The notes under the pieces: model-generated
What the model was told of the DNA's origin: nothing
The model's database searches: none
What the model saw: only the letters and a program-made list of their open reading frames with translations
DNA from: an uncultured Bacteroidota bacterium
Lineage (GTDB): Bacteria > Bacteroidota > Bacteroidia > Flavobacteriales > Flavobacteriaceae
Length of the DNA: 64,000 nucleotides
Direction: 5' to 3'
Assembly: GCA_902604715.1 (NCBI GenBank)
Contig: CACLAD010000003.1
Span: forward strand, 1-64,000
In this document: in pieces, positions 1 to 64,000 of the stretch
Layout of the letters: every line of letters begins with the position of its first letter
Position numbering within the stretch: the first letter of the stretch is position 1
Program-made: the position numbers and the translations under genes

Positions 1-1603
1 ATCTTCCAACACCCTCTAAATCACTGGCAGGTGTGTAAACAAAGTCTTCTTCATAAAGATTGGTGAAAGTTCCTTCCTCGACATCTTCTAAGTAAATATT
101 AAGATCTGCAGGGGTAGTTCTGTGAGAAATACCAATTGTCATTTCCTCACCACCTAATGCATTAATTCCAAGGGGAATTACTTTATCCCACATTTCAGAG
201 TAAGCTAAAGTTTGGATAGCTAAGTCCACATCATTTTCGCCAGAAACAACTCTTGTAAATATTGAATTGTAATTAAGCTCAAAGCCCCCAGCGTCTGCAG
301 AAGTAAAGTTATCAGTACCATCTTCCAAAAAGTAAATTTCGGTATGTCTATATATATCATTTTGGCTTAATCCAATAAATAATTCAGCACGATTTTCATC
401 ATCCATAATATCACCAGATATAGCGTCATCAGTACCATCTTCAGTCATGGCAGATAATGGCATAGCAAAATTTACGGATCCATCACCATATTTTCCGCCT
501 ATCATAAATCCTTGACCAGGTGCAATAACAGCACTCGCCGCAGCTGTTGATGTGCCAATAGTTGTATAGGCAGTACCATTCCAAACATATACAGCCTGGT
601 TATTAGCATGCATTTTGGCTAAATTAGTTACAGATAATAAGTGTGTCGTACCATATGTTGCTGCCGATGAAGCATTAGAATTTACAGAAGCATAGGCTGA
701 GAATGGATTAGCAAAAAGGTTAAATCTTGTTCCAGCAACTGAAGCCGCATCACCATCAGAATCACCCTCAGTAATAGCGACCGATATAGTGGTTGTATGT
801 AGGTTCCCTGTAAAATCAATCTCAGAATTTTCAGATCCATCGGTTGCCATCTGATAACCTTTACCTGAAGTTAAGGTACCATGGAAAGTTGCATCATCAC
901 TTGAAAATGTACTCCATGAACCATAGCCTGAGGTATTATCGGATCCAGGCTGGTTATTATATTCACCAATACCAAAATCACCATTACTATTAGCAATTGC
1001 AGTTTGAGCTACGATATCAGAGGCTGTCTCACCTGAAACAGGTGATCCAATTAAATCCCATGCAGTTGAAACACCAGAAATACTTCTTTTATAAGTTACC
1101 TCAACAGTACTATTTCCAGTATAAATAAAAGATGAAAATTCAGATGAAGATGAATTAAGTGTAATACCACCAGAATTAGTTATTGATGAAGATGAGGACG
1201 CAAAAATCAACTGTTTACCTGCAAAAATGGTAATTATACCATTTGAGCCAACGTTTAAATCAGACTCAGTAAAAACCAATGTGTTATTAACTTCCAATTT
1301 ACCACTTACAGTGGAATTAGAACTAGATGCACCTGTTACAGTCAATAATTGATTATTTTTCAATGTTCCGGGGTTGTTGTTCGCGCCATCGTTTTGAATA
1401 TCTAAAGATCTAACCGTTTTGGCTGCGTCGTTTATAATAACAGTTACTCCATCAGGAATAACAACATCATCACCGGATTGAGGTTCTCCAGCGGGACTCC
1501 ATGTTATAGCATCCCAATAACCAGAACCAGATGCTGTTTTAGTTTCTGAAAAAGCAGGAATGCTCAATAGAAAAGATAAAAACAAAAGTAATATTCTATT
1601 CAT
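1..1603 (-). CDS. Secreted surface protein, C-terminus beyond window (signal peptide, G8-like/choice-of-anchor style repeats; likely T9SS cargo)
   Basis: Manual reverse translation from ATG at 1603: MNRILLLFLSFLLSIPAFSETKTASGSGYWDAITWSPAGEPQSGDDVVIPDGVTVIIND..., open to position 1. Absent from ORF track because no stop lies in the window. Signal peptide and Ser/Thr/Gly-rich beta repeats. Confidence 0.8.
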   Translation of the reverse strand, partial: MNRILLLFLSFLLSIPAFSETKTASGSGYWDAITWSPAGEPQSGDDVVIPDGVTVIINDAAKTVRSLDIQNDGANNNPGTLKNNQLLTVTGASSSNSTVSGKLEVNNTLVFTESDLNVGSNGIITIFAGKQLIFASSSSSITNSGGITLNSSSSEFSSFIYTGNSTVEVTYKRSISGVSTAWDLIGSPVSGETASDIVAQTAIANSNGDFGIGEYNNQPGSDNTSGYGSWSTFSSDDATFHGTLTSGKGYQMATDGSENSEIDFTGNLHTTTISVAITEGDSDGDAASVAGTRFNLFANPFSAYASVNSNASSAATYGTTHLLSVTNLAKMHANNQAVYVWNGTAYTTIGTSTAAASAVIAPGQGFMIGGKYGDGSVNFAMPLSAMTEDGTDDAISGDIMDDENRAELFIGLSQNDIYRHTEIYFLEDGTDNFTSADAGGFELNYNSIFTRVVSGENDVDLAIQTLAYSEMWDKVIPLGINALGGEEMTIGISHRTTPADLNIYLEDVEEGTFTNLYEEDFVYTPASDLEGVGR

Positions 1604-1734
1604 ATTAGTTTTTTTAAATGAGTTTGAGCCGGTAAATATAAAAAAAATGTTGATAAGTGCCTAAATTTACAAATTTTGATAGAAATTTATATGAGATATT
1701 ACTATGTCCGGCATCTTGTTAATAAATACTAAAT

Positions 1735-2493
1735 TTACCTAGTAAAAATAAGCTCTTTTTCAGTTGATAATTCTTTACTAAACAAATACCCATCATGGTC
1801 AAATGATTTTACATCAACAATATCAGATATTTTATTATCAATAATAAACCGAGTCATCATTCCTCTAGCTTTTTTTGAAAAAATCGCAATGGTCATGTAT
1901 TCACCATTTTTCAATTGTTTGAAGTTTGCAGAGTATATTTCGCTTTTTATCACCTTACCATCAATCGCTTTAAAATACTCATTGCTGGCGAGGTTGAGAA
2001 CGGGTTCATTTTCATATAACTCTGAGTTTAGCTGCTCAGAAATTTTTTTTCTCCAGAAATCATATAAGTTTTTGTTTGAATCAAAAGCTAATTTAGTACC
2101 CATTTCTAATCTGTAGGCCTGTATTAAATCTAAAGGTTTAATAAGCCCATATAGTCCAGAAATAATTCTGAGAGTATTTTGCATAAAATCAATTTTGTTA
2201 GAATCAATTGAATAGGCATCCAAACCCCTGTAAACATCACCGTTAAAGGCATAAACTGCCTGTCTCGCATTTTTCTTCGTGAATGGCAACGACCAATCAT
2301 GATTTCTCACATAATTCAAATCTGCGATTTTACTAGAAATACTCATTAGCTCAGAAAGAACTTTTGGGCTTTTTCTTTTTAAAATAGAGTTCAAATATTC
2401 TGCCTCTTTTTCAAAACACAATGAGGAATTTTTTTTTGTTGGAAGCTGAGATTTAAAATCAAGTGACTTAGCAGGTGATAGTAATATTTTCAT
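1735..2493 (-). CDS. yaaA: Peroxide stress protein YaaA (UPF0246/DUF328)
   Basis: MKILLSPAKSLDF N-terminus; NGDVYRGL and SGLYGLIKPLDLIQAYRLEMGTKL motifs. Confidence 0.93.
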   Translation of the reverse strand: MKILLSPAKSLDFKSQLPTKKNSSLCFEKEAEYLNSILKRKSPKVLSELMSISSKIADLNYVRNHDWSLPFTKKNARQAVYAFNGDVYRGLDAYSIDSNKIDFMQNTLRIISGLYGLIKPLDLIQAYRLEMGTKLAFDSNKNLYDFWRKKISEQLNSELYENEPVLNLASNEYFKAIDGKVIKSEIYSANFKQLKNGEYMTIAIFSKKARGMMTRFIIDNKISDIVDVKSFDHDGYLFSKELSTEKELIFTR

Positions 2494-2564
2494 TTCAAAT
2501 TGATTTAATATTAAAAGTAGTTAAGATATTTTATTTTATCAAAGAATTCAATTAATATGCCACA

Positions 2565-3569
2565 TTAAATTCTTGAATAACTTTCCCATTTTCGGATACA
2601 ATTTTTGAAATCAACCGGAAGATTGGAATCAAACTGCATAAATTTGCCGTTTACAGGATGGGTGAAACCCAATGTTTTTGCGTGTAGTGCTTGTCTTGGA
2701 AGTAATTTGAAGCAATTATCTGCAAATTGTTTGTATTTTGTATATGTGGTACCCTTAAGAATAATATTACCCCCATATCTTTCATCATTAAACAAAGTAT
2801 GTCCAATGTGTTTCATGTGTACCCTAATCTGATGCGTTCTACCTGTTTCGAGAGTACATTTTACCAAACTAACATAATTCATACGACTTATTACCATGTA
2901 GTTTGTGATAGCTCTTTTACCACCTGCTAAACTATCATCACCTAGAACTACATTTTGCAATCTGTTTTTTGGGTTTCTTCCAATATAATTGTCAATCCGA
3001 CCACTATCATCTTTAACATTTCCCCATACCAAAGCAATATATTCCCTCTTGGAAGTTTTATTTGCAAATTGATTTGATAAATGCACCATTGAATTATCAT
3101 TTTTAGCAACAACCAGTAGTCCACTGGTATCTTTATCTAATCTGTGAACCAATCCAGGTCTGTTCGAAGAATTTTTTGGAAGATTTTCAAAATGATAGAT
3201 TAATGCATTTATCAAGGTGCCTGAATAATTACCATGTCCAGGGTGAACTACCATCCCAGCAGGCTTATTTAATACCACTAAATCATCGTCTTCATAAACT
3301 ATATCTAAAGCAATATTTTCTGCAACCAATAAATTTTGGTGGGGAGGGTATTCAAATTTAACCTTTATTTCGTCCAAGGGTTTGACCTTATAATTTGACT
3401 TTACAACGATTCCATTTACTTCAATACTACCATTCGTTGCGGCTGCTTGAATCTTTGTTCTCGTGGCATTTTCAACAAAATTCATCAGATACTTATCGAT
3501 CCTGAGGGGTGTTTGTCCTTTATCAACTTGAAATGAAAAATGTTCAAATAGTGACCTATTGTTTTCCAT
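2565..3569 (-). CDS. rluD: RluA-family pseudouridine synthase (RluD-like)
   Basis: S4 domain N-terminus and GLVHRLDKDTSGLLVVAK catalytic motif. Confidence 0.93.
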   Translation of the reverse strand: MENNRSLFEHFSFQVDKGQTPLRIDKYLMNFVENATRTKIQAAATNGSIEVNGIVVKSNYKVKPLDEIKVKFEYPPHQNLLVAENIALDIVYEDDDLVVLNKPAGMVVHPGHGNYSGTLINALIYHFENLPKNSSNRPGLVHRLDKDTSGLLVVAKNDNSMVHLSNQFANKTSKREYIALVWGNVKDDSGRIDNYIGRNPKNRLQNVVLGDDSLAGGKRAITNYMVISRMNYVSLVKCTLETGRTHQIRVHMKHIGHTLFNDERYGGNIILKGTTYTKYKQFADNCFKLLPRQALHAKTLGFTHPVNGKFMQFDSNLPVDFKNCIRKWESYSRI

Positions 3570-4113
3570 TGCCTAATTCAAAATCTATTACCGAAGTTCT
3601 TTTCAAATAATCCCCCTCATTAAGTTCATTACCATCGCTGGAAATTGAGATAACCTCATTCCTAGCGATATAATCGACATATTCAATCTCACCAAAAATA
3701 AATCCAAGAGACTCAATAGTTTTCCTAGCTTGTCTAAGGGTAATTCCTGTGATCTTTGGGATTTGAATCATTTCAAAATCTGAAGCATTTAAAGTTAAAT
3801 ATATCTTCCTTCCCTTCTTTACACTTGCATTTGCCGTAGGAATTTGATCAAGTACAGAGTTAATTTTAAATTCTGGATTGTAATTTCCGGAATCCGAAAT
3901 AATATATTGTAAATCTAATTCAACTAATTCAGATTGAAATTCCTCAATATTTTTACCTATTAAGTCAGGAACTAAAATAAAATCTCCATGGCGTGTGTTG
4001 AATCGAAGAAAGACAACTAAAACAACAAAAAAAATAACAGCTGTAAAGATAATTCTAAAAGATGTTTTAAAGAATGATTTACTAAATAGAAATCGAAGTA
4101 CTGACATATACAA
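3556..4113 (-). CDS. PASTA domain-containing membrane protein
   Basis: N-terminal TM helix followed by PASTA-like repeats (VPDLIGKNIEEFQSEL; IPKITGITLRQARKTIESLGF); overlaps rluD start by 14 bp. Confidence 0.85.
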   Translation of the reverse strand: MYMSVLRFLFSKSFFKTSFRIIFTAVIFFVVLVVFLRFNTRHGDFILVPDLIGKNIEEFQSELVELDLQYIISDSGNYNPEFKINSVLDQIPTANASVKKGRKIYLTLNASDFEMIQIPKITGITLRQARKTIESLGFIFGEIEYVDYIARNEVISISSDGNELNEGDYLKRTSVIDFELGNGKQ

Positions 4114-4157
4114 AATTGAAATACAAACTTAATTAAATTAAAATAACTTTAATTAGC

Positions 4158-4165
4158 TACTTTTG
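4158..4165 (+). promoter_or_regulatory. Putative -7 element TACTTTTG of ddl
   Basis: Exact TAnnTTTG; 5 bp before ATG 4171. Confidence 0.45.
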
Positions 4166-4170
4166 GAGTT

Positions 4171-5148
4171 ATGAATCTTTTTCGATCAAAAAATATTGGA
4201 ATTCTAATGGGGGGGTATTCAAATGAATATGAAATATCTATTAGAAGTGGTGAAGTTGTTTATGAAACCCTTAAGGATATATTTAATTGTTACAGAATAT
4301 ATATCAGAAAAAATGAATGGATTCTAAAAAAGGATAATGATTCATATACAATAGATATTGATAATTTTAAAATTGATGGGCTCACAGATTTGAAGTTAGA
4401 TTGTATTTTTAACGCAATACATGGAACACCCGGTGAAGACGGCAAAATTCAAAAATATTTTGAAGATAAAAATATTCCGATTACAGGATGTAATTCATAT
4501 CAATCTAAGCTAACATTTGATAAAATAAATTGTTTAAACTTTATCTCCTCTAAAGGTGTAAAAGTTGCCTCGTCTATCAGCCTATCAAAATCTGAAAACA
4601 TCGATATTGTTAAAATTGAAAATACAATCGGTTTTCCTTGTTTTATAAAAGCTAGTAATTCTGGAAGTAGTTTTGGGGTATATAAGGCTTATGATAAAGA
4701 AGAAATCATCAATTGTATCAATTCAGCATTTGAAATTGACAATAAAGTCTTAGTTGAATCATTTATTGATGGTAGAGAATTTTCAATTGGCGTAATAAGC
4801 TTAGATGGGGTTACACAGGTTTTACCAATAACTGAAATAATAACTTCCAATGATTTTTTTGATTATGAGGCTAAATACGAAGGAAAAGCTGAAGAAATTA
4901 CCCCTGCTAATATTACTGATGAGTTGGAATCTGAGTTAAGGTTATTATCTAAGAAAATCTACGATCTTTTAAAATTAAAAGGTTTTTCAAGAAGTGAATT
5001 TATTGTGACTGAAAAGGGCATATATTATTTAGAAACCAATACGGTGCCTGGATTAACTTCAGAGAGTATTTTACCTCAACAAGCTCGTTGTGCTGGAATA
5101 TCATTAAAAGAATTATTTATCAACACGATTAATGAAGCAATTATTTAA
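4171..5148 (+). CDS. ddl: D-alanine--D-alanine ligase
   Basis: ATP-grasp: GGYSNEYEISIRSG, HGTPGEDGKIQKYFE, NTVPGLTSESILPQQ. Confidence 0.95.
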   Translation: MNLFRSKNIGILMGGYSNEYEISIRSGEVVYETLKDIFNCYRIYIRKNEWILKKDNDSYTIDIDNFKIDGLTDLKLDCIFNAIHGTPGEDGKIQKYFEDKNIPITGCNSYQSKLTFDKINCLNFISSKGVKVASSISLSKSENIDIVKIENTIGFPCFIKASNSGSSFGVYKAYDKEEIINCINSAFEIDNKVLVESFIDGREFSIGVISLDGVTQVLPITEIITSNDFFDYEAKYEGKAEEITPANITDELESELRLLSKKIYDLLKLKGFSRSEFIVTEKGIYYLETNTVPGLTSESILPQQARCAGISLKELFINTINEAII

Positions 5149-5161
5149 ATAAATTTGAATT

Positions 5162-5614
5162 ATGAAAAAAGCTGTATTTCCAGGTTCTTTTGATCCAATC
5201 ACCTTGGGTCATTGTGAAATAATTAAAAAAGCTTGTGAAATTTTTGATGAGGTGATTGTTTCAGTTGGAAATAATTCAGATAAAAATTACAGATTTTCCC
5301 TTGATCAAAGATTAAAATTTATCTCTGACGAATTTATAAATACCCCGAAAGTTTATGTTGAAAAATATGAAGGCTTGACTGTTGATTTTTGTAAAAGCAA
5401 AAACATAAAGCATATTGTTAGAGGGCTGAGAAATCCAGCAGATTTTGAATTTGAAAAGAAAATTGCTCTGTTCAACAACAGTTTAGAAAATGTAGAAACT
5501 ATTTTCTTTCTTACTTCCCCCAACAACGCTTTCATCTCTTCATCAATGGTTAGAGAAATAATTGATAAAGGCGGTGATTTTAAAAAGTTTGTTCCAAATT
5601 CTGTTTTAGTCTAA
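5162..5614 (+). CDS. coaD: Phosphopantetheine adenylyltransferase
   Basis: FPGSFDPITLGH, HIVRGLRNPADFEFE and SSSMVREI motifs. Confidence 0.95.
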   Translation: MKKAVFPGSFDPITLGHCEIIKKACEIFDEVIVSVGNNSDKNYRFSLDQRLKFISDEFINTPKVYVEKYEGLTVDFCKSKNIKHIVRGLRNPADFEFEKKIALFNNSLENVETIFFLTSPNNAFISSSMVREIIDKGGDFKKFVPNSVLV

Positions 5615-6195
5615 ACAATTAACAATCTAATATTGGCATAACTTTTTGGTAGAATATCCGATAAATTTTCAATTCCAATCCACTCTACTCTTGTTATACC
5701 TTCCTTCTTTTGAGGCCTTAATTTTCCTGTAAAATCAGATTTCATTTCAAACCAATAAGTGGTTTTTAAATAATTTATTCCACCCCTTTTAAATATATGA
5801 TATGTTTTATCAAGTGGTTTTATAATTGATAAATTTTTAATTGCTGTTTCTTCCTCGACTTCTCTAATTGCTGTTTGAGCAATATTTTCATTTTTCTCAG
5901 CTTTACCTTTTGGCAAATCCCACTTTTTATTTCTTTGTATAAAAAGAATCTCAGATTTATTATTTATGACTTTACCCCCTGCAGCGATTATTTCAGGGTA
6001 CTTTTTTTTTAACATCTTTAAAATGACATCGTGTTCACTAGAGAATACTCCAATTGAATTAATTTTCTTTTTGTCTAGTAATTTAAGTAAATCTAAATTT
6101 TCAAAAAGTGAAGTGTTTATAATTAAACTGTTATTTAAATCAGATTTTTTGTCTGAAATAATTATCGATTTTTCTTTGTAAAAAATTTGTAGCAT
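5611..6195 (-). CDS. NUDIX hydrolase
   Basis: Nudix box GKAEKNENIAQTAIREVEEETAI. Confidence 0.9.
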   Translation of the reverse strand: MLQIFYKEKSIIISDKKSDLNNSLIINTSLFENLDLLKLLDKKKINSIGVFSSEHDVILKMLKKKYPEIIAAGGKVINNKSEILFIQRNKKWDLPKGKAEKNENIAQTAIREVEEETAIKNLSIIKPLDKTYHIFKRGGINYLKTTYWFEMKSDFTGKLRPQKKEGITRVEWIGIENLSDILPKSYANIRLLIV

Positions 6196-6220
6196 TGAAA
6201 AAAATACTAAACAAAATTAA

Positions 6221-6228
6221 TACTTTTG
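6221..6228 (+). promoter_or_regulatory. Putative -7 element TACTTTTG of pyrE
   Basis: Exact TAnnTTTG; TTG at 6195-6197 with 23-bp spacer; only 8 bp between element and ATG. Confidence 0.5.
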
Positions 6229-6236
6229 TTTAACGA

Positions 6237-6884
6237 ATGACGGAAAACCAACAACAAAATAACTATAAATCCCAAACGGCTGAGCTTCTTTTAAAACTAA
6301 AAGCCATTAAATTAAAACCTAATGATCCATTCACATGGGCATCCGGTTGGAAATCTCCAATATATTGTGATAATAGAATTTTACTTTCAGACCCTGAGTC
6401 TAGAAATATTATTGCAAATTATTTTAGTGAAATAATTAAAAACAAATACGATGATGTGCAGTTAATTGCAGGTGTTGCAACAGGGGCAATTGGAATAGGG
6501 GTATTAGTTGCTCAAAAACTCAATCTACCTTTTATATATGTTAGACCTGAAGCTAAAAAGCATGGAAGAAAAAATCAAATCGAAGGTAAAATTTCTGAAA
6601 ACCAAAAAATAGTTGTCATTGAAGATTTAATTAGTACAGGAAAAAGCTCGCTGGGTGCTGTAGAAGCATTGCGAAAATCAAATTTAGATGTGATGGGCAT
6701 GCTTGCAATATTCACATATGGATTTAATGCATCGGTTGAAAATTTTGAAAAAAATAAAGTTGTTTTGGACACATTAAGTGATTACAATGAACTTATTAAA
6801 AAGGCAACTGAAATAAAATATATCAGCGAAAAAGACTCAGAAACATTAAAAAAATGGAATGAAGACCCTGAAAATTGGACCTAG
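6237..6884 (+). CDS. pyrE: Orotate phosphoribosyltransferase
   Basis: FTWASGWKSPIYCDNR; PRPP-binding VVIEDLISTGKSS. Confidence 0.95.
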   Translation: MTENQQQNNYKSQTAELLLKLKAIKLKPNDPFTWASGWKSPIYCDNRILLSDPESRNIIANYFSEIIKNKYDDVQLIAGVATGAIGIGVLVAQKLNLPFIYVRPEAKKHGRKNQIEGKISENQKIVVIEDLISTGKSSLGAVEALRKSNLDVMGMLAIFTYGFNASVENFEKNKVVLDTLSDYNELIKKATEIKYISEKDSETLKKWNEDPENWT

Positions 6885-7609
6885 ACCAATAACTTAATTG
6901 TATTTTCAGAGTAATTAATCTCTTCATTATTTGTTTTCTTAATCCTCAACTCTCCCCTTTTGTTAACAGAAATTATTTTACCATAAAATTTTTTGTTGTC
7001 TAGACCAATAAAATATGAATCTGTATTTTTTAAAAATAATTGATTATTATAATTTTCAAGTAGAGCTTCTTTATTTTTTTCAAATTGTAAAAATTTCTTA
7101 CAAAATATTTCTGCTAATCTGCTTGCCATTGAGTCTAACGAAAATTCACAACCTGTTTCAATAAATAATGATGTAGCATTGGGTAGTTTATCAAATTTTT
7201 TTTGATTGACATTTATCCCAACTCCGATAACGCTCTCATTTATTAATTTTCCTTTTACAGAATTTTCAATCAATATCCCAGAAATTTTTCCGTTAACTGT
7301 CATAATGTCATTTGGCCATTTAATTTTCATTTTATTTAAATTATTTTCTTTTAGTAACTGAAAAACAGAAAGTGAACTAATTACATTTAGCATGAATTGA
7401 TCTTTAACATCAAGCTTATTAAATTTCTTGTAAATACTAAAAGCCAGGTTATTAGAGGCCTCGTTTTCCCAAATATTATCATTTCTACCTTTGCCCTTTG
7501 TTTGATGTTTGGAAACAACTACCGTTAAATCATCCAGACTGTCTTTTGTTAAAAGTCTTTTCAAATAAGAATTTGTGGAATCTATGGCATCAAGTTTGAT
7601 TATTTTCAT
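6881..7609 (-). CDS. birA: Biotin--[acetyl-CoA-carboxylase] ligase (no HTH domain)
   Basis: STNSYLKRL, KHQTKGKGRNDNIWENEA, IKWPNDIMTVNGKISGILIE; start trimmed from ORF start 7675 to the MKIIKLDAIDSTNSY Met at 7609. Confidence 0.9.
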   Translation of the reverse strand: MKIIKLDAIDSTNSYLKRLLTKDSLDDLTVVVSKHQTKGKGRNDNIWENEASNNLAFSIYKKFNKLDVKDQFMLNVISSLSVFQLLKENNLNKMKIKWPNDIMTVNGKISGILIENSVKGKLINESVIGVGINVNQKKFDKLPNATSLFIETGCEFSLDSMASRLAEIFCKKFLQFEKNKEALLENYNNQLFLKNTDSYFIGLDNKKFYGKIISVNKRGELRIKKTNNEEINYSENTIKLLV

Positions 7610-7659
7610 TCTGAAAAAGTAAAAAAAATAATAAATTTGTACAAGTACAAAGATTCTTA

Positions 7660-8019
7660 ATGGCAGGCAGAACAAAATTTAAAAAACTAATCAGATCAAT
7701 TATTGATGGTATTGAAGATGTAAAAGGAAATGAGATTAGTTTATTAGATTTGAGAAAATTAGAAAATAGAATTAGTGATTATTTCATCATTTGTGATGGA
7801 AATTCGAACACACAGGTAAGTGCAATAATAAGTTCTGTTACTAAAAAGGTCAGTAAGGAACTAAAGGATAAACCTTGGGGAATTGAAGGAGTTGAAAATG
7901 CTGAATGGGTTTTGCTTGATTATGTAGATGTTGTAGTTCATGTCTTTCAAAAAGAAAAGAGAGAATTTTATGATCTAGAAGGATTGTGGGGAGATGCAAA
8001 AAGAATTGAATTAAATTAG
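7660..8019 (+). CDS. rsfS: Ribosome silencing factor RsfS
   Basis: ISDYFIICDGNSNTQVSAI, PWGIEGVENAEWVLLDYVDVVVHVF. Confidence 0.94.
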   Translation: MAGRTKFKKLIRSIIDGIEDVKGNEISLLDLRKLENRISDYFIICDGNSNTQVSAIISSVTKKVSKELKDKPWGIEGVENAEWVLLDYVDVVVHVFQKEKREFYDLEGLWGDAKRIELN

Positions 8020-8023
8020 ATAA

Positions 8024-9958
8024 ATGAAAAACCAAAAAAAACAACAGAAGCGACCTCAATTTAACCAATATTGGATATTTGGTTCTATTGTATTAGTATT
8101 CCTTCTATTAAATATATTTTCTGGGGCAGGTTCGCAAACTTCATTAACCACAACTCCATCCAAATTTTTTGAGTTTGCTTCTAACGGAGATGTTGAAAGG
8201 ATTGAAATAATCAATAAACGTGAAGTTTTTGTTTACTTAACACGTGAAGCAAGAATTAAAGATGAACATAAAAATTCATCAAAAAATTCACTTTTGTCAA
8301 TTGGTTCAAAAAACCCTAACTACAGGTTTGAGTTTGGTGATTTACAAAATTTTGAGAATAGATTATCTCTAGTAAATGACAATTTTAACCAAAATATCGA
8401 AGTCAATTATATAACTCAGCAAAATATATGGGGAGATATAATAATATCAATGCTCCCGTTTATCGTTATTATTGCCATATGGATTTTTATAATGAGAAGG
8501 ATGTCTGCTGGTGGTGGTGGTGCTGGAGGTCAAATTTTTAGTATTGGGAAATCGAAAGCAAAATTATTTGATGCAAACTCTCAGGTAAAAATTACTTTTA
8601 AAGATGTTGCAGGCCTCGAGGGAGCAAAAGAAGAAGTACAGGAGATCGTTGATTTTTTAAAGAATCCCAAAAAATACACTGCACTAGGCGGAAAAATACC
8701 AAAAGGAGCTCTACTGGTTGGAGCACCTGGTACAGGAAAAACACTACTTGCAAAAGCAGTTGCTGGCGAGGCAAAGGTTCCGTTCTTCTCTCTTTCTGGT
8801 TCAGATTTTGTTGAGATGTTCGTCGGAGTAGGTGCTTCAAGGGTTAGAGATTTATTCAAGCAAGCAAAAGAAAAATCACCTTCGATAATATTCATTGACG
8901 AGATTGATGCAATTGGACGTGCTAGGGGAAAAAGTAATTTTACAGGTTCTAACGATGAGAGAGAAAACACATTAAATCAATTATTAACAGAAATGGATGG
9001 TTTCGGCACAAATACCAATGTTATTGTTATTGCCGCAACAAACCGGGCAGATGTGCTAGATAAAGCTTTGATGCGAGCTGGAAGATTTGACAGACAAATC
9101 TATGTTGATTTACCTGACGTAAGAGAAAGAAAGAAAATTTTTGAAGTACACCTCAGACCTCTAAAAAAATCCTCATCTGTAGATGTTGACTTTTTATCAA
9201 AACAAACCCCTGGTTTCTCAGGTGCTGACATAGCAAATGTGTGTAATGAGGCTGCTTTAATTGCCGCAAGAAAAAACAAAAAATCTGTAGGAAAACAAGA
9301 CTTTTTAGATGCTGTTGACAGAATTGTTGGTGGACTCGAAAAGAAAAATAAAATTATTACCGAGGATGAAAAAAAGGCTGTGGCATTCCATGAAGCTGGT
9401 CATGCCACTGTAAGTTGGATGCTTGAACATGCTGCTCCACTTGTTAAAGTAACAATTGTTCCAAGAGGAAGATCACTAGGAGCAGCTTGGTATTTACCCG
9501 AGGAAAGATTAATTGTACGACCTGAGCAAATGTTGGACGAAATGTGTGCTGCACTTGGAGGTAGAGCTGCAGAAAAGGTAATTTTTAATAAAATTTCAAC
9601 GGGGGCACTTAGTGACCTAGAAAAAGTAACAAAACAGGCAAGAGCAATGGTTACCGTTTATGGATTGAATGACAAGGTTGGTAATTTGACCTATTATGAT
9701 TCATCGAATGGCAATGAATATGGTTTTACAAAACCATACAGCGAACAAACTGCAGAAACTATTGACAAAGAGATTTCTGCTATAATTGAAAAACAATATC
9801 AAAGAGCAATTTCAATTCTTAGAAAGAATAAGAAAAAACTTGTACAATTGGCTGAAGTACTACTTACCAAAGAAGTTATTTTTAAAGATAACTTAGAAGA
9901 AATCTTCGGTAAAAGACCATTTGATAAAGATAATAAGAAAGTAAATAAAGCTAAATAA
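8024..9958 (+). CDS. ftsH: ATP-dependent zinc metalloprotease FtsH
   Basis: Walker [17 protein letters not shown] region, HEAGH zinc site. Confidence 0.97.
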
Positions 9959-10048
9959 TTATTATTTATTGTCATACTTAATAAAATTTAACTTCATTTA
10001 TATAACTTTATAAAATTATTTCCTTCTTGGAATAAAAACTCAAATAAA

Positions 10049-10651
10049 TTGAATTTTTTTAGTAAGTTTTTCAAAAAATCCTCATCAAAAGAAGACTCTA
10101 AAAAATCTGAAAGTAAATTTCTTCCCAAAAAAAAAGCTGTTATTGAAGAAAGATTCATATTAAAATTTATCGAAAATGGAGGTAAATTTCTTTATTGTGA
10201 AGATCTTGATGAAGTTCAGGATAACTTTAATTTGATAATTAAAGAAAACGAATGGGTAAATGATGATATTCTGATCATTAATTCAGATTTAAAAAAAACA
10301 TATAATTTAAATAATACTTTTAGTTCTAGTCTTGACGAAACAAAATGTTTTGTTACTGATTGTGAAAACCTTATTGCAAATGATGGGTCAATTTTAATTT
10401 CATCTAATCAGATACATGAAAAAAAATTAAATGAATTTCCGCAAAGTCTAATAATTTTATCAGATACAAGAAAACTGAAAAATACAATCAGTGAAGGTCT
10501 TTCAGAAATTAAATCTAAAAGTAAAGACATACCAACAAATATCACTACTATTAAAAATTTTAACACAATCAAAGAGGATAAAGATTTTTTAAGTTATGGA
10601 ACTTCTTCAAAAAACTTATATTTGATCCTTCTAGAAAAAGGATTTAAATAA
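10049..10651 (+). CDS. LUD-domain (LutC/YkgG-like) protein, TTG start
   Basis: SLDETKCFVTDCENLIANDGSILISSNQ and SLIILSDTRKLKNTISEGL resemble LUD-domain proteins; sits between ftsH and cdsA. Confidence 0.7.
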   Translation: MNFFSKFFKKSSSKEDSKKSESKFLPKKKAVIEERFILKFIENGGKFLYCEDLDEVQDNFNLIIKENEWVNDDILIINSDLKKTYNLNNTFSSSLDETKCFVTDCENLIANDGSILISSNQIHEKKLNEFPQSLIILSDTRKLKNTISEGLSEIKSKSKDIPTNITTIKNFNTIKEDKDFLSYGTSSKNLYLILLEKGFK

Positions 10652-10653
10652 TT

Positions 10654-11478
10654 TTGAAGGAATCTAGTAAAAGAATAATTAGTGGATTTGTATTTGGTGG
10701 GGTTTTTATTGCCTCACTCTATACACATTTAAGTTTTAGTATTTTGACGTTCATTTTTGGTATTATCTCAACAAAGGAATTCAATAAACTTACAGATCAA
10801 AGTGGTGTTGGTTATTATATAGCGTTTTCGATTATTTATACATACTTTGCGTTAACTGAATTTTATTTAAATAGTAATCTTCAGCCAAACTCATGGTTTA
10901 ATGACTTAAAAGATACTCTTCTAATTTTTAGTATTTTTGTCTCACTTTTTCTTCTACGGGATTTGTTCTCTTCAAAAAATTTACCGGGTATCCTAGTAAA
11001 AAAGTACTTTAGATTTATTTTCTATATAACATCCTCATTTGTTTTTATATATCTGATTGCAAATTTTAAAGGATTTTATGAAACTTCAATAATTCTTGGT
11101 TGTTTTATTTTGATTTGGGTCAACGATAGCTTCGCATATATTGTCGGAAAAAGTTTTGGCAAACAAAAACTATTTTATAGCATATCGCCTCACAAAACAG
11201 TAGAAGGATTTTTAGGAGGTCTTTTATTTTGCTGTATTTCTGCATCAATCGTCTCAAGATATATAGATGAAACATTAACTACTCCAAACTGGCTAATAAT
11301 TGCAATAATTGTAAGTGTTTTTGGAACACTGGGAGATTTAATAGAATCAAAATTAAAAAGAGAATCTAACGTAAAAGACAGTGGTAAAATTATTCCAGGT
11401 CATGGTGGAATATTAGACAGACTTGATAGTATTATATTTGCAAGTCCATACATTTACTTATATCTAAAATTAATATAA
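10654..11478 (+). CDS. cdsA: Phosphatidate cytidylyltransferase, TTG start
   Basis: Multi-TM; NDSFAYIVGKSFGKQKL...SPHKTVEGFLGG and PGHGGILDRLDS signature. Confidence 0.94.
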   Translation: MKESSKRIISGFVFGGVFIASLYTHLSFSILTFIFGIISTKEFNKLTDQSGVGYYIAFSIIYTYFALTEFYLNSNLQPNSWFNDLKDTLLIFSIFVSLFLLRDLFSSKNLPGILVKKYFRFIFYITSSFVFIYLIANFKGFYETSIILGCFILIWVNDSFAYIVGKSFGKQKLFYSISPHKTVEGFLGGLLFCCISASIVSRYIDETLTTPNWLIIAIIVSVFGTLGDLIESKLKRESNVKDSGKIIPGHGGILDRLDSIIFASPYIYLYLKLI

Positions 11479-11479
11479 T

Positions 11480-12127
11480 ATGTTTCATAAAGAGGGTTTA
11501 AATATTATTTTAAGCACATTCGTTATTACAGCAATTCTGATAATAGCCCTTGACTACTTTGAAGTAAAAAATGCTCTTCCTATAAAAATATTCTTGATTA
11601 TAATGCTGGGATTAGTTTTACAATTTTTTAGAAACCCAAAAATCACAGTAAACAAAAATGAAAATCATATTTTATCTGCTGTAGATGGTAAGGTTGTGAT
11701 AATTGAAGAAGTGTTTGAGCCTGAATTTTTTAAAGAAAAAAAATTACAGGTTAGTGTTTTCATGTCTCCCTTAAATGTTCATGTAACTCGATATCCTATG
11801 AGTGGTGATATTATATTTTCCAAATACCACCCAGGAGCCTATTTAGTCGCATGGCATCCTAAGTCAAGCACGAAAAATGAAAGAACTACTATTGTACTAA
11901 AGAATAAAGTATTTGGGGAAATTTTATATAGGCAAATAGCAGGTGCAATAGCAAGAAGAATTGTTAACTATGCGAAAGTTGGAGATTTGGCTGAACAAGG
12001 TAAAGATGCAGGGTTTATAAAATTTGGCTCAAGAGTTGATTTTTTTTTACCTATTGGAACAAAATTAAACGTAAAATTAAATCAGAAAGTTAAAGGGGGA
12101 ATTACAGTGATAGCTACAAAAGATTAA
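11480..12127 (+). CDS. psd: Phosphatidylserine decarboxylase-related protein
   Basis: SAVDGKVVIIEEV, FMSPLNVHVTRYP, IKFGSRVDFFLP with the short Psd-like architecture. Confidence 0.92.
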   Translation: MFHKEGLNIILSTFVITAILIIALDYFEVKNALPIKIFLIIMLGLVLQFFRNPKITVNKNENHILSAVDGKVVIIEEVFEPEFFKEKKLQVSVFMSPLNVHVTRYPMSGDIIFSKYHPGAYLVAWHPKSSTKNERTTIVLKNKVFGEILYRQIAGAIARRIVNYAKVGDLAEQGKDAGFIKFGSRVDFFLPIGTKLNVKLNQKVKGGITVIATKD

Positions 12128-14790
12128 TTTTTAAGCTTATCAAGCCTGGCAGTTAATACAGAAATTTTTGACATTGCATCATCTCTTTTCTTAATTTCAT
12201 TTTGAATAACCGCTTCAGGTGCATTTTCTGTAAATCTTTTATTATCCAATTTTGCATTCACAGATTTTAAAAATCCCTTTTGATATTCTAGATCTTCATT
12301 TATTTTGATGATTTCTTCATCAAAATTAATGTCTTCTTCATAGGGAATAGAATAAATATTAGATTTTACCCTAAAAGTTAAAGCATTTTGGATTTCCGAG
12401 CCACTATATTCAATGTTTGATATATTACAAAGTTTTGAGATTATAGAATCATAATTTTTTGTAAAATTATCATTATTAACAACACTTAGATTTATACTTT
12501 CTCTGAACGAAATTTGATGTTTTTTTCTAATGTTTCTGATTCCTGAAATTATATTTTGAATAGTTTCAAAATCATTTATTATTTCATTATTTATGTTATT
12601 GCTAGATTTTGGCCATTTTGAAATAACTAAAGCCTCTTTAGAAGACCTTTTTGCAATTAAATGCCATAATTCTTCAGAAATAAAAGGCATGAAAGGATGT
12701 AATATTAAAAGGTTATTTTCAAAAACCTTAATGATTTCTTTGTGAGTCCTTGAATCAATAGGCTTGCCATACTTAGGTTTAATAATTTCTAGTAAAACTG
12801 AGCAAAAGTCATCCCATATTAACTTATATGTAGTCATTAGTGCATCACTAATTCTAAACTTGCTGAAATGATCGTTAATCTGATTTAAAGCATAATTAAA
12901 TTTATGATTGTACCAGTTTATAGCATTAGAACAATACTCGGGTTGTTCATTATTGCTAATTTCCCAGCCACTAACCAATCTGTAAGAATTCCATATTTTA
13001 TTAGAAAATGATTTTCCCTGATCGCAGAGATTGATATCAAAAAGTAAATCATTGCCAGCAGCTGAGCTGAGCATTAATCCAACCCGGACACCATCAGCAC
13101 CATAATCATCTATTAACTTTAATGCGTCTGGTGAATTACCTAATGATTTACTCATTTTCCTTCTTTTATTGTCTCTAACAATTCCTGTGAAATAGACATT
13201 TTTAAAGGGTTTATCATCTATAAATTCATAACCAGCCATAATCATTCTTGAAACCCAAAAAAAGATAATGTCAGGACCTGTAACTAAGTCATTGGTAGGA
13301 TAATAATACTTTATTTCATCATTTTCAGGGTTATTAATACCATCGAAAACACTTATTGGCCATAACCAAGAAGAAAACCAAGTATCTAACACATCAGAAT
13401 CTTGATTTAAATCATCCTTTGTAATTTTATTATTTCTTGTTTTTTCTCTAACCAAAACTAAAGCCGAGTCAATATTTTCAGCAACAACATAATCCTTTTC
13501 TCCTTTTCCATAGTAGTATACTGGGATTTGATGTCCCCAATATAATTGCCTAGAAATATTCCAATCAGTTATATTTTCCATCCAATTACGAAAGGTATTA
13601 TCAAATTTTTTGGGGTAAAATTTAATCTCGTCAGAATTTAAAACTGATTGAATTGCGGGTTTAACTAGTCCTTCCATTTTCAAAAACCACTGGTGACTAA
13701 ATTTTGGTTCAATTACCGCACCGGTCCTCTCACTGACACCCACATTGTGAGTGATATTCTCATCTTTTACAAAAAGTTTTAAGGAATCAAGCTCTTGAAT
13801 TATTTTTTTTCTTGCTAAAAATCTATCCATTCCAGAATAATGAAGACAAATATCATTTAAAGATGCATTTTCATTTAGAATATCAATAAACTCCAAATTA
13901 TATTTTTCCCCTAAAACCTTATCATTATGATCATGTGCTGGTGTAACTTTCAAACATCCAGTTCCATAGTCAATGTCAACATATTCATCAGAGATAATTG
14001 GCACATGCCTATCAACTATTGGGACTATAGCTTTCATTCCGATTAAATCCTTAAATCTATCGTCATTTGGATTAACACAAATGGCTGAATCACCTAAAAT
14101 TGTTTCAGGCCTAGTAGTAGCTACAGTAACATATTCATCAGAATCAACTATTTTATATTTTACATAGTAAAGTTTATCATTTTTTTCAATAAAGTTTACC
14201 TCCTCGTCTGAAAGTGTTGTCTTTGCCTGAGGATCCCAATTAACCATTCTATAACCCCTGTAAATCAAACCTTTTTTATATAAATCGATAAAGACTTTTA
14301 CCACCGACTTATTCATGTTTTCATCAAGTGTAAATTTTGTTCTTTCCCAGTCACACGAACAACCAATTTTTTTCAATTGTTCTAAAATTATATTTCCAAA
14401 TTCATTTTTCCATTCCCATGCGTGATTTAAAAAATCTTCTCTTGAAATATCACTTTTTTCAATACCATTTGATTTTAATTTTTCAACAACCTTTGCCTCT
14501 GTAGCTATTGAGGCATGATCGGTTCCAGGAACCCAGCAGGCATTTTTACCCATCAATCTTGCTCGTCTTACTAAAATATCTTGAATTGTGTTATTAAGCA
14601 TATGGCCCATATGTAAGACCCCCGTAATATTTGGAGGGGGAATTACTATTGTGTATGGTTCACGGCTATCAGGTTTTGAAGAAAAATAATTATTATCCGT
14701 CCAGTAAGAGTACCATTTATCTTCAATTTTTTGATGATCGTATTTATCGAGATTAGCCATAAATAAATTTCTCATTACGAAAATACTCAT
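12124..14790 (-). CDS. valS: Valyl-tRNA synthetase
   Basis: PPPNITGVLHMGHMLNNTIQD and KMSKSLGNSPD motifs; likely start at internal Met 14760 (MANLDKYDHQKIE). Confidence 0.96.
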   Translation of the reverse strand: MSIFVMRNLFMANLDKYDHQKIEDKWYSYWTDNNYFSSKPDSREPYTIVIPPPNITGVLHMGHMLNNTIQDILVRRARLMGKNACWVPGTDHASIATEAKVVEKLKSNGIEKSDISREDFLNHAWEWKNEFGNIILEQLKKIGCSCDWERTKFTLDENMNKSVVKVFIDLYKKGLIYRGYRMVNWDPQAKTTLSDEEVNFIEKNDKLYYVKYKIVDSDEYVTVATTRPETILGDSAICVNPNDDRFKDLIGMKAIVPIVDRHVPIISDEYVDIDYGTGCLKVTPAHDHNDKVLGEKYNLEFIDILNENASLNDICLHYSGMDRFLARKKIIQELDSLKLFVKDENITHNVGVSERTGAVIEPKFSHQWFLKMEGLVKPAIQSVLNSDEIKFYPKKFDNTFRNWMENITDWNISRQLYWGHQIPVYYYGKGEKDYVVAENIDSALVLVREKTRNNKITKDDLNQDSDVLDTWFSSWLWPISVFDGINNPENDEIKYYYPTNDLVTGPDIIFFWVSRMIMAGYEFIDDKPFKNVYFTGIVRDNKRRKMSKSLGNSPDALKLIDDYGADGVRVGLMLSSAAGNDLLFDINLCDQGKSFSNKIWNSYRLVSGWEISNNEQPEYCSNAINWYNHKFNYALNQINDHFSKFRISDALMTTYKLIWDDFCSVLLEIIKPKYGKPIDSRTHKEIIKVFENNLLILHPFMPFISEELWHLIAKRSSKEALVISKWPKSSNNINNEIINDFETIQNIISGIRNIRKKHQISFRESINLSVVNNDNFTKNYDSIISKLCNISNIEYSGSEIQNALTFRVKSNIYSIPYEEDINFDEEIIKINEDLEYQKGFLKSVNAKLDNKRFTENAPEAVIQNEIKKRDDAMSKISVLTARLDKLKN

Positions 14791-14849
14791 ATTTCTTAAT
14801 CTGACTAATTATAATTATATTTATATGAATAAAATTTATTAAAAAAATT

Positions 14850-15278
14850 ATGAAAAAAATTTGTGCACTTGTAATGATTTTTATGATCAGCTTTTTAGGT
14901 TTTTCTCAGAACAAAAAAGCGATTATTACTTTTGAAAAAACTGTTATTGATTATGGTACAGTTGATAAAGGAGCTAATGGTGTGAGAGACTTTGTATTTA
15001 CAAATACTGGAGACGCACCATTAATTATTTCCAATGTCAAGTCTACATGTGGATGTACAATTCCCAAAAAACCTGAAAAACCAATATTACCTGGTGAATC
15101 AGATAAAATTCAGGTTAAATATGATACTAAAAGAGTTGGTTTTATAAGAAAGTCAATTAGTGTAACTTCAAATGCTTCAAATCCAAATGTTATTTTAAAA
15201 ATAACAGGGCAAGTTATTGCTGATAATAATAAAACTGGTTTAGAAAACAAAAAGAAAAGTATAGTAGAGGACTACTAA
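14850..15278 (+). CDS. DUF1573 domain-containing secreted protein
   Basis: Signal peptide; FTNTGDAPLIISNVKSTCGCTIPKKPEKPILPGES. Confidence 0.88.
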   Translation: MKKICALVMIFMISFLGFSQNKKAIITFEKTVIDYGTVDKGANGVRDFVFTNTGDAPLIISNVKSTCGCTIPKKPEKPILPGESDKIQVKYDTKRVGFIRKSISVTSNASNPNVILKITGQVIADNNKTGLENKKKSIVEDY

Positions 15279-15286
15279 AACACACA

Positions 15287-16486
15287 TTGACAATGCTTAC
15301 AATTTCAAACAAGGGGAGGCTAATGCCAGAGTCCCCCATAAGAAAGCTAGTTCCTTATGCTGAAAAAGCAAAGAAAAATGGTGTAAAGGTTTTTCATTTA
15401 AATATTGGTCAACCAGACATTGAAACCCCTTACTCTGCAATCGAAGCTGTTAAAAATTCTAATATTAAGGTATTAGCTTATTCAAAATCTGAAGGAGATT
15501 TTGAACTTAGAAATAAAATTTGTGATTATTATTCTAAAATTAATATTGAGATTAATGAATCACAGGTGATAGTTACTAGTGGAGCAAGCGAGGCTTTGTT
15601 ATTTACAATTGGAAGTATTATGGACCCTGGAGATGAAATAATTATCCCAGAACCCTTTTATGCAAATTATAACGGATTTTCTGTTGCAAACGGAGTAAAT
15701 ATTATTCCTATATTTTCTAGCATTGATAATAATTTTAAATTACCAAAAATTCAAGAGTTTGAAAACCTTATTTCTTCAAATACAAAAGCAATTTTAATTT
15801 GTAATCCAAATAATCCGACAGGCTATGTTTATTCATATGATGAAATAAAAACATTAGTTGAAATTGTCAAAAAACATAATTTATTTCTGATTGCAGATGA
15901 GGTATATCGTGAATTTACTTATGATAATGTTTCCCACACATCTATTATGAAATTTGATGATATTAAACAACATGCGATTGTTATTGATTCAGTTTCAAAA
16001 AGATATAGTATGTGTGGTGCAAGGATTGGATGTATTATTTCAAAAAATAGTGAATTTATTTCTACAGCAATGAAATTTGCTCAGGCTAGACTATCTCCGC
16101 CCACTCTAGCTCAAATAGCCAGTACAGCTGCAATGGACACAGGAGAAGATTACTTTGATAAGATAATTAATGAATATGATAATAGAAGAAAAACATTATT
16201 ACAAGGATTAAATAAAATACCTGGGGTAAAAGTATCAGAACCAAAGGGAGCATTTTATTGTGTTGTTGAACTTCCGGTAGACAACTCGGAACATTTTGCT
16301 AAATGGCTGTTGGAAGAATATTCCTTAGACAACGAAACGATAATGGTTGCTCCAGCCGCAGGTTTCTATTCTACCCCCAATATCGGACAGAATCAGGTTC
16401 GAATTGCATATGTACTCAATCAAAATGATTTAGAATCTTGTATTAATATTCTCAAAAATGGTTTAATGGAATATTTAAAACAATGA
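15287..16486 (+). CDS. PLP-dependent aminotransferase (class I/II)
   Basis: NIGQPDIETP, CNPNNPTGYVYS, SVSKRYSMCGARIG; ATG alternative at 15293. Confidence 0.88.
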   Translation: MTMLTISNKGRLMPESPIRKLVPYAEKAKKNGVKVFHLNIGQPDIETPYSAIEAVKNSNIKVLAYSKSEGDFELRNKICDYYSKINIEINESQVIVTSGASEALLFTIGSIMDPGDEIIIPEPFYANYNGFSVANGVNIIPIFSSIDNNFKLPKIQEFENLISSNTKAILICNPNNPTGYVYSYDEIKTLVEIVKKHNLFLIADEVYREFTYDNVSHTSIMKFDDIKQHAIVIDSVSKRYSMCGARIGCIISKNSEFISTAMKFAQARLSPPTLAQIASTAAMDTGEDYFDKIINEYDNRRKTLLQGLNKIPGVKVSEPKGAFYCVVELPVDNSEHFAKWLLEEYSLDNETIMVAPAAGFYSTPNIGQNQVRIAYVLNQNDLESCINILKNGLMEYLKQ

Positions 16487-17490
16487 TTACAAAAAAAAAT
16501 TTTTCATTAAAAAACTATAACTCATTTAATATTGATGTAAATGCCAAAGAATTTATTGAAATAAACTCCAAAGAAGAATTGATAGGGCTTAACGGATTAT
16601 TAAAAAATGAAAAAATACTTTTTTTGGGAGGTGGAAGTAATATCTTATTTACAAAAGATTATGACGGAACTGTAATTTACTTAAACCTTAAAGGAATAAA
16701 AATCGAAAAAGAGAGTACAGACTTCTCAGTGGTAAAAGCTAATGCTGGAGAAAATTGGAGCGATTTTATTGAGTTTTGCCTGAATAATAATTTAGGTGGT
16801 GTAGAAAACCTATCACTTATTCCAGGAAATGTTGGTTCTGCACCTGTTCAAAACATAGGAGCGTATGGTGTTGAGCTTAAAGATGTTTTTTTATCATGTG
16901 AAGTTTTTAATTTTGATGATTTTTCTTTGAAAGATTTTGATTTGTCTGATTGTGAATTTGAATATCGAAATTCTGTTTTTAAGAAGAATAAAAATCTGAT
17001 TATACTATCAGTTAAACTAAAGCTTACAAATAATAATCATGATATCAACACATCTTATGGTGATATTAATGATGAATTGAAAAAATCGAATATTGATAAT
17101 CCTACAATAAAGGATATTTCAAGAGTTATTTCTAATATAAGGATAAGAAAACTTCCTGATCCAAAGCAAATTGGCAATGCGGGAAGTTTTTTTAAAAATC
17201 CTATAGTAAATAAAGAGAAGCTAAACTGGATTGAGAAACATCACAAAAATGTTCCATCATATAAAATTGATAAAAATGATTATAAAATTCCAGCAGCTTG
17301 GTTAATCGAAACAGCAGGTTTGAAAGGCAAAAAGTTTGGTAAATTTGGAATTCATAAATATCAACCACTAGTTCTTGTAAATTATGGTGGGGCTAAAGGC
17401 AGTGATATTTACAAACTTTCACTTTCAATAAAAGAAATAATAAAAAAAATTTTTAAGATAGAACTTGAAACTGAAGTTAACATTATTTAA
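16483..17490 (+). CDS. murB: UDP-N-acetylenolpyruvoylglucosamine reductase
   Basis: FLGGGSNILFT, NLSLIPGNVGSAPVQNIGAYGVEL, GNAGSFFKNP. Confidence 0.95.
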   Translation: MITKKNFSLKNYNSFNIDVNAKEFIEINSKEELIGLNGLLKNEKILFLGGGSNILFTKDYDGTVIYLNLKGIKIEKESTDFSVVKANAGENWSDFIEFCLNNNLGGVENLSLIPGNVGSAPVQNIGAYGVELKDVFLSCEVFNFDDFSLKDFDLSDCEFEYRNSVFKKNKNLIILSVKLKLTNNNHDINTSYGDINDELKKSNIDNPTIKDISRVISNIRIRKLPDPKQIGNAGSFFKNPIVNKEKLNWIEKHHKNVPSYKIDKNDYKIPAAWLIETAGLKGKKFGKFGIHKYQPLVLVNYGGAKGSDIYKLSLSIKEIIKKIFKIELETEVNII

Positions 17491-17505
17491 TAACTTTGAA
17501 TTGAT

Positions 17506-17703
17506 ATGGTACCTACAATAGTCACAATCATAGTACTTGGGTTATGTATTTTGGGAATAAGCATCAAAATCTGGGCAAAAGAGGATGGAGAGTTTTCAGG
17601 AACCTGCGCTAGCCAAAATCCATATCTAAATCAGGATGGTGAGAACTGTGGTTTCTGTGGAAAAAGTCCTGAGCAATTTAAGGACTGTCATGGGAAAAGT
17701 TAA
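17506..17703 (+). CDS. Small single-TM Cys-rich protein
   Basis: 65 aa: one N-terminal TM, then GTCASQNPYLNQDGENCGFCGKSPEQFKDC; preceded by TAACTTTG element; overlaps the next gene by 14 bp. Confidence 0.75.
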   Translation: MVPTIVTIIVLGLCILGISIKIWAKEDGEFSGTCASQNPYLNQDGENCGFCGKSPEQFKDCHGKS

Positions 17704-18916
17704 CGATTTCCTCAAAAAGCTTGGTCCGGGATTATTATTTGCAGGTACCGCGATCGGTGTTTCTCATTTAGTACAATCAACAAAAGCAGGGGCCGAATTT
17801 GGATTTGGACTAACTTGGGCACTATTTCTTGCCATAATACTTAAGTACCCATTCTTCAAATATGCACCAAAGTATAGCCTGGTTACAAATGAAAGTGTAC
17901 TACATGGTTATAAAAAACTACATACTATATTACCGGTTTTTTTCTTTCTTATAACACTTGGAACCATGTTTACAATACAGACTGCCGTTACAATTGTAAC
18001 AGCTGGTCTAGCAAATTCAATCTTCGGAGATATAATTTCAGTTGAAATTTGGACACTTATTATACTGCTGCTTTCGTTTTTTTTGCTCCTGATTGGAAAG
18101 TATAAAACTCTCGATAAATTAATTAAATACCTGATAATTGCGTTAACAATCAGCACAATATTATCCTTTATTTTTGCGGGTTTTAATTTCAGCAAACCAG
18201 TAGATGTAAAACAAGTTTTCCCTACAGATTCTAGTGGGGTGATTTTTCTAATTGCATTTATGGGATGGATGCCAGCACCATTAGACGTTTCTATATGGAA
18301 TTCATTATGGACAATAGAAAAAAGAAAACAACAAAAAAACTATTCTGTTTCAAACTCACTCTTTGATTTTAATCTTGGCTATTTTGGAACCGCAATTTTA
18401 GGTGTTTGCTTTATAGGGGTCGGATATTTTACGATTTACGGAACCCAAGAGATATTAAGTGAATCCGCAGGAATCTTTTCTAGTCAACTTATCTATTTGT
18501 ATACAGATAATTTAGGTTATTGGTCATATTATTTGATAGCATTTGCGGCTTTTTCCACTATGCTTAGTACTACGATAACCGCATTGGATGCATCGCCAAG
18601 AGCTATGGGAATAACCACGGAATTAATTTTCAATAAAAAAATAAAACATGCATATCTTTTTTGGTTAATTATATTATTATTTGGTACAATCATAATATTT
18701 TTTAGTTTTACTTCCCAGATGGGTCTTCTAATAAAAATTGCAACTATTTTATCATTTCTGACAGCACCATTTTATGCGATAATGAACTACTTATTGATTT
18801 CTTCCAAATACACGCCAAAGAAAAATAGACCATCAAAAAAAATGCATATTTTGAGTATTCTAGGAATTATTTATTTGTTAGGATTTTCGGTATTCTTTTT
18901 GATAAAAGGTATATAG
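17690..18916 (+). CDS. Nramp-family transporter with non-canonical metal site
   Basis: LGPGLLFAGTAIGVSHLVQSTKAGAEFGF (TM1 region), FMGWMPAPLDVSIWN (TM6 region); ORF start 17636 trimmed to ATG 17690. Confidence 0.85.
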   Translation: MGKVNDFLKKLGPGLLFAGTAIGVSHLVQSTKAGAEFGFGLTWALFLAIILKYPFFKYAPKYSLVTNESVLHGYKKLHTILPVFFFLITLGTMFTIQTAVTIVTAGLANSIFGDIISVEIWTLIILLLSFFLLLIGKYKTLDKLIKYLIIALTISTILSFIFAGFNFSKPVDVKQVFPTDSSGVIFLIAFMGWMPAPLDVSIWNSLWTIEKRKQQKNYSVSNSLFDFNLGYFGTAILGVCFIGVGYFTIYGTQEILSESAGIFSSQLIYLYTDNLGYWSYYLIAFAAFSTMLSTTITALDASPRAMGITTELIFNKKIKHAYLFWLIILLFGTIIIFFSFTSQMGLLIKIATILSFLTAPFYAIMNYLLISSKYTPKKNRPSKKMHILSILGIIYLLGFSVFFLIKGI

Positions 18917-18965
18917 GTTTTGTATTTTAGTTTTTATATTTGTGAACTAATGTAAATTTAAAGCT

Positions 18966-19934
18966 TTGTCTCAAAGAATAAATAATTTAGAAACTGCTTT
19001 CTATACAATGGAAATTCCTGAAACAGATACTGTTTTGAAGGAAAAATCTGAGTGGTTTAAAGTTGACTTACCTAAAAGAATAATTGAACACAAAAAAAAG
19101 CCAGACTGGTTAAGAGTTAAATTACCTATTGGACCGAAATACGCGAAACTCAGAAAGTTAGTTGACGAAAATAATTTACACACAATTTGTACCTCAGGTA
19201 GCTGTCCAAATATGGGGGAATGTTGGGGTGAAGGAACTGCAACGTTTATGATACTAGGAAATATCTGTACAAGATCATGTAAATTTTGTGGAGTCAAAAC
19301 GGGTAAACCACTCCCAGTCGACTGGGAAGAAGCTGAAAAAGTTGCCAATAGTATTAAAATCATGCAAATTAAACATGCTGTTTTAACCAGTGTTGATCGC
19401 GATGACCTAAAAGATGATATGGGAAGCAAATTTTGGGTTGAAACTATCAATAAGATCAGAGATTATAATCCTGGCATTACCCTTGAAGCTCTAATTCCTG
19501 ATTTTCAGGGAATTCACGAGCACATTGATAGATTGGTAAATGTTAAACCAGAAGTCATTTCCCACAATATAGAAACAACAAGAAGACTGACAAGAGAAGT
19601 AAGAGTACAGGCAAAATATGATAGAAGCATGGAAGTCCTGAAATATATGAAAGAAACGGGACAAAGGAGAACAAAATCTGGTATCATGTTAGGTTTAGGT
19701 GAAACTAAAGAAGAAGTCATTGAAACCATTTATGACCTTAAAAATGCAAAGGTAGATATAGTTACTATTGGTCAATATTTACAGCCCAGCAAAAAACATC
19801 TGCAAGTGCAAAGATTTGTTACTCCTGATGAGTTTTTAGAATACAAAGAAATAGGCGATAAGTTAGGGTTTAGACACTTTGAAAGCAGTGCTTTAGTCAG
19901 ATCTTCATATCGTGCTAGGAAACACATTCAGTAA
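18966..19934 (+). CDS. lipA: Lipoyl synthase
   Basis: CTSGSCPNMGECWGEGTATFMILGNICTRSCKFCGV with both 4Fe-4S motifs; start TTG 18966 or ATG 19008. Confidence 0.96.
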   Translation: MSQRINNLETAFYTMEIPETDTVLKEKSEWFKVDLPKRIIEHKKKPDWLRVKLPIGPKYAKLRKLVDENNLHTICTSGSCPNMGECWGEGTATFMILGNICTRSCKFCGVKTGKPLPVDWEEAEKVANSIKIMQIKHAVLTSVDRDDLKDDMGSKFWVETINKIRDYNPGITLEALIPDFQGIHEHIDRLVNVKPEVISHNIETTRRLTREVRVQAKYDRSMEVLKYMKETGQRRTKSGIMLGLGETKEEVIETIYDLKNAKVDIVTIGQYLQPSKKHLQVQRFVTPDEFLEYKEIGDKLGFRHFESSALVRSSYRARKHIQ

Positions 19935-19935
19935 A

Positions 19936-20928
19936 TCAACCAATTTTTTCTTCAATTTTTTCCATTAAAGTTTTTTCAGCTGAAATCTCCATACTTATAG
20001 GTAAATAATATAAATTTTCAATGTGAAATTTCCTTAGCTTCGTATAATCTTTTTCTGTTGTAATAACGAAACTTTCTTTAATTTTTGATATGTCTTTTAG
20101 CCTATAATTGTAATGGTCAGGGTATTTAAGATGATTGATAAATAAACCCATATCCTCAAGTTGTTTAATCAAATTTTCAGAGTTTACAATGCCTGTTATG
20201 ACATCAACCTTTTGGTTTGAAAGTTCAGAGATGTTTATTGAATTATTAGCTGAAAAGAGGACATTTGAGTATTTGATTTTACTGAAAAAAATATGTTGAT
20301 TATATTTTAAATTTATTATTTCAATTAATTGTTGCCTGTTATTTTCTGATAAATTTTCTGGACATTTTGTAATAATAATCGAGTCAGCTCTTTTGTATCC
20401 ACTTTTTGATTCTCTTAAATTACCCCTTGGTAATAAGTAATCATTGAAGTATAAATTTGAATAATCAGATAATAAAATTGAATATGTAGGAATTACTTTT
20501 CTGTGTTGAAAAGCATCATCTAATATTATCATATTTATACCAATACTTATTAATTTTTTTATGCCACGTATCCTTTTTTTATCAACTGCAACCTTTATAT
20601 TTTTAAATTTCGAATAATATTGAAAAGGCTCATCCCCTATCGAACTCGCATCATCTTTTTCAGATGCTAAAATAAAACCTTGAGTCTTTCTTTTGTAACC
20701 TCTACTTAATACAGCTATTTTATATTTATGGGAAAATTTTTTTATAAGAAACTCAACCATTGGAGTTTTCCCAGTACCACCCACGGCCAAGTTCCCCACA
20801 CTAATCACAGGAATTTCAAAGGAGAAAGATCTTAGTAAACCAAAATCATAAAACTTATTTCTTAAAAAAGTAATTAAATAAAACTGAAGACTAAGTTTCC
20901 AATAAATTATTTTTTTTATCAATTTCAT
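19936..20928 (-). CDS. lpxK: Tetraacyldisaccharide 4'-kinase
   Basis: VGNLAVGGTGKTPMVEFLI, LSRGYKRKTQGF, IILDDAFQHRKV. Confidence 0.95.
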   Translation of the reverse strand: MKLIKKIIYWKLSLQFYLITFLRNKFYDFGLLRSFSFEIPVISVGNLAVGGTGKTPMVEFLIKKFSHKYKIAVLSRGYKRKTQGFILASEKDDASSIGDEPFQYYSKFKNIKVAVDKKRIRGIKKLISIGINMIILDDAFQHRKVIPTYSILLSDYSNLYFNDYLLPRGNLRESKSGYKRADSIIITKCPENLSENNRQQLIEIINLKYNQHIFFSKIKYSNVLFSANNSINISELSNQKVDVITGIVNSENLIKQLEDMGLFINHLKYPDHYNYRLKDISKIKESFVITTEKDYTKLRKFHIENLYYLPISMEISAEKTLMEKIEEKIG

Positions 20929-20969
20929 CCTAACTAAAGTAATTATTTATCTTTGAAATAAATAATTAA

Positions 20970-22067
20970 GTGATGTTAGTTAAAGATGTAATTGACTTTT
21001 TGGATAGTTATTCTCCACTAAAGTATTCAGAGGATTTTGATAATACTGGACTTATAGTTGGGGATAAAAATGCAAATGTGAATGGAATTATAATTTGCCT
21101 TGACTCAACTAAAGAAGTTATTCAAGAAGCAATTGATTCAAACAGTAACCTAATAATAAGCTTTCATCCCATAATTTTTAATGGCTTAAAACAGCTTTCA
21201 CCAGGAAATTATGTAAATGATTCAATAATTTTAGCGATAAAAAATAATATTTCAATTTTTGCAATTCATACAGCATTAGACAACTCAAATATGGGAGTAA
21301 GTATGAAATTATGTGATGTATTAGGTGTTTCTGATAAAAAAGTTTTAATTCCAAAGACTAAAACAATCAAGAAATTGACAACATATATACCAAAAGATGA
21401 TGCTACAAATCTAAAAAATAAATTATTTGGTATTGGGGCTGGATCAATTGGAAAATATGACAATTGCAGTTTTTCTTTTGAAGGTGAAGGAAGCTTCAAG
21501 GGAAATGAAAGTTCAAATCCAACTATTGGAAATAAACTAAAAGACACTATTCAAGATGAAGCTTGTATAAATATCACATTCTTAAAACACCTTGAAGAAA
21601 AAGTATTATCTGTACTTAAAGAAGTGCACCCTTATGAAGAAATAGCATATGAGATTAAAACTTTAGAGAATGTTAATGAAAATATTGGTATGGGTATGTA
21701 TGGAGAGCTGAAGGAGGCGCTGAGTGAAAATGATTTTTTTAAACTGATAAAAAATAAACTTGATATTAAATTTTTAAAGCATTCAAAATTGATAAATAAA
21801 AGTATAAAAAGAGTGGCTGTACTTGGTGGCTCTGGCAGTTTTGGGATAGAAAAAGCAATTTCTGTAAATGCTGATGCATATTTATCAGCTGATCTGAAAT
21901 ACCATGATTACTTTAAAGCTGACAATTTAATTTTATTAGTTGATGTTGGGCATTATGAGAGTGAGCAGTTTACAAAAAATTTATTGTATGATATTCTTAC
22001 AAAAAAATTCCCTAATTTTGCAATCGCTTTAACAAGAACAAATACAAACCCTGTAAAATACAGTTAA
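20970..22067 (+). CDS. Nif3-like dinuclear metal center protein
   Basis: ENTGLIVGD-type N-terminus (EDFDNTGLIVGD), SFHPIIFNGLKQL, VGHYESEQF; GTG 20970 or ATG 20973. Confidence 0.92.
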   Translation: MMLVKDVIDFLDSYSPLKYSEDFDNTGLIVGDKNANVNGIIICLDSTKEVIQEAIDSNSNLIISFHPIIFNGLKQLSPGNYVNDSIILAIKNNISIFAIHTALDNSNMGVSMKLCDVLGVSDKKVLIPKTKTIKKLTTYIPKDDATNLKNKLFGIGAGSIGKYDNCSFSFEGEGSFKGNESSNPTIGNKLKDTIQDEACINITFLKHLEEKVLSVLKEVHPYEEIAYEIKTLENVNENIGMGMYGELKEALSENDFFKLIKNKLDIKFLKHSKLINKSIKRVAVLGGSGSFGIEKAISVNADAYLSADLKYHDYFKADNLILLVDVGHYESEQFTKNLLYDILTKKFPNFAIALTRTNTNPVKYS

Positions 22068-22068
22068 A

Positions 22069-22848
22069 ATGGCTAAGAAGAAAGAACCAACAGTTGAAGA
22101 AAAATTGAGAGCTTTATATGATTTACAATTAATTGATTCAAGAATTGATAAGATTAGAGATATAAGAGGCGAATTACCTTTAGAAGTAAGAGATTTAGAA
22201 GATGAAATTGAAGGGCTTAATAAAAGAATTGAAAAATTAGATGTAAGTCTAAAAGAATTAGACGATCAAATCTCATCTAAGAAAAATCTTATTGAAGAAG
22301 CAAAAGCTCTGATGAAAAAATATACAGAGCAGCAAAAAAATGTCAGAAATAATCGTGAATTTGACTCATTGACCAAAGAAACTGAGTATCAAGAACTTGA
22401 AATTCAACTTGCTGAAAAAAATATTAAAGAATTTAAAGCACAAATAGAACTTAAAAATGAGTCTGTTGAATCTGTAAAATCTACTCTTTCTGAAAAAGCA
22501 GATCATCTTAAACACAAAAAAGGCGAACTCGATACTATTTTAAAAGAGACCGAAAAAGAGGAAAACATGCTGCTCAGTAAATCTGAGGATTACAAAAAAT
22601 TGATTGAAGAAAGATTATTATTTGCATATGCTAAAATAAGAAGCAATGTCAAAAATGGTCTAGCCATTGTTCCTATTGAAAGGGGCGCTGCAGGTGGTTC
22701 ATATTTCACTATACCCCCTCAAGTTCAAATGGAAATCGCATCTAGAAAAAAAATAATCACTGATGAACATAGTGGTAGAATTTTAGTTGATGAAGTTTTA
22801 GCAATTGAACAAAATGAAAAAATGGAAAAACTTTTTTCAAGTATATAA
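22069..22848 (+). CDS. DUF164-type coiled-coil protein lacking C4 zinc-ribbon cysteines
   Basis: Long coiled coil then RGAAGGSYFTIPPQVQMEIASRKKIITDEHSGRILVDEVLA; no cysteine anywhere in the protein. Confidence 0.88.
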   Translation: MAKKKEPTVEEKLRALYDLQLIDSRIDKIRDIRGELPLEVRDLEDEIEGLNKRIEKLDVSLKELDDQISSKKNLIEEAKALMKKYTEQQKNVRNNREFDSLTKETEYQELEIQLAEKNIKEFKAQIELKNESVESVKSTLSEKADHLKHKKGELDTILKETEKEENMLLSKSEDYKKLIEERLLFAYAKIRSNVKNGLAIVPIERGAAGGSYFTIPPQVQMEIASRKKIITDEHSGRILVDEVLAIEQNEKMEKLFSSI

Positions 22849-22856
22849 GATTTGCT

Positions 22857-23498
22857 TTGAATAAAATTATTATTTCATTATTCATCCTGGGACTATTTAA
22901 CAATTCATGTGCCCAAGAATCATCTACAAAGACTCAAGCCGAATTAGAACCTATTTTGGTTAACGATGAATATGTACATAAAGCATACTTTGCAAGTGGA
23001 TGCTTCTGGTGTGTAGAGGCAATTTATGAAAGTTTAATTGGTGTTGATGAGGTCGTAAGCGGTTATTCTGGAGGGAAAACAATTAACCCAACATATGGAT
23101 TAGTAAATACAAAATTGACAGGGCATGCTGAAACCATTGAGGTTGTCTACAATCCAAATAAAATTACTTTTTCAAACTTATTAGATGTTTATTTTGGTTC
23201 TCAAAATATTGAACAAATAAATGGTCAAGGACCTGATATGGGGCCACAGTATAGATCAATTATTTTTTATCAAAACAAAGATCAAAAAGAAATGATTTAC
23301 TCAAAAATTAATCAGATAGAAATAAACACAGGCCTAGAAGTCGCTGCAGAAGTTTACCCGTTTAGAAAATTTTGGGTTGCTGAAAATTATCACCAAAACT
23401 TTAAAAAAAATAATCCAAATCACCCATATATTAAAAATATTTCTGATCCTAGATTCAAAAGTTTCAAATTTAAATTTGAAGATTTAATTAAAGATTAA
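22857..23498 (+). CDS. msrA: Peptide-methionine (S)-S-oxide reductase MsrA, predicted lipoprotein
   Basis: Lipobox FNNSCAQ; ASGCFWCVEAIYESLIGV; TTG start. Confidence 0.94.
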   Translation: MNKIIISLFILGLFNNSCAQESSTKTQAELEPILVNDEYVHKAYFASGCFWCVEAIYESLIGVDEVVSGYSGGKTINPTYGLVNTKLTGHAETIEVVYNPNKITFSNLLDVYFGSQNIEQINGQGPDMGPQYRSIIFYQNKDQKEMIYSKINQIEINTGLEVAAEVYPFRKFWVAENYHQNFKKNNPNHPYIKNISDPRFKSFKFKFEDLIKD

Positions 23499-23502
23499 AA
23501 AA

Positions 23503-24144
23503 ATGGATTTTTTTAATATCCTGACTTCAGATTATATTGAAAGCCATTCATCTAATGAAAGAGATTTACTTGCTGATCTTAGAAGAGAAACAGAGATAAA
23601 ATGCCTTAATCCAATAATGCTGAGTGGTAAGGTTCAGGGAATTTTTTTAAGTTTGATTTCAAAAATAATTAATCCAAAAAATGTATTAGAAATCGGAACA
23701 TACTCTGGGTACTCAACTTTATGTATAGCTGAGGGTTTAACTACAAATGGTATTATACATACAATCGATAAAAATGAGGAACTTTTAGAAATCCAAAATA
23801 AATATTTTGAAAAATCTGGATATAGAAATCAAATAAGACAGTACACTGGCAATGCCCTAGAAATAATCCCTAGGATTAAAGTGAATTTTGATATGATTTT
23901 CCTTGATGCCGACAAAGAAAATTATTCTAATTATTTAGATATTGTAAAAACTAAGCTAAATATGGGAGGGGTATTATTAACCGACAATGTATTGTGGCAC
24001 GGCAAGGTTTTAAAAAGTAGTGAAACTAACGATGAAACTACAAAATTAATAGATAAGTTCAATAAGAAATTAGCTTTAGATTCTAACTTTAAGACTGCTA
24101 TGCTTCCTCTAAGGGATGGCATAAGTATTTCAATAAAACTATAA
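23503..24144 (+). CDS. O-methyltransferase (SAM-dependent, family 3)
   Basis: [43 protein letters not shown]. Confidence 0.92.
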
Positions 24145-24411
24145 ATCTCTTTTAACTGAACCTGTAACGGAATCAATTTCAGATTTTACTTTATCAATTT
24201 CAGATTTTACCTGATTTGAAATATCAGAGTTTTTATCTATGGTGTCTTTAGAATTATTAATTTCTTGCTTTATTTCGTTTGTAGCATGTTTTATGTTGTT
24301 AATTCCTTTGCCAAGATTTCTTGCAAAATCTGGGATCTTATCTGCACCAAACAACAAAACAACGATAAAAATTATAAATCCAATTTCAGGACCACTAATA
24401 AATAAAATCAT
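24139..24411 (-). CDS. tatA: Sec-independent translocase TatA/E
   Basis: [31 protein letters not shown]. Confidence 0.92.
24172..24213 (-). repeat. 21-bp imperfect tandem repeat within the tatA 3' end
   Basis: atcaatttcagattttac(ttt/ctg) twice, encoding [14 protein letters not shown] heptads. Confidence 0.85.
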
Positions 24412-24477
24412 AATTTGACTTAGCTTTATACAAATATAATGAGTAAGTTTATTTAACTAAAGTAACTCATAAATTTT

Positions 24478-25182
24478 ATGAAAAAAATGTTACTGGCCAG
24501 CACCTCAACAATTTATGGTCAGAAATATCTTGAATATTTACACGATGAAATTAAAAATTTGTTTTCTGGATGTAAAAAAATTCTTTTTGTTCCCTACGCA
24601 AGACCATCTGGTATTTCACATCTCGAATATACTGAAAAAGCAAAGAATATATTTAAAATTCTTAATCTTGAAATCATTGATTATACTAATGAAGACCTAA
24701 GAGAATCTCTTGAAAACTGTGACGGGATATTTATTGGTGGTGGCAATACATTTTTATTATTGGATAAACTTTATCAATATAGTTTGATTGATATTTTAAA
24801 AAATAAAATAAATTCTGGAATTCCATACTTAGGAACAAGTGCCGGATCAAATATTTGTGGTATGACAATAGGTACAACTAATGATATGCCTATTGTTCAT
24901 GTAAAAAACTTAAAAGCTCTAGGAATTATTCATTTAAATATAAACCCACATTATATTGAACCAATAGATGGGTTTGAACATATGGGTGAATCAAGGGAAA
25001 CAAGAATTAATGAGTTTCATAAATTTAATGATCAAGTTGTTATTGGCTTAAGGGAGGGCTCATATCTTCAAGTACAAGGAGATGACATTTTTTTAAAAGG
25101 ATTAAAACATGCGATTGTTTTCAAAAAAGAGAATGAAAAATTTGAAATTGAAAATGGGTTTAATCTTAAAAATATAATTTAA
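24478..25182 (+). CDS. pepE: Peptidase E (S51)
   Basis: FIGGGNTFLLL, LGTSAGSNICG. Confidence 0.92.
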   Translation: MKKMLLASTSTIYGQKYLEYLHDEIKNLFSGCKKILFVPYARPSGISHLEYTEKAKNIFKILNLEIIDYTNEDLRESLENCDGIFIGGGNTFLLLDKLYQYSLIDILKNKINSGIPYLGTSAGSNICGMTIGTTNDMPIVHVKNLKALGIIHLNINPHYIEPIDGFEHMGESRETRINEFHKFNDQVVIGLREGSYLQVQGDDIFLKGLKHAIVFKKENEKFEIENGFNLKNII

Positions 25183-25208
25183 AAGCTCCAATATTATATC
25201 TTTGAATT

Positions 25209-26726
25209 ATGAAAGAAAATAAGGTTTTATTAATGATTTTAGATGGTTGGGGTAAATCAGAAAATCCGAAAACCTCTGCAATTGCTAATGCCAATACATC
25301 ATTCATTGAATCTTTATACAATAAATACCCAAATGCTAACCTCAAAACCGATGGTCTTGAGGTAGGACTACCCAAGGGGCAAATGGGAAACAGCGAGGTC
25401 GGTCATTTGAATCTAGGTGCAGGAAGAATTGTTTATCAAGAATTATCAAGAATAAACATTTCAATAAAAGATGGCAGTTTTCATTCAAACATGGTTTTAT
25501 CAAATGCCTTTGAATACGCTGATAAAAACCAAAAAAGAGTTCACTTGATGGGGCTTATAAGCAACGGAGGTGTCCACTCCCACATAGATCATCTATATGA
25601 GCTTATTAATATTTCTGAAAAATATAACTCCGAGGTTTATATTCATGGTTTTACTGATGGTAGAGACGTTGACCCTAAATCATCTATAACAGATATCAAG
25701 AGGCTAGAAAAAAATTTGATTGGTAGAAATTGCAAATTTGCCTCAATCATTGGTAGATATTATTCAATGGATAGAGATAATAGATGGGAAAGAACAAAGC
25801 TAGCATACGATTTGGTATGCCACGGAAAAGGAAAACATGTTTTAAATTTTTCTGAAGAAATCGAAAATTCATACAATAAAAATTGTACAGATGAATTTTT
25901 ATTGCCAATGATTAAAATTGATGAAAATAATAATCCCCTAGGAATAATTTCTGAAAATGATGTTGTTATTTTTTTCAATTTTAGAACTGATAGAGGAAGA
26001 CAACTTACAAAAGTGATGACTCAGTCAGATTTTAATGAGTTTAAAACAAAAAAGGAAAATTACCATTTTGTAACAATGACTAAATATGATAATTCATTCA
26101 AAAATATTAATGTAATTTTTGAGAATAATGATTTGAAGAATACTCTTGGTGAGGTTTTAGAAAAAAATAAAAAAACCCAACTCAGAATAGCTGAAACTGA
26201 AAAATATCCACATGTTACCTTTTTCTTTTCTGGAGGTCGAGAAGTACCCTTTCAAAACGAAAAAAGAATTTTAAAAAATTCACCTAATGTAGCAACCTAT
26301 GATCTTAAACCAGAAATGAGTGCTTATGAAATAACCGATGAATTGATCACTGAAATAAAAAATCAAACTAATGATTTTATTTGTCTTAATTATGCAAATG
26401 GCGATATGGTGGGTCATACTGGGAGTTTTGAAGCAGCGATAAAGGCTTGTGAGACAATTGATGAATGTGTTGAAAAAGTTGTTAATTCTTGTATCAAGAA
26501 TCAATATACTGTATTGTTAATTTCAGATCACGGAAATTGTGATATGATGATCAATGAGGATGGGACACCAAATACTGCGCACACTAGAAACTTGGTTCCG
26601 TTAATTTTAATTAATTCAGAATATAAATCAATTTCTGATGGTATTCTATCAAATATTGCGCCCACAATACTGAAGATTATGGATATTGAGATTCCATCCG
26701 AGATGACTGAAAAGCCACTTGTTTAA
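25209..26726 (+). CDS. gpmI: 2,3-bisphosphoglycerate-independent phosphoglycerate mutase
   Basis: LLMILDGWGKSENP, GQMGNSEVGHLNLGAGRI, NYANGDMVGHTG. Confidence 0.97.
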   Translation: MKENKVLLMILDGWGKSENPKTSAIANANTSFIESLYNKYPNANLKTDGLEVGLPKGQMGNSEVGHLNLGAGRIVYQELSRINISIKDGSFHSNMVLSNAFEYADKNQKRVHLMGLISNGGVHSHIDHLYELINISEKYNSEVYIHGFTDGRDVDPKSSITDIKRLEKNLIGRNCKFASIIGRYYSMDRDNRWERTKLAYDLVCHGKGKHVLNFSEEIENSYNKNCTDEFLLPMIKIDENNNPLGIISENDVVIFFNFRTDRGRQLTKVMTQSDFNEFKTKKENYHFVTMTKYDNSFKNINVIFENNDLKNTLGEVLEKNKKTQLRIAETEKYPHVTFFFSGGREVPFQNEKRILKNSPNVATYDLKPEMSAYEITDELITEIKNQTNDFICLNYANGDMVGHTGSFEAAIKACETIDECVEKVVNSCIKNQYTVLLISDHGNCDMMINEDGTPNTAHTRNLVPLILINSEYKSISDGILSNIAPTILKIMDIEIPSEMTEKPLV

Positions 26727-26730
26727 AATT

Positions 26731-27543
26731 ATGAGTATGCAAAAATCACTAGAGGAGATTGAATTAATCAGAGAAAGTGCACTTTTAGTTTCAAAAACTT
26801 TAGGTTTGTTAGCAAATGAAATTAAAGAGGGTGTCACAACTTTAATGCTCGATAAAATAGCAGAGGAATTTATAAGGGACAATAACGCTGTTCCTGGTTT
26901 TTTAGGATTATATGACTTTCCAAACACTCTTTGTACAAGTCCAAATTCCCAGGTTGTTCATGGTATTCCAAATGATAAACCTTTAAAGAACGGAGATATA
27001 ATTTCAATAGATTGTGGAGTTTTAAAAAATAATTTTTATGGAGATCATGCATATACATTTTCAGTTGGTGAAGTTTCAGATGAAATCAATAGATTATTAA
27101 AAATTACAAAAGAATCTCTTTATCTAGGTATAAGAGAATTTAAGTCTGGAAATCGTGTGGGTGACGTTGGTAACGCTATTCAAAATCATTGTGAGAAAAA
27201 CGGATATGGTGTTGTAAGAGAGTTGGTTGGTCACGGAATTGGAACAATAATGCATGAAAAGCCAGAAATGCCAAACTATGGAAGAAAAGGAACAGGAAAA
27301 AAATTTCAAGACGGTATGGTCGTTGCCATAGAGCCAATGATAAATATGAAATCTCATAATATAATTCAGCACGATGATGGTTGGACCATAACAACAAAGG
27401 ATAATCTTCCAAGTGTTCACTTTGAACATAATATTGCAATAATTAATGGTCAACCCGAAATACTTTCAACTTTTAAATACATTTATGATTCACTTAATAT
27501 TTTTTCCTCTGAAGAAATTGAATTCCATAACCACTTTTCTTAG
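26731..27543 (+). CDS. map: Type I methionyl aminopeptidase
   Basis: GDIISIDCGVLKNNFYGDHAYTF, VGHGIGTIMHEKPEMPNYG, ORF 26719 trimmed to ATG 26731. Confidence 0.95.
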   Translation: MSMQKSLEEIELIRESALLVSKTLGLLANEIKEGVTTLMLDKIAEEFIRDNNAVPGFLGLYDFPNTLCTSPNSQVVHGIPNDKPLKNGDIISIDCGVLKNNFYGDHAYTFSVGEVSDEINRLLKITKESLYLGIREFKSGNRVGDVGNAIQNHCEKNGYGVVRELVGHGIGTIMHEKPEMPNYGRKGTGKKFQDGMVVAIEPMINMKSHNIIQHDDGWTITTKDNLPSVHFEHNIAIINGQPEILSTFKYIYDSLNIFSSEEIEFHNHFS

Positions 27544-28308
27544 ATGAGTAGCTTAGTAAAATTCATTCTTAATATAATCCCAAGAAGCATTCTAACAAGA
27601 TTAAGTTTTCTTTTGAAACCGCTAATAAAAATATATTTAAGCGGTAATAAGTATATTGATCCTATTGATGGGTCAAGTTTTAGAAAATTTCTACCCTATG
27701 GATACAATAATGTGAGGGAAAATGCACTATCTCCATCTACCTTTTCATTGGAAAGACACAGGCTTTTGTGGTTATACTTAGAAAATGAAACAGATTTTTT
27801 TAAAAAAGAACTCAAAGTTCTTCATTTTGCGCCTGAAGCAGCATTTCTTGAAAAATTTAAAAAGCTTGAAAATATTTCATATGACACCATCGATTTAGCC
27901 TCCCCCCTAGCAAATATAAAAGCTGATATTTGTGATTTACCCCTCGACAATGATTACTATGACTTTATTTTATGTAATCATGTTTTGGAGCATGTAATCG
28001 ACGATAAAAAAGCCATGCAGGAATTATACCGCGTATTAAAAAAAGACGGTATCGGAATTTTCCAAGTACCTATAAATATCTCAAATAAAAAAACATATGA
28101 AGATTTTACAATAACTGACCCAAAAGAAAGAAATAAAGCTTTTGGACAATACGATCATGTCAGAATTTACGGAATGGATTTTTTTGACAGACTTGCAGAA
28201 GCAGGCTTCACAGTGGAAAAATGTGAGTATACCTCTAAATTTACTTCGGAAGAAATAATTAAATATTGCTTACCCAGTCGAGAAATAATTCCTGTTTGCA
28301 GAAAATAA
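27544..28308 (+). CDS. Class I SAM-dependent methyltransferase
   Basis: DICDLPLDNDYYDFILCNHVLEHVIDDKKAMQELYRVLKKDG. Confidence 0.88.
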   Translation: MSSLVKFILNIIPRSILTRLSFLLKPLIKIYLSGNKYIDPIDGSSFRKFLPYGYNNVRENALSPSTFSLERHRLLWLYLENETDFFKKELKVLHFAPEAAFLEKFKKLENISYDTIDLASPLANIKADICDLPLDNDYYDFILCNHVLEHVIDDKKAMQELYRVLKKDGIGIFQVPINISNKKTYEDFTITDPKERNKAFGQYDHVRIYGMDFFDRLAEAGFTVEKCEYTSKFTSEEIIKYCLPSREIIPVCRK

Positions 28309-28311
28309 CGA

Positions 28312-29280
28312 TTAATAAAAACTATTTAACTCCAATTCTTCAAGTTCATTATTATCATTCTCAAAGATTACTAAAGATGAAATATTATAATTATTATTAA
28401 AGAAATTTTTTATTTCATCTAAAGTCATTGTGTGAATCGCAGTTGCATAGGCGTCTGCATCGATACATGAGGATGCTTTTACCGTTACACTTAAAATATT
28501 AGTTCTACTAGGATAACCAGAAAAAGGGTTAATTATGTGAGCATAACGACTACCCATTGAATCAATTTTAAATTTTCTGTAGGTTCCTGAGGAAGCTAGT
28601 GAAGTATTATTTATCTCGAGTGTGCTGTAAATGCTTCTGTCTCCGTCAAATCTTGGCATATCTATTGCCACGACCCAAGGCTTGCTTTTATTCATATTTA
28701 ATCCTAAAGCTGTGATTTCACCACCAATTTCGATAAGATAATTATCAATTTTTTCTTTTTTTAAAAAATTCCCAATTTGATCGACTGCATAGCCTTTGGC
28801 TATTGCATTAAAATCAAGATATGAATCAAACGGTCTTTTGACATTATCATCAATAATTTCAAATTTATCAAAACCAACTCTTTGAAGCAAGTAAGGCAAA
28901 TTATCATATTCAATATTAAATTTTTCAGGGCCAAAACCCCAATAATTGACTAACAAACCAATCGATGGATCAAATCTACCATTGGTTTCTTTGTATATTT
29001 TTTTTGAAGAATTAAAAACATTTTTAAAATGATTGTCAATTTTAGGCTTCTGATTTTTATTTACTTTAGAAATTATAGAATTTGGTTTATATGTTGACAT
29101 CGAGTTGTCTATTTCTGACAAAATACTATCAATTTCTTTTGAGAAATTTTCATTTGAGTAGCTGTAAAATTGAATGTTATATGTTGTGCCATAAACAAAA
29201 CCTGTTAAAGTTGTAAGACGAAGTTTATTACAAGAGTTTATAAAAAGAAAAATAAAAAGAAGAGATACAATATTCTTCAT
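28312..29280 (-). CDS. apbE: FAD:protein FMN transferase, lipoprotein
   Basis: Lipobox FINSCNK; FNAIAKGYAVDQIGNFL, GGEITALG; adjacent to nqr operon. Confidence 0.93.
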   Translation of the reverse strand: MKNIVSLLFIFLFINSCNKLRLTTLTGFVYGTTYNIQFYSYSNENFSKEIDSILSEIDNSMSTYKPNSIISKVNKNQKPKIDNHFKNVFNSSKKIYKETNGRFDPSIGLLVNYWGFGPEKFNIEYDNLPYLLQRVGFDKFEIIDDNVKRPFDSYLDFNAIAKGYAVDQIGNFLKKEKIDNYLIEIGGEITALGLNMNKSKPWVVAIDMPRFDGDRSIYSTLEINNTSLASSGTYRKFKIDSMGSRYAHIINPFSGYPSRTNILSVTVKASSCIDADAYATAIHTMTLDEIKNFFNNNYNISSLVIFENDNNELEELELNSFY

Positions 29281-29310
29281 AGAAGTAAAAAAAGTTAGAT
29301 AATTTAAAGT

Positions 29311-30618
29311 TTATCCTCCGAAATCGTCAAAACGAATATTTTCATCTGGAATACCAAAATCTTCCCCCATTTTTTGAACTGCTTGATTCATAAGCGGTGG
29401 ACCGCAGAAATATAACTCAATATCCTCTGGGGATTCATGGTCACTTAAATAGTGATCTATTACACAATTATGAATGAAACCTGTAAATCCGTCTCCTTCG
29501 GAATTTAAATCTTTTTTTACTTTCCAATTATCCTCTTCTAGAGGGTCTGAAAGTGCTACATAGAATTTGAAGTTTGGAAAATCCTTTTCAAGCTTATAGA
29601 AGTGATCTAAATAAAACAGTTCCTTACGAGATCTTCCTCCATACCAAAAAGTTATTTTACGTCCAGTCTGCAATGTTCTAAATAAATGATATAAGTGTGA
29701 CCTCATGGGTGCCATACCAGCTCCACCTCCAACATAAAGCATTTCAGCATCTGATTCATTAATAAAAAATTCACCGTATGGACCAGATATTGTTACTTTA
29801 TCTCCAGGCTTTCTTGAAAATATGTATGATGATGCTATCCCTGGATTAACATCCATCCAATCATTTGCTTTTCGGTCATAAGGAGGGGTCGCAATTCTAA
29901 CATTTAACATTACATCTCTTCCCTCTGCAGGAAATGATGCCATAGAATATGCTCTCTCAACAGTTTCACTATTTTTCATCACTAAAGGCCATAGCTTGAA
30001 GTTATCCCATTCTGATTTGAATTTATCGGGTGAGTCATGCTCTTCAGGATGAGCTGTTATATCCATATCACTGAATTTTACCTCCGACTCAGGAATATCA
30101 ATTTGAATATATCCGCCAGCTTTATAATCCATATCCTCTGGAATTCTAACAACAAATTCTTTTATAAAAGATGCTACATTATAATTACTTACAACTGTAG
30201 CTTCCCATTTTTTTATACCAAATACTTCCTCAGGGATTGAAATGTCCATGTCTTGCTTCACCTTTACCTGACATGCCAGTCTTGCTCCAGATTGCAATTC
30301 TTTTCTGGAAAAATGAGGAGTTTCCGTCGGTAATGCCTCACCTCCACCAGATTTTACATGGCATTCACATTGAATACAAGTTCCTCCTCCTCCACATGCT
30401 GATGGAAGAAATATCTTTTGGGCGCTCAAAGTCGTTAATAATGAATCACCTGATGAAACTTCGATTTCTTTTTCGCCGTTAATTTTGATTTTGACAGGGC
30501 CTGAAGGGGATAATTTTTCTTTTACAAACAGTAAAATTAAAATTAAAAGTAACGATACAACTAATAATATTCCTACTACTAATAAAATTGACTGCATTAT
30601 GGATGTTGCTAAAATCAT
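29311..30618 (-). CDS. nqrF: Na+-translocating NADH:quinone reductase subunit F
   Basis: 2Fe-2S ACGGGGTCIQCECHV, FAD-binding RAYSMASFP, C-terminal GIPDENIRFDDFGG. Confidence 0.97.
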   Translation of the reverse strand: MILATSIMQSILLVVGILLVVSLLLILILLFVKEKLSPSGPVKIKINGEKEIEVSSGDSLLTTLSAQKIFLPSACGGGGTCIQCECHVKSGGGEALPTETPHFSRKELQSGARLACQVKVKQDMDISIPEEVFGIKKWEATVVSNYNVASFIKEFVVRIPEDMDYKAGGYIQIDIPESEVKFSDMDITAHPEEHDSPDKFKSEWDNFKLWPLVMKNSETVERAYSMASFPAEGRDVMLNVRIATPPYDRKANDWMDVNPGIASSYIFSRKPGDKVTISGPYGEFFINESDAEMLYVGGGAGMAPMRSHLYHLFRTLQTGRKITFWYGGRSRKELFYLDHFYKLEKDFPNFKFYVALSDPLEEDNWKVKKDLNSEGDGFTGFIHNCVIDHYLSDHESPEDIELYFCGPPLMNQAVQKMGEDFGIPDENIRFDDFGG

Positions 30619-30621
30619 TTT

Positions 30622-31350
30622 CTAATTTATATCATTATTAATTTCATATACTATTTCTTGTTGTTCATCTTCATTAGTATTGCCATTTTCTGATTCATCA
30701 TTTTGAACTAAAATTTCTTTTGGTGCTTCATCATCTCCGGTTAACATTCCCCCGAAACTCATAAAACCTATAGCCATGAGACCGGTTATTATGAATGTGA
30801 TACCCAAGCCTCTTAAAGGTCCAGGCACAGATGAATATCTAATTTTTTCTCTGATTGCAGCAATTGCTAAAATAGCTAGAAAAAATCCGAAGCCTGAGCC
30901 AACACCATAAGTTGTAGCTAATTGTATAGAGGCAATTTCCCTTGACTGCATAAATAATGAACCTCCTAAGATAGCACAGTTTACTGCTATTAATGGCAAA
31001 AAAATTCCAAGTGAATTATAGAGGGAGGGTGAAAACTTTTCTACAATAATCTCTACAAGTTGAACCATAGTCGCTATTGTTGCAATAAACATTATAAAAG
31101 AAAGAAAACTCAAATCATAATCGATTAAACTTGGATGAAGCCATGCTAATGCACCATCTTGTAAAATATATTGATCAAGAAGCCAATTCAGAGGAACAGT
31201 AATCGCCAGAACAAAGGTTACGGCTGCACCAAGACCAATCGCTGTCGAAACTTTTTTTGATACAGCTAGATATGAGCACATTCCTAAAAATGTTGCGAAT
31301 ACCATATTGTCAATAAAAACAGACTTAAAAAATAATTCTATATGCTCCAT
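30622..31350 (-). CDS. nqrE: Na+-NQR subunit E
   Basis: MEHIELFFKSVFIDNMVFATFLGMCSYLAVSKK. Confidence 0.96.
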   Translation of the reverse strand: MEHIELFFKSVFIDNMVFATFLGMCSYLAVSKKVSTAIGLGAAVTFVLAITVPLNWLLDQYILQDGALAWLHPSLIDYDLSFLSFIMFIATIATMVQLVEIIVEKFSPSLYNSLGIFLPLIAVNCAILGGSLFMQSREIASIQLATTYGVGSGFGFFLAILAIAAIREKIRYSSVPGPLRGLGITFIITGLMAIGFMSFGGMLTGDDEAPKEILVQNDESENGNTNEDEQQEIVYEINNDIN

Positions 31351-31995
31351 TTATTCTTCGATTAAATGTTTACTTCTTGCTCTCTGCACCCAAATTATGA
31401 TTCCTACTACAATCAATGCCATCGGTGATAATAACATAAATCCGTTATTTTCATAACCAATTGCATATAAACCAGTTTTATCAATTGGATCCCCTAAAAT
31501 AGGTATACCCCAAAGGGTACCTGAGCCAAGTAATTCTCTGAAGAAACCAACCATTATTAATATCACCGCATAACCAAAAGCATTACCAATCCCGTCCAAA
31601 AACGATCTCCATAAACCATTACCAAGAGCAAATGCTTCAAATCTTCCCATAATTATACAATTTGTAATTATCAACCCGATGAAAACTGAAAGGGTCTTAC
31701 TTAATTCATACGCAAAGGCTTTAAGTACTAAGTCAACAATAATAACAAGTGTTGCGATAACCGTTAATTGGACGATAATTCTAATTTTTGACGGGACAAT
31801 ATTTCTAATCATTGATATAACAACATTACCAACACCCATTACAAATAATACCGATACAGACATTACCACAGACGCTTCGAGTTCAGCAGTAATGGCTAAG
31901 GCTGAACATATACCCAAGACCTGAACCGTAATAGGATTATTATCTGAAAGTGGGTCTGTAATTAATTGACGATCTTTTTTTGAAAGTATTCCCAT
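31351..31995 (-). CDS. nqrD: Na+-NQR subunit D
   Basis: DPLSDNNPITVQVLGICSALAIT; NCIIMGRFEAFALGN. Confidence 0.96.
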   Translation of the reverse strand: MGILSKKDRQLITDPLSDNNPITVQVLGICSALAITAELEASVVMSVSVLFVMGVGNVVISMIRNIVPSKIRIIVQLTVIATLVIIVDLVLKAFAYELSKTLSVFIGLIITNCIIMGRFEAFALGNGLWRSFLDGIGNAFGYAVILIMVGFFRELLGSGTLWGIPILGDPIDKTGLYAIGYENNGFMLLSPMALIVVGIIIWVQRARSKHLIEE

Positions 31996-31996
31996 A

Positions 31997-32746
31997 TTAG
32001 TTATTTAGTGAGTTAAAATAGGGTTGATATAAACTTAGATCACTTCTAATCATCGCGGTTACTCCATCGCCAGTGATTGTTGAACCAGCAATTGCATCCA
32101 CTTCATTGTCATATTTATCTTCATTTTTTGGATCTAGGTTAGTCTTCGAAACAGTTACTCCCTTAAAGTTTCCCTGAATATCTAATAATGATTCTCCAAT
32201 AAAATCATCCATAAAAAATCTTTGTTTAATATTTGCTCCAAGTCCTGGAGTTTCGGCTTTGTGATCAAAATAAATACCTCTGATTATCATATCTTCATCA
32301 ACCGATACATATGCCCAAATCGCATCCCAAAGTCCCTTTCCACGGATTGGTGCTACATATAAATTTCTTCCGTCTTTCTCTGCAATAAATAATGGAAGTT
32401 TTCTTTTATGACTTGGATCTTTAGCTAAAGCTTTTTGTTTTTTTACATCTATTAGGTAAGCCTTATCGTCCTCAATAACCTGATTTCCTTGAATATAAAT
32501 TTGTTTGGTAATGTACTTGTTAAACTCTTTTTCTGTTTTGTCTGCAGCAATAAAGTTTACACTATTACCTTCATTTTCGTTAATTCCGATAGCATATAAT
32601 ATATTTTGCTGTTTTTCAAGAATCTTATTAATCCTAATTTTATCTTTCAACGATGAATCAATAGCAGCCAGTAGCGTACCAACAATAACAACCAGCCCAA
32701 CTGCAAATAAAAGTGTGTATGTATTTTTTTCAGTATTAAGTGCCAT
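31997..32746 (-). CDS. nqrC: Na+-NQR subunit C
   Basis: FMN-binding domain; VDAIAGSTITGDGVTAMI. Confidence 0.95.
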   Translation of the reverse strand: MALNTEKNTYTLLFAVGLVVIVGTLLAAIDSSLKDKIRINKILEKQQNILYAIGINENEGNSVNFIAADKTEKEFNKYITKQIYIQGNQVIEDDKAYLIDVKKQKALAKDPSHKRKLPLFIAEKDGRNLYVAPIRGKGLWDAIWAYVSVDEDMIIRGIYFDHKAETPGLGANIKQRFFMDDFIGESLLDIQGNFKGVTVSKTNLDPKNEDKYDNEVDAIAGSTITGDGVTAMIRSDLSLYQPYFNSLNN

Positions 32747-32748
32747 AA

Positions 32749-33960
32749 TTATGCTGTTTTAAGTTTTAATCTATTTAACCTCATTTTTACATTTGATTGA
32801 ATTACATAGTGATCAATAGTCGGAGCAAAGACATTCATTAATAAAATAGCTAAGAAAACACCTTCGGGGTAAGCAGGGTTAAATACTCTAATCATAATTG
32901 ATATAAAACCAATTAAAAAACCGTATATCCATTTTCCTTTGTTAGTTTGAGCAGCTGTAACAGGATCTGTTGCCATAAAAACGGCTCCAAAAAGAATACT
33001 CCCGATCAGTAAATGCTCCCAGAAAGGAACACTCATAAGTCCATAGAATTTACTGGAATCGGTGATTACCCCAGCTTCAATCACGCCGTTAAAAATTAAA
33101 CCCATAACAAGAGCACCAATTAAAGTACTTAAAATGATTCTCCAACTACCAATTTTACTAAAAATTAAAAATAAGGCACCAAATATTATAAGTAGTTTCG
33201 ATGTTTCACCGACTGAACCTGGAATAAATCCAAAAAACATATCTGAGATTGAATAAATAATATCTTGATTTTGAGCATAGCTGCCTAGAATAGTTTCACC
33301 AGAAATAGCTTCAGGTGTACCGGCTCTATCTACTGCATCATAGACCCAAACTTTATCACCACTCATCCATGTTGGATAAGCAAAAAATAAAAAAGCTCTA
33401 ATTGTTAGTGCAGGATTTAAAATGTTCATTCCCGTCCCACCAAATACTTCTTTACCGATCACAACTCCGAAAACAACCGAAACAGCGAGCATCCAAAGTG
33501 GTAGGTCTACAGGCACAATTAGAGGCACAAGCATTCCAGTTACTAAATAGCCCTCCTCAACTTCATGACCTTTGATAACCGCAAAAATAAATTCAACTGT
33601 TAAACCAACTACATAGGAAACAATGACAAGTGGAAGTACTTTCATCGAACCAATCATCAAATTATCAAAAGTTAAAAAGTTACCAAAAAGTGATGCCTGC
33701 GTAGTAATACCATTTGCAGCGTCAATTGCTAAGTTATGTTGATATCCTGCATTAAAAATTCCAAAAATAAGGCAAGGAACTAATGACATAATAACGGTGT
33801 TCATAGTCCTTTTTAAATCATCAGCAACTTTTATATGAGTACCGGTTGAGGTTACATCGTTTGGAGTAAATAGAAAAGTATGAAAGGCGTTAAAAGCAGG
33901 AGCCATTGTTTTACCTCTAAAACTTTCTTTTATTTCATGTAATTTTGACTTTATTGACAT
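32749..33960 (-). CDS. nqrB: Na+-NQR subunit B
   Basis: FGGTGMNILNPALTIRAFLFFAYPTWMSGDKVW. Confidence 0.96.
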   Translation of the reverse strand: MSIKSKLHEIKESFRGKTMAPAFNAFHTFLFTPNDVTSTGTHIKVADDLKRTMNTVIMSLVPCLIFGIFNAGYQHNLAIDAANGITTQASLFGNFLTFDNLMIGSMKVLPLVIVSYVVGLTVEFIFAVIKGHEVEEGYLVTGMLVPLIVPVDLPLWMLAVSVVFGVVIGKEVFGGTGMNILNPALTIRAFLFFAYPTWMSGDKVWVYDAVDRAGTPEAISGETILGSYAQNQDIIYSISDMFFGFIPGSVGETSKLLIIFGALFLIFSKIGSWRIILSTLIGALVMGLIFNGVIEAGVITDSSKFYGLMSVPFWEHLLIGSILFGAVFMATDPVTAAQTNKGKWIYGFLIGFISIMIRVFNPAYPEGVFLAILLMNVFAPTIDHYVIQSNVKMRLNRLKLKTA

Positions 33961-33962
33961 AA

Positions 33963-35300
33963 TTAACCTATTTCTTTTTTCATTAAATCTAGCCCCTCTC
34001 TAATAATATTTTGATGAGGTTGTTTCGAAACACATATAAACTCAGTAAGAGCAAAATCCTCAGGTGAAACTTCATACATTCCTAGGGCTTCCATCTCATC
34101 AAGATCCTTGTACATACATGCCTTTAAAATTTGCATTGGGTATATATCAAGGGGAAAAACTTCTTCGAAAGCCCCTGTAACAACAAATGCCCTATATTCA
34201 CCATTGGAGTTTGTGTTTAAATCGTATTTTTTTTCTGGGAAAAGCCACGAAAAAGTTAGAGCTCTAGATACAGAAAACTTATCAAACATTGGCTTCGCCC
34301 ATCCGAACAAATCATAATCATCACCCTCAGGAATAGCTGTAACCTCGTTACTATAATATCTTAAGTGAGCAATAGATCCTAATTTTGTCCCAGTAAGAAC
34401 ATTTCCGGAAATTACTCTGGAATTTTTTTTATTTAATTTTAGAAAACTAGAAATATTGGAGCCGATTAATGTTTTGACGTATTTTGGGTTTGAAACAGAT
34501 GAACCAGCTAGTGCAATTAGTCTTTCTGCTAAAAACTTACCCTCCAATAGAGCCCTACCAATTATTGTAAGATCTGGAAGATTTAAAGTCCAGATTATAT
34601 CACCTTTATTAATTGGGCATACCTTATTGATAATTGTACTTAGATTTCCTGATGGATGAGGACCTGAAACATTGTGAATAACCACATCACTCAATTCTCT
34701 TAAAAAACTCTGGCTTTCTTTTCTCAGAGAAATATTTATAGGTCTACTACAAAGTTTTGATAAAACAGATATTGCACATGAAACACTTTCTTTCTCGTCT
34801 TTAGTGACAAAATCAAAATCTGCAGATAACGGTGATGAATCAAAACCAGAAATAAAAATTTCCTTTGGATTTGATTTCGGGTCAGCAATCACATCATAAG
34901 GACGTTGCTTTATAAATGGCCATAAACCATTTTCAACTAAAAAGTCTATGATAATGTCCGGTTCCTCAGATTTTAACTTTTCAATTTTTTTGTAAGAAAT
35001 ATTTTTATCAGGCTCAATTTTAATTTCTAAAACTTTTCTTCTGTCTCCTCTTATAATTTCTTTTATTTTTCCTGAAACTGGAGAAACAAACTTAACTCTC
35101 TCAGAATTTTTATCAAAAAATAAAGCTTCTCCAGCCTTAACAGAGTCATTTTCCTTCACAATTAATTTGGGGTAAACCCCATGAAAATCCGAAGGGTAAA
35201 CCGAGTAATCCTTTGAAAGTTTTGCCTCTTCGATTTCGAGCGAAGGAGCGCCTATTAACATTAAATCTAAACCCTTCTTTACAACGATGTCTTTAGACAT
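33963..35300 (-). CDS. nqrA: Na+-NQR subunit A
   Basis: KKGLDLMLIGAP, PSGNLSTIINKVCPINKGDIIWTLN. Confidence 0.95.
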   Translation of the reverse strand: MSKDIVVKKGLDLMLIGAPSLEIEEAKLSKDYSVYPSDFHGVYPKLIVKENDSVKAGEALFFDKNSERVKFVSPVSGKIKEIIRGDRRKVLEIKIEPDKNISYKKIEKLKSEEPDIIIDFLVENGLWPFIKQRPYDVIADPKSNPKEIFISGFDSSPLSADFDFVTKDEKESVSCAISVLSKLCSRPINISLRKESQSFLRELSDVVIHNVSGPHPSGNLSTIINKVCPINKGDIIWTLNLPDLTIIGRALLEGKFLAERLIALAGSSVSNPKYVKTLIGSNISSFLKLNKKNSRVISGNVLTGTKLGSIAHLRYYSNEVTAIPEGDDYDLFGWAKPMFDKFSVSRALTFSWLFPEKKYDLNTNSNGEYRAFVVTGAFEEVFPLDIYPMQILKACMYKDLDEMEALGMYEVSPEDFALTEFICVSKQPHQNIIREGLDLMKKEIG

Positions 35301-35337
35301 ATATTTGGACTGTTAGTTTTCTAAATTAAATTCGCTG

Positions 35338-35368
35338 CAAAAATAAGCCAATATTGAAGATATTACAA
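35338..35368 (-). promoter_or_regulatory. Putative nqr operon promoter (Bacteroidota type)
   Basis: On minus strand TTG (35368-35366), 20-bp spacer, TATTTTTG (35345-35338) matching TAnnTTTG, 38 bp upstream of nqrA. Confidence 0.5.
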
Positions 35369-35408
35369 TTAATTTTTGATTATTTTTAGCATGATTTTTT
35401 AACAAAAA

Positions 35409-36656
35409 ATGAAAAAAATATTCATTCTATTAAGCATCTTTTATTTGGTTGTGAATTTTACATTTTCACAATCATTAAATCCAGACTTAGTTAAGTCGAT
35501 TTCTTTTCAAAAACCGAACGATAATTTAGCCTCTAATCTTTTCATAGGAACCATGGGGGAAAGCTTTAAAATATCATTTGATATCCTGTCAGGATTCGAA
35601 TACGATTTATATTATAAAATTGAACATTGTGATTTTGACTGGGAAAAATCAGAGCTTTTAAAATCAGAATACTTGCAGGGATTCGATGATGTAAAAATTC
35701 AAAATTATTTTAGCAGTTTTAACACATATCAAATTTACACTCATTACAATATCAATTTTCCAAATCCAAACACGAGATTTAAAAAGTCTGGAAACTACAT
35801 TATTAAAATTCTCGACGAATTCGGTGAGGAATTATTTAGAAGAAAGTTTATACTTTATGAAAACCTGTCTACTGTTCAATCGGAAATTAAAAGGTCTAGA
35901 GATATTAAATTTATTAATGAAAAACAAGTTGTAAGTTTTGAAGTAAACCCAATGAATATTCAGTTTAACAACCCAGCTAAAACCGTTAAAATAAAAGTTT
36001 TTAAAAACAATGACTTGAATTACTCAATAGAAAATATTAAACCTCAATATAATTTGGGCAAAAAACTGATTTATAAGTATGACAATGAATTGAGTTTTTG
36101 GGGAGGAAATGAATATTTATACTTTGAAAATAAATTTGTTCGCAATACAAATATCAAAATTAGAGGTTTTGATCTAAATGATATATATAGCAACTACCTA
36201 TATACCGATATACCAAGAAAAAATAAAAAATATACTTATAATCCTGACATAAATGGAGGATTTTTATTTGATGTTAGTAATTCTTCAAATCCTGAATTTG
36301 AGGCAGATTATGTAAATGTCAATTTCTCCCTTAAAAAACCTGACATTATTGACAGTGAAACCAAAATTTATATAGTTGGTGATTTTAACAACCATGAAAT
36401 ATCAAAAAATTATGTTATGAGTTACAATCCTATTAATGAATTATACAAATCAATTATTAAATTAAAACAAGGCTTCTATAACTATAAATATGTAGCAGTA
36501 GACAGTAACAACGAAATAATTCATGGCAAAATTGACGGAAACTTTGACGAAACCGAAAACGAGTACAATGTAATAGTTTATTACCGTAATTATGGGGAGA
36601 GGTATGATAGAGTTGTGGGTTTTGGAAAAGGGCTATCACAATACATTACGAACTAA
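35409..36656 (+). CDS. DUF5103 / type IX secretion system plug protein-like
   Basis: Signal peptide; YKIEHCDFDWEKSELLKSEYLQGFDD, NFPNPNTRFKKSGNYIIKI. Confidence 0.88.
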   Translation: MKKIFILLSIFYLVVNFTFSQSLNPDLVKSISFQKPNDNLASNLFIGTMGESFKISFDILSGFEYDLYYKIEHCDFDWEKSELLKSEYLQGFDDVKIQNYFSSFNTYQIYTHYNINFPNPNTRFKKSGNYIIKILDEFGEELFRRKFILYENLSTVQSEIKRSRDIKFINEKQVVSFEVNPMNIQFNNPAKTVKIKVFKNNDLNYSIENIKPQYNLGKKLIYKYDNELSFWGGNEYLYFENKFVRNTNIKIRGFDLNDIYSNYLYTDIPRKNKKYTYNPDINGGFLFDVSNSSNPEFEADYVNVNFSLKKPDIIDSETKIYIVGDFNNHEISKNYVMSYNPINELYKSIIKLKQGFYNYKYVAVDSNNEIIHGKIDGNFDETENEYNVIVYYRNYGERYDRVVGFGKGLSQYITN

Positions 36657-36683
36657 AAAAATTCATTATTTTTACAGTAAATT

Positions 36684-37070
36684 ATGGTAACACAAATTAC
36701 TAAAGGCATTAAGATTTCAGTTGACACTTTTTTTCAAGGCACCTACTATAAAGAAAGGAAGCTTCACTATGCATTTGAGTATTCAATTTCTATTGAAAAC
36801 CAAAGCTCTGAGGTTGTACAACTCAATTCACGACACTGGGTAATATTAGATTCATTAAATAATGAGGAAGTTGTAAACGGGGAAGGAGTCATTGGTGAAA
36901 AACCAGTGATTAGACCTGGGCAGATACATAAATATAAGTCGGGATGTTTATTGGCTTCACCCTTTGGTGCAATGTATGGTTATTACAGAATGATTAATCT
37001 TAGTAACACCCAAAAGTTTAATGTCATTATTCCCTCTTTTAAATTAAGTGCACCATTTGCTATTAATTAA
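36684..37070 (+). CDS. apaG: ApaG protein
   Basis: YSISIENQSSEVVQLNSRHWVI, VVNGEGVIGEKPVIRPGQIHKYKSG. Confidence 0.95.
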   Translation: MVTQITKGIKISVDTFFQGTYYKERKLHYAFEYSISIENQSSEVVQLNSRHWVILDSLNNEEVVNGEGVIGEKPVIRPGQIHKYKSGCLLASPFGAMYGYYRMINLSNTQKFNVIIPSFKLSAPFAIN

Positions 37071-37117
37071 AAATAAGTTAAAAATTAGTTGTATTTTACC
37101 GGACCAAACAAATACTT

Positions 37118-38752
37118 ATGAGTACAGGTTTTTTTAAAGTTCCAAAAGCAAAAAATGAAATAGTAAAATCTTATCAACCAGGTTCACCTGAAAGAAAGGA
37201 AGTGATTGAGACCTATCAAAAAATGATGAGTTCTTTCACAGAAGTTCCAATGTATATCAATGGTAAGGATGTAAAATCCAAAAGCAAAAAAAACATCAAC
37301 CCTCCACATGATCACCAAAAGATAGTGGGTGAATATTATATCGCTGAACCTAAACATATTGATGCTGCAATTGACTCTGCGCTTGCGGCAAAAGAAAATT
37401 GGGAAAATATGTCCTGGGAAAATCGGTCTGCAATTTTTCTTAAGGCAGCCGAATTAATTTCTGGCCCATATAGATCAAAAATCAATGCCGCAACAATGAT
37501 AGGTCAATCAAAAACAGTGCATCAAGCAGAAATTGATTCAGCCTGTGAATTAATTGATTTTTTAAGGTTTAATGTTGAATATGTTACACAAATCTATAGC
37601 AATCAGCCAGAAAGTGATAGTGATGCGTGGAATAGAGTTGAATATAGACCTCTTGAAGGATTTGTTTATGCCGTAACTCCATTTAATTTTACCGCAATTG
37701 CAGGTAATTTACCAACCTGTATGGCTATGCTTGGAAATGTTGTTCTTTGGAAACCAAGTAGTACACAAATTTATTCAGCAAAAATTATAATTGATGTATT
37801 TAAAGAGGCAGGTTTGCCTGATGGAGTTATTAATGCGGTATACGGTAATGCATCTCTAATCACTGAAAAAGCTCTTTGTAGAAAAGAATTTAGTGGTCTT
37901 CATTTTACAGGCTCAACACCGGTTTTTAATAGTTTTTGGAAAACCATTGGTGAAAATATCTCTAACTACAATACATATCCTAAAATTGTTGGTGAGACCG
38001 GAGGTAAAGATTTTATTTTAGCTCACAAATCTGCCTACCCAAAACAAGTGTCTACAGCTATCACGAGAGGTGCTTTTGAGTTTCAAGGACAAAAGTGTAG
38101 CGCAGCTTCAAGGGGATATATTTCTAATTCCTTGTGGAGTGAAGTAAAAAAATATTTGCAGGATGATTTGGAATCAATCTCAATGGGTTCACCTGAAAAT
38201 TTTGAAAACTTTGTCACCTCTGTAATTGATGAAAAGTCATTTGACAAAATCACCTCATACATCAAAAATGCTAAATTAAGTAATGATGCAGAAGTAATTA
38301 TCGGGGGAAATTTTGATAAATCAAAAGGATATTTTATTGAACCAACTGTAATTCTTACAAAAGACCCCAATTATGTAACCATGCGTGAGGAAATTTTTGG
38401 ACCTTTGATGACCATATATGTTTACTCAGATGATAAATTTGAAGAAACTCTTAGACTCGTAGATAAAACCAGTGAATACGCTTTAACAGGTGCTATTTTA
38501 GCATCTGATAGATATATAGTTGAGAAAGCAACTATAGCACTAAAACACTCAGCTGGTAATTTTTATATAAATGATAAACCTACAGGAGCCGTAGTTGGAA
38601 AACAACCATTTGGTGGAGCTAGAGGATCCGGAACAAACGATAAGGCTGGAAGTATGCTTAACCTTTTAAGATGGGTTTCACCAAGATTAATAAAAGAAAC
38701 ATTTGTTACACCAACAGATTATAGATACCCATTTTTAGAAAAAATAGATTAG
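37118..38752 (+). CDS. pruA: L-glutamate gamma-semialdehyde dehydrogenase
   Basis: ALDH fold; PFNFTAIAGNLPTCMAMLGNVVLWKPS, GETGGKDFI, GAFEFQGQKCSAASR. Confidence 0.95.
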   Translation: MSTGFFKVPKAKNEIVKSYQPGSPERKEVIETYQKMMSSFTEVPMYINGKDVKSKSKKNINPPHDHQKIVGEYYIAEPKHIDAAIDSALAAKENWENMSWENRSAIFLKAAELISGPYRSKINAATMIGQSKTVHQAEIDSACELIDFLRFNVEYVTQIYSNQPESDSDAWNRVEYRPLEGFVYAVTPFNFTAIAGNLPTCMAMLGNVVLWKPSSTQIYSAKIIIDVFKEAGLPDGVINAVYGNASLITEKALCRKEFSGLHFTGSTPVFNSFWKTIGENISNYNTYPKIVGETGGKDFILAHKSAYPKQVSTAITRGAFEFQGQKCSAASRGYISNSLWSEVKKYLQDDLESISMGSPENFENFVTSVIDEKSFDKITSYIKNAKLSNDAEVIIGGNFDKSKGYFIEPTVILTKDPNYVTMREEIFGPLMTIYVYSDDKFEETLRLVDKTSEYALTGAILASDRYIVEKATIALKHSAGNFYINDKPTGAVVGKQPFGGARGSGTNDKAGSMLNLLRWVSPRLIKETFVTPTDYRYPFLEKID

Positions 38753-39780
38753 TTAAAATCCTGAAATTCAGTTGCAACTGCTGTTTGTGAGTTTATCGAT
38801 GTATTATCTGAGTTTACAACAAAAGCAACAATGTAAGAACTATCAATTTGAATTTCTGAATTTAAAATATCAAATGAAAAGGTTTTTGTAATATCATCAA
38901 ATGGCTGTGTATCATCAAAATTATCACCTAGAATATTAGTAAAGCTATGAACTAGAACATCATTGTGAACATAATCTTCAATTGGATTTCCCATTTCATA
39001 AAAATAGCTAGTATCATCGTAGTTCAAATAATTTGCCTGATCCGCAATCAATCCATTTTCGGTTAGGTACACGACTAACTTGTGATTTGTCATAGCATAT
39101 GAAGAAACAAAGCGAATACTAACATTCAAATTATTGCCCTCAATATGACTATCTATCGATATCGCCAAGTTATTATGTAAATTAACGATGTCATCTAGAA
39201 AATTTAATTCATACGGATCAATCCATTCAGTTGTTCTATTGATCCTCGACTCTGGTAATCCGAAAGGCCCTAATGCACTTGTTAACTCCTGTTCTTGAGG
39301 TAAAGTAAATTGATCATTTTGATGAGTTGCAACAACAGAAATATTTTCAGGATACACTTGTCGGGCTTGCTCTATAGCTAATTTAACTGGGGGACAATAT
39401 CCACACCAAGTACCAGTGAAATCTTCCATTAGTACTTTGTTAAGGGGATTGACTACACTATAATCAATTTCTTCAGTAATATATATTTGTCCATTGATCG
39501 TATATTCAGCATATACACTATGATTACCAATTTCATCGTGAGTAATATGATTGTCTAAAATTTCTAATCCATCAACAAAAAAAATTGAGATATCTGTGAT
39601 TTCATTTTGACTTTGATCAAAGACATGAAATTCAATGTTTTGGCCAGGAATGTATGAGCTTTTAAGATTAATACCAGAAACTATCTCAGGCTCTGAGGTT
39701 AGATCTGAAAAATCTTCACGATCACTACAAGAAAATAGCAGAAATACAATGGTAAAAAATTTTAAAAATTTTGTTTTCAT
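38749..39780 (-). CDS. Omp28-related lipoprotein with thioredoxin-like CGYC motif
   Basis: Lipobox LLFSCSD; VLMEDFTGTWCGYCPPVKLAIEQA. Confidence 0.82.
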   Translation of the reverse strand: MKTKFLKFFTIVFLLFSCSDREDFSDLTSEPEIVSGINLKSSYIPGQNIEFHVFDQSQNEITDISIFFVDGLEILDNHITHDEIGNHSVYAEYTINGQIYITEEIDYSVVNPLNKVLMEDFTGTWCGYCPPVKLAIEQARQVYPENISVVATHQNDQFTLPQEQELTSALGPFGLPESRINRTTEWIDPYELNFLDDIVNLHNNLAISIDSHIEGNNLNVSIRFVSSYAMTNHKLVVYLTENGLIADQANYLNYDDTSYFYEMGNPIEDYVHNDVLVHSFTNILGDNFDDTQPFDDITKTFSFDILNSEIQIDSSYIVAFVVNSDNTSINSQTAVATEFQDFN

Positions 39781-39852
39781 ACCTAAACAAATCCAAATTT
39801 ACATATTTTAGAAATTAAATTAACGATAATAAAAAAGAAAGTATATTTACAA

Positions 39853-40347
39853 ATGTTTATGAAAAGAATCTTATTTTTTTTAATACTATCAATTTCCTTA
39901 TCAGCATATTCACAAAAGAGTATCCCAAATATAAGCTTGAGTGATTTTGAAGGCGAAAAAACTAAAATTTTTGAAGTTATTGATGAAAATCAAATTACTA
40001 TAATTTCACTTTGGGCGACATGGTGTGTTCCTTGCATTAAAGAACTTGACGCAATAAATGAAGTTTATGAAGATTGGAAAGATGAATTAGATTTTAATCT
40101 TGTAGCGATCAGCGTTGATGATAGCAGATCAGTCAGAAGAGCAAAAGCGCTTGTAAATGGAAAGTCCTGGCCCTATGAAATATATTTAGATACTAATCAA
40201 GATTTTAAAAGAGCTCTTGGAACATCATTTATTCCCCAAACTCTCATAGTAAAAAACAAAAAGATATTATATCAACACATAGGCTACCAGCCTGGTGATG
40301 AGGATTATCTTTTTGAAAAACTAAACACTTATGCAGATTCAAATTAA
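39853..40347 (+). CDS. TlpA-family thiol:disulfide oxidoreductase
   Basis: Signal peptide; ISLWATWCVPCIKELDAINEVY. Confidence 0.92.
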   Translation: MFMKRILFFLILSISLSAYSQKSIPNISLSDFEGEKTKIFEVIDENQITIISLWATWCVPCIKELDAINEVYEDWKDELDFNLVAISVDDSRSVRRAKALVNGKSWPYEIYLDTNQDFKRALGTSFIPQTLIVKNKKILYQHIGYQPGDEDYLFEKLNTYADSN

Positions 40348-41980
40348 ATTATTAGTGATTTTTATTTTTTTATTCCTTACAGCTCTTTCTCAAGAGAACA
40401 CATATATTTATGGGAGTTTTGAAAGTAACTCTCAATACTTACATGATGATGAAGGTTTAAATTTTTATTCACCTTCCGATAATTTTCGTTCTAACAATTA
40501 CTTAAAAGTAGATTTTCAAACTGGAAATTTTTCATATGGAATTCAATATGAAAGCTATTTTCCCAGCGCATTATTGGGTTATTCTGAAATATTTGATAAT
40601 AATGATGGAATAGCTCAATATTATATGAAATATGAAAATAAAAATAGTGAAATCTCTGTAGGTTCATTTTATGAACAATTTGGAAATGGGCTTATTTTTA
40701 GAGCATGGGAGGACAGGCAACTTGGTATTAATAATTCCCTTCGAGGAATTAGATATAAATTTAATCCATCAAAAGAAGTACAAATTTCAGGCATTCATGG
40801 AAAGCAGCGATTTGGTTTTGAGTATTCAAATTCTGTGATTTCAGGAATTGATTCTAATATTGATATTTCTGGAATTTTAAAACTCAATAATTTTGGTTTT
40901 AATTTTGGTCTTAGCCATTTAAACAGATATCAAAAATTAAATGCTGGATTTGGCGAACCTGAAAATGTTCAGATAGCAGGAGCCCGTTTTGACCTATTCT
41001 ATAAAGATTTTTATGTTAATGCCGAATTAGCAAAAAAAGGTAAGGATGTTATTGCAAACGAAGGTGAAATATTATCTCAAAGAAAGTATGATGGTACAGC
41101 ATTACAAATTGATTTTGGGTATTCAAAAAAGGGATTTGGAATAAACAGTACAGTTAGAAGACTTGAAAATTTTAATTTCTACAGCGATAAGTTAGCTGAG
41201 GGAAATATTTATAACCAAAAAATATTAAGCTTTGTTCCTGCTCTTACAAAGCAGCAAGATTATTTGTTAACGAATATATATGTATATAATTCACAACCCA
41301 GTTTAGTCATAAATAACATTGAAAAAAGGGTTGGAGAAATAGGATTTCAAAATGACATATTTTATTCTTTTAAAAAGGAAAGTTTTCTTGGAAAATATAG
41401 GACTAAATTGGCATTAAACTTATCTTATTGGGGTGCAATTGGGGCTGAATTTATGGATGATGAATCTTATAATGTTGATTTTGTAGGAAAAGGAAAGAAA
41501 TATTACCAAGACTTTAATATTGAAGTAAAAAACAGATGGAACAAAAGGCTCAGCAGTACAATAACTTTTCTTAATCTATCGATAGACAAAGGTGTTACCC
41601 TTGGAGGACCGGTTGGTGTTGACGGTAATATTGATGCTCAAGTTGGTGTTTTTGAACTAAATATCAAAGATAGTAAAGAAAGAAATAATCGATTTGTTTT
41701 ACAGCATTTGTGGACCAAGGAAGACAGAAAAGAATGGATGGGTTTTGTCTATGAAATAAGTATAAATAATAATGTAAATTTTTTCTTATCTGATCTTTGG
41801 AATTATGGAAGTTCTGACAAGCTTCACTATTATAATTTTGGAGGGAGCTACTCTAAAGGAAGTACACTATTGAGTGCCAACTATGGCAGACAAAGAGGTG
41901 GACTTATTTGTGTGGGTGGAGTTTGTCGTTTTGTTCCAGAAAGTAATGGCTATAACCTGAGTTTATCCTACTCTTTTTAG
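40331..41980 (+). CDS. DUF6029-like outer-membrane beta-barrel protein
   Basis: Signal peptide; SFYEQFGNGLIFRAWEDRQLGINNSLRGIRYKF; beta-strand alternation, terminal aromatic; overlaps tlpA-like gene by 17 bp. Confidence 0.78.
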   Translation: MQIQIKLLVIFIFLFLTALSQENTYIYGSFESNSQYLHDDEGLNFYSPSDNFRSNNYLKVDFQTGNFSYGIQYESYFPSALLGYSEIFDNNDGIAQYYMKYENKNSEISVGSFYEQFGNGLIFRAWEDRQLGINNSLRGIRYKFNPSKEVQISGIHGKQRFGFEYSNSVISGIDSNIDISGILKLNNFGFNFGLSHLNRYQKLNAGFGEPENVQIAGARFDLFYKDFYVNAELAKKGKDVIANEGEILSQRKYDGTALQIDFGYSKKGFGINSTVRRLENFNFYSDKLAEGNIYNQKILSFVPALTKQQDYLLTNIYVYNSQPSLVINNIEKRVGEIGFQNDIFYSFKKESFLGKYRTKLALNLSYWGAIGAEFMDDESYNVDFVGKGKKYYQDFNIEVKNRWNKRLSSTITFLNLSIDKGVTLGGPVGVDGNIDAQVGVFELNIKDSKERNNRFVLQHLWTKEDRKEWMGFVYEISINNNVNFFLSDLWNYGSSDKLHYYNFGGSYSKGSTLLSANYGRQRGGLICVGGVCRFVPESNGYNLSLSYSF

Positions 41981-42720
41981 GGAATCAAAATTTTCTTCGA
42001 AAATTTAATGTTGTCTTTTGTTTCAAAATTTAGTATGAGAGTCTTATGAGCGAAAGATGAAAAATCAATAAAGTTATCTCCAATTAATATATTTTTATCT
42101 AAGATCTTTTTACCATGAATATTATATATAGATATAAACATATTTTCCATAGAAATAATATTAAGCTGATTATCATTAAAACGGAAATTGGTAATTAAAC
42201 TATCAAACTCATTTAATCCAAGATTGGAGGAATAAAGATAATTTACTCTATAATCTGTTTGGAGTTCAGGAATACTTACAACTTCATCACCATTTTGATC
42301 CACCATGAAAAAACGAAATGAATATTCAACTGGACTTGTACCGTCACCTGGGTCTTGATTAAAAAAATGATCACCCGAAGAAATCTGGGTTTCACCAGAT
42401 TGAATTGAAACATATCCCCCAAGTGGATATTGAGTAAATAAATCGACACCATTATAACATTCCCCAAAGCAAAACTCCATTCCAGCACCATCGGTCCCTG
42501 AGATTAGGGTTAATTCTGCTCTTAAAAAAATTTCTTCACCTGTTAAATTTCTAACAAAAAAATTAAAACTGGCATCCGAAAATTCAATTGAATCGAATTC
42601 CAATGTTTCATTGTCAGCAATAACAAAACCATCTGAATCTTCAATAATAAAAGCATTTTCGATTTGGGCGTAAATATTAATCGAAATTATGAATGAAAGT
42701 ATTGAAATTAATAATCTCAT
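41977..42720 (-). CDS. Secreted protein with T9SS C-terminal sorting domain
   Basis: Signal peptide; C-terminal ISMENMFISIYNIHGKKILDKNILIGDNFIDFSSFAHKTLILNFETKDNIKFSKKILIP. Confidence 0.75.
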   Translation of the reverse strand: MRLLISILSFIISINIYAQIENAFIIEDSDGFVIADNETLEFDSIEFSDASFNFFVRNLTGEEIFLRAELTLISGTDGAGMEFCFGECYNGVDLFTQYPLGGYVSIQSGETQISSGDHFFNQDPGDGTSPVEYSFRFFMVDQNGDEVVSIPELQTDYRVNYLYSSNLGLNEFDSLITNFRFNDNQLNIISMENMFISIYNIHGKKILDKNILIGDNFIDFSSFAHKTLILNFETKDNIKFSKKILIP

Positions 42721-42764
42721 AATTGTTTAAAAGTTCTTTATATTAGCAAATATAACTCTTTGAT

Positions 42765-44675
42765 ATGAACGTGAGAAACTTACTAATATTTTTAATTTTT
42801 TTATTTTTTTTAAAAGTTCACTCACAATCCATTGTTTCTACTGAACCTGAGAATAAAAAAGCCATTGTTGAAGAATCAACTGGAATTCACTGTGGATATT
42901 GCCCAGAAGGACATGCAATAATTAATAATTCTATTTCTCAGTACCCAGATCAAGTTTTGGTGATTAAATACCATTATGGTACATATGCTTGGGATTGTGA
43001 TCCAAATGGAGGTCACGACTTTGAAAATCAATTTGCAATTGATTTGGCAAACCAGGCTTACGCCTCTGCACAGCCAGCAGCATCGATAAATAGAACTGTA
43101 TTCGGAGCTAGCGGTCAAACTGCAATTAGCAGAGGGTCTTGGGCGCAGGAAATAACCAATATCGTTCAGCAACCAGCATATGTAAATCTAGGTGTTGAGG
43201 CATCTATCTCAGGGAGTCAGTTAAATGTAAAAGTTGAAGCATATTATACCGATAACAGTCCTGCAGATACCAACAGGTTGATAATAGCCTTAACACAGGA
43301 CGGAACAGTTGGTCCCCAAAGTGGTGCCACATACAACCCAAGCTTTATTGTTTCAGATGCGCCAAATACGAATTATGCGCACAATGAGTATGATTATCTT
43401 CATATGGACAGGCTGGTTCATATGCTAACAGGAATTAATGGTGAGCCTCTTAATAATACATCTGCGGGGACTTTTATTGAAAGATGCTATTCTTATGACA
43501 TACCCTCATATTATAATGATGCCATTGTTGATTTGCAGGAACTTAAAGTAACTGCTTATATAGCGGAATCTAACAACGACATAATTAATGGTGCTCAAAC
43601 CACTGCCTTGATAAGTTCAGATGCAATTTGTCAGCCTAATGAATATGAGATTTTTATTTCGGAAATAAATGAGCCAAGCGGTATCGTAGTTTCAGAAGAT
43701 GGTGAAAATGATGTTGAAATCACTATTACAAATTTAAGTGATGAAGTTATTCCAGCTAACTCAATTACAGTTTGGTATAATATAAATGGTAATTACTTCT
43801 CTGAAATTTACCCATACTCTATCACATCTGGCGCTACAATAAGTCATACCTTTTCAGAAACTATTAATTTATCCGAAATCGATGGTATATTTTTGGTTGA
43901 ATCTGGTATTGAGTCATCATACGATACTTATTTGGATAATAATTCAATACAAATAGAAGCTGAAATGTATTCTTATTGTACCCCCTCATTAAACTGTTCT
44001 TTGGGTGATGGTTTTCAAAATTTTAGTTTTGCTGATATTAATAATGACTCCGGCTGTGAAGGTTACGGAGATTTTATTGACATTTCAACTGACGTTATAC
44101 AAGGTGATTCCTACAGCTTATCCTTTACAACTGGTTATGGTACTCAGGTAATAAGAGTCTGGATTGATTACAACGATGATCTTTATTTCAGTATGGATGA
44201 ATTGATAGTCGACCAATTTATTATAGCTCAAGGTTCAGGCGCTGGTTCATTCACTGCAACAACAGAAACAATAATTCCTGTAAATGCTCCAGTAGGCGAA
44301 CATTTACTCAGAATTAAATCTGCTTGGAATCAATATGTTCCCGATGATCCATGTGGAATAACAAATTATGGTGAAACAGAAGATTACACTATTAACATAG
44401 TTGAAAGTTTAAGTTTAAACGACATTAGCATTTTAGAAAATATTACAATTTTCCCAAATCCATCAAATGGCAGTTTTAATATTAGAATTTATGAGAAAGC
44501 TGTAAATTATGAAGTATTTAATCTCATTGGTCAAAGAATTTCAAAAGGTAAATTAAATGTTGGAGAAAATTTAATAGACCTGATAAATCATCAAGACGGA
44601 ATTTATATATTAAAACTCCAAGCTGATGACGGTCAAAAAACAAGCTATAAGCTGATTAAGAATTCTCAATTTTGA
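42765..44675 (+). CDS. Omp28-like/thioredoxin-like secreted protein with GEVED domain and T9SS C-terminal sorting domain
   Basis: KKAIVEESTGIHCGYCPEGHAI; IRVWIDYNDDLYFSMDELI...GETEDYTI; C-terminal ITIFPNPSNGSFNI...GIYILKLQADDGQKTSYKLIK. Confidence 0.87.
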   Translation: MNVRNLLIFLIFLFFLKVHSQSIVSTEPENKKAIVEESTGIHCGYCPEGHAIINNSISQYPDQVLVIKYHYGTYAWDCDPNGGHDFENQFAIDLANQAYASAQPAASINRTVFGASGQTAISRGSWAQEITNIVQQPAYVNLGVEASISGSQLNVKVEAYYTDNSPADTNRLIIALTQDGTVGPQSGATYNPSFIVSDAPNTNYAHNEYDYLHMDRLVHMLTGINGEPLNNTSAGTFIERCYSYDIPSYYNDAIVDLQELKVTAYIAESNNDIINGAQTTALISSDAICQPNEYEIFISEINEPSGIVVSEDGENDVEITITNLSDEVIPANSITVWYNINGNYFSEIYPYSITSGATISHTFSETINLSEIDGIFLVESGIESSYDTYLDNNSIQIEAEMYSYCTPSLNCSLGDGFQNFSFADINNDSGCEGYGDFIDISTDVIQGDSYSLSFTTGYGTQVIRVWIDYNDDLYFSMDELIVDQFIIAQGSGAGSFTATTETIIPVNAPVGEHLLRIKSAWNQYVPDDPCGITNYGETEDYTINIVESLSLNDISILENITIFPNPSNGSFNIRIYEKAVNYEVFNLIGQRISKGKLNVGENLIDLINHQDGIYILKLQADDGQKTSYKLIKNSQF

Positions 44676-44794
44676 TTTACCACATAAATTAATATGACAG
44701 TTTGCAATAATATTTTTGAAAGATGATATTTAATCTATGAAATGATTGGAATTTTTGGTCTAATATTTGTTTTAAGTTTATATAATTTATTTAC

Positions 44795-47700
44795 ATGAGA
44801 ATTCAATTTCTGATTTTTTTATTTTTTACATTAACAACTTTAGCACAACAAAAAAACTCTAGCAACATAGAGTCATATTTATTGGATAGTTTTTCTGTTT
44901 CTAAAAAAAAATATAATATTAAAAGTTCTGTTGAAACCAACTCTAATTATGATGTTTACTATATTCAACAAAAATTTAATAATCTAGAGATTCACAATGC
45001 AATATCTACAATGTCAATCAAGGACGGTGAAATCAAGTCATATTCTAATCGATTCATTGATGAAAGTTTTGGTAAATCATCTCTACTGCAACCAAAAATC
45101 GATAAATATTCGGCAATAGATCAAGCACTTAATGAATTAAATATCAGAGAATTCAAAATTTCTTCAGATGGACGAACGGACACAAATATTAATAATATAG
45201 AGCCTAAATTAATCTATGTTAACAAAGACGGTAAATTACATCTTTCGTGGAATTTCAATGTAATAACTACTGACCACAAAAACTGGTACGATATTTTTGT
45301 AAGCGCAGATAATGGTGAAATTTTAATAATTGAAAATTGGATGATCAATTGTGAGTTTGATAAAGATGGTAATCATACCCATTCTCACAGTCAAAATCTC
45401 ATTGATAAGAACTTAAATAAATCTTCGATTGATGGTTCAACATATAATGTTGTATCCTTGCCAACCCCGAGTCCAAATCATGGGCCTTTTGAGTTATTAA
45501 CTAATCCCGCTGATCCAATAGCTTCACCATATGGATGGCATGATACCGATGGAATTGACGGTCCTGAACATACTATTACTCGTGGTAATAATGTTTATGC
45601 AAGAGAAGATGATGAAGGTGATGGATTAGGCACAGGAATTAATACTGATTATTCACCTGATGGTGGGGCAGAATTAAATTTTAATTTTCAACCTGATTTC
45701 TCTCTTCCCCCATCTGAAAATATGGATGCATCGATTACTAATTTGTTTTACATAAATAATATGATGCATGACATATGGTACAGATATGGTTTTGACGAGG
45801 CTAGTGGAAATTTTCAAGAAAACAATTACGGAAATGGAGGATTTGGTGGAGATAGTGTTAACGCTGATGGACAAGACGGAAGTGGTTTTAATAATGCGAG
45901 TTTTGGCACACCACCTGACGGATCAAACCCTCAGATGACTATGTTTTTATGGAGTGGTCCAGCTGGTGAACCACTAACAATTTTAAATGGACCATTGGCA
46001 GGTGAATACACAGGTCAACCTGCCGGTTTTGGTGAATCACTTCCCGATGATACACCTCTAACTGGTGTCTTAGCACTTTTATATGACCAAGGAGAACTTG
46101 GAGAGGAATCCCCAGACCCACACGATGCATGTCAAACGATTATAAATCCAACCGATTTAGCAGGTAACATCGTTGTTATTAGGCGTGGAACTTGTGAATT
46201 TGGAACTAAAATTTTAGCAGCTGAAAATGCTGGTGCAATTGCTGTTATAATGGTTAATAATGAGGCTGGAGGCCCAATAACAATGGGTGCAGGTGTTGAT
46301 GGAGGTAGTGTAAATATTCCGTCGATAATGATTAGTCAAGCTGATGGAGAGGCTTTAATTGCACAACTACAAGCTGGAGAAACAATCGATGCATCTCTAA
46401 TTAATGCTTCAAATTATACCGACTCTGATTATGATAATGAAATCATAGCTCATGAGTATGGTCATGGTATTTCAAATAGACTTATGGGAGGCGCACAAGC
46501 TGCAGGTTGTATGCAAAATGATGAACAGCAAGGAGAAGGTTTTTCAGATTGGTTTGGGCTAATGATTACACTTGGAGAAAATGATTCACCTACATTACCA
46601 AGAGGCGTTGCTACATATTCCGCAGGGCAATCTCCAACTGGAGTTGGGATTCGTAATGCACCATATTCACCTGATTTTGCAATTAACGGCTATACTTATG
46701 CTGATACAAACAATACAGCAGCTGTTAGTCAACCTCATGGAGTTGGATTTGTATTTGCAACCATGCTTTGGGATCTAACTTGGTTATTTATAGATGAGTA
46801 TGGATTTGATCCTGACCTTACTTACGGAAATGGAGGAAATAACATGATAATGCAGCTTGTTATTGACGGCCTAAAGCTTGCACCCTGCAGTTCTGGTTTT
46901 GTTGATATGAGAGATGCAATTTTACTTGCTGATGAGTTAGTTTATAACGGTGCTAATGAATGTTTAATTTGGGGTGCTTTTGCAGCTAGAGGTTTAGGAT
47001 GGGAAGCCGACCAAGGAAATGCAAGCAGTCGAACCGATCAAGTGGAAGATTTTTCAATGCCGCCAAGCTGTATGCAATCTAATAATCAAACTGATGCAGG
47101 TGTATTGTCAATTGACTCACCTCAAAGTGGAGTATTAAGTAATAGTGAAAATATTTCTATAACTGTTAGAAATTATGGTGTTTTAGGAGTTTCTAATGTC
47201 GATGTTTATTATCAAATAAATGGTGGTGATCAAATTATTGAAAATATTTCAGGTGTAATAATATCTGGTCAAAGCGTTGAGTATACTTTTGAAACAGGTG
47301 CTGACTTTTCAGTAGTTGGAGACTATGAAATAGTTGCCGGTACGTTACTTGCAAATGATGAAGACGCATCAAATGATTCTATTACAATTACCATAAGCAG
47401 TCAAGAAACATCAAATTGCCCAGATAATTATTCATTGCCAATTGCTTGGAGAGACAATTTTGAATGTTATGACCCATTTATAATTAGTGATATTGGTGAT
47501 TGGATTATGTATGATCTGGACGGAGGAACTACTTGGGGAGCTAATGCAGTAGACTTTGAAAACGAAAGTTATGTTGGTACTGGAATAGTTTATAACGATG
47601 TATTAGCAACTCCGACGGCTGGACCAATCCCTGAGTGGGACACTTATCAAGGAGACCAAGGATTATATTTTGTTGCTTCTGGTGCAAACAGCACTACTAT

Positions 47701-48265
47701 TCCAAATGATGATTGGATGATCAGTCCTGAATTTTCATTGAGTGGAATAACCTCACCTATATTCTCGATGAAAGCAAAATCCGTCAACGACACATATGGC
47801 CTTGAAAGATTTCAGATTGCCGTTGGAACCTCTACAGATTACAATGACTTCACGGTAATCTCAGATGGAGCATATATTGAGGCACCAACTGAATGGACAA
47901 CATATGAATTTGATTTATCAGCATATGAAGGTCAGAATATTAGAATTGCTATTCACTATGTTGGAAATGACTCATTTGTTCTTCAAACAGACTCCTTCAA
48001 AGTTGAAGGAACGTTAGGAATTGGAGAAAATGAAATTTCAGATTTTGAATATTATTACAATCCGTTTAATGATTTACTAATTGTAAATTCAAGTGAAATT
48101 TTGAGAAATATTCAGATTTATAACTTACTTGGTCAAAAATTAATTGAGAAAAACATCAATAATTACGGTTATCAGATAAATCTTGACAACTTGTCAACAT
48201 CAATATATTTTGTTAAAGTTGAAGGTGAAACTGGAGTTAATACATTTAAACTTAGGATTAGATAA
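44795..48265 (+). CDS. T9SS-dependent M36 (fungalysin) metallopeptidase with PA insertion, MAM/choice-of-anchor J-like domain and sorting domain
   Basis: FTP propeptide; HEYGHGISNRL...EGFSDWFGL; PA domain IVVIRRGTCEFGTKILAAENAGAIAVIMVNN; C-terminal IQIYNLLGQKLIEKNI...STSIYFVKVEGETGVNTFKLRIR. Confidence 0.93.
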   Translation: MRIQFLIFLFFTLTTLAQQKNSSNIESYLLDSFSVSKKKYNIKSSVETNSNYDVYYIQQKFNNLEIHNAISTMSIKDGEIKSYSNRFIDESFGKSSLLQPKIDKYSAIDQALNELNIREFKISSDGRTDTNINNIEPKLIYVNKDGKLHLSWNFNVITTDHKNWYDIFVSADNGEILIIENWMINCEFDKDGNHTHSHSQNLIDKNLNKSSIDGSTYNVVSLPTPSPNHGPFELLTNPADPIASPYGWHDTDGIDGPEHTITRGNNVYAREDDEGDGLGTGINTDYSPDGGAELNFNFQPDFSLPPSENMDASITNLFYINNMMHDIWYRYGFDEASGNFQENNYGNGGFGGDSVNADGQDGSGFNNASFGTPPDGSNPQMTMFLWSGPAGEPLTILNGPLAGEYTGQPAGFGESLPDDTPLTGVLALLYDQGELGEESPDPHDACQTIINPTDLAGNIVVIRRGTCEFGTKILAAENAGAIAVIMVNNEAGGPITMGAGVDGGSVNIPSIMISQADGEALIAQLQAGETIDASLINASNYTDSDYDNEIIAHEYGHGISNRLMGGAQAAGCMQNDEQQGEGFSDWFGLMITLGENDSPTLPRGVATYSAGQSPTGVGIRNAPYSPDFAINGYTYADTNNTAAVSQPHGVGFVFATMLWDLTWLFIDEYGFDPDLTYGNGGNNMIMQLVIDGLKLAPCSSGFVDMRDAILLADELVYNGANECLIWGAFAARGLGWEADQGNASSRTDQVEDFSMPPSCMQSNNQTDAGVLSIDSPQSGVLSNSENISITVRNYGVLGVSNVDVYYQINGGDQIIENISGVIISGQSVEYTFETGADFSVVGDYEIVAGTLLANDEDASNDSITITISSQETSNCPDNYSLPIAWRDNFECYDPFIISDIGDWIMYDLDGGTTWGANAVDFENESYVGTGIVYNDVLATPTAGPIPEWDTYQGDQGLYFVASGANSTTIPNDDWMISPEFSLSGITSPIFSMKAKSVNDTYGLERFQIAVGTSTDYNDFTVISDGAYIEAPTEWTTYEFDLSAYEGQNIRIAIHYVGNDSFVLQTDSFKVEGTLGIGENEISDFEYYYNPFNDLLIVNSSEILRNIQIYNLLGQKLIEKNINNYGYQINLDNLSTSIYFVKVEGETGVNTFKLRIR

Positions 48266-48884
48266 TACTAGAAGGCACGTAAACAATTTTCTTATCAGAA
48301 AAATATTGGATATCAAAGATGTTTTTGATATCCAATACTTTTTTTTCACTAATACCTTTCAATTCATCATCAATATCACCACCTTTTAGAGCAATAATTC
48401 CATTTTCAATGTCATGAAATGAATAATTATTGAATCGACCTTTTGACCAATTAATTAAATTAGGCATTTTAGCAACTGCCCTAGTGACTAAAAAATCGTA
48501 ATTGCAATCTAAATCTTCAGCTCTAGACCACTGCGAATTAATATTCTTTAACTCCAACTCCTTAACAACCTCATCAACTACATCTATTTTTTTTCTTATA
48601 CTATCTACTAAAATAAAATTAGAATCAGGAAAGATTATCGCTAATGGTATTCCAGGAAAACCTCCACCTGTTCCCAAGTCTAATATAGTGGCATCTCTTT
48701 TAAATTTTATAAACTTTGCTATAGAGAGAGAATGAAGAATATGTCTGATGTAAATGTTTTCAATATCTTTTCTAGAAATAACATTTATTTTACTATTCCA
48801 TGTCTCGTAAATATTTTTTAAACTGGAAAGCTGAATAATTTGTTTCTCATTTAGATCTGGAAATTGATCAAGTATAATTTTCAT
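48258..48884 (-). CDS. rsmG: 16S rRNA (guanine527-N7)-methyltransferase RsmG
   Basis: ILDLGTGGGFPGIPLAIIFPDSNFILVDSIRKK; start trimmed from 48923 to MKIILDQFP at 48884. Confidence 0.94.
   Translation of the reverse strand: MKIILDQFPDLNEKQIIQLSSLKNIYETWNSKINVISRKDIENIYIRHILHSLSIAKFIKFKRDATILDLGTGGGFPGIPLAIIFPDSNFILVDSIRKKIDVVDEVVKELELKNINSQWSRAEDLDCNYDFLVTRAVAKMPNLINWSKGRFNNYSFHDIENGIIALKGGDIDDELKGISEKKVLDIKNIFDIQYFSDKKIVYVPSSII
48304..48346 (+). terminator. Putative Rho-independent terminator for the M36 peptidase gene, lying inside rsmG
   Basis: Perfect 14-bp inverted repeat TATTGGATATCAAA (48304-48317) / TTTGATATCCAATA (48324-48337), 6-nt loop GATGTT, then C and T8 on the + strand; 39 bp after the M36 stop. 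Confidence 0.7.
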
Positions 48885-48971
48885 TTCAAAAGTTATTAAA
48901 CAAAAGTAGGATATTGTAAACAATAATTTTAATAATTCGCACTATGTATTATTTTTGATAATCTTAAAATT

Positions 48972-50162
48972 ATGGAGGAATATTTATCAGAAAGAGTTAA
49001 GAATTTAGCAACATCACAAACATTAGCGATGGCTGCAAAAGCAAGAGAATTAAGAGCATCTGGAAAAGATGTTATTGGTTTGAGTCTAGGTGAGCCTGAT
49101 TTTAATATTCCTGATTTCATAAAGGAAGCAGCTAAAAAAGCTATCGATGAAAATTACAACTCTTATACACCTGTAGATGGATATGCTGATTTAAAACAAG
49201 CAATAATAAATAAGTTTGAAAGAGATAATGGACTGAAATTCACTTCTCCACAAATAGTAGTTTCCACAGGAGCAAAACAGGCTCTTTACAATATTGCTTC
49301 TGTACTTATTAATCCTGGTGACGAAGTTATATTACCTTGTCCCTATTGGGTAAGTTATGCTGATATAGTTAAATTAAAAGGTGGTATTCCTGTTGAAGTT
49401 AAAACTGATATTAAAAATAATTTTAAAATGACAGGGGACCAGCTTAGAAATGCCATAACTGAAAAGACAAAAATGGTTTGGTTCAGCTCACCTTGTAATC
49501 CTAGCGGTTCTGTTTACTCTAAAAAAGAACTTCAGGAGATATCAAATGTTCTTGAGTCTCATAAGGGTATTTTTATTGTTTCTGACGAAATTTACGAACA
49601 TATAAATTATAAGGGCGGTCATCACAGCATTGGCGGTTTTGATAATGTAAAAGACAGGACAATAACCGTTAATGGAGTTTCAAAGGCTTTTGCTATGACC
49701 GGTTGGAGAATTGGATATATTGGTGCACCGGAATGGATTGCCAGATCATGTAATAAAGTTCAAGGACAAGTGACCAGTGGTGCAAATTGTATAGCTCAAA
49801 GAGCTGTAATCACAGCTCTGACTGAAAAGCCTGAAAAAATTAAATATATGGTTGACGAATTTAAAATTCGAAGAAATTTAATCCTTGACCTTCTTAATGA
49901 TATTACAGGTTTTAAATGTAATATTCCCGATGGTGCATTTTACGTTTTTCCAAATATTTCATATTTTTTTGGAAAAACTATAGATGGATTTGAAATAAAT
50001 AATGCATCTGATATGTCAATGTTTCTTCTTGAAAAAGCATTGGTTGCAACGGTTACCGGAGATGCTTTTGGAAATCCTGATTGCATAAGGATTTCTTATG
50101 CAGCCTCAACTGAGCAAATAAAAAAAGCAGTTGAAAGAATTAAATCTGCAGTTGAAAAGTAA
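48972..50162 (+). CDS. aspC: Aspartate aminotransferase-like PLP enzyme
   Basis: GLSLGEPDFNIPDFI, FSSPCNPSGSVYS, NGVSKAFAMTGWRIGYIG. Confidence 0.92.
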   Translation: MEEYLSERVKNLATSQTLAMAAKARELRASGKDVIGLSLGEPDFNIPDFIKEAAKKAIDENYNSYTPVDGYADLKQAIINKFERDNGLKFTSPQIVVSTGAKQALYNIASVLINPGDEVILPCPYWVSYADIVKLKGGIPVEVKTDIKNNFKMTGDQLRNAITEKTKMVWFSSPCNPSGSVYSKKELQEISNVLESHKGIFIVSDEIYEHINYKGGHHSIGGFDNVKDRTITVNGVSKAFAMTGWRIGYIGAPEWIARSCNKVQGQVTSGANCIAQRAVITALTEKPEKIKYMVDEFKIRRNLILDLLNDITGFKCNIPDGAFYVFPNISYFFGKTIDGFEINNASDMSMFLLEKALVATVTGDAFGNPDCIRISYAASTEQIKKAVERIKSAVEK

Positions 50163-50167
50163 AAGAT

Positions 50168-51652
50168 CTACCTATTATTCCAAAAATAAGAAGTAAGTAT
50201 TATTAGAACAGTAAATAGCTCTAATCTCCCAAGCAACATTAAAAAAGATGACCACCACTTTGCAAGTAATGGTAATTCAAAAAAAGTATTTGTTGGCCCA
50301 AATGCTCCGATTGATGGACCCACATTTCCAAGACTTGATGCAGAAACACCAAGTGCTGATTCAAAATCAAGTCCCAGTATAGCAAAAACAATTGTTCCAA
50401 TCATGAATGAAAGCATGTAAACAATAAAGAACCCTAAAATATTGTGTGTAATTTCAGGAGAAACTGAGGTTTTATTATATCTCAATGGTATAATTGCGTG
50501 TGGATGTAAAATTTTCTTGAACTGTAAAATACCATTTCTGATAATTAAAAGATGACGCATTATTTTAAACCCACCTGATGTACTTCCTGCTGATCCTCCC
50601 AAAAACATCATACCAAAAAATAACAGTAACAATAACGGAGACCATGCGGTATAATCAGCAGTAACAAACCCAGTTGTTGTGATAATTGAAACGACCTGAA
50701 ATAGTGAATGTCTAAATACAGCTTCAACCCTGTTAAACTGACTCTCATAACTCATTAAAAAATCAGTATTAAAGTACAGTATGGTTGCAACTGAAACAGT
50801 AAACCCAATTATAAATAAACTATAAACTTTAAACTCTTCATCTTTAAAGATTTTCTTGAAATTTAATTTAAATCCAAAATAACTTAGCACAAAGTTGGTT
50901 CCTGCAAGAAACATAAATATAATAACGATATATTGAATTAAAGGATTAGAATTCCAATGACCAAGGCTCGCATTTTTAGTTGAAAAACCACCTGAGGCTA
51001 TATTACTCATGGAATGATTTATAGCATCAAAAAAAGACATTCCTGCAATCTTTAAAAAAATTGTTTCAATAATAGTGTATGAAACATATATCAACCACAA
51101 TCTTTTAGCCGTATCCGTGATTCTAGGATGTAATTTATCGGTGCTAGGACCTGGCGATTCAGCATTGAACAACTGCATTCCACCAATACCCAATAGAGGC
51201 AAAATTGCAATTGCAAATACAATCATTCCCATACCTCCTAACCAGTGAGTTATACTCCTCCAAAACAAAATACCCTCAGGTAGAACTTCAACATCATTGA
51301 TTATAGTAGAACCTGTCGCAGTATATCCGGATGTAGTTTCAAAAAATATATTTGAAAAACCATCAATAGTTCCTGTTAAAATATAAGGAATAGTTCCAGA
51401 AAATATCATGGCAACCCAACCCAAAACCACTACTAAATAACCTTCTCTTTTATTTATTTGTTTGTCGTGACTTTTGTTTAAAAACAACATTAATAGACCA
51501 ATAATTGAAACTAAAACTCCTGAAAGAAACAGATCAGCTGTAATACCGTCTTTATAAAAGTAGCTTAAAAAGGCGCTTAAAAACATAAAACCTCCATTGA
51601 TTATCAAAAGAAAACCTAGAAAATATGTTATTATTTTTATATTAATTTTCAT
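50168..51652 (-). CDS. trkH: Trk-type potassium uptake membrane subunit TrkH
   Basis: TSGYTATGSTIINDVEVLPEGILFWRSITHWLGGMGMIVF, GGSAGSTSGGFKIMRH. Confidence 0.94.
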   Translation of the reverse strand: MKINIKIITYFLGFLLIINGGFMFLSAFLSYFYKDGITADLFLSGVLVSIIGLLMLFLNKSHDKQINKREGYLVVVLGWVAMIFSGTIPYILTGTIDGFSNIFFETTSGYTATGSTIINDVEVLPEGILFWRSITHWLGGMGMIVFAIAILPLLGIGGMQLFNAESPGPSTDKLHPRITDTAKRLWLIYVSYTIIETIFLKIAGMSFFDAINHSMSNIASGGFSTKNASLGHWNSNPLIQYIVIIFMFLAGTNFVLSYFGFKLNFKKIFKDEEFKVYSLFIIGFTVSVATILYFNTDFLMSYESQFNRVEAVFRHSLFQVVSIITTTGFVTADYTAWSPLLLLLFFGMMFLGGSAGSTSGGFKIMRHLLIIRNGILQFKKILHPHAIIPLRYNKTSVSPEITHNILGFFIVYMLSFMIGTIVFAILGLDFESALGVSASSLGNVGPSIGAFGPTNTFFELPLLAKWWSSFLMLLGRLELFTVLIILTSYFWNNR

Positions 51653-52990
51653 TTAAAAAAGTTTTTCAACCTTTTGAATTGAATCCTTTAAGCAACAAAC
51701 CACAATTCTGTCTCCAGATAAAATTTTAAAATCTCCAAGTACTATATAACCTTTACTTTCTCTGATAACACCAGCAATAATTGCACATCTTGGAAAGTCT
51801 AAGTCTTTAATCGTTTTATTGCAAACTTCAGACTCATCGTTAACCACGTACTCTAATAATTCAGCATCCATATTTGCTAATTGAGATATTGCAACTACCT
51901 CAGCATTATGTACATGCTTTGATATAGCATCTGCAGCAAGTAATTTTTTGTTAATTAAGGTGTCAATACCGCTAATTTGAGATAATTTGTAATAATTGAG
52001 GTTGTCAACAAGTGCTATAGTTTTACTTATTCCCTTAGATTTAGCAATAAGACTTGACATAATATTATCTTCAGAATCTCCGGTTACGGCAATAAATGAA
52101 TCCATCTGGCCCAAATTCTCCTCCTCCAATAATTCAGAGTTAGTACCATCACCATAGATGATTAGACAATTTTCTAAATCTTCAGCTAACTCTTCTGCCC
52201 TTTCTTTATTAATTTCAACGATTTTTACGTTAAAATTATTAGATGATAAGTCTTCTGCTACTTTCTTACCTACTCTACCTCCACCAAGAATCATTACATT
52301 TTTAATAATCCCATTATTTTGACCTGAAAGCTTAAGTAATTCTTCTGCTCCACCAGGCTCAGTCATAAAAACTATATGATCTCCTGAGTGAAATACAGTA
52401 TCTCCTCTTGGGATTATGGTTTTTTCACCCCTCTTTATTGAGATTGGGAAAAAATGAGTTTCAGGAAATATCTCCGCAGCCTCAACTACTGTTTTTCCAA
52501 CAAATGTTGAAGTATGAGTAGCACTTAACCCCAAAGTTATAAGAGCTCCATCATCAAATTCAAACGGATCGGTAAACTCCGCTCTATTAATGGCCATATT
52601 TATCTCCTTTGAAGTTAAAATTTCTGGAGATATTAATTCACTTATTCCCAAATCTGAAAAATCAATATCTTCATTTTCTTTAAGTTCAGGATTAGAAATT
52701 CTAGCTATGGTTTTTTTGGCACCTAGTTGTTTAGCTAAATAACATGCAGTTAAGTTAACGGCTTCTGCAGCTGTAACGCCTACAAAGAGATCTGCTTCAT
52801 CAACATTTGCTTTATTCAGTGTAGAAATTGAAGTACAATCGCCTTGAACAACTCTTATATCTAATTGACTGTTAGGGAAAGTTAGTTTTTCATCATTGGA
52901 ATCTATAAGGGTAATCTCCTGCGATTCATATGATAATAATTTTGCTAAATGAGATCCAACTTCGCCAGATCCCGCAATTATTATTTTCAT
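51653..52990 (-). CDS. trkA: Trk potassium system regulatory subunit TrkA (two RCK/TrkA-N domains)
   Basis: IIAGSGEVGSHLAKLLSYES; second domain VMILGGGRVGKKVAEDLSSNN. Confidence 0.95.
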   Translation of the reverse strand: MKIIIAGSGEVGSHLAKLLSYESQEITLIDSNDEKLTFPNSQLDIRVVQGDCTSISTLNKANVDEADLFVGVTAAEAVNLTACYLAKQLGAKKTIARISNPELKENEDIDFSDLGISELISPEILTSKEINMAINRAEFTDPFEFDDGALITLGLSATHTSTFVGKTVVEAAEIFPETHFFPISIKRGEKTIIPRGDTVFHSGDHIVFMTEPGGAEELLKLSGQNNGIIKNVMILGGGRVGKKVAEDLSSNNFNVKIVEINKERAEELAEDLENCLIIYGDGTNSELLEEENLGQMDSFIAVTGDSEDNIMSSLIAKSKGISKTIALVDNLNYYKLSQISGIDTLINKKLLAADAISKHVHNAEVVAISQLANMDAELLEYVVNDESEVCNKTIKDLDFPRCAIIAGVIRESKGYIVLGDFKILSGDRIVVCCLKDSIQKVEKLF

Positions 52991-53124
52991 TCTTCGTAAT
53001 AAATATTAGGAACAAATATAATTTATTTTGCCCAATTGGTTACTTTTAAACATAAATTGAGAAAATACAATAATCGCAAAAAAAACGGGTTATTTTATCA
53101 AGTTTTCGTTGATTTAACTGAACT

Positions 53125-53838
53125 ATGAGATTAATCATTGTTATAATTTACTTTTTTCTAATATCAACTAGCGGATATTCACAGCTTTTTACAAAAAAGA
53201 AGGTTCTTAATAATGAAAACTTTGATAAGCCTTCTGTCTCTTGGGGCTATTTCCTAGGGATGAACAATTATGATTTTAATTTTGATTATGTTTCAGATAC
53301 TTATGATATCCAAACCGAAAAATCATTTGGTTTTAATGTTGGTTTAATCGGAAATTTTAGAATCTCTGATTATTTTGATTTACGTTTTGAGCCAGGCTTA
53401 ATAATGTCTAACAGAAACTTAACTTTTAATCCTAACCAATTTGGGGAAACTGAATTTAACGCAAACCTACATTTCAGAGAAATTAAGTCAACTTATATAC
53501 ATTTTCCACTGCTGATAAAAATTTCAAGTAAAAGGGTTAATAATTTTAAGCCATATCTTCTTGGAGGAGTTTCTACAGCGATAAATCTTTCAAGTAAAGA
53601 AAACAGTGTTAATGATAATAGTTTAGGTGAATTTAGAACTAAAAAAAATGTTTTTTTCTATGAATTGGGTTTTGGAATTGATCTTTACCTGGAATGGTTT
53701 AAATTTAGCCCAAGTATTCGGGGGATTTTTGCAATTTCAGATGAACATGTTGATGATAACGACCCCTTGAGTCTTTGGACAAGTAATATTGAATTTATGA
53801 AGACAAGCGGGATACTAATAAATTTTACTTTCCAGTAA
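53125..53838 (+). CDS. porT: PorT-like outer membrane beta-barrel protein
   Basis: Signal peptide; SWGYFLGMNNYDFNFDY, FDLRFEPGLIMSNRNLTF; TrmH-family neighbour as in many flavobacteria. Confidence 0.78.
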   Translation: MRLIIVIIYFFLISTSGYSQLFTKKKVLNNENFDKPSVSWGYFLGMNNYDFNFDYVSDTYDIQTEKSFGFNVGLIGNFRISDYFDLRFEPGLIMSNRNLTFNPNQFGETEFNANLHFREIKSTYIHFPLLIKISSKRVNNFKPYLLGGVSTAINLSSKENSVNDNSLGEFRTKKNVFFYELGFGIDLYLEWFKFSPSIRGIFAISDEHVDDNDPLSLWTSNIEFMKTSGILINFTFQ

Positions 53839-54550
53839 TCTGACTTTTCAATTCTGAAAGGATAATACCAACCGAAGTTGCCAGATTTAAACTTTCTATA
53901 TTGTCATTATATCTCTGTATTGTTATATTATGATCGATTTGAGAAGATAATGTATTACTTAAACCATTAGATTCACTTCCAAAAAATATTATTTGATTAT
54001 CAGAAAAAGTAAAATCTCTTAGATTTTGTCCGTTTAGGTCTGCTGCAACTGTGTTATAATTTTTACTATCCAAAAATTTATGAAAATCCATGTATGAAAT
54101 ATTTACTCTGCAAATTGACCCCATTGAGGCTTGAATAACTTTGGGGTTATAACAATCTACACTATTGCTAGAACAAATGATGTTTTTTATTCCAAACCAA
54201 TCACATAACCTGATGATTGTACCTAAATTTCCTGGGTCATTAATCTCCTCAAGAGCAATAATATTTGAATTGAAATCAATCTCTGAACTTTTTGGAATTT
54301 TAAATAAACCCAAAACTTTATTTGGGGTTTTTAGATTGCTGATTTGTTTTAGCTGAGAACTGCTTATCGGAATATAATAGTCAGAAATGTTATACTTTTC
54401 TGATGATGAAAAAATATCAACAACTTCTAACTTAGATCCAAGTAATTCATCAATTATTTTTTCCCCCTCAGCTATAAAAAAGCCTGATTGAATTCTATTC
54501 TTTTTTAATCTTAGAGACTTAATTAATTTTATTTGATTTTTAGTAATCAT
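53825..54550 (-). CDS. TrmH/SpoU-family RNA methyltransferase
   Basis: EEINDPGNLGTIIRLCDWFGI, IFFGSESNGLS. Confidence 0.92.
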   Translation of the reverse strand: MITKNQIKLIKSLRLKKNRIQSGFFIAEGEKIIDELLGSKLEVVDIFSSSEKYNISDYYIPISSSQLKQISNLKTPNKVLGLFKIPKSSEIDFNSNIIALEEINDPGNLGTIIRLCDWFGIKNIICSSNSVDCYNPKVIQASMGSICRVNISYMDFHKFLDSKNYNTVAADLNGQNLRDFTFSDNQIIFFGSESNGLSNTLSSQIDHNITIQRYNDNIESLNLATSVGIILSELKSQITGK

Positions 54551-54621
54551 GTTATTTGTAATTCCTAACTTTACCCATAGTAAAATTAATATAAACTAAC
54601 CTCAAAACATAACCATTCTTT

Positions 54622-55689
54622 ATGAATCATAATATCAAACCTGGGGTAGCCACAGGTGATCAGGTTCAAGAAATACTAAAACTTGCTAAAGAAAAAAAAT
54701 TTGCTCTTCCTGCTGTTAATGTCATAGGGTCAAGCAGTATCAATGGAGTTTTAGAAACAGCTAAAAAATTAAATTCACCTGTAATTATTCAATTTTCAAA
54801 CGGAGGTGCAGGCTTTAATGCTGGCAAAGGACTTGGTAACGATAATCAACATGCTGCTATTAGCGGATCAATTGCTGGGGCTCACCACGTACATACAATG
54901 GCAAAAGCATATGGAGTTCCTGTTATTTTACACACAGATCATTGTGCAAAAAACCTTTTACCATGGATTGATGGGTTAATCGATGCCAATGAGAAATATT
55001 ACAAAGAAAAAGGATACTCACTTTTTAGCTCGCACATGATTGATCTTTCAGAAGAGCCTATTGAAGAAAATATTAAAATTTGCAAGGAATATTTATCCAG
55101 AATGTCAAAAATAGGGATGACCTTAGAGATTGAACTGGGAATTACAGGTGGTGAGGAAGATGGAGTTGATAATAGTGGGGTTGATGAATCAAAGCTTTAT
55201 ACTCAACCTGAAGAGGTGGCTTACGCTTATGAGGAATTAATTAAGGTGAGTGATAAATTTATGGTTGCAGCAGCCTTTGGAAATGTGCACGGAGTATACA
55301 AACCAGGAAACGTAAAACTAACCCCAAAAATATTAAAAAATTCCCAAGAATTTATTTCAAAAAAGTTTAATCTACCTCACAATACAATTGATTTTGTATT
55401 CCACGGTGGTTCAGGCTCATCAGTTGAAGAAATCAGAGAAGCGATAGGTTATGGAGTGATTAAAATGAATATTGATACAGATATGCAATATGCGTTTATG
55501 ACTGGTGTTAGAGATTATTTCAATGAAAAAAGTGATTATTTAAAAGCACAAATTGGCAATCCAGAAGGCGATGATGTTCCCAATAAGAAATATTATGACC
55601 CAAGAAAATGGATAAGAGAAGGTGAAAGTTCTTTTGTTCAAAGACTTGTTAAAGCTTTTGAGGATTTAAATAATGTGAATACATTATAA
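54622..55689 (+). CDS. fbaA: Class II fructose-bisphosphate aldolase
   Basis: VILHTDHCAKNLLPWIDGL, VFHGGSGSSVEEIREAIGYGVIKMNIDTD. Confidence 0.96.
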   Translation: MNHNIKPGVATGDQVQEILKLAKEKKFALPAVNVIGSSSINGVLETAKKLNSPVIIQFSNGGAGFNAGKGLGNDNQHAAISGSIAGAHHVHTMAKAYGVPVILHTDHCAKNLLPWIDGLIDANEKYYKEKGYSLFSSHMIDLSEEPIEENIKICKEYLSRMSKIGMTLEIELGITGGEEDGVDNSGVDESKLYTQPEEVAYAYEELIKVSDKFMVAAAFGNVHGVYKPGNVKLTPKILKNSQEFISKKFNLPHNTIDFVFHGGSGSSVEEIREAIGYGVIKMNIDTDMQYAFMTGVRDYFNEKSDYLKAQIGNPEGDDVPNKKYYDPRKWIREGESSFVQRLVKAFEDLNNVNTL

Positions 55690-55722
55690 ATATTTAGATT
55701 TGTTAATCATTAAATATGATTT

Positions 55723-56577
55723 ATGGCTTGGTTTAAAAGACAAAGCAAAGGAATTCAAACTCCAACAGAAGAGAAAAAGGATATACCAAAGGGACTTTGG
55801 TATAAGTCTCCAACAGGAAAAATAGTTGATACCGAAGAACTTCAAGATAATTTCTATGTAAGTCCCGAAGATGATTATCATGTAAGAATAGGTAGCAGGG
55901 AATATTTTTCAATAATATTTGATGATAAGTTTAAAGAATTAGATAAAAATCTAACTTCGAAAGATCCCTTAAAGTTTGAAGATAACAAGAAATATACTGA
56001 TAGATTAAAAGCAGCAAAAGAAAAAACAAATTTAAATGATGCAATTAGAACAGCTGTTGGTAAATCAATGGGTAATGACATTGTAATCGCATGTATGGAT
56101 TTTAGTTTTATTGGTGGTTCAATGGGTAGTGTTGTTGGAGAAAAAATTGCTCGGGCCATAGATTATTCACTCAAAAAGAAAATTCCATTGGTAATTATTT
56201 CAAAATCAGGTGGTGCTAGGATGATGGAAGCTGCAATATCACTCATGCAACTTGCTAAAACATCAGCAAAATTAGCGCAGCTTGCAGATGCAAAAGTTCC
56301 ATACATTTCTTTATGCACTGATCCAACAACAGGCGGAACTACAGCTTCGTTTGCCATGCTTGGGGATATTAACATCAGTGAACCAGGTGCATTAATTGGA
56401 TTTGCAGGACCCAGAGTGGTAAAAGATACAACCGGTAAAGACTTGCCAAAAGGATTTCAAACAGCAGAATTTGTATTAGATCACGGTTTTCTTGATTTCA
56501 TAACACATAGAAGAGATCTAAAGAATAAAATTAATCTTTATTTAGATTTAATACTTAATAATCCTATCAGAGAATAA
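55723..56577 (+). CDS. accD: Acetyl-CoA carboxylase carboxyltransferase subunit beta, zinc-ribbon cysteines absent
   Basis: [60 protein letters not shown]. Confidence 0.95.
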
Positions 56578-56609
56578 ATTATTTTTTCTTCGTATATCCT
56601 ATTTTTTAC

Positions 56610-56617
56610 TATATTTG
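56610..56617 (+). promoter_or_regulatory. Putative -7 element of rpsO promoter (TATATTTG)
   Basis: Exact TAnnTTTG match 46 bp upstream of rpsO ATG. Confidence 0.5.
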
Positions 56618-56663
56618 CGCCGCTGATATCAGCATACATAATAATCATTTAAATAATATTGGA

Positions 56664-56933
56664 ATGTATTTAACAAAGAAAAACAAAGAAGATTTATTCA
56701 AAAAGCACGGAAAAGATGCTAAAGATACAGGAAGTGCTGAAGGTCAGATTGCCCTTTTTACACACAGAATAAATCATTTAACAGAGCATCTTAAAAGAAA
56801 TAAGAAAGATTATAACACGGAAAGAGCGTTAGTAAAGCTTGTAGGAAAAAGAAGAGCACTATTAAACTATCTTACTAAAAAAGATGTTTTAAGATATCGT
56901 GCAATTGTAAAAGAGTTAGGATTAAGAAAGTAA
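56664..56933 (+). CDS. rpsO: 30S ribosomal protein S15
   Basis: GSAEGQIALFTHRINHLTEHLKRNKKDYNTERALVKLVGKRRALLNYL. Confidence 0.97.
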   Translation: MYLTKKNKEDLFKKHGKDAKDTGSAEGQIALFTHRINHLTEHLKRNKKDYNTERALVKLVGKRRALLNYLTKKDVLRYRAIVKELGLRK

Positions 56934-57014
56934 CTCATTTCTATATTTTGTTTATAGTTATTCATTGGTAAAAACCACTTCAACACACAATTTTAATTTA
57001 ACCAAAAAATAATT

Positions 57015-59201
57015 ATGATACCTAAAACGTATAAAGAAGTAATTGATTTAGGAGATGGAAGATCCATTTCAATCGAAACAGGAAAATTAGCGAAACAAGC
57101 ACACGGATCAGTGGTGGTTCAGATGGGAAAATGTATGCTTTTGTGTACAGTTGTTTCAAATTATAAAAGCGCAAATGTTGATTTTTTACCTCTGACCGTT
57201 GATTACAGAGAAAAATTTGCAGCAGCAGGAAAGTATCCAGGTGGATTCTTCAAAAGAGAGGCAAGACCTAGTAGTGATGAAATTTTAACAATGAGACTTG
57301 TCGATAGAGTATTAAGACCTCTTTTCCCGAAGGATTACCACAATGAAACTCAGGTAATGATCCAATTAATGTCACATGACGAGGAGGTTATGCCAGACGC
57401 ATTAGCAGGTTTAGCCGCTTCTGCTGCTATTCAATTAAGTGATTTTCCTTTTGAATGTGCAATATCTGAGGCCAGAGCTGCAAGAATAAATGGTGAATTC
57501 GTCATCAATCCAAGTAGAGTTCAGTTAGAAGAAGCTGATATCGACATCATGGTTGGTGCTTCTAAAGATTCTGTAATGATGGTTGAAGGTGAAATGGAGG
57601 AATGTTCCGAAGAAGAAATGGTTGAAGCTATTAAGTTTGCTCATGAGTTTATCAAAAAACAATGTGAGGCTCAAGAAAAATTAGCAAAAGCATTTGGAAA
57701 AAAAGAAATACGTGAATATGATTTAGCTGATGAAGATGAAGAGCTTATGAAAAAAGTAAATGATTTTACTTATAAAAAATGTTATGATGTTGCTAAAAAA
57801 GGTCTTTCAAAAGTTGAAAGAGGTGAAGCTTTTGGAGCAATAAAGGACGAATTGATGGAATCTTTCACAGAAGAAGAATTAGAAGAACAAGAAGATTTAA
57901 TAAATAAGTATTTCTATAAATCTGAAAAAGAAGCTATCAGAGATTTAACTTTGGAAAAGGGAATAAGATTAGATGGAAGAAAAACAACGGATATCAGACC
58001 TATTTGGTGTGAGGTTGATTACTTACCATCCACCCACGGTTCTTCTTTATTTACAAGAGGTGAAACCCAGGCTCTTGCAACAGTTACTTTAGGTACCTCA
58101 AGAGAAGCAAATCAGATAGACTCACCTACTTTTGAAGGTGAAGAAAGATTCTATTTACATTACAACTTCCCTCCTTTCTCAACAGGTGAGGCAAGACCAC
58201 TAAGGGGTACCTCAAGAAGAGAGATAGGACATGGTAATTTGGCTCAAAGAGCACTAAAAAGAATGGTGCCTGCTGATTGTCCATACACAGTAAGAGTTGT
58301 CAGTGAAGTGTTAGAAAGTAATGGTTCATCTTCAATGGCAACGGTTTGCTCTGGTACAATGGCTCTGATGGATGCGGGTGTACAACTTAAAAAGCCTGTT
58401 TCTGGAATTGCGATGGGATTAATTTCTGACGGAAAAAAACATGCAGTATTAAGTGATATTTTAGGTGACGAAGACCATTTAGGTGATATGGATTTTAAGG
58501 TTACGGGGACAGCTGATGGAATTACCGCTTGTCAGATGGATATAAAAATCAAAGGTCTATCCTATGACATACTAATTGAAGCTTTAAATCAGGCAAAAGA
58601 TGGACGACTACACATCTTGTCAAAATTAACAGATACAATTAGTACACCGAACGCAGATGTTAAAGCACATGCTCCAAAAATGATTACAAGAACAATTCCT
58701 GGTGATTACATTGGCACATTAATAGGCCCTGGTGGTAAAAATATTCAAGAATTACAAAAAACAAGTGGTTGTAGTTTAGTGATTAATGAAGATCCTGATA
58801 CAGAGGAAGGAATTGTTGAAATTCTAGGTACTGATCAAGAAGGAATCGACATGGTATTATCACATATTGAGTCTATGCTATTCAAACCAGAGGTTGGAAG
58901 TGTTTACGAGGTTAAGGTTATTAAACTTCTTGATTTTGGAGCTGTAGTTGAATATTGTGAAGCACCTGGAAATGAGGTTTTACTACACATTAGTGAACTT
59001 GCTTGGGAAAAGACAGAAAATGTAACAGATGTTGTTAATCTAGGCGATACACTAGATGTAAAATATTTTGGAGTTGATCCTAGAACAAGAAAAGATAAAG
59101 TTTCAAGAAAAGCATTATTACCCAAGCCTGAGGGTTATGTTGATAAACCAAGGAAAACTTTTAACAGAAACAATAACAGAAAAGGATTTAATAAAAAATA
59201 A
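57015..59201 (+). CDS. pnp: Polyribonucleotide nucleotidyltransferase
   Basis: RNase PH domains, KH ([20 protein letters not shown]) and S1 domain ([20 protein letters not shown]). Confidence 0.97.
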
Positions 59202-59238
59202 ATAATATTTTTGTAAAGTTTTATTTACTAAAATATCT

Positions 59239-59270
59239 TCTATATAATTCATAATCTATATAATTCATAA
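59239..59270 (+). repeat. Perfect 16-bp tandem duplication directly upstream of sigA
   Basis: TCTATATAATTCATAA x2 at 59239-59254 and 59255-59270; last base of copy 2 is the A of the ATG start. Confidence 0.95.
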
Positions 59271-60133
59271 TGAGACAGTTAAAGATTACAAAGCAGGTAA
59301 CGAACAGAGAAACGGCATCACTTGATAAGTATTTACAAGAAATTGGTAAAGTTGATCTGATCACTGCCGAAGAGGAAGTTGAATTAGCTCAAAGAGTAAA
59401 ACAAGGTGATCAATTAGCCTTAGAAAAGCTTACAAAAGCAAATTTACGTTTCGTTGTATCTGTAGCAAAGCAATATCAAAACCAAGGACTAACACTTCCT
59501 GATTTAATCAATGAAGGTAATCTTGGTCTGATTAAAGCTGCACAAAGATTTGATGAAACCAGAGGATTTAAGTTTATTTCATACGCCGTTTGGTGGATTA
59601 GACAGTCTATTTTACAGGCTTTAGCAGAACAATCTAGAATTGTAAGACTTCCTCTAAATAAGATTGGCTCAATTAATAAAATAAATAAAACCTATGCTTT
59701 CTTAGAGCAGTCTCACGAGAGACCCCCAAGTGCTGAGGAAATTGCAAATGAACTAGATATGACCATCAACGATGTCAAAGAATCTATGAAAAACTCAGGC
59801 CGTCATGTTTCTATGGACGCTCCACTTGTTGAAGGGGAAGATTCAAATTTATATGATGTATTAAGAAGTGGGGAATCACCAAATCCTGACAAAGAACTAA
59901 TACATGAATCACTCAGAACTGAGATTGAAAGAGCTCTTGAGACACTGACTCCAAGGGAAGCAGATGTTATCAAACTTTATTTTGGTCTAGGTAATCATCA
60001 TCCAATGACTTTAGAGGAAATTGGTGAAACTTTTGATCTTACAAGAGAAAGGGTCAGACAAATAAAAGAAAAGGCCATAAGAAGGCTAAAACACACATCA
60101 AGAAGTAAGATTTTAAAAACTTATTTAGGTTAA
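59270..60133 (+). CDS. rpoD: Primary sigma factor RpoD/SigA (short Bacteroidota form)
   Basis: [74 protein letters not shown]. Confidence 0.97.
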
Positions 60134-60176
60134 AAAATGACTTCATTATTGATTACCTTTAATATAAATTCTTTAA

Positions 60177-60833
60177 ATGGGTAATCAATTAATCGCTCCA
60201 TCAATACTTTCAGCAGATTTTTCAAATCTTAAGTCAGATATTCATATGGTTAACGAAAGTGAAGCTGATTGGTTTCATATTGACATTATGGATGGAGTAT
60301 TTGTACCAAATATATCTTTTGGGATGCCTGTGTTAAAGTCAATTAACGAATATGCTACTAAAACACTAGATGTTCATTTAATGATAGTAAACCCAGAAAA
60401 ATATATTAAAAAATTTGCAGAGCTTGGAAGTAATATCTTAACAATTCATTACGAAGTTTCAAAAGATACCCTTCAAGACTCTATTAAGGAAATTAAAAAA
60501 AATGGAATGAAGGCTGGTGTAGCAATAAATCCAGATACAGATACAAATGTATTGGAAAATCACATCAATAATATTGATTTGGTATGCGTAATGGGTGTTT
60601 TTCCAGGCTTTAGTGGGCAAAAGTTTATTGAGGCAACCTATGATAGATGTAAGCAGGTAAAAGAAATTATTACAAAACGAAATGCGAAAACACTAATTGA
60701 AATAGATGGTGGTGTAACTATTCATAATGCAAAAAAACTACTAGATAATGGAGCTGATGTATTAGTTTCTGGAAGTCATGTATTTAAGGCTGAAAATCCA
60801 AAAAAAATTATTTCAAAATTAAAGCATATCTAA
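60177..60833 (+). CDS. rpe: Ribulose-phosphate 3-epimerase
   Basis: IAPSILSADFSNL, FHIDIMDGVFVPNISFG, VMGVFPGFSGQKF. Confidence 0.96.
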   Translation: MGNQLIAPSILSADFSNLKSDIHMVNESEADWFHIDIMDGVFVPNISFGMPVLKSINEYATKTLDVHLMIVNPEKYIKKFAELGSNILTIHYEVSKDTLQDSIKEIKKNGMKAGVAINPDTDTNVLENHINNIDLVCVMGVFPGFSGQKFIEATYDRCKQVKEIITKRNAKTLIEIDGGVTIHNAKKLLDNGADVLVSGSHVFKAENPKKIISKLKHI

Positions 60834-60894
60834 CATTTATTTAAATAAGATTTAATATAAAAATAATAGACATCTTATTTAGATTACTGATTAA

Positions 60895-60929
60895 AATATC
60901 CGACATTTAATCGATAATATCCGACATTT
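60895..60929 (+). promoter_or_regulatory. Two direct 14-bp repeats AATATCCGACATTT, 21 bp apart, upstream of the Kelch-TM gene
   Basis: Copies at 60895-60908 and 60916-60929; core ATATCCGACAT is one mismatch from the dyad ATGTC-N-GACAT; followed by -7-like TATATTTG at 60943-60950. Confidence 0.65.
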
Positions 60930-60972
60930 TATTTTTTTTATATATATTTGAAGCCTGTAAAATTACCTAATC

Positions 60973-62442
60973 ATGTTAATCAGGTTAATAATATTATTAA
61001 TCATTTTTAATTCTAAATTAGTTTTTTCATTAAACAATAATGAAATAAACGGAAAATTTATTTATGATGTTGACATCGAAAAAAATGAATTATACGTATT
61101 TGATAATGAAATTTCATTAACAACTTATGATTTGAGTAACGATAGAGTAAAATCTAAGTACAAATTTGATGCATTTGTACCTGATTTTAATAATGCAACC
61201 TGGAATGGTTTTTATACAGGTGATTTCTCTTTATCAAAATCAGTTATGAATGGATTTATGGATAATCTGGTACTCAAGAAATCAGAAAATGAAAAATTCT
61301 ATATTTTTCATGATGGAGGAGGTCTTGTAATGAGCTTAAGTAATGGTAGACTCAAAAGATTGGATAACAGTTTTCCATTTATGAACAAGTTTTTGGGAGA
61401 TTTTATCCTTCATGATAAAAAAGTCTATCACTTTGGTGGATACGGATTATTTAGGACAAATAATGCCATGCTTAATTTTGATGAAAATAACACCAATCAG
61501 TGGGATGAAATTACTTTTCAAAATGAAATTCCTAATGAATTATCACTTGGCATCTCATCATTTAATTCTCTTTTGACAAAAGATAACTATTTTATTTTCG
61601 GAGGGAACAAATTTAATAATGGAAATAACTACAAAAATGAATCAATTTTGAAATTCAATTTTAAAAACTATTATTGGACAAAACTTGGAAATATTAATTT
61701 AGATCTTTCTAATGAATCCCTTATTCTTGGAAGCGGAAATTGGTTTTATGTTTTTGGAAAAGAGTTTTTCCATTTTATTGATATAGAAAAATCTTCAATT
61801 TACAAGTATAAATACAAACTAGGGTTTTCGCCAACAGACTTGAGTTCATTAGAATCATTTATCTCCTACAACAATACATTTGAAAATATCAACACTTTGG
61901 ACATTTCAGATGTTACACTAAATATTTTCAAAAACCATAACTCAAAATCAGAAACAGTAATTTTATCAAAATATAAGCTTGGTAATATAATTGATCTTGA
62001 TTCCATTTCAGAATTACCTCTTTTGAGATTTGAGCAATCAAGGAATCAGTTTTTTATACCAATGCTTATTGTTTTAATTATAATTATTATAAATCTTCTT
62101 TATGTTGGACTTAATAAAAAAACAGTATCTGAACCAAAAAAATTATTCTCCTTTGAAAATAATGAACTATTCTTCATGAGTATAAAAATTAATTTAGATA
62201 ATAATTCTTTGGAAATTATTAATATGCTGTTTAAAAACAATAGTATTACAAGTAATGAAATTGTTGCAAAACTTGTTGAAAATGGACTGTCTTATGACTA
62301 TGCATCAAAAGTTAAAAATAAAATTATCGAGTCCCTAAATGAAAAGTTTGAATTTATAACTTCATCATCTGAACCATTTATAAAGATTTCTAAAAGTTCT
62401 CAGGACAAAAGGATACAAATCTTAAGCCTAAATAATAAATAA
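60973..62442 (+). CDS. Signal peptide + Kelch/beta-propeller-like ectodomain + single TM + putative C-terminal winged-helix protein (candidate membrane-tethered regulator)
   Basis: Kelch-like VYHFGGYGLFRTNNAMLNFDENNTNQWDEI and YFIFGGNKFNN...ILKFNFKNYYWTKL; TM FIPMLIVLIIIIINLLYVGL; tail SLEIINMLFKNNSITSNEIVAKLVENGLSYDYASKVKNKIIESLNEKFEFI predicted helical/HTH-like. Confidence 0.65.
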   Translation: MLIRLIILLIIFNSKLVFSLNNNEINGKFIYDVDIEKNELYVFDNEISLTTYDLSNDRVKSKYKFDAFVPDFNNATWNGFYTGDFSLSKSVMNGFMDNLVLKKSENEKFYIFHDGGGLVMSLSNGRLKRLDNSFPFMNKFLGDFILHDKKVYHFGGYGLFRTNNAMLNFDENNTNQWDEITFQNEIPNELSLGISSFNSLLTKDNYFIFGGNKFNNGNNYKNESILKFNFKNYYWTKLGNINLDLSNESLILGSGNWFYVFGKEFFHFIDIEKSSIYKYKYKLGFSPTDLSSLESFISYNNTFENINTLDISDVTLNIFKNHNSKSETVILSKYKLGNIIDLDSISELPLLRFEQSRNQFFIPMLIVLIIIIINLLYVGLNKKTVSEPKKLFSFENNELFFMSIKINLDNNSLEIINMLFKNNSITSNEIVAKLVENGLSYDYASKVKNKIIESLNEKFEFITSSSEPFIKISKSSQDKRIQILSLNNK

Positions 62443-62445
62443 GTT

Positions 62446-63543
62446 TTATTTTTTCAGGATTTGTATTTTCTTATATTCAAAAAATAAATACCAAAATAAA
62501 CTGATAACAATATAAATTGTTGTTAGCTCTATAGAATTAAAATTTTGTTCGATTAAAAAAATCACAATACAATTAAACCAATTAATTGCAGTTAAAAAAA
62601 ATGAGGTTCTAAGATGTGACATCCCACTGTCCAGTAAGATGTGGTGCAGGTGATTTCTATCAGCAGCAAAAGGAGATATTTTTTTTGATATTCTAACTAG
62701 CATTACCCTAAGGGTGTCTAAAACAGGAATGGAAATCATTGATATTGCAATCACAGGAATATTTTCAAGCTTTATTGAAAATACATCAACTAAGTTTGAA
62801 GTTGAGGCACTTGTTATGTAAGTAATTAAATATGTTGCAAACCAAAAACCAATAAAGAGTGAACCGGCATCACCTACAAATAGTTTTTTACCTTTATGAA
62901 AGTTATATCTTATAAACATTGAGCTAGATCCAATTATAATAATAGCGACTGAAGTCAAAGTAAAAAATTCGTTTATATGATTAGTAAAAAGCATAGACGA
63001 GAAAAAAGAAATTGAAAAAATTGCTAAATAGCCATCAATTCCATCTGTTAAATTAATAGCATTCATTATCGATAAATAAACAAATGATGTAAAAATAAGG
63101 CCAGGAACAAAGCCAATATTATTTAACCCCAAGAACCCGTTTAAATTTTGAATTATCGGTAACGTCGAATTTGCATATAATAACATTAAAATCAAAAAAG
63201 TAAGTACTATATATTTATTAAAGGCAGAAATTTCAATAAAGTCATCAAAAAAACCTAGAATTGAGACTAAAATAGCTGTTGCAACAATTGGACTAAAATT
63301 TGAAAATTGAATAAAATCTAAATTATCTAAAATTAAGGCACTGACCATCATAACGGCAGCATAAACTACTCCACCACCCGTAAATACTGACCCTTTGTGT
63401 GCAGCTCTTGAGTTTACAGCCTTTATAAGATTATAACTCTTTGCGAACTGAATATATTTTCTAAAAATAAATCTTGACAGAAATACGGTTGCAACAAGTA
63501 ATCCTAAATAATAAACTAAAAAAAAAGGAAACTCTGAATTCAT
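62446..63543 (-). CDS. MraY/WecA-family undecaprenyl-phosphate glycosyl-1-phosphate transferase
   Basis: AHKGSVFTGGGVVYA, NAINLTDGIDGYLA, FVGDAGSLFIGFWFA, RNHLHHILLDSG. Confidence 0.93.
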   Translation of the reverse strand: MNSEFPFFLVYYLGLLVATVFLSRFIFRKYIQFAKSYNLIKAVNSRAAHKGSVFTGGGVVYAAVMMVSALILDNLDFIQFSNFSPIVATAILVSILGFFDDFIEISAFNKYIVLTFLILMLLYANSTLPIIQNLNGFLGLNNIGFVPGLIFTSFVYLSIMNAINLTDGIDGYLAIFSISFFSSMLFTNHINEFFTLTSVAIIIIGSSSMFIRYNFHKGKKLFVGDAGSLFIGFWFATYLITYITSASTSNLVDVFSIKLENIPVIAISMISIPVLDTLRVMLVRISKKISPFAADRNHLHHILLDSGMSHLRTSFFLTAINWFNCIVIFLIEQNFNSIELTTIYIVISLFWYLFFEYKKIQILKK

Positions 63544-63630
63544 AATTCAAATTTAATAATTTAAATAGTGTATATTATAATGTCCTTTAAATTCTTTAAT
63601 ATTTAAGATAATTATATAATAATTTAAAAT

Positions 63631-64000
63631 ATGATTTTTAATCTGTTTAAATCAAAACCAACTTTAAAAGAGCTCATTCCTGAGGGATTTGTTGATATTC
63701 ACTCTCATATTCTACCTGGAATTGATGACGGAGCTAAAAATATTGAGGATTCGATTAAATTAATTATGCAAATGAAGGAGCTAGGATTTGAAAAAATAAT
63801 TGGAACACCCCACACTTACCAAGGGTTATATAACAATTCTTCACAATCTATTAAAAAAGCTTATGTAAATTTAATGGATAATTTAAACAAAGAAATAAAC
63901 ATTGAATATGCGTCTGAATATTTGCTTGATAATAGTCTGATCAAGCGAGCACAGGATAAAGATATTCTTTGCTTAAAAGACAATTATGTTCTTGTAGAGA
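63631..64000 (+). CDS. CpsB/CapC-type PHP tyrosine-protein phosphatase, C-terminus beyond window
   Basis: Manual translation from ATG 63631: MIFNLFKSKPTLKELIPEGFVDIHSHILPGIDDGAKNIEDSIKLIMQMKELGFEKIIGTPHTYQG; open to the right edge, absent from ORF track. Confidence 0.88.
   Translation, partial: MIFNLFKSKPTLKELIPEGFVDIHSHILPGIDDGAKNIEDSIKLIMQMKELGFEKIIGTPHTYQGLYNNSSQSIKKAYVNLMDNLNKEINIEYASEYLLDNSLIKRAQDKDILCLKDNYVLVE

Follow-up and report, generated by a model that had tools for sequence, protein, structure and literature searches.

A candidate membrane-integrated transcription regulator with a Kelch-type ectodomain and a winged-helix tail adjoins a variable surface-polysaccharide locus in marine flavobacteria

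In the DNA of an uncultured marine flavobacterium, we describe the gene for a protein, here called KTM (Kelch-TM), in which a signal peptide, a Kelch-type ectodomain of approximately 337 residues, one transmembrane (TM) helix, and a cytoplasmic tail of approximately 109 residues follow one another. Computation shows this architecture, the fold of the protein, an operator-like repeat upstream of its gene, and the linkage of the gene to wecA. From these features, we infer that KTM senses the envelope, binds DNA, regulates its own gene, and controls a polysaccharide locus. Our preferred reading, to which we assign a probability of roughly 0.72, is that KTM is a membrane-integrated, envelope-sensing one-component transcription regulator that acts at its own promoter and at the polysaccharide locus; the regulator interpretation of an initial annotation of the same DNA is thereby partly supported. 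The regulation of making surface polysaccharide, as opposed to eating it, is poorly known in Bacteroidota, especially in uncultured ocean flavobacteria, and KTM represents a candidate regulator family that lies beyond the recognition of Pfam and NCBIfam and that comes with a predicted operator.

The ktm open reading frame, which starts with ATG and is intact, lies in the window (i.e., the whole stretch of 64,000 nucleotides analyzed here; Table 1). By hydropathy, residues 2-20 resemble a signal peptide and residues 360-378 form a strong TM helix, confirming the layout of the initial annotation, which had estimated an ectodomain of about 330 residues and a tail of about 110. Interpreted in the usual way, a signal peptide followed by a TM helix would put residues 21-357 outside and the tail inside. 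A search of PDB sequences with the full KTM protein returned zero matches. The layout exceeds chance, as the genus contains another 11 full-length orthologues, plus one fragment, with 53-86% identity. The sister records that carry names are single-cell or MAG assemblies of uncultured marine-type Bacteroidetes (AH-321-C13, AG-313-A15, and others); the genomes of the genus are 56-86% complete. The tail is the most conserved domain, with a mean pairwise identity among the orthologues of 0.78 compared to 0.60 for the ectodomain.

Table 1. Coordinates of KTM, its promoter elements, and the neighboring gene in the window
Feature	Position	Strand	Basis or remark
KTM gene, 489 aa (Kelch-type ectodomain, TM helix, winged-helix tail)	60973..62442	+	ORF, hydropathy
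Signal peptide-like N-terminus, residues 1-20	60973..61032	+	hydropathy, sequence
Extracytoplasmic Kelch-type propeller domain (predicted), residues 21-357	61033..62043	+	Pfam, Foldseek, alignment
Transmembrane helix, residues 358-380	62044..62112	+	hydropathy, model
Cytoplasmic winged-helix domain, OmpR topology (predicted), residues 392-489	62146..62439	+	AlphaFold2, Foldseek, profiles
Predicted DNA-recognition helix 3, residues 441-463	62293..62361	+	96% mean pairwise identity in genus
Wing beta-hairpin, residues 470-486, contains D478-x-R480	62380..62430	+	
Weaker third copy of operator-like repeat, AAATAATAGACATCTTATTTA	60861..60881	+	33 bp upstream of copy 1
Operator-like copy 1, AATATCCGACATTTAAT	60895..60911	+	conserved repeat
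Operator-like copy 2, AATATCCGACATTTTAT	60916..60932	+	21 bp after copy 1, at promoter -33 region
-7 promoter box TATATTTG (TAnnTTTG)	60943..60950	+	nearly invariant in 13 orthologues
WecA-like Glycos_transf_4 gene	62446..63543	-	convergent with KTM
Single GACATT upstream of wecA -7-like box	63579..63584	-	only partly conserved, status uncertain

We predicted the structure of the tail alone with AlphaFold2, using six relatives, and obtained a model with a pLDDT of 93.1 and a pTM of 0.84. Its elements follow the order beta-beta-beta-H-H-H-beta-beta, with three short strands, helices at tail positions 25-36, 42-51, and 56-78, and a beta-hairpin; for comparison, the topology of CadC is beta1-4, alpha1-3, beta5-7 (PMC5430869). 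The model thus predicts with high confidence that the tail is a winged helix with OmpR topology, and it contains the three helices that had been read from the sequence, together with a beta-hairpin wing. All of the best 50 Foldseek matches of the tail listed from the PDB are winged-helix regulators, mostly of the MarR and OmpR types, with probabilities of 0.95-1.00 yet weak E-values (0.012-0.058). Because these tail-only E-values are weak, our superfamily call relies on agreement among several methods. Searches of PDB sequences with tail profiles found HP1043 (2k4j; E 0.0014), DrrD (1kgs; E 0.0014), and AdcR (3tgn; E 0.003), the three together spanning E 0.0014-0.01 across searches. Among 396 Bacteroidota genomes, a tail profile retrieved the KTM family first, followed by nine proteins at E about 1e-5 to 1e-4, which we read as probable OmpR/PhoB response regulators from the sequences of their starts and ends. 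The D-x-R motif of the wing provides the only invariant columns across 38 divergent tails, which descend to 13% identity to the tail in the window, and MarR-type matches align a D-x-R at the equivalent place.

None of the Pfam and NCBIfam models covers the tail at curated cut-offs; in particular, Trans_reg_C was absent above its cut-off from the protein in the window, from 25 tails, and from 10 full proteins. At E values up to 10, Pfam found no Reg_prop, histidine kinase, LuxR, or AraC domain in KTM, in agreement with the initial annotation that the tail is neither of the LuxR nor of the AraC type. We discarded as noise the scattered, below-cut-off Pfam matches of single tails (Lipocalin, RGS_DHEX, and HTH_24), as well as matches of the tail profile to HIV gp120, which we ascribed to composition.

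The Kelch-like character ascribed earlier to the ectodomain was upheld. Its Pfam match, PF24681, has an E-value of 1.7e-7, which is below the curated cut-off of that model, while two clear homologues (L108 and L103) exceed curated Kelch cut-offs, and the best Foldseek matches of the ectodomain are all Kelch domains or propellers (best E 3e-7). When the entire protein was modeled with AlphaFold2, the ectodomain was mostly below pLDDT 70, with long stretches below 50, and the predicted propeller is therefore supported via fold match at low model confidence. Neither of the structural outcomes that would have counted against the initial annotation, a prediction lacking the propeller or one lacking the winged helix, was obtained. 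Five residues (R129, D131, S133, G156, and G158) are invariant across 25 divergent family members.

Upstream of the gene, we found a direct repeat, ATANCNGACATT, with a spacing of 21 bp in 13 of 13 genus orthologues. The flavobacterial -7 box, TAnnTTTG, occupies positions -12 to -5 (PMC9723704), which puts the two copies of the repeat near -54 (copy 1) and -33 (copy 2); in all 13, the distance between copy 2 and the TTTG within the box is 24-25 bp. Invariant columns make up 21 of 34 positions in the repeat versus 8 of 67 in the rest of the intergenic sequence (Fisher P 4e-7), and helix 3 is nearly invariant in those same proteins that have the conserved repeat. The strict repeat pattern occurs once per genome, always before KTM, in all 13 genomes with KTM, and was not found in the 8 other genomes of the genus. 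Since this pattern is confined to the KTM promoter, KTM likely autoregulates via the GACATT direct repeat, and of all candidate targets its own promoter has the best support at the DNA level. A site before a gene travels along with it, so this co-occurrence is no independent proof. Additional loose tandem matches in sister genomes carry 1-2 mismatches; two such matches (GTCAT...GACAT; G008:C23:22432-22457 and G011:C4:55331-55356) lie in sister genomes in which no KTM was found. By eye, no common operator was apparent upstream of KTM in other genera, and an Rfam search of positions 60700-61100 returned no element. A sigma-70 scan was uninformative for AT-rich DNA and Bacteroidota promoters. Among the eight genomes in which a cpsB-type gene is the neighbor, the single GACATT on the wecA side is exact in five; it is absent from the two clusters of the G012/G017 type. 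Given this partial conservation, we do not count it as a control site.

The initial annotation had WecA-like and CpsB/CapC-like genes following KTM immediately. The linkage holds, but wecA lies on the opposite strand, tail-to-tail with KTM at a distance of 3 bp, and the CpsB-like gene lies beyond it, so these genes do not follow KTM as an operon. The genus shares the gene order pnp-rpoD-rpe-KTM; wecA comes next, in convergent orientation, and is followed by a polysaccharide locus whose content varies (glycosyltransferases along with either CpsB/Wzc/Wza or SLBB-Wza/Wzz). We found a second, non-MraY Glycos_transf_4 (WecA-type) gene in 12 of 12 genomes with a full KTM versus 0 of 8 genomes without. 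At three sequenced junctions that lack KTM, the gene after rpe is either PorP/SprF-like, as read from its sequence (G002 and G014), or rmlB-like (G019). Together with the 12/12 and 0/8 counts, these junctions indicate that KTM and wecA are gained or lost jointly. KTM stands at the junction with a surface-polysaccharide locus that varies among genomes. The junction after rpe (window 60840-62442; L129, L130, and L131) also resembles an insertion hot spot, which holds, depending on the genome, the polysaccharide locus with KTM, PorP/SprF with a gliding-motility-type protein, or the rmlB-like gene.

Outside the genus, 7 of 22 genera have a PF00953 or PF02563 (WecA/Wza) gene no more than 12 kb from KTM, against a chance expectation of 0.97 (simulated P 2e-5), and in about two thirds of the 22 KTM lies away from such genes; the immediate neighbors are diverse in more distant genera. 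In genus g5, wecA is flanked by two KTM genes, one on the same strand and overlapping its stop codon and the other divergent and about 33 bp away. This cluster (L017:6408-14353) packs a NusG/UpxY-like gene, SLBB-Wza, Wzz, and wecA with the two KTM paralogues, which suggests a two-regulator module.

We hypothesized a mechanism in which the Kelch propeller would read a signal from the envelope, for which a glycan or a lipid-linked intermediate of the neighboring polysaccharide is the most plausible candidate, and in which this signal would alter KTM dimerization across the TM helix. The tails would then sit next to each other on the direct repeats in the manner of OmpR/PhoB domains, a form of tandem binding that suits repeats in helical phase. 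Binding at about -33/-54 would switch the KTM promoter; since the repeat replaces the -33 box, activation is somewhat likelier than repression. Through this site, and probably further weak sites, KTM would set the expression of the adjacent polysaccharide locus.

Winged helices also occur as protein-binding modules. KTM, which is tightly linked to wecA, could accordingly serve the polysaccharide machinery as a scaffold in the envelope or as a partner that binds its enzymes, and not bind DNA, yet we consider this quite improbable given that all of the fold and profile neighbors found are DNA-binding regulators, that helix 3 and the wing are the most conserved parts, and that the promoter of the gene carries a conserved direct repeat. 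Somewhat easier to entertain, although still unlikely, is that the tandem GACATT site is real and bound by another, unlinked regulator, with KTM regulating different targets or none found here: the site is seen only before KTM and is assigned to it by proximity alone. That the strict site occurs only once per genome points instead to a dedicated local regulator, helically phased direct repeats fit an OmpR-type domain, and direct repeats are predicted for SusR-like regulators as well (PMC3878776).

Some KTM members distantly resemble Kelch proteins of the YjhT/NanM type: 7 of 25 match the NCBIfam YjhT mutarotase model (best E 1.3e-4), and YjhT (2uvk) is listed among the fold matches of the ectodomain. 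An ectodomain that is mainly a sugar-mutarotase or sialate-epimerase enzyme rather than a sensor is nevertheless very unlikely, as these matches are far below family level, the protein in the window has no NCBIfam match, and the conserved tail and operator would be left unexplained. It is also improbable that transcription of KTM itself controls wecA, by convergent interference or antisense RNA. The 3-bp gap would favor such control, as would the overlap of the two reading frames by 11-20 bp in four sister genomes and a scan of positions 60800-63700 that found no terminator-like site; against it, small genomes often have convergent genes with closely spaced ends, and other genera have co-directional or divergent arrangements.

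As a putative envelope-sensing regulator, KTM resembles ToxR/CadC-like regulators, which combine a single TM helix, an extracytoplasmic sensor, and a cytoplasmic OmpR-type winged helix with no phosphotransfer domain (PMC5430869, PMC5936718), all of which KTM shares. The order is reversed: ToxR/CadC-like proteins have an N-terminal DNA-binding domain and a C-terminal sensor (PMC5936718), whereas the KTM sensor is N-terminal and its predicted DNA-binding domain C-terminal. KTM further differs in its Kelch-type sensor, a tail outside all Pfam models, and an invariant D-x-R wing that resembles the MarR wing. SusR-like regulators, which are phylum-specific, have a periplasmic sensor and a C-terminal cytoplasmic DNA-binding domain unlike that of other regulators; SusR acts in polysaccharide breakdown, with predicted direct repeats 67/77 bp apart (PMC3878776). 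KTM resembles this description of SusR in layout and in its predicted direct-repeat operator, but its repeats are 21 bp apart and its linkage is to polysaccharide synthesis.

The tail shares with OmpR/PhoB effector domains its fold topology, weak profile similarity, and a direct-repeat site at the promoter -33 region, but KTM has no receiver domain, is membrane-tethered, and carries the D-x-R wing motif. With the MarR family, the tail shares the best Foldseek E-values and a wing in which D-x-R precedes a strand; it lacks the MarR dimerization helices and has an OmpR-like N-terminal beta-sheet, and its candidate operator is a direct repeat. KTM also falls in the functional class of transmembrane transcription regulators, in which Bacteroidota are rich and which a survey describes by known DNA-binding domains (PMC10269533). 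Since the tail has no Pfam match at cut-off, that survey probably missed the KTM family, which suggests that surveys of such regulators miss those whose DNA-binding domain is outside Pfam.

Full-length KTM is present in 11 of 20 sister genomes, in addition to one fragment (G015). A KTM profile matched 13 of 237 genera sampled within the family and 37 of 396 Bacteroidota genomes; in about half of these the architecture is complete and extends to the tail. The architecture recurs in many Bacteroidota genera, including those of distant families. In the open-access literature on Kelch-type or C-terminal-DNA-binding membrane regulators, we found no description of the KTM family. Tentatively, and with some doubt, KTM may represent a hitherto unrecognized, phylum-wide inverted ToxR-type family that pairs a Kelch sensor with a cryptic DNA-binding domain. 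One large branch of this family would sense the state of the cell's own surface polysaccharide and, through autoregulation at a dedicated tandem operator, control how that polysaccharide is made. Several genomes (G024, G283, G323, and G445) carry two KTM copies that are adjacent or flank wecA. In G481 (L109:7562-12726), KTM has an esterase-GH16 gene on one side and a sulfatase gene on the other, a context that resembles polysaccharide degradation. A relative of 1220 amino acids (L122:8324-11986) contains two Kelch-matching regions and additional cytoplasmic sequence.
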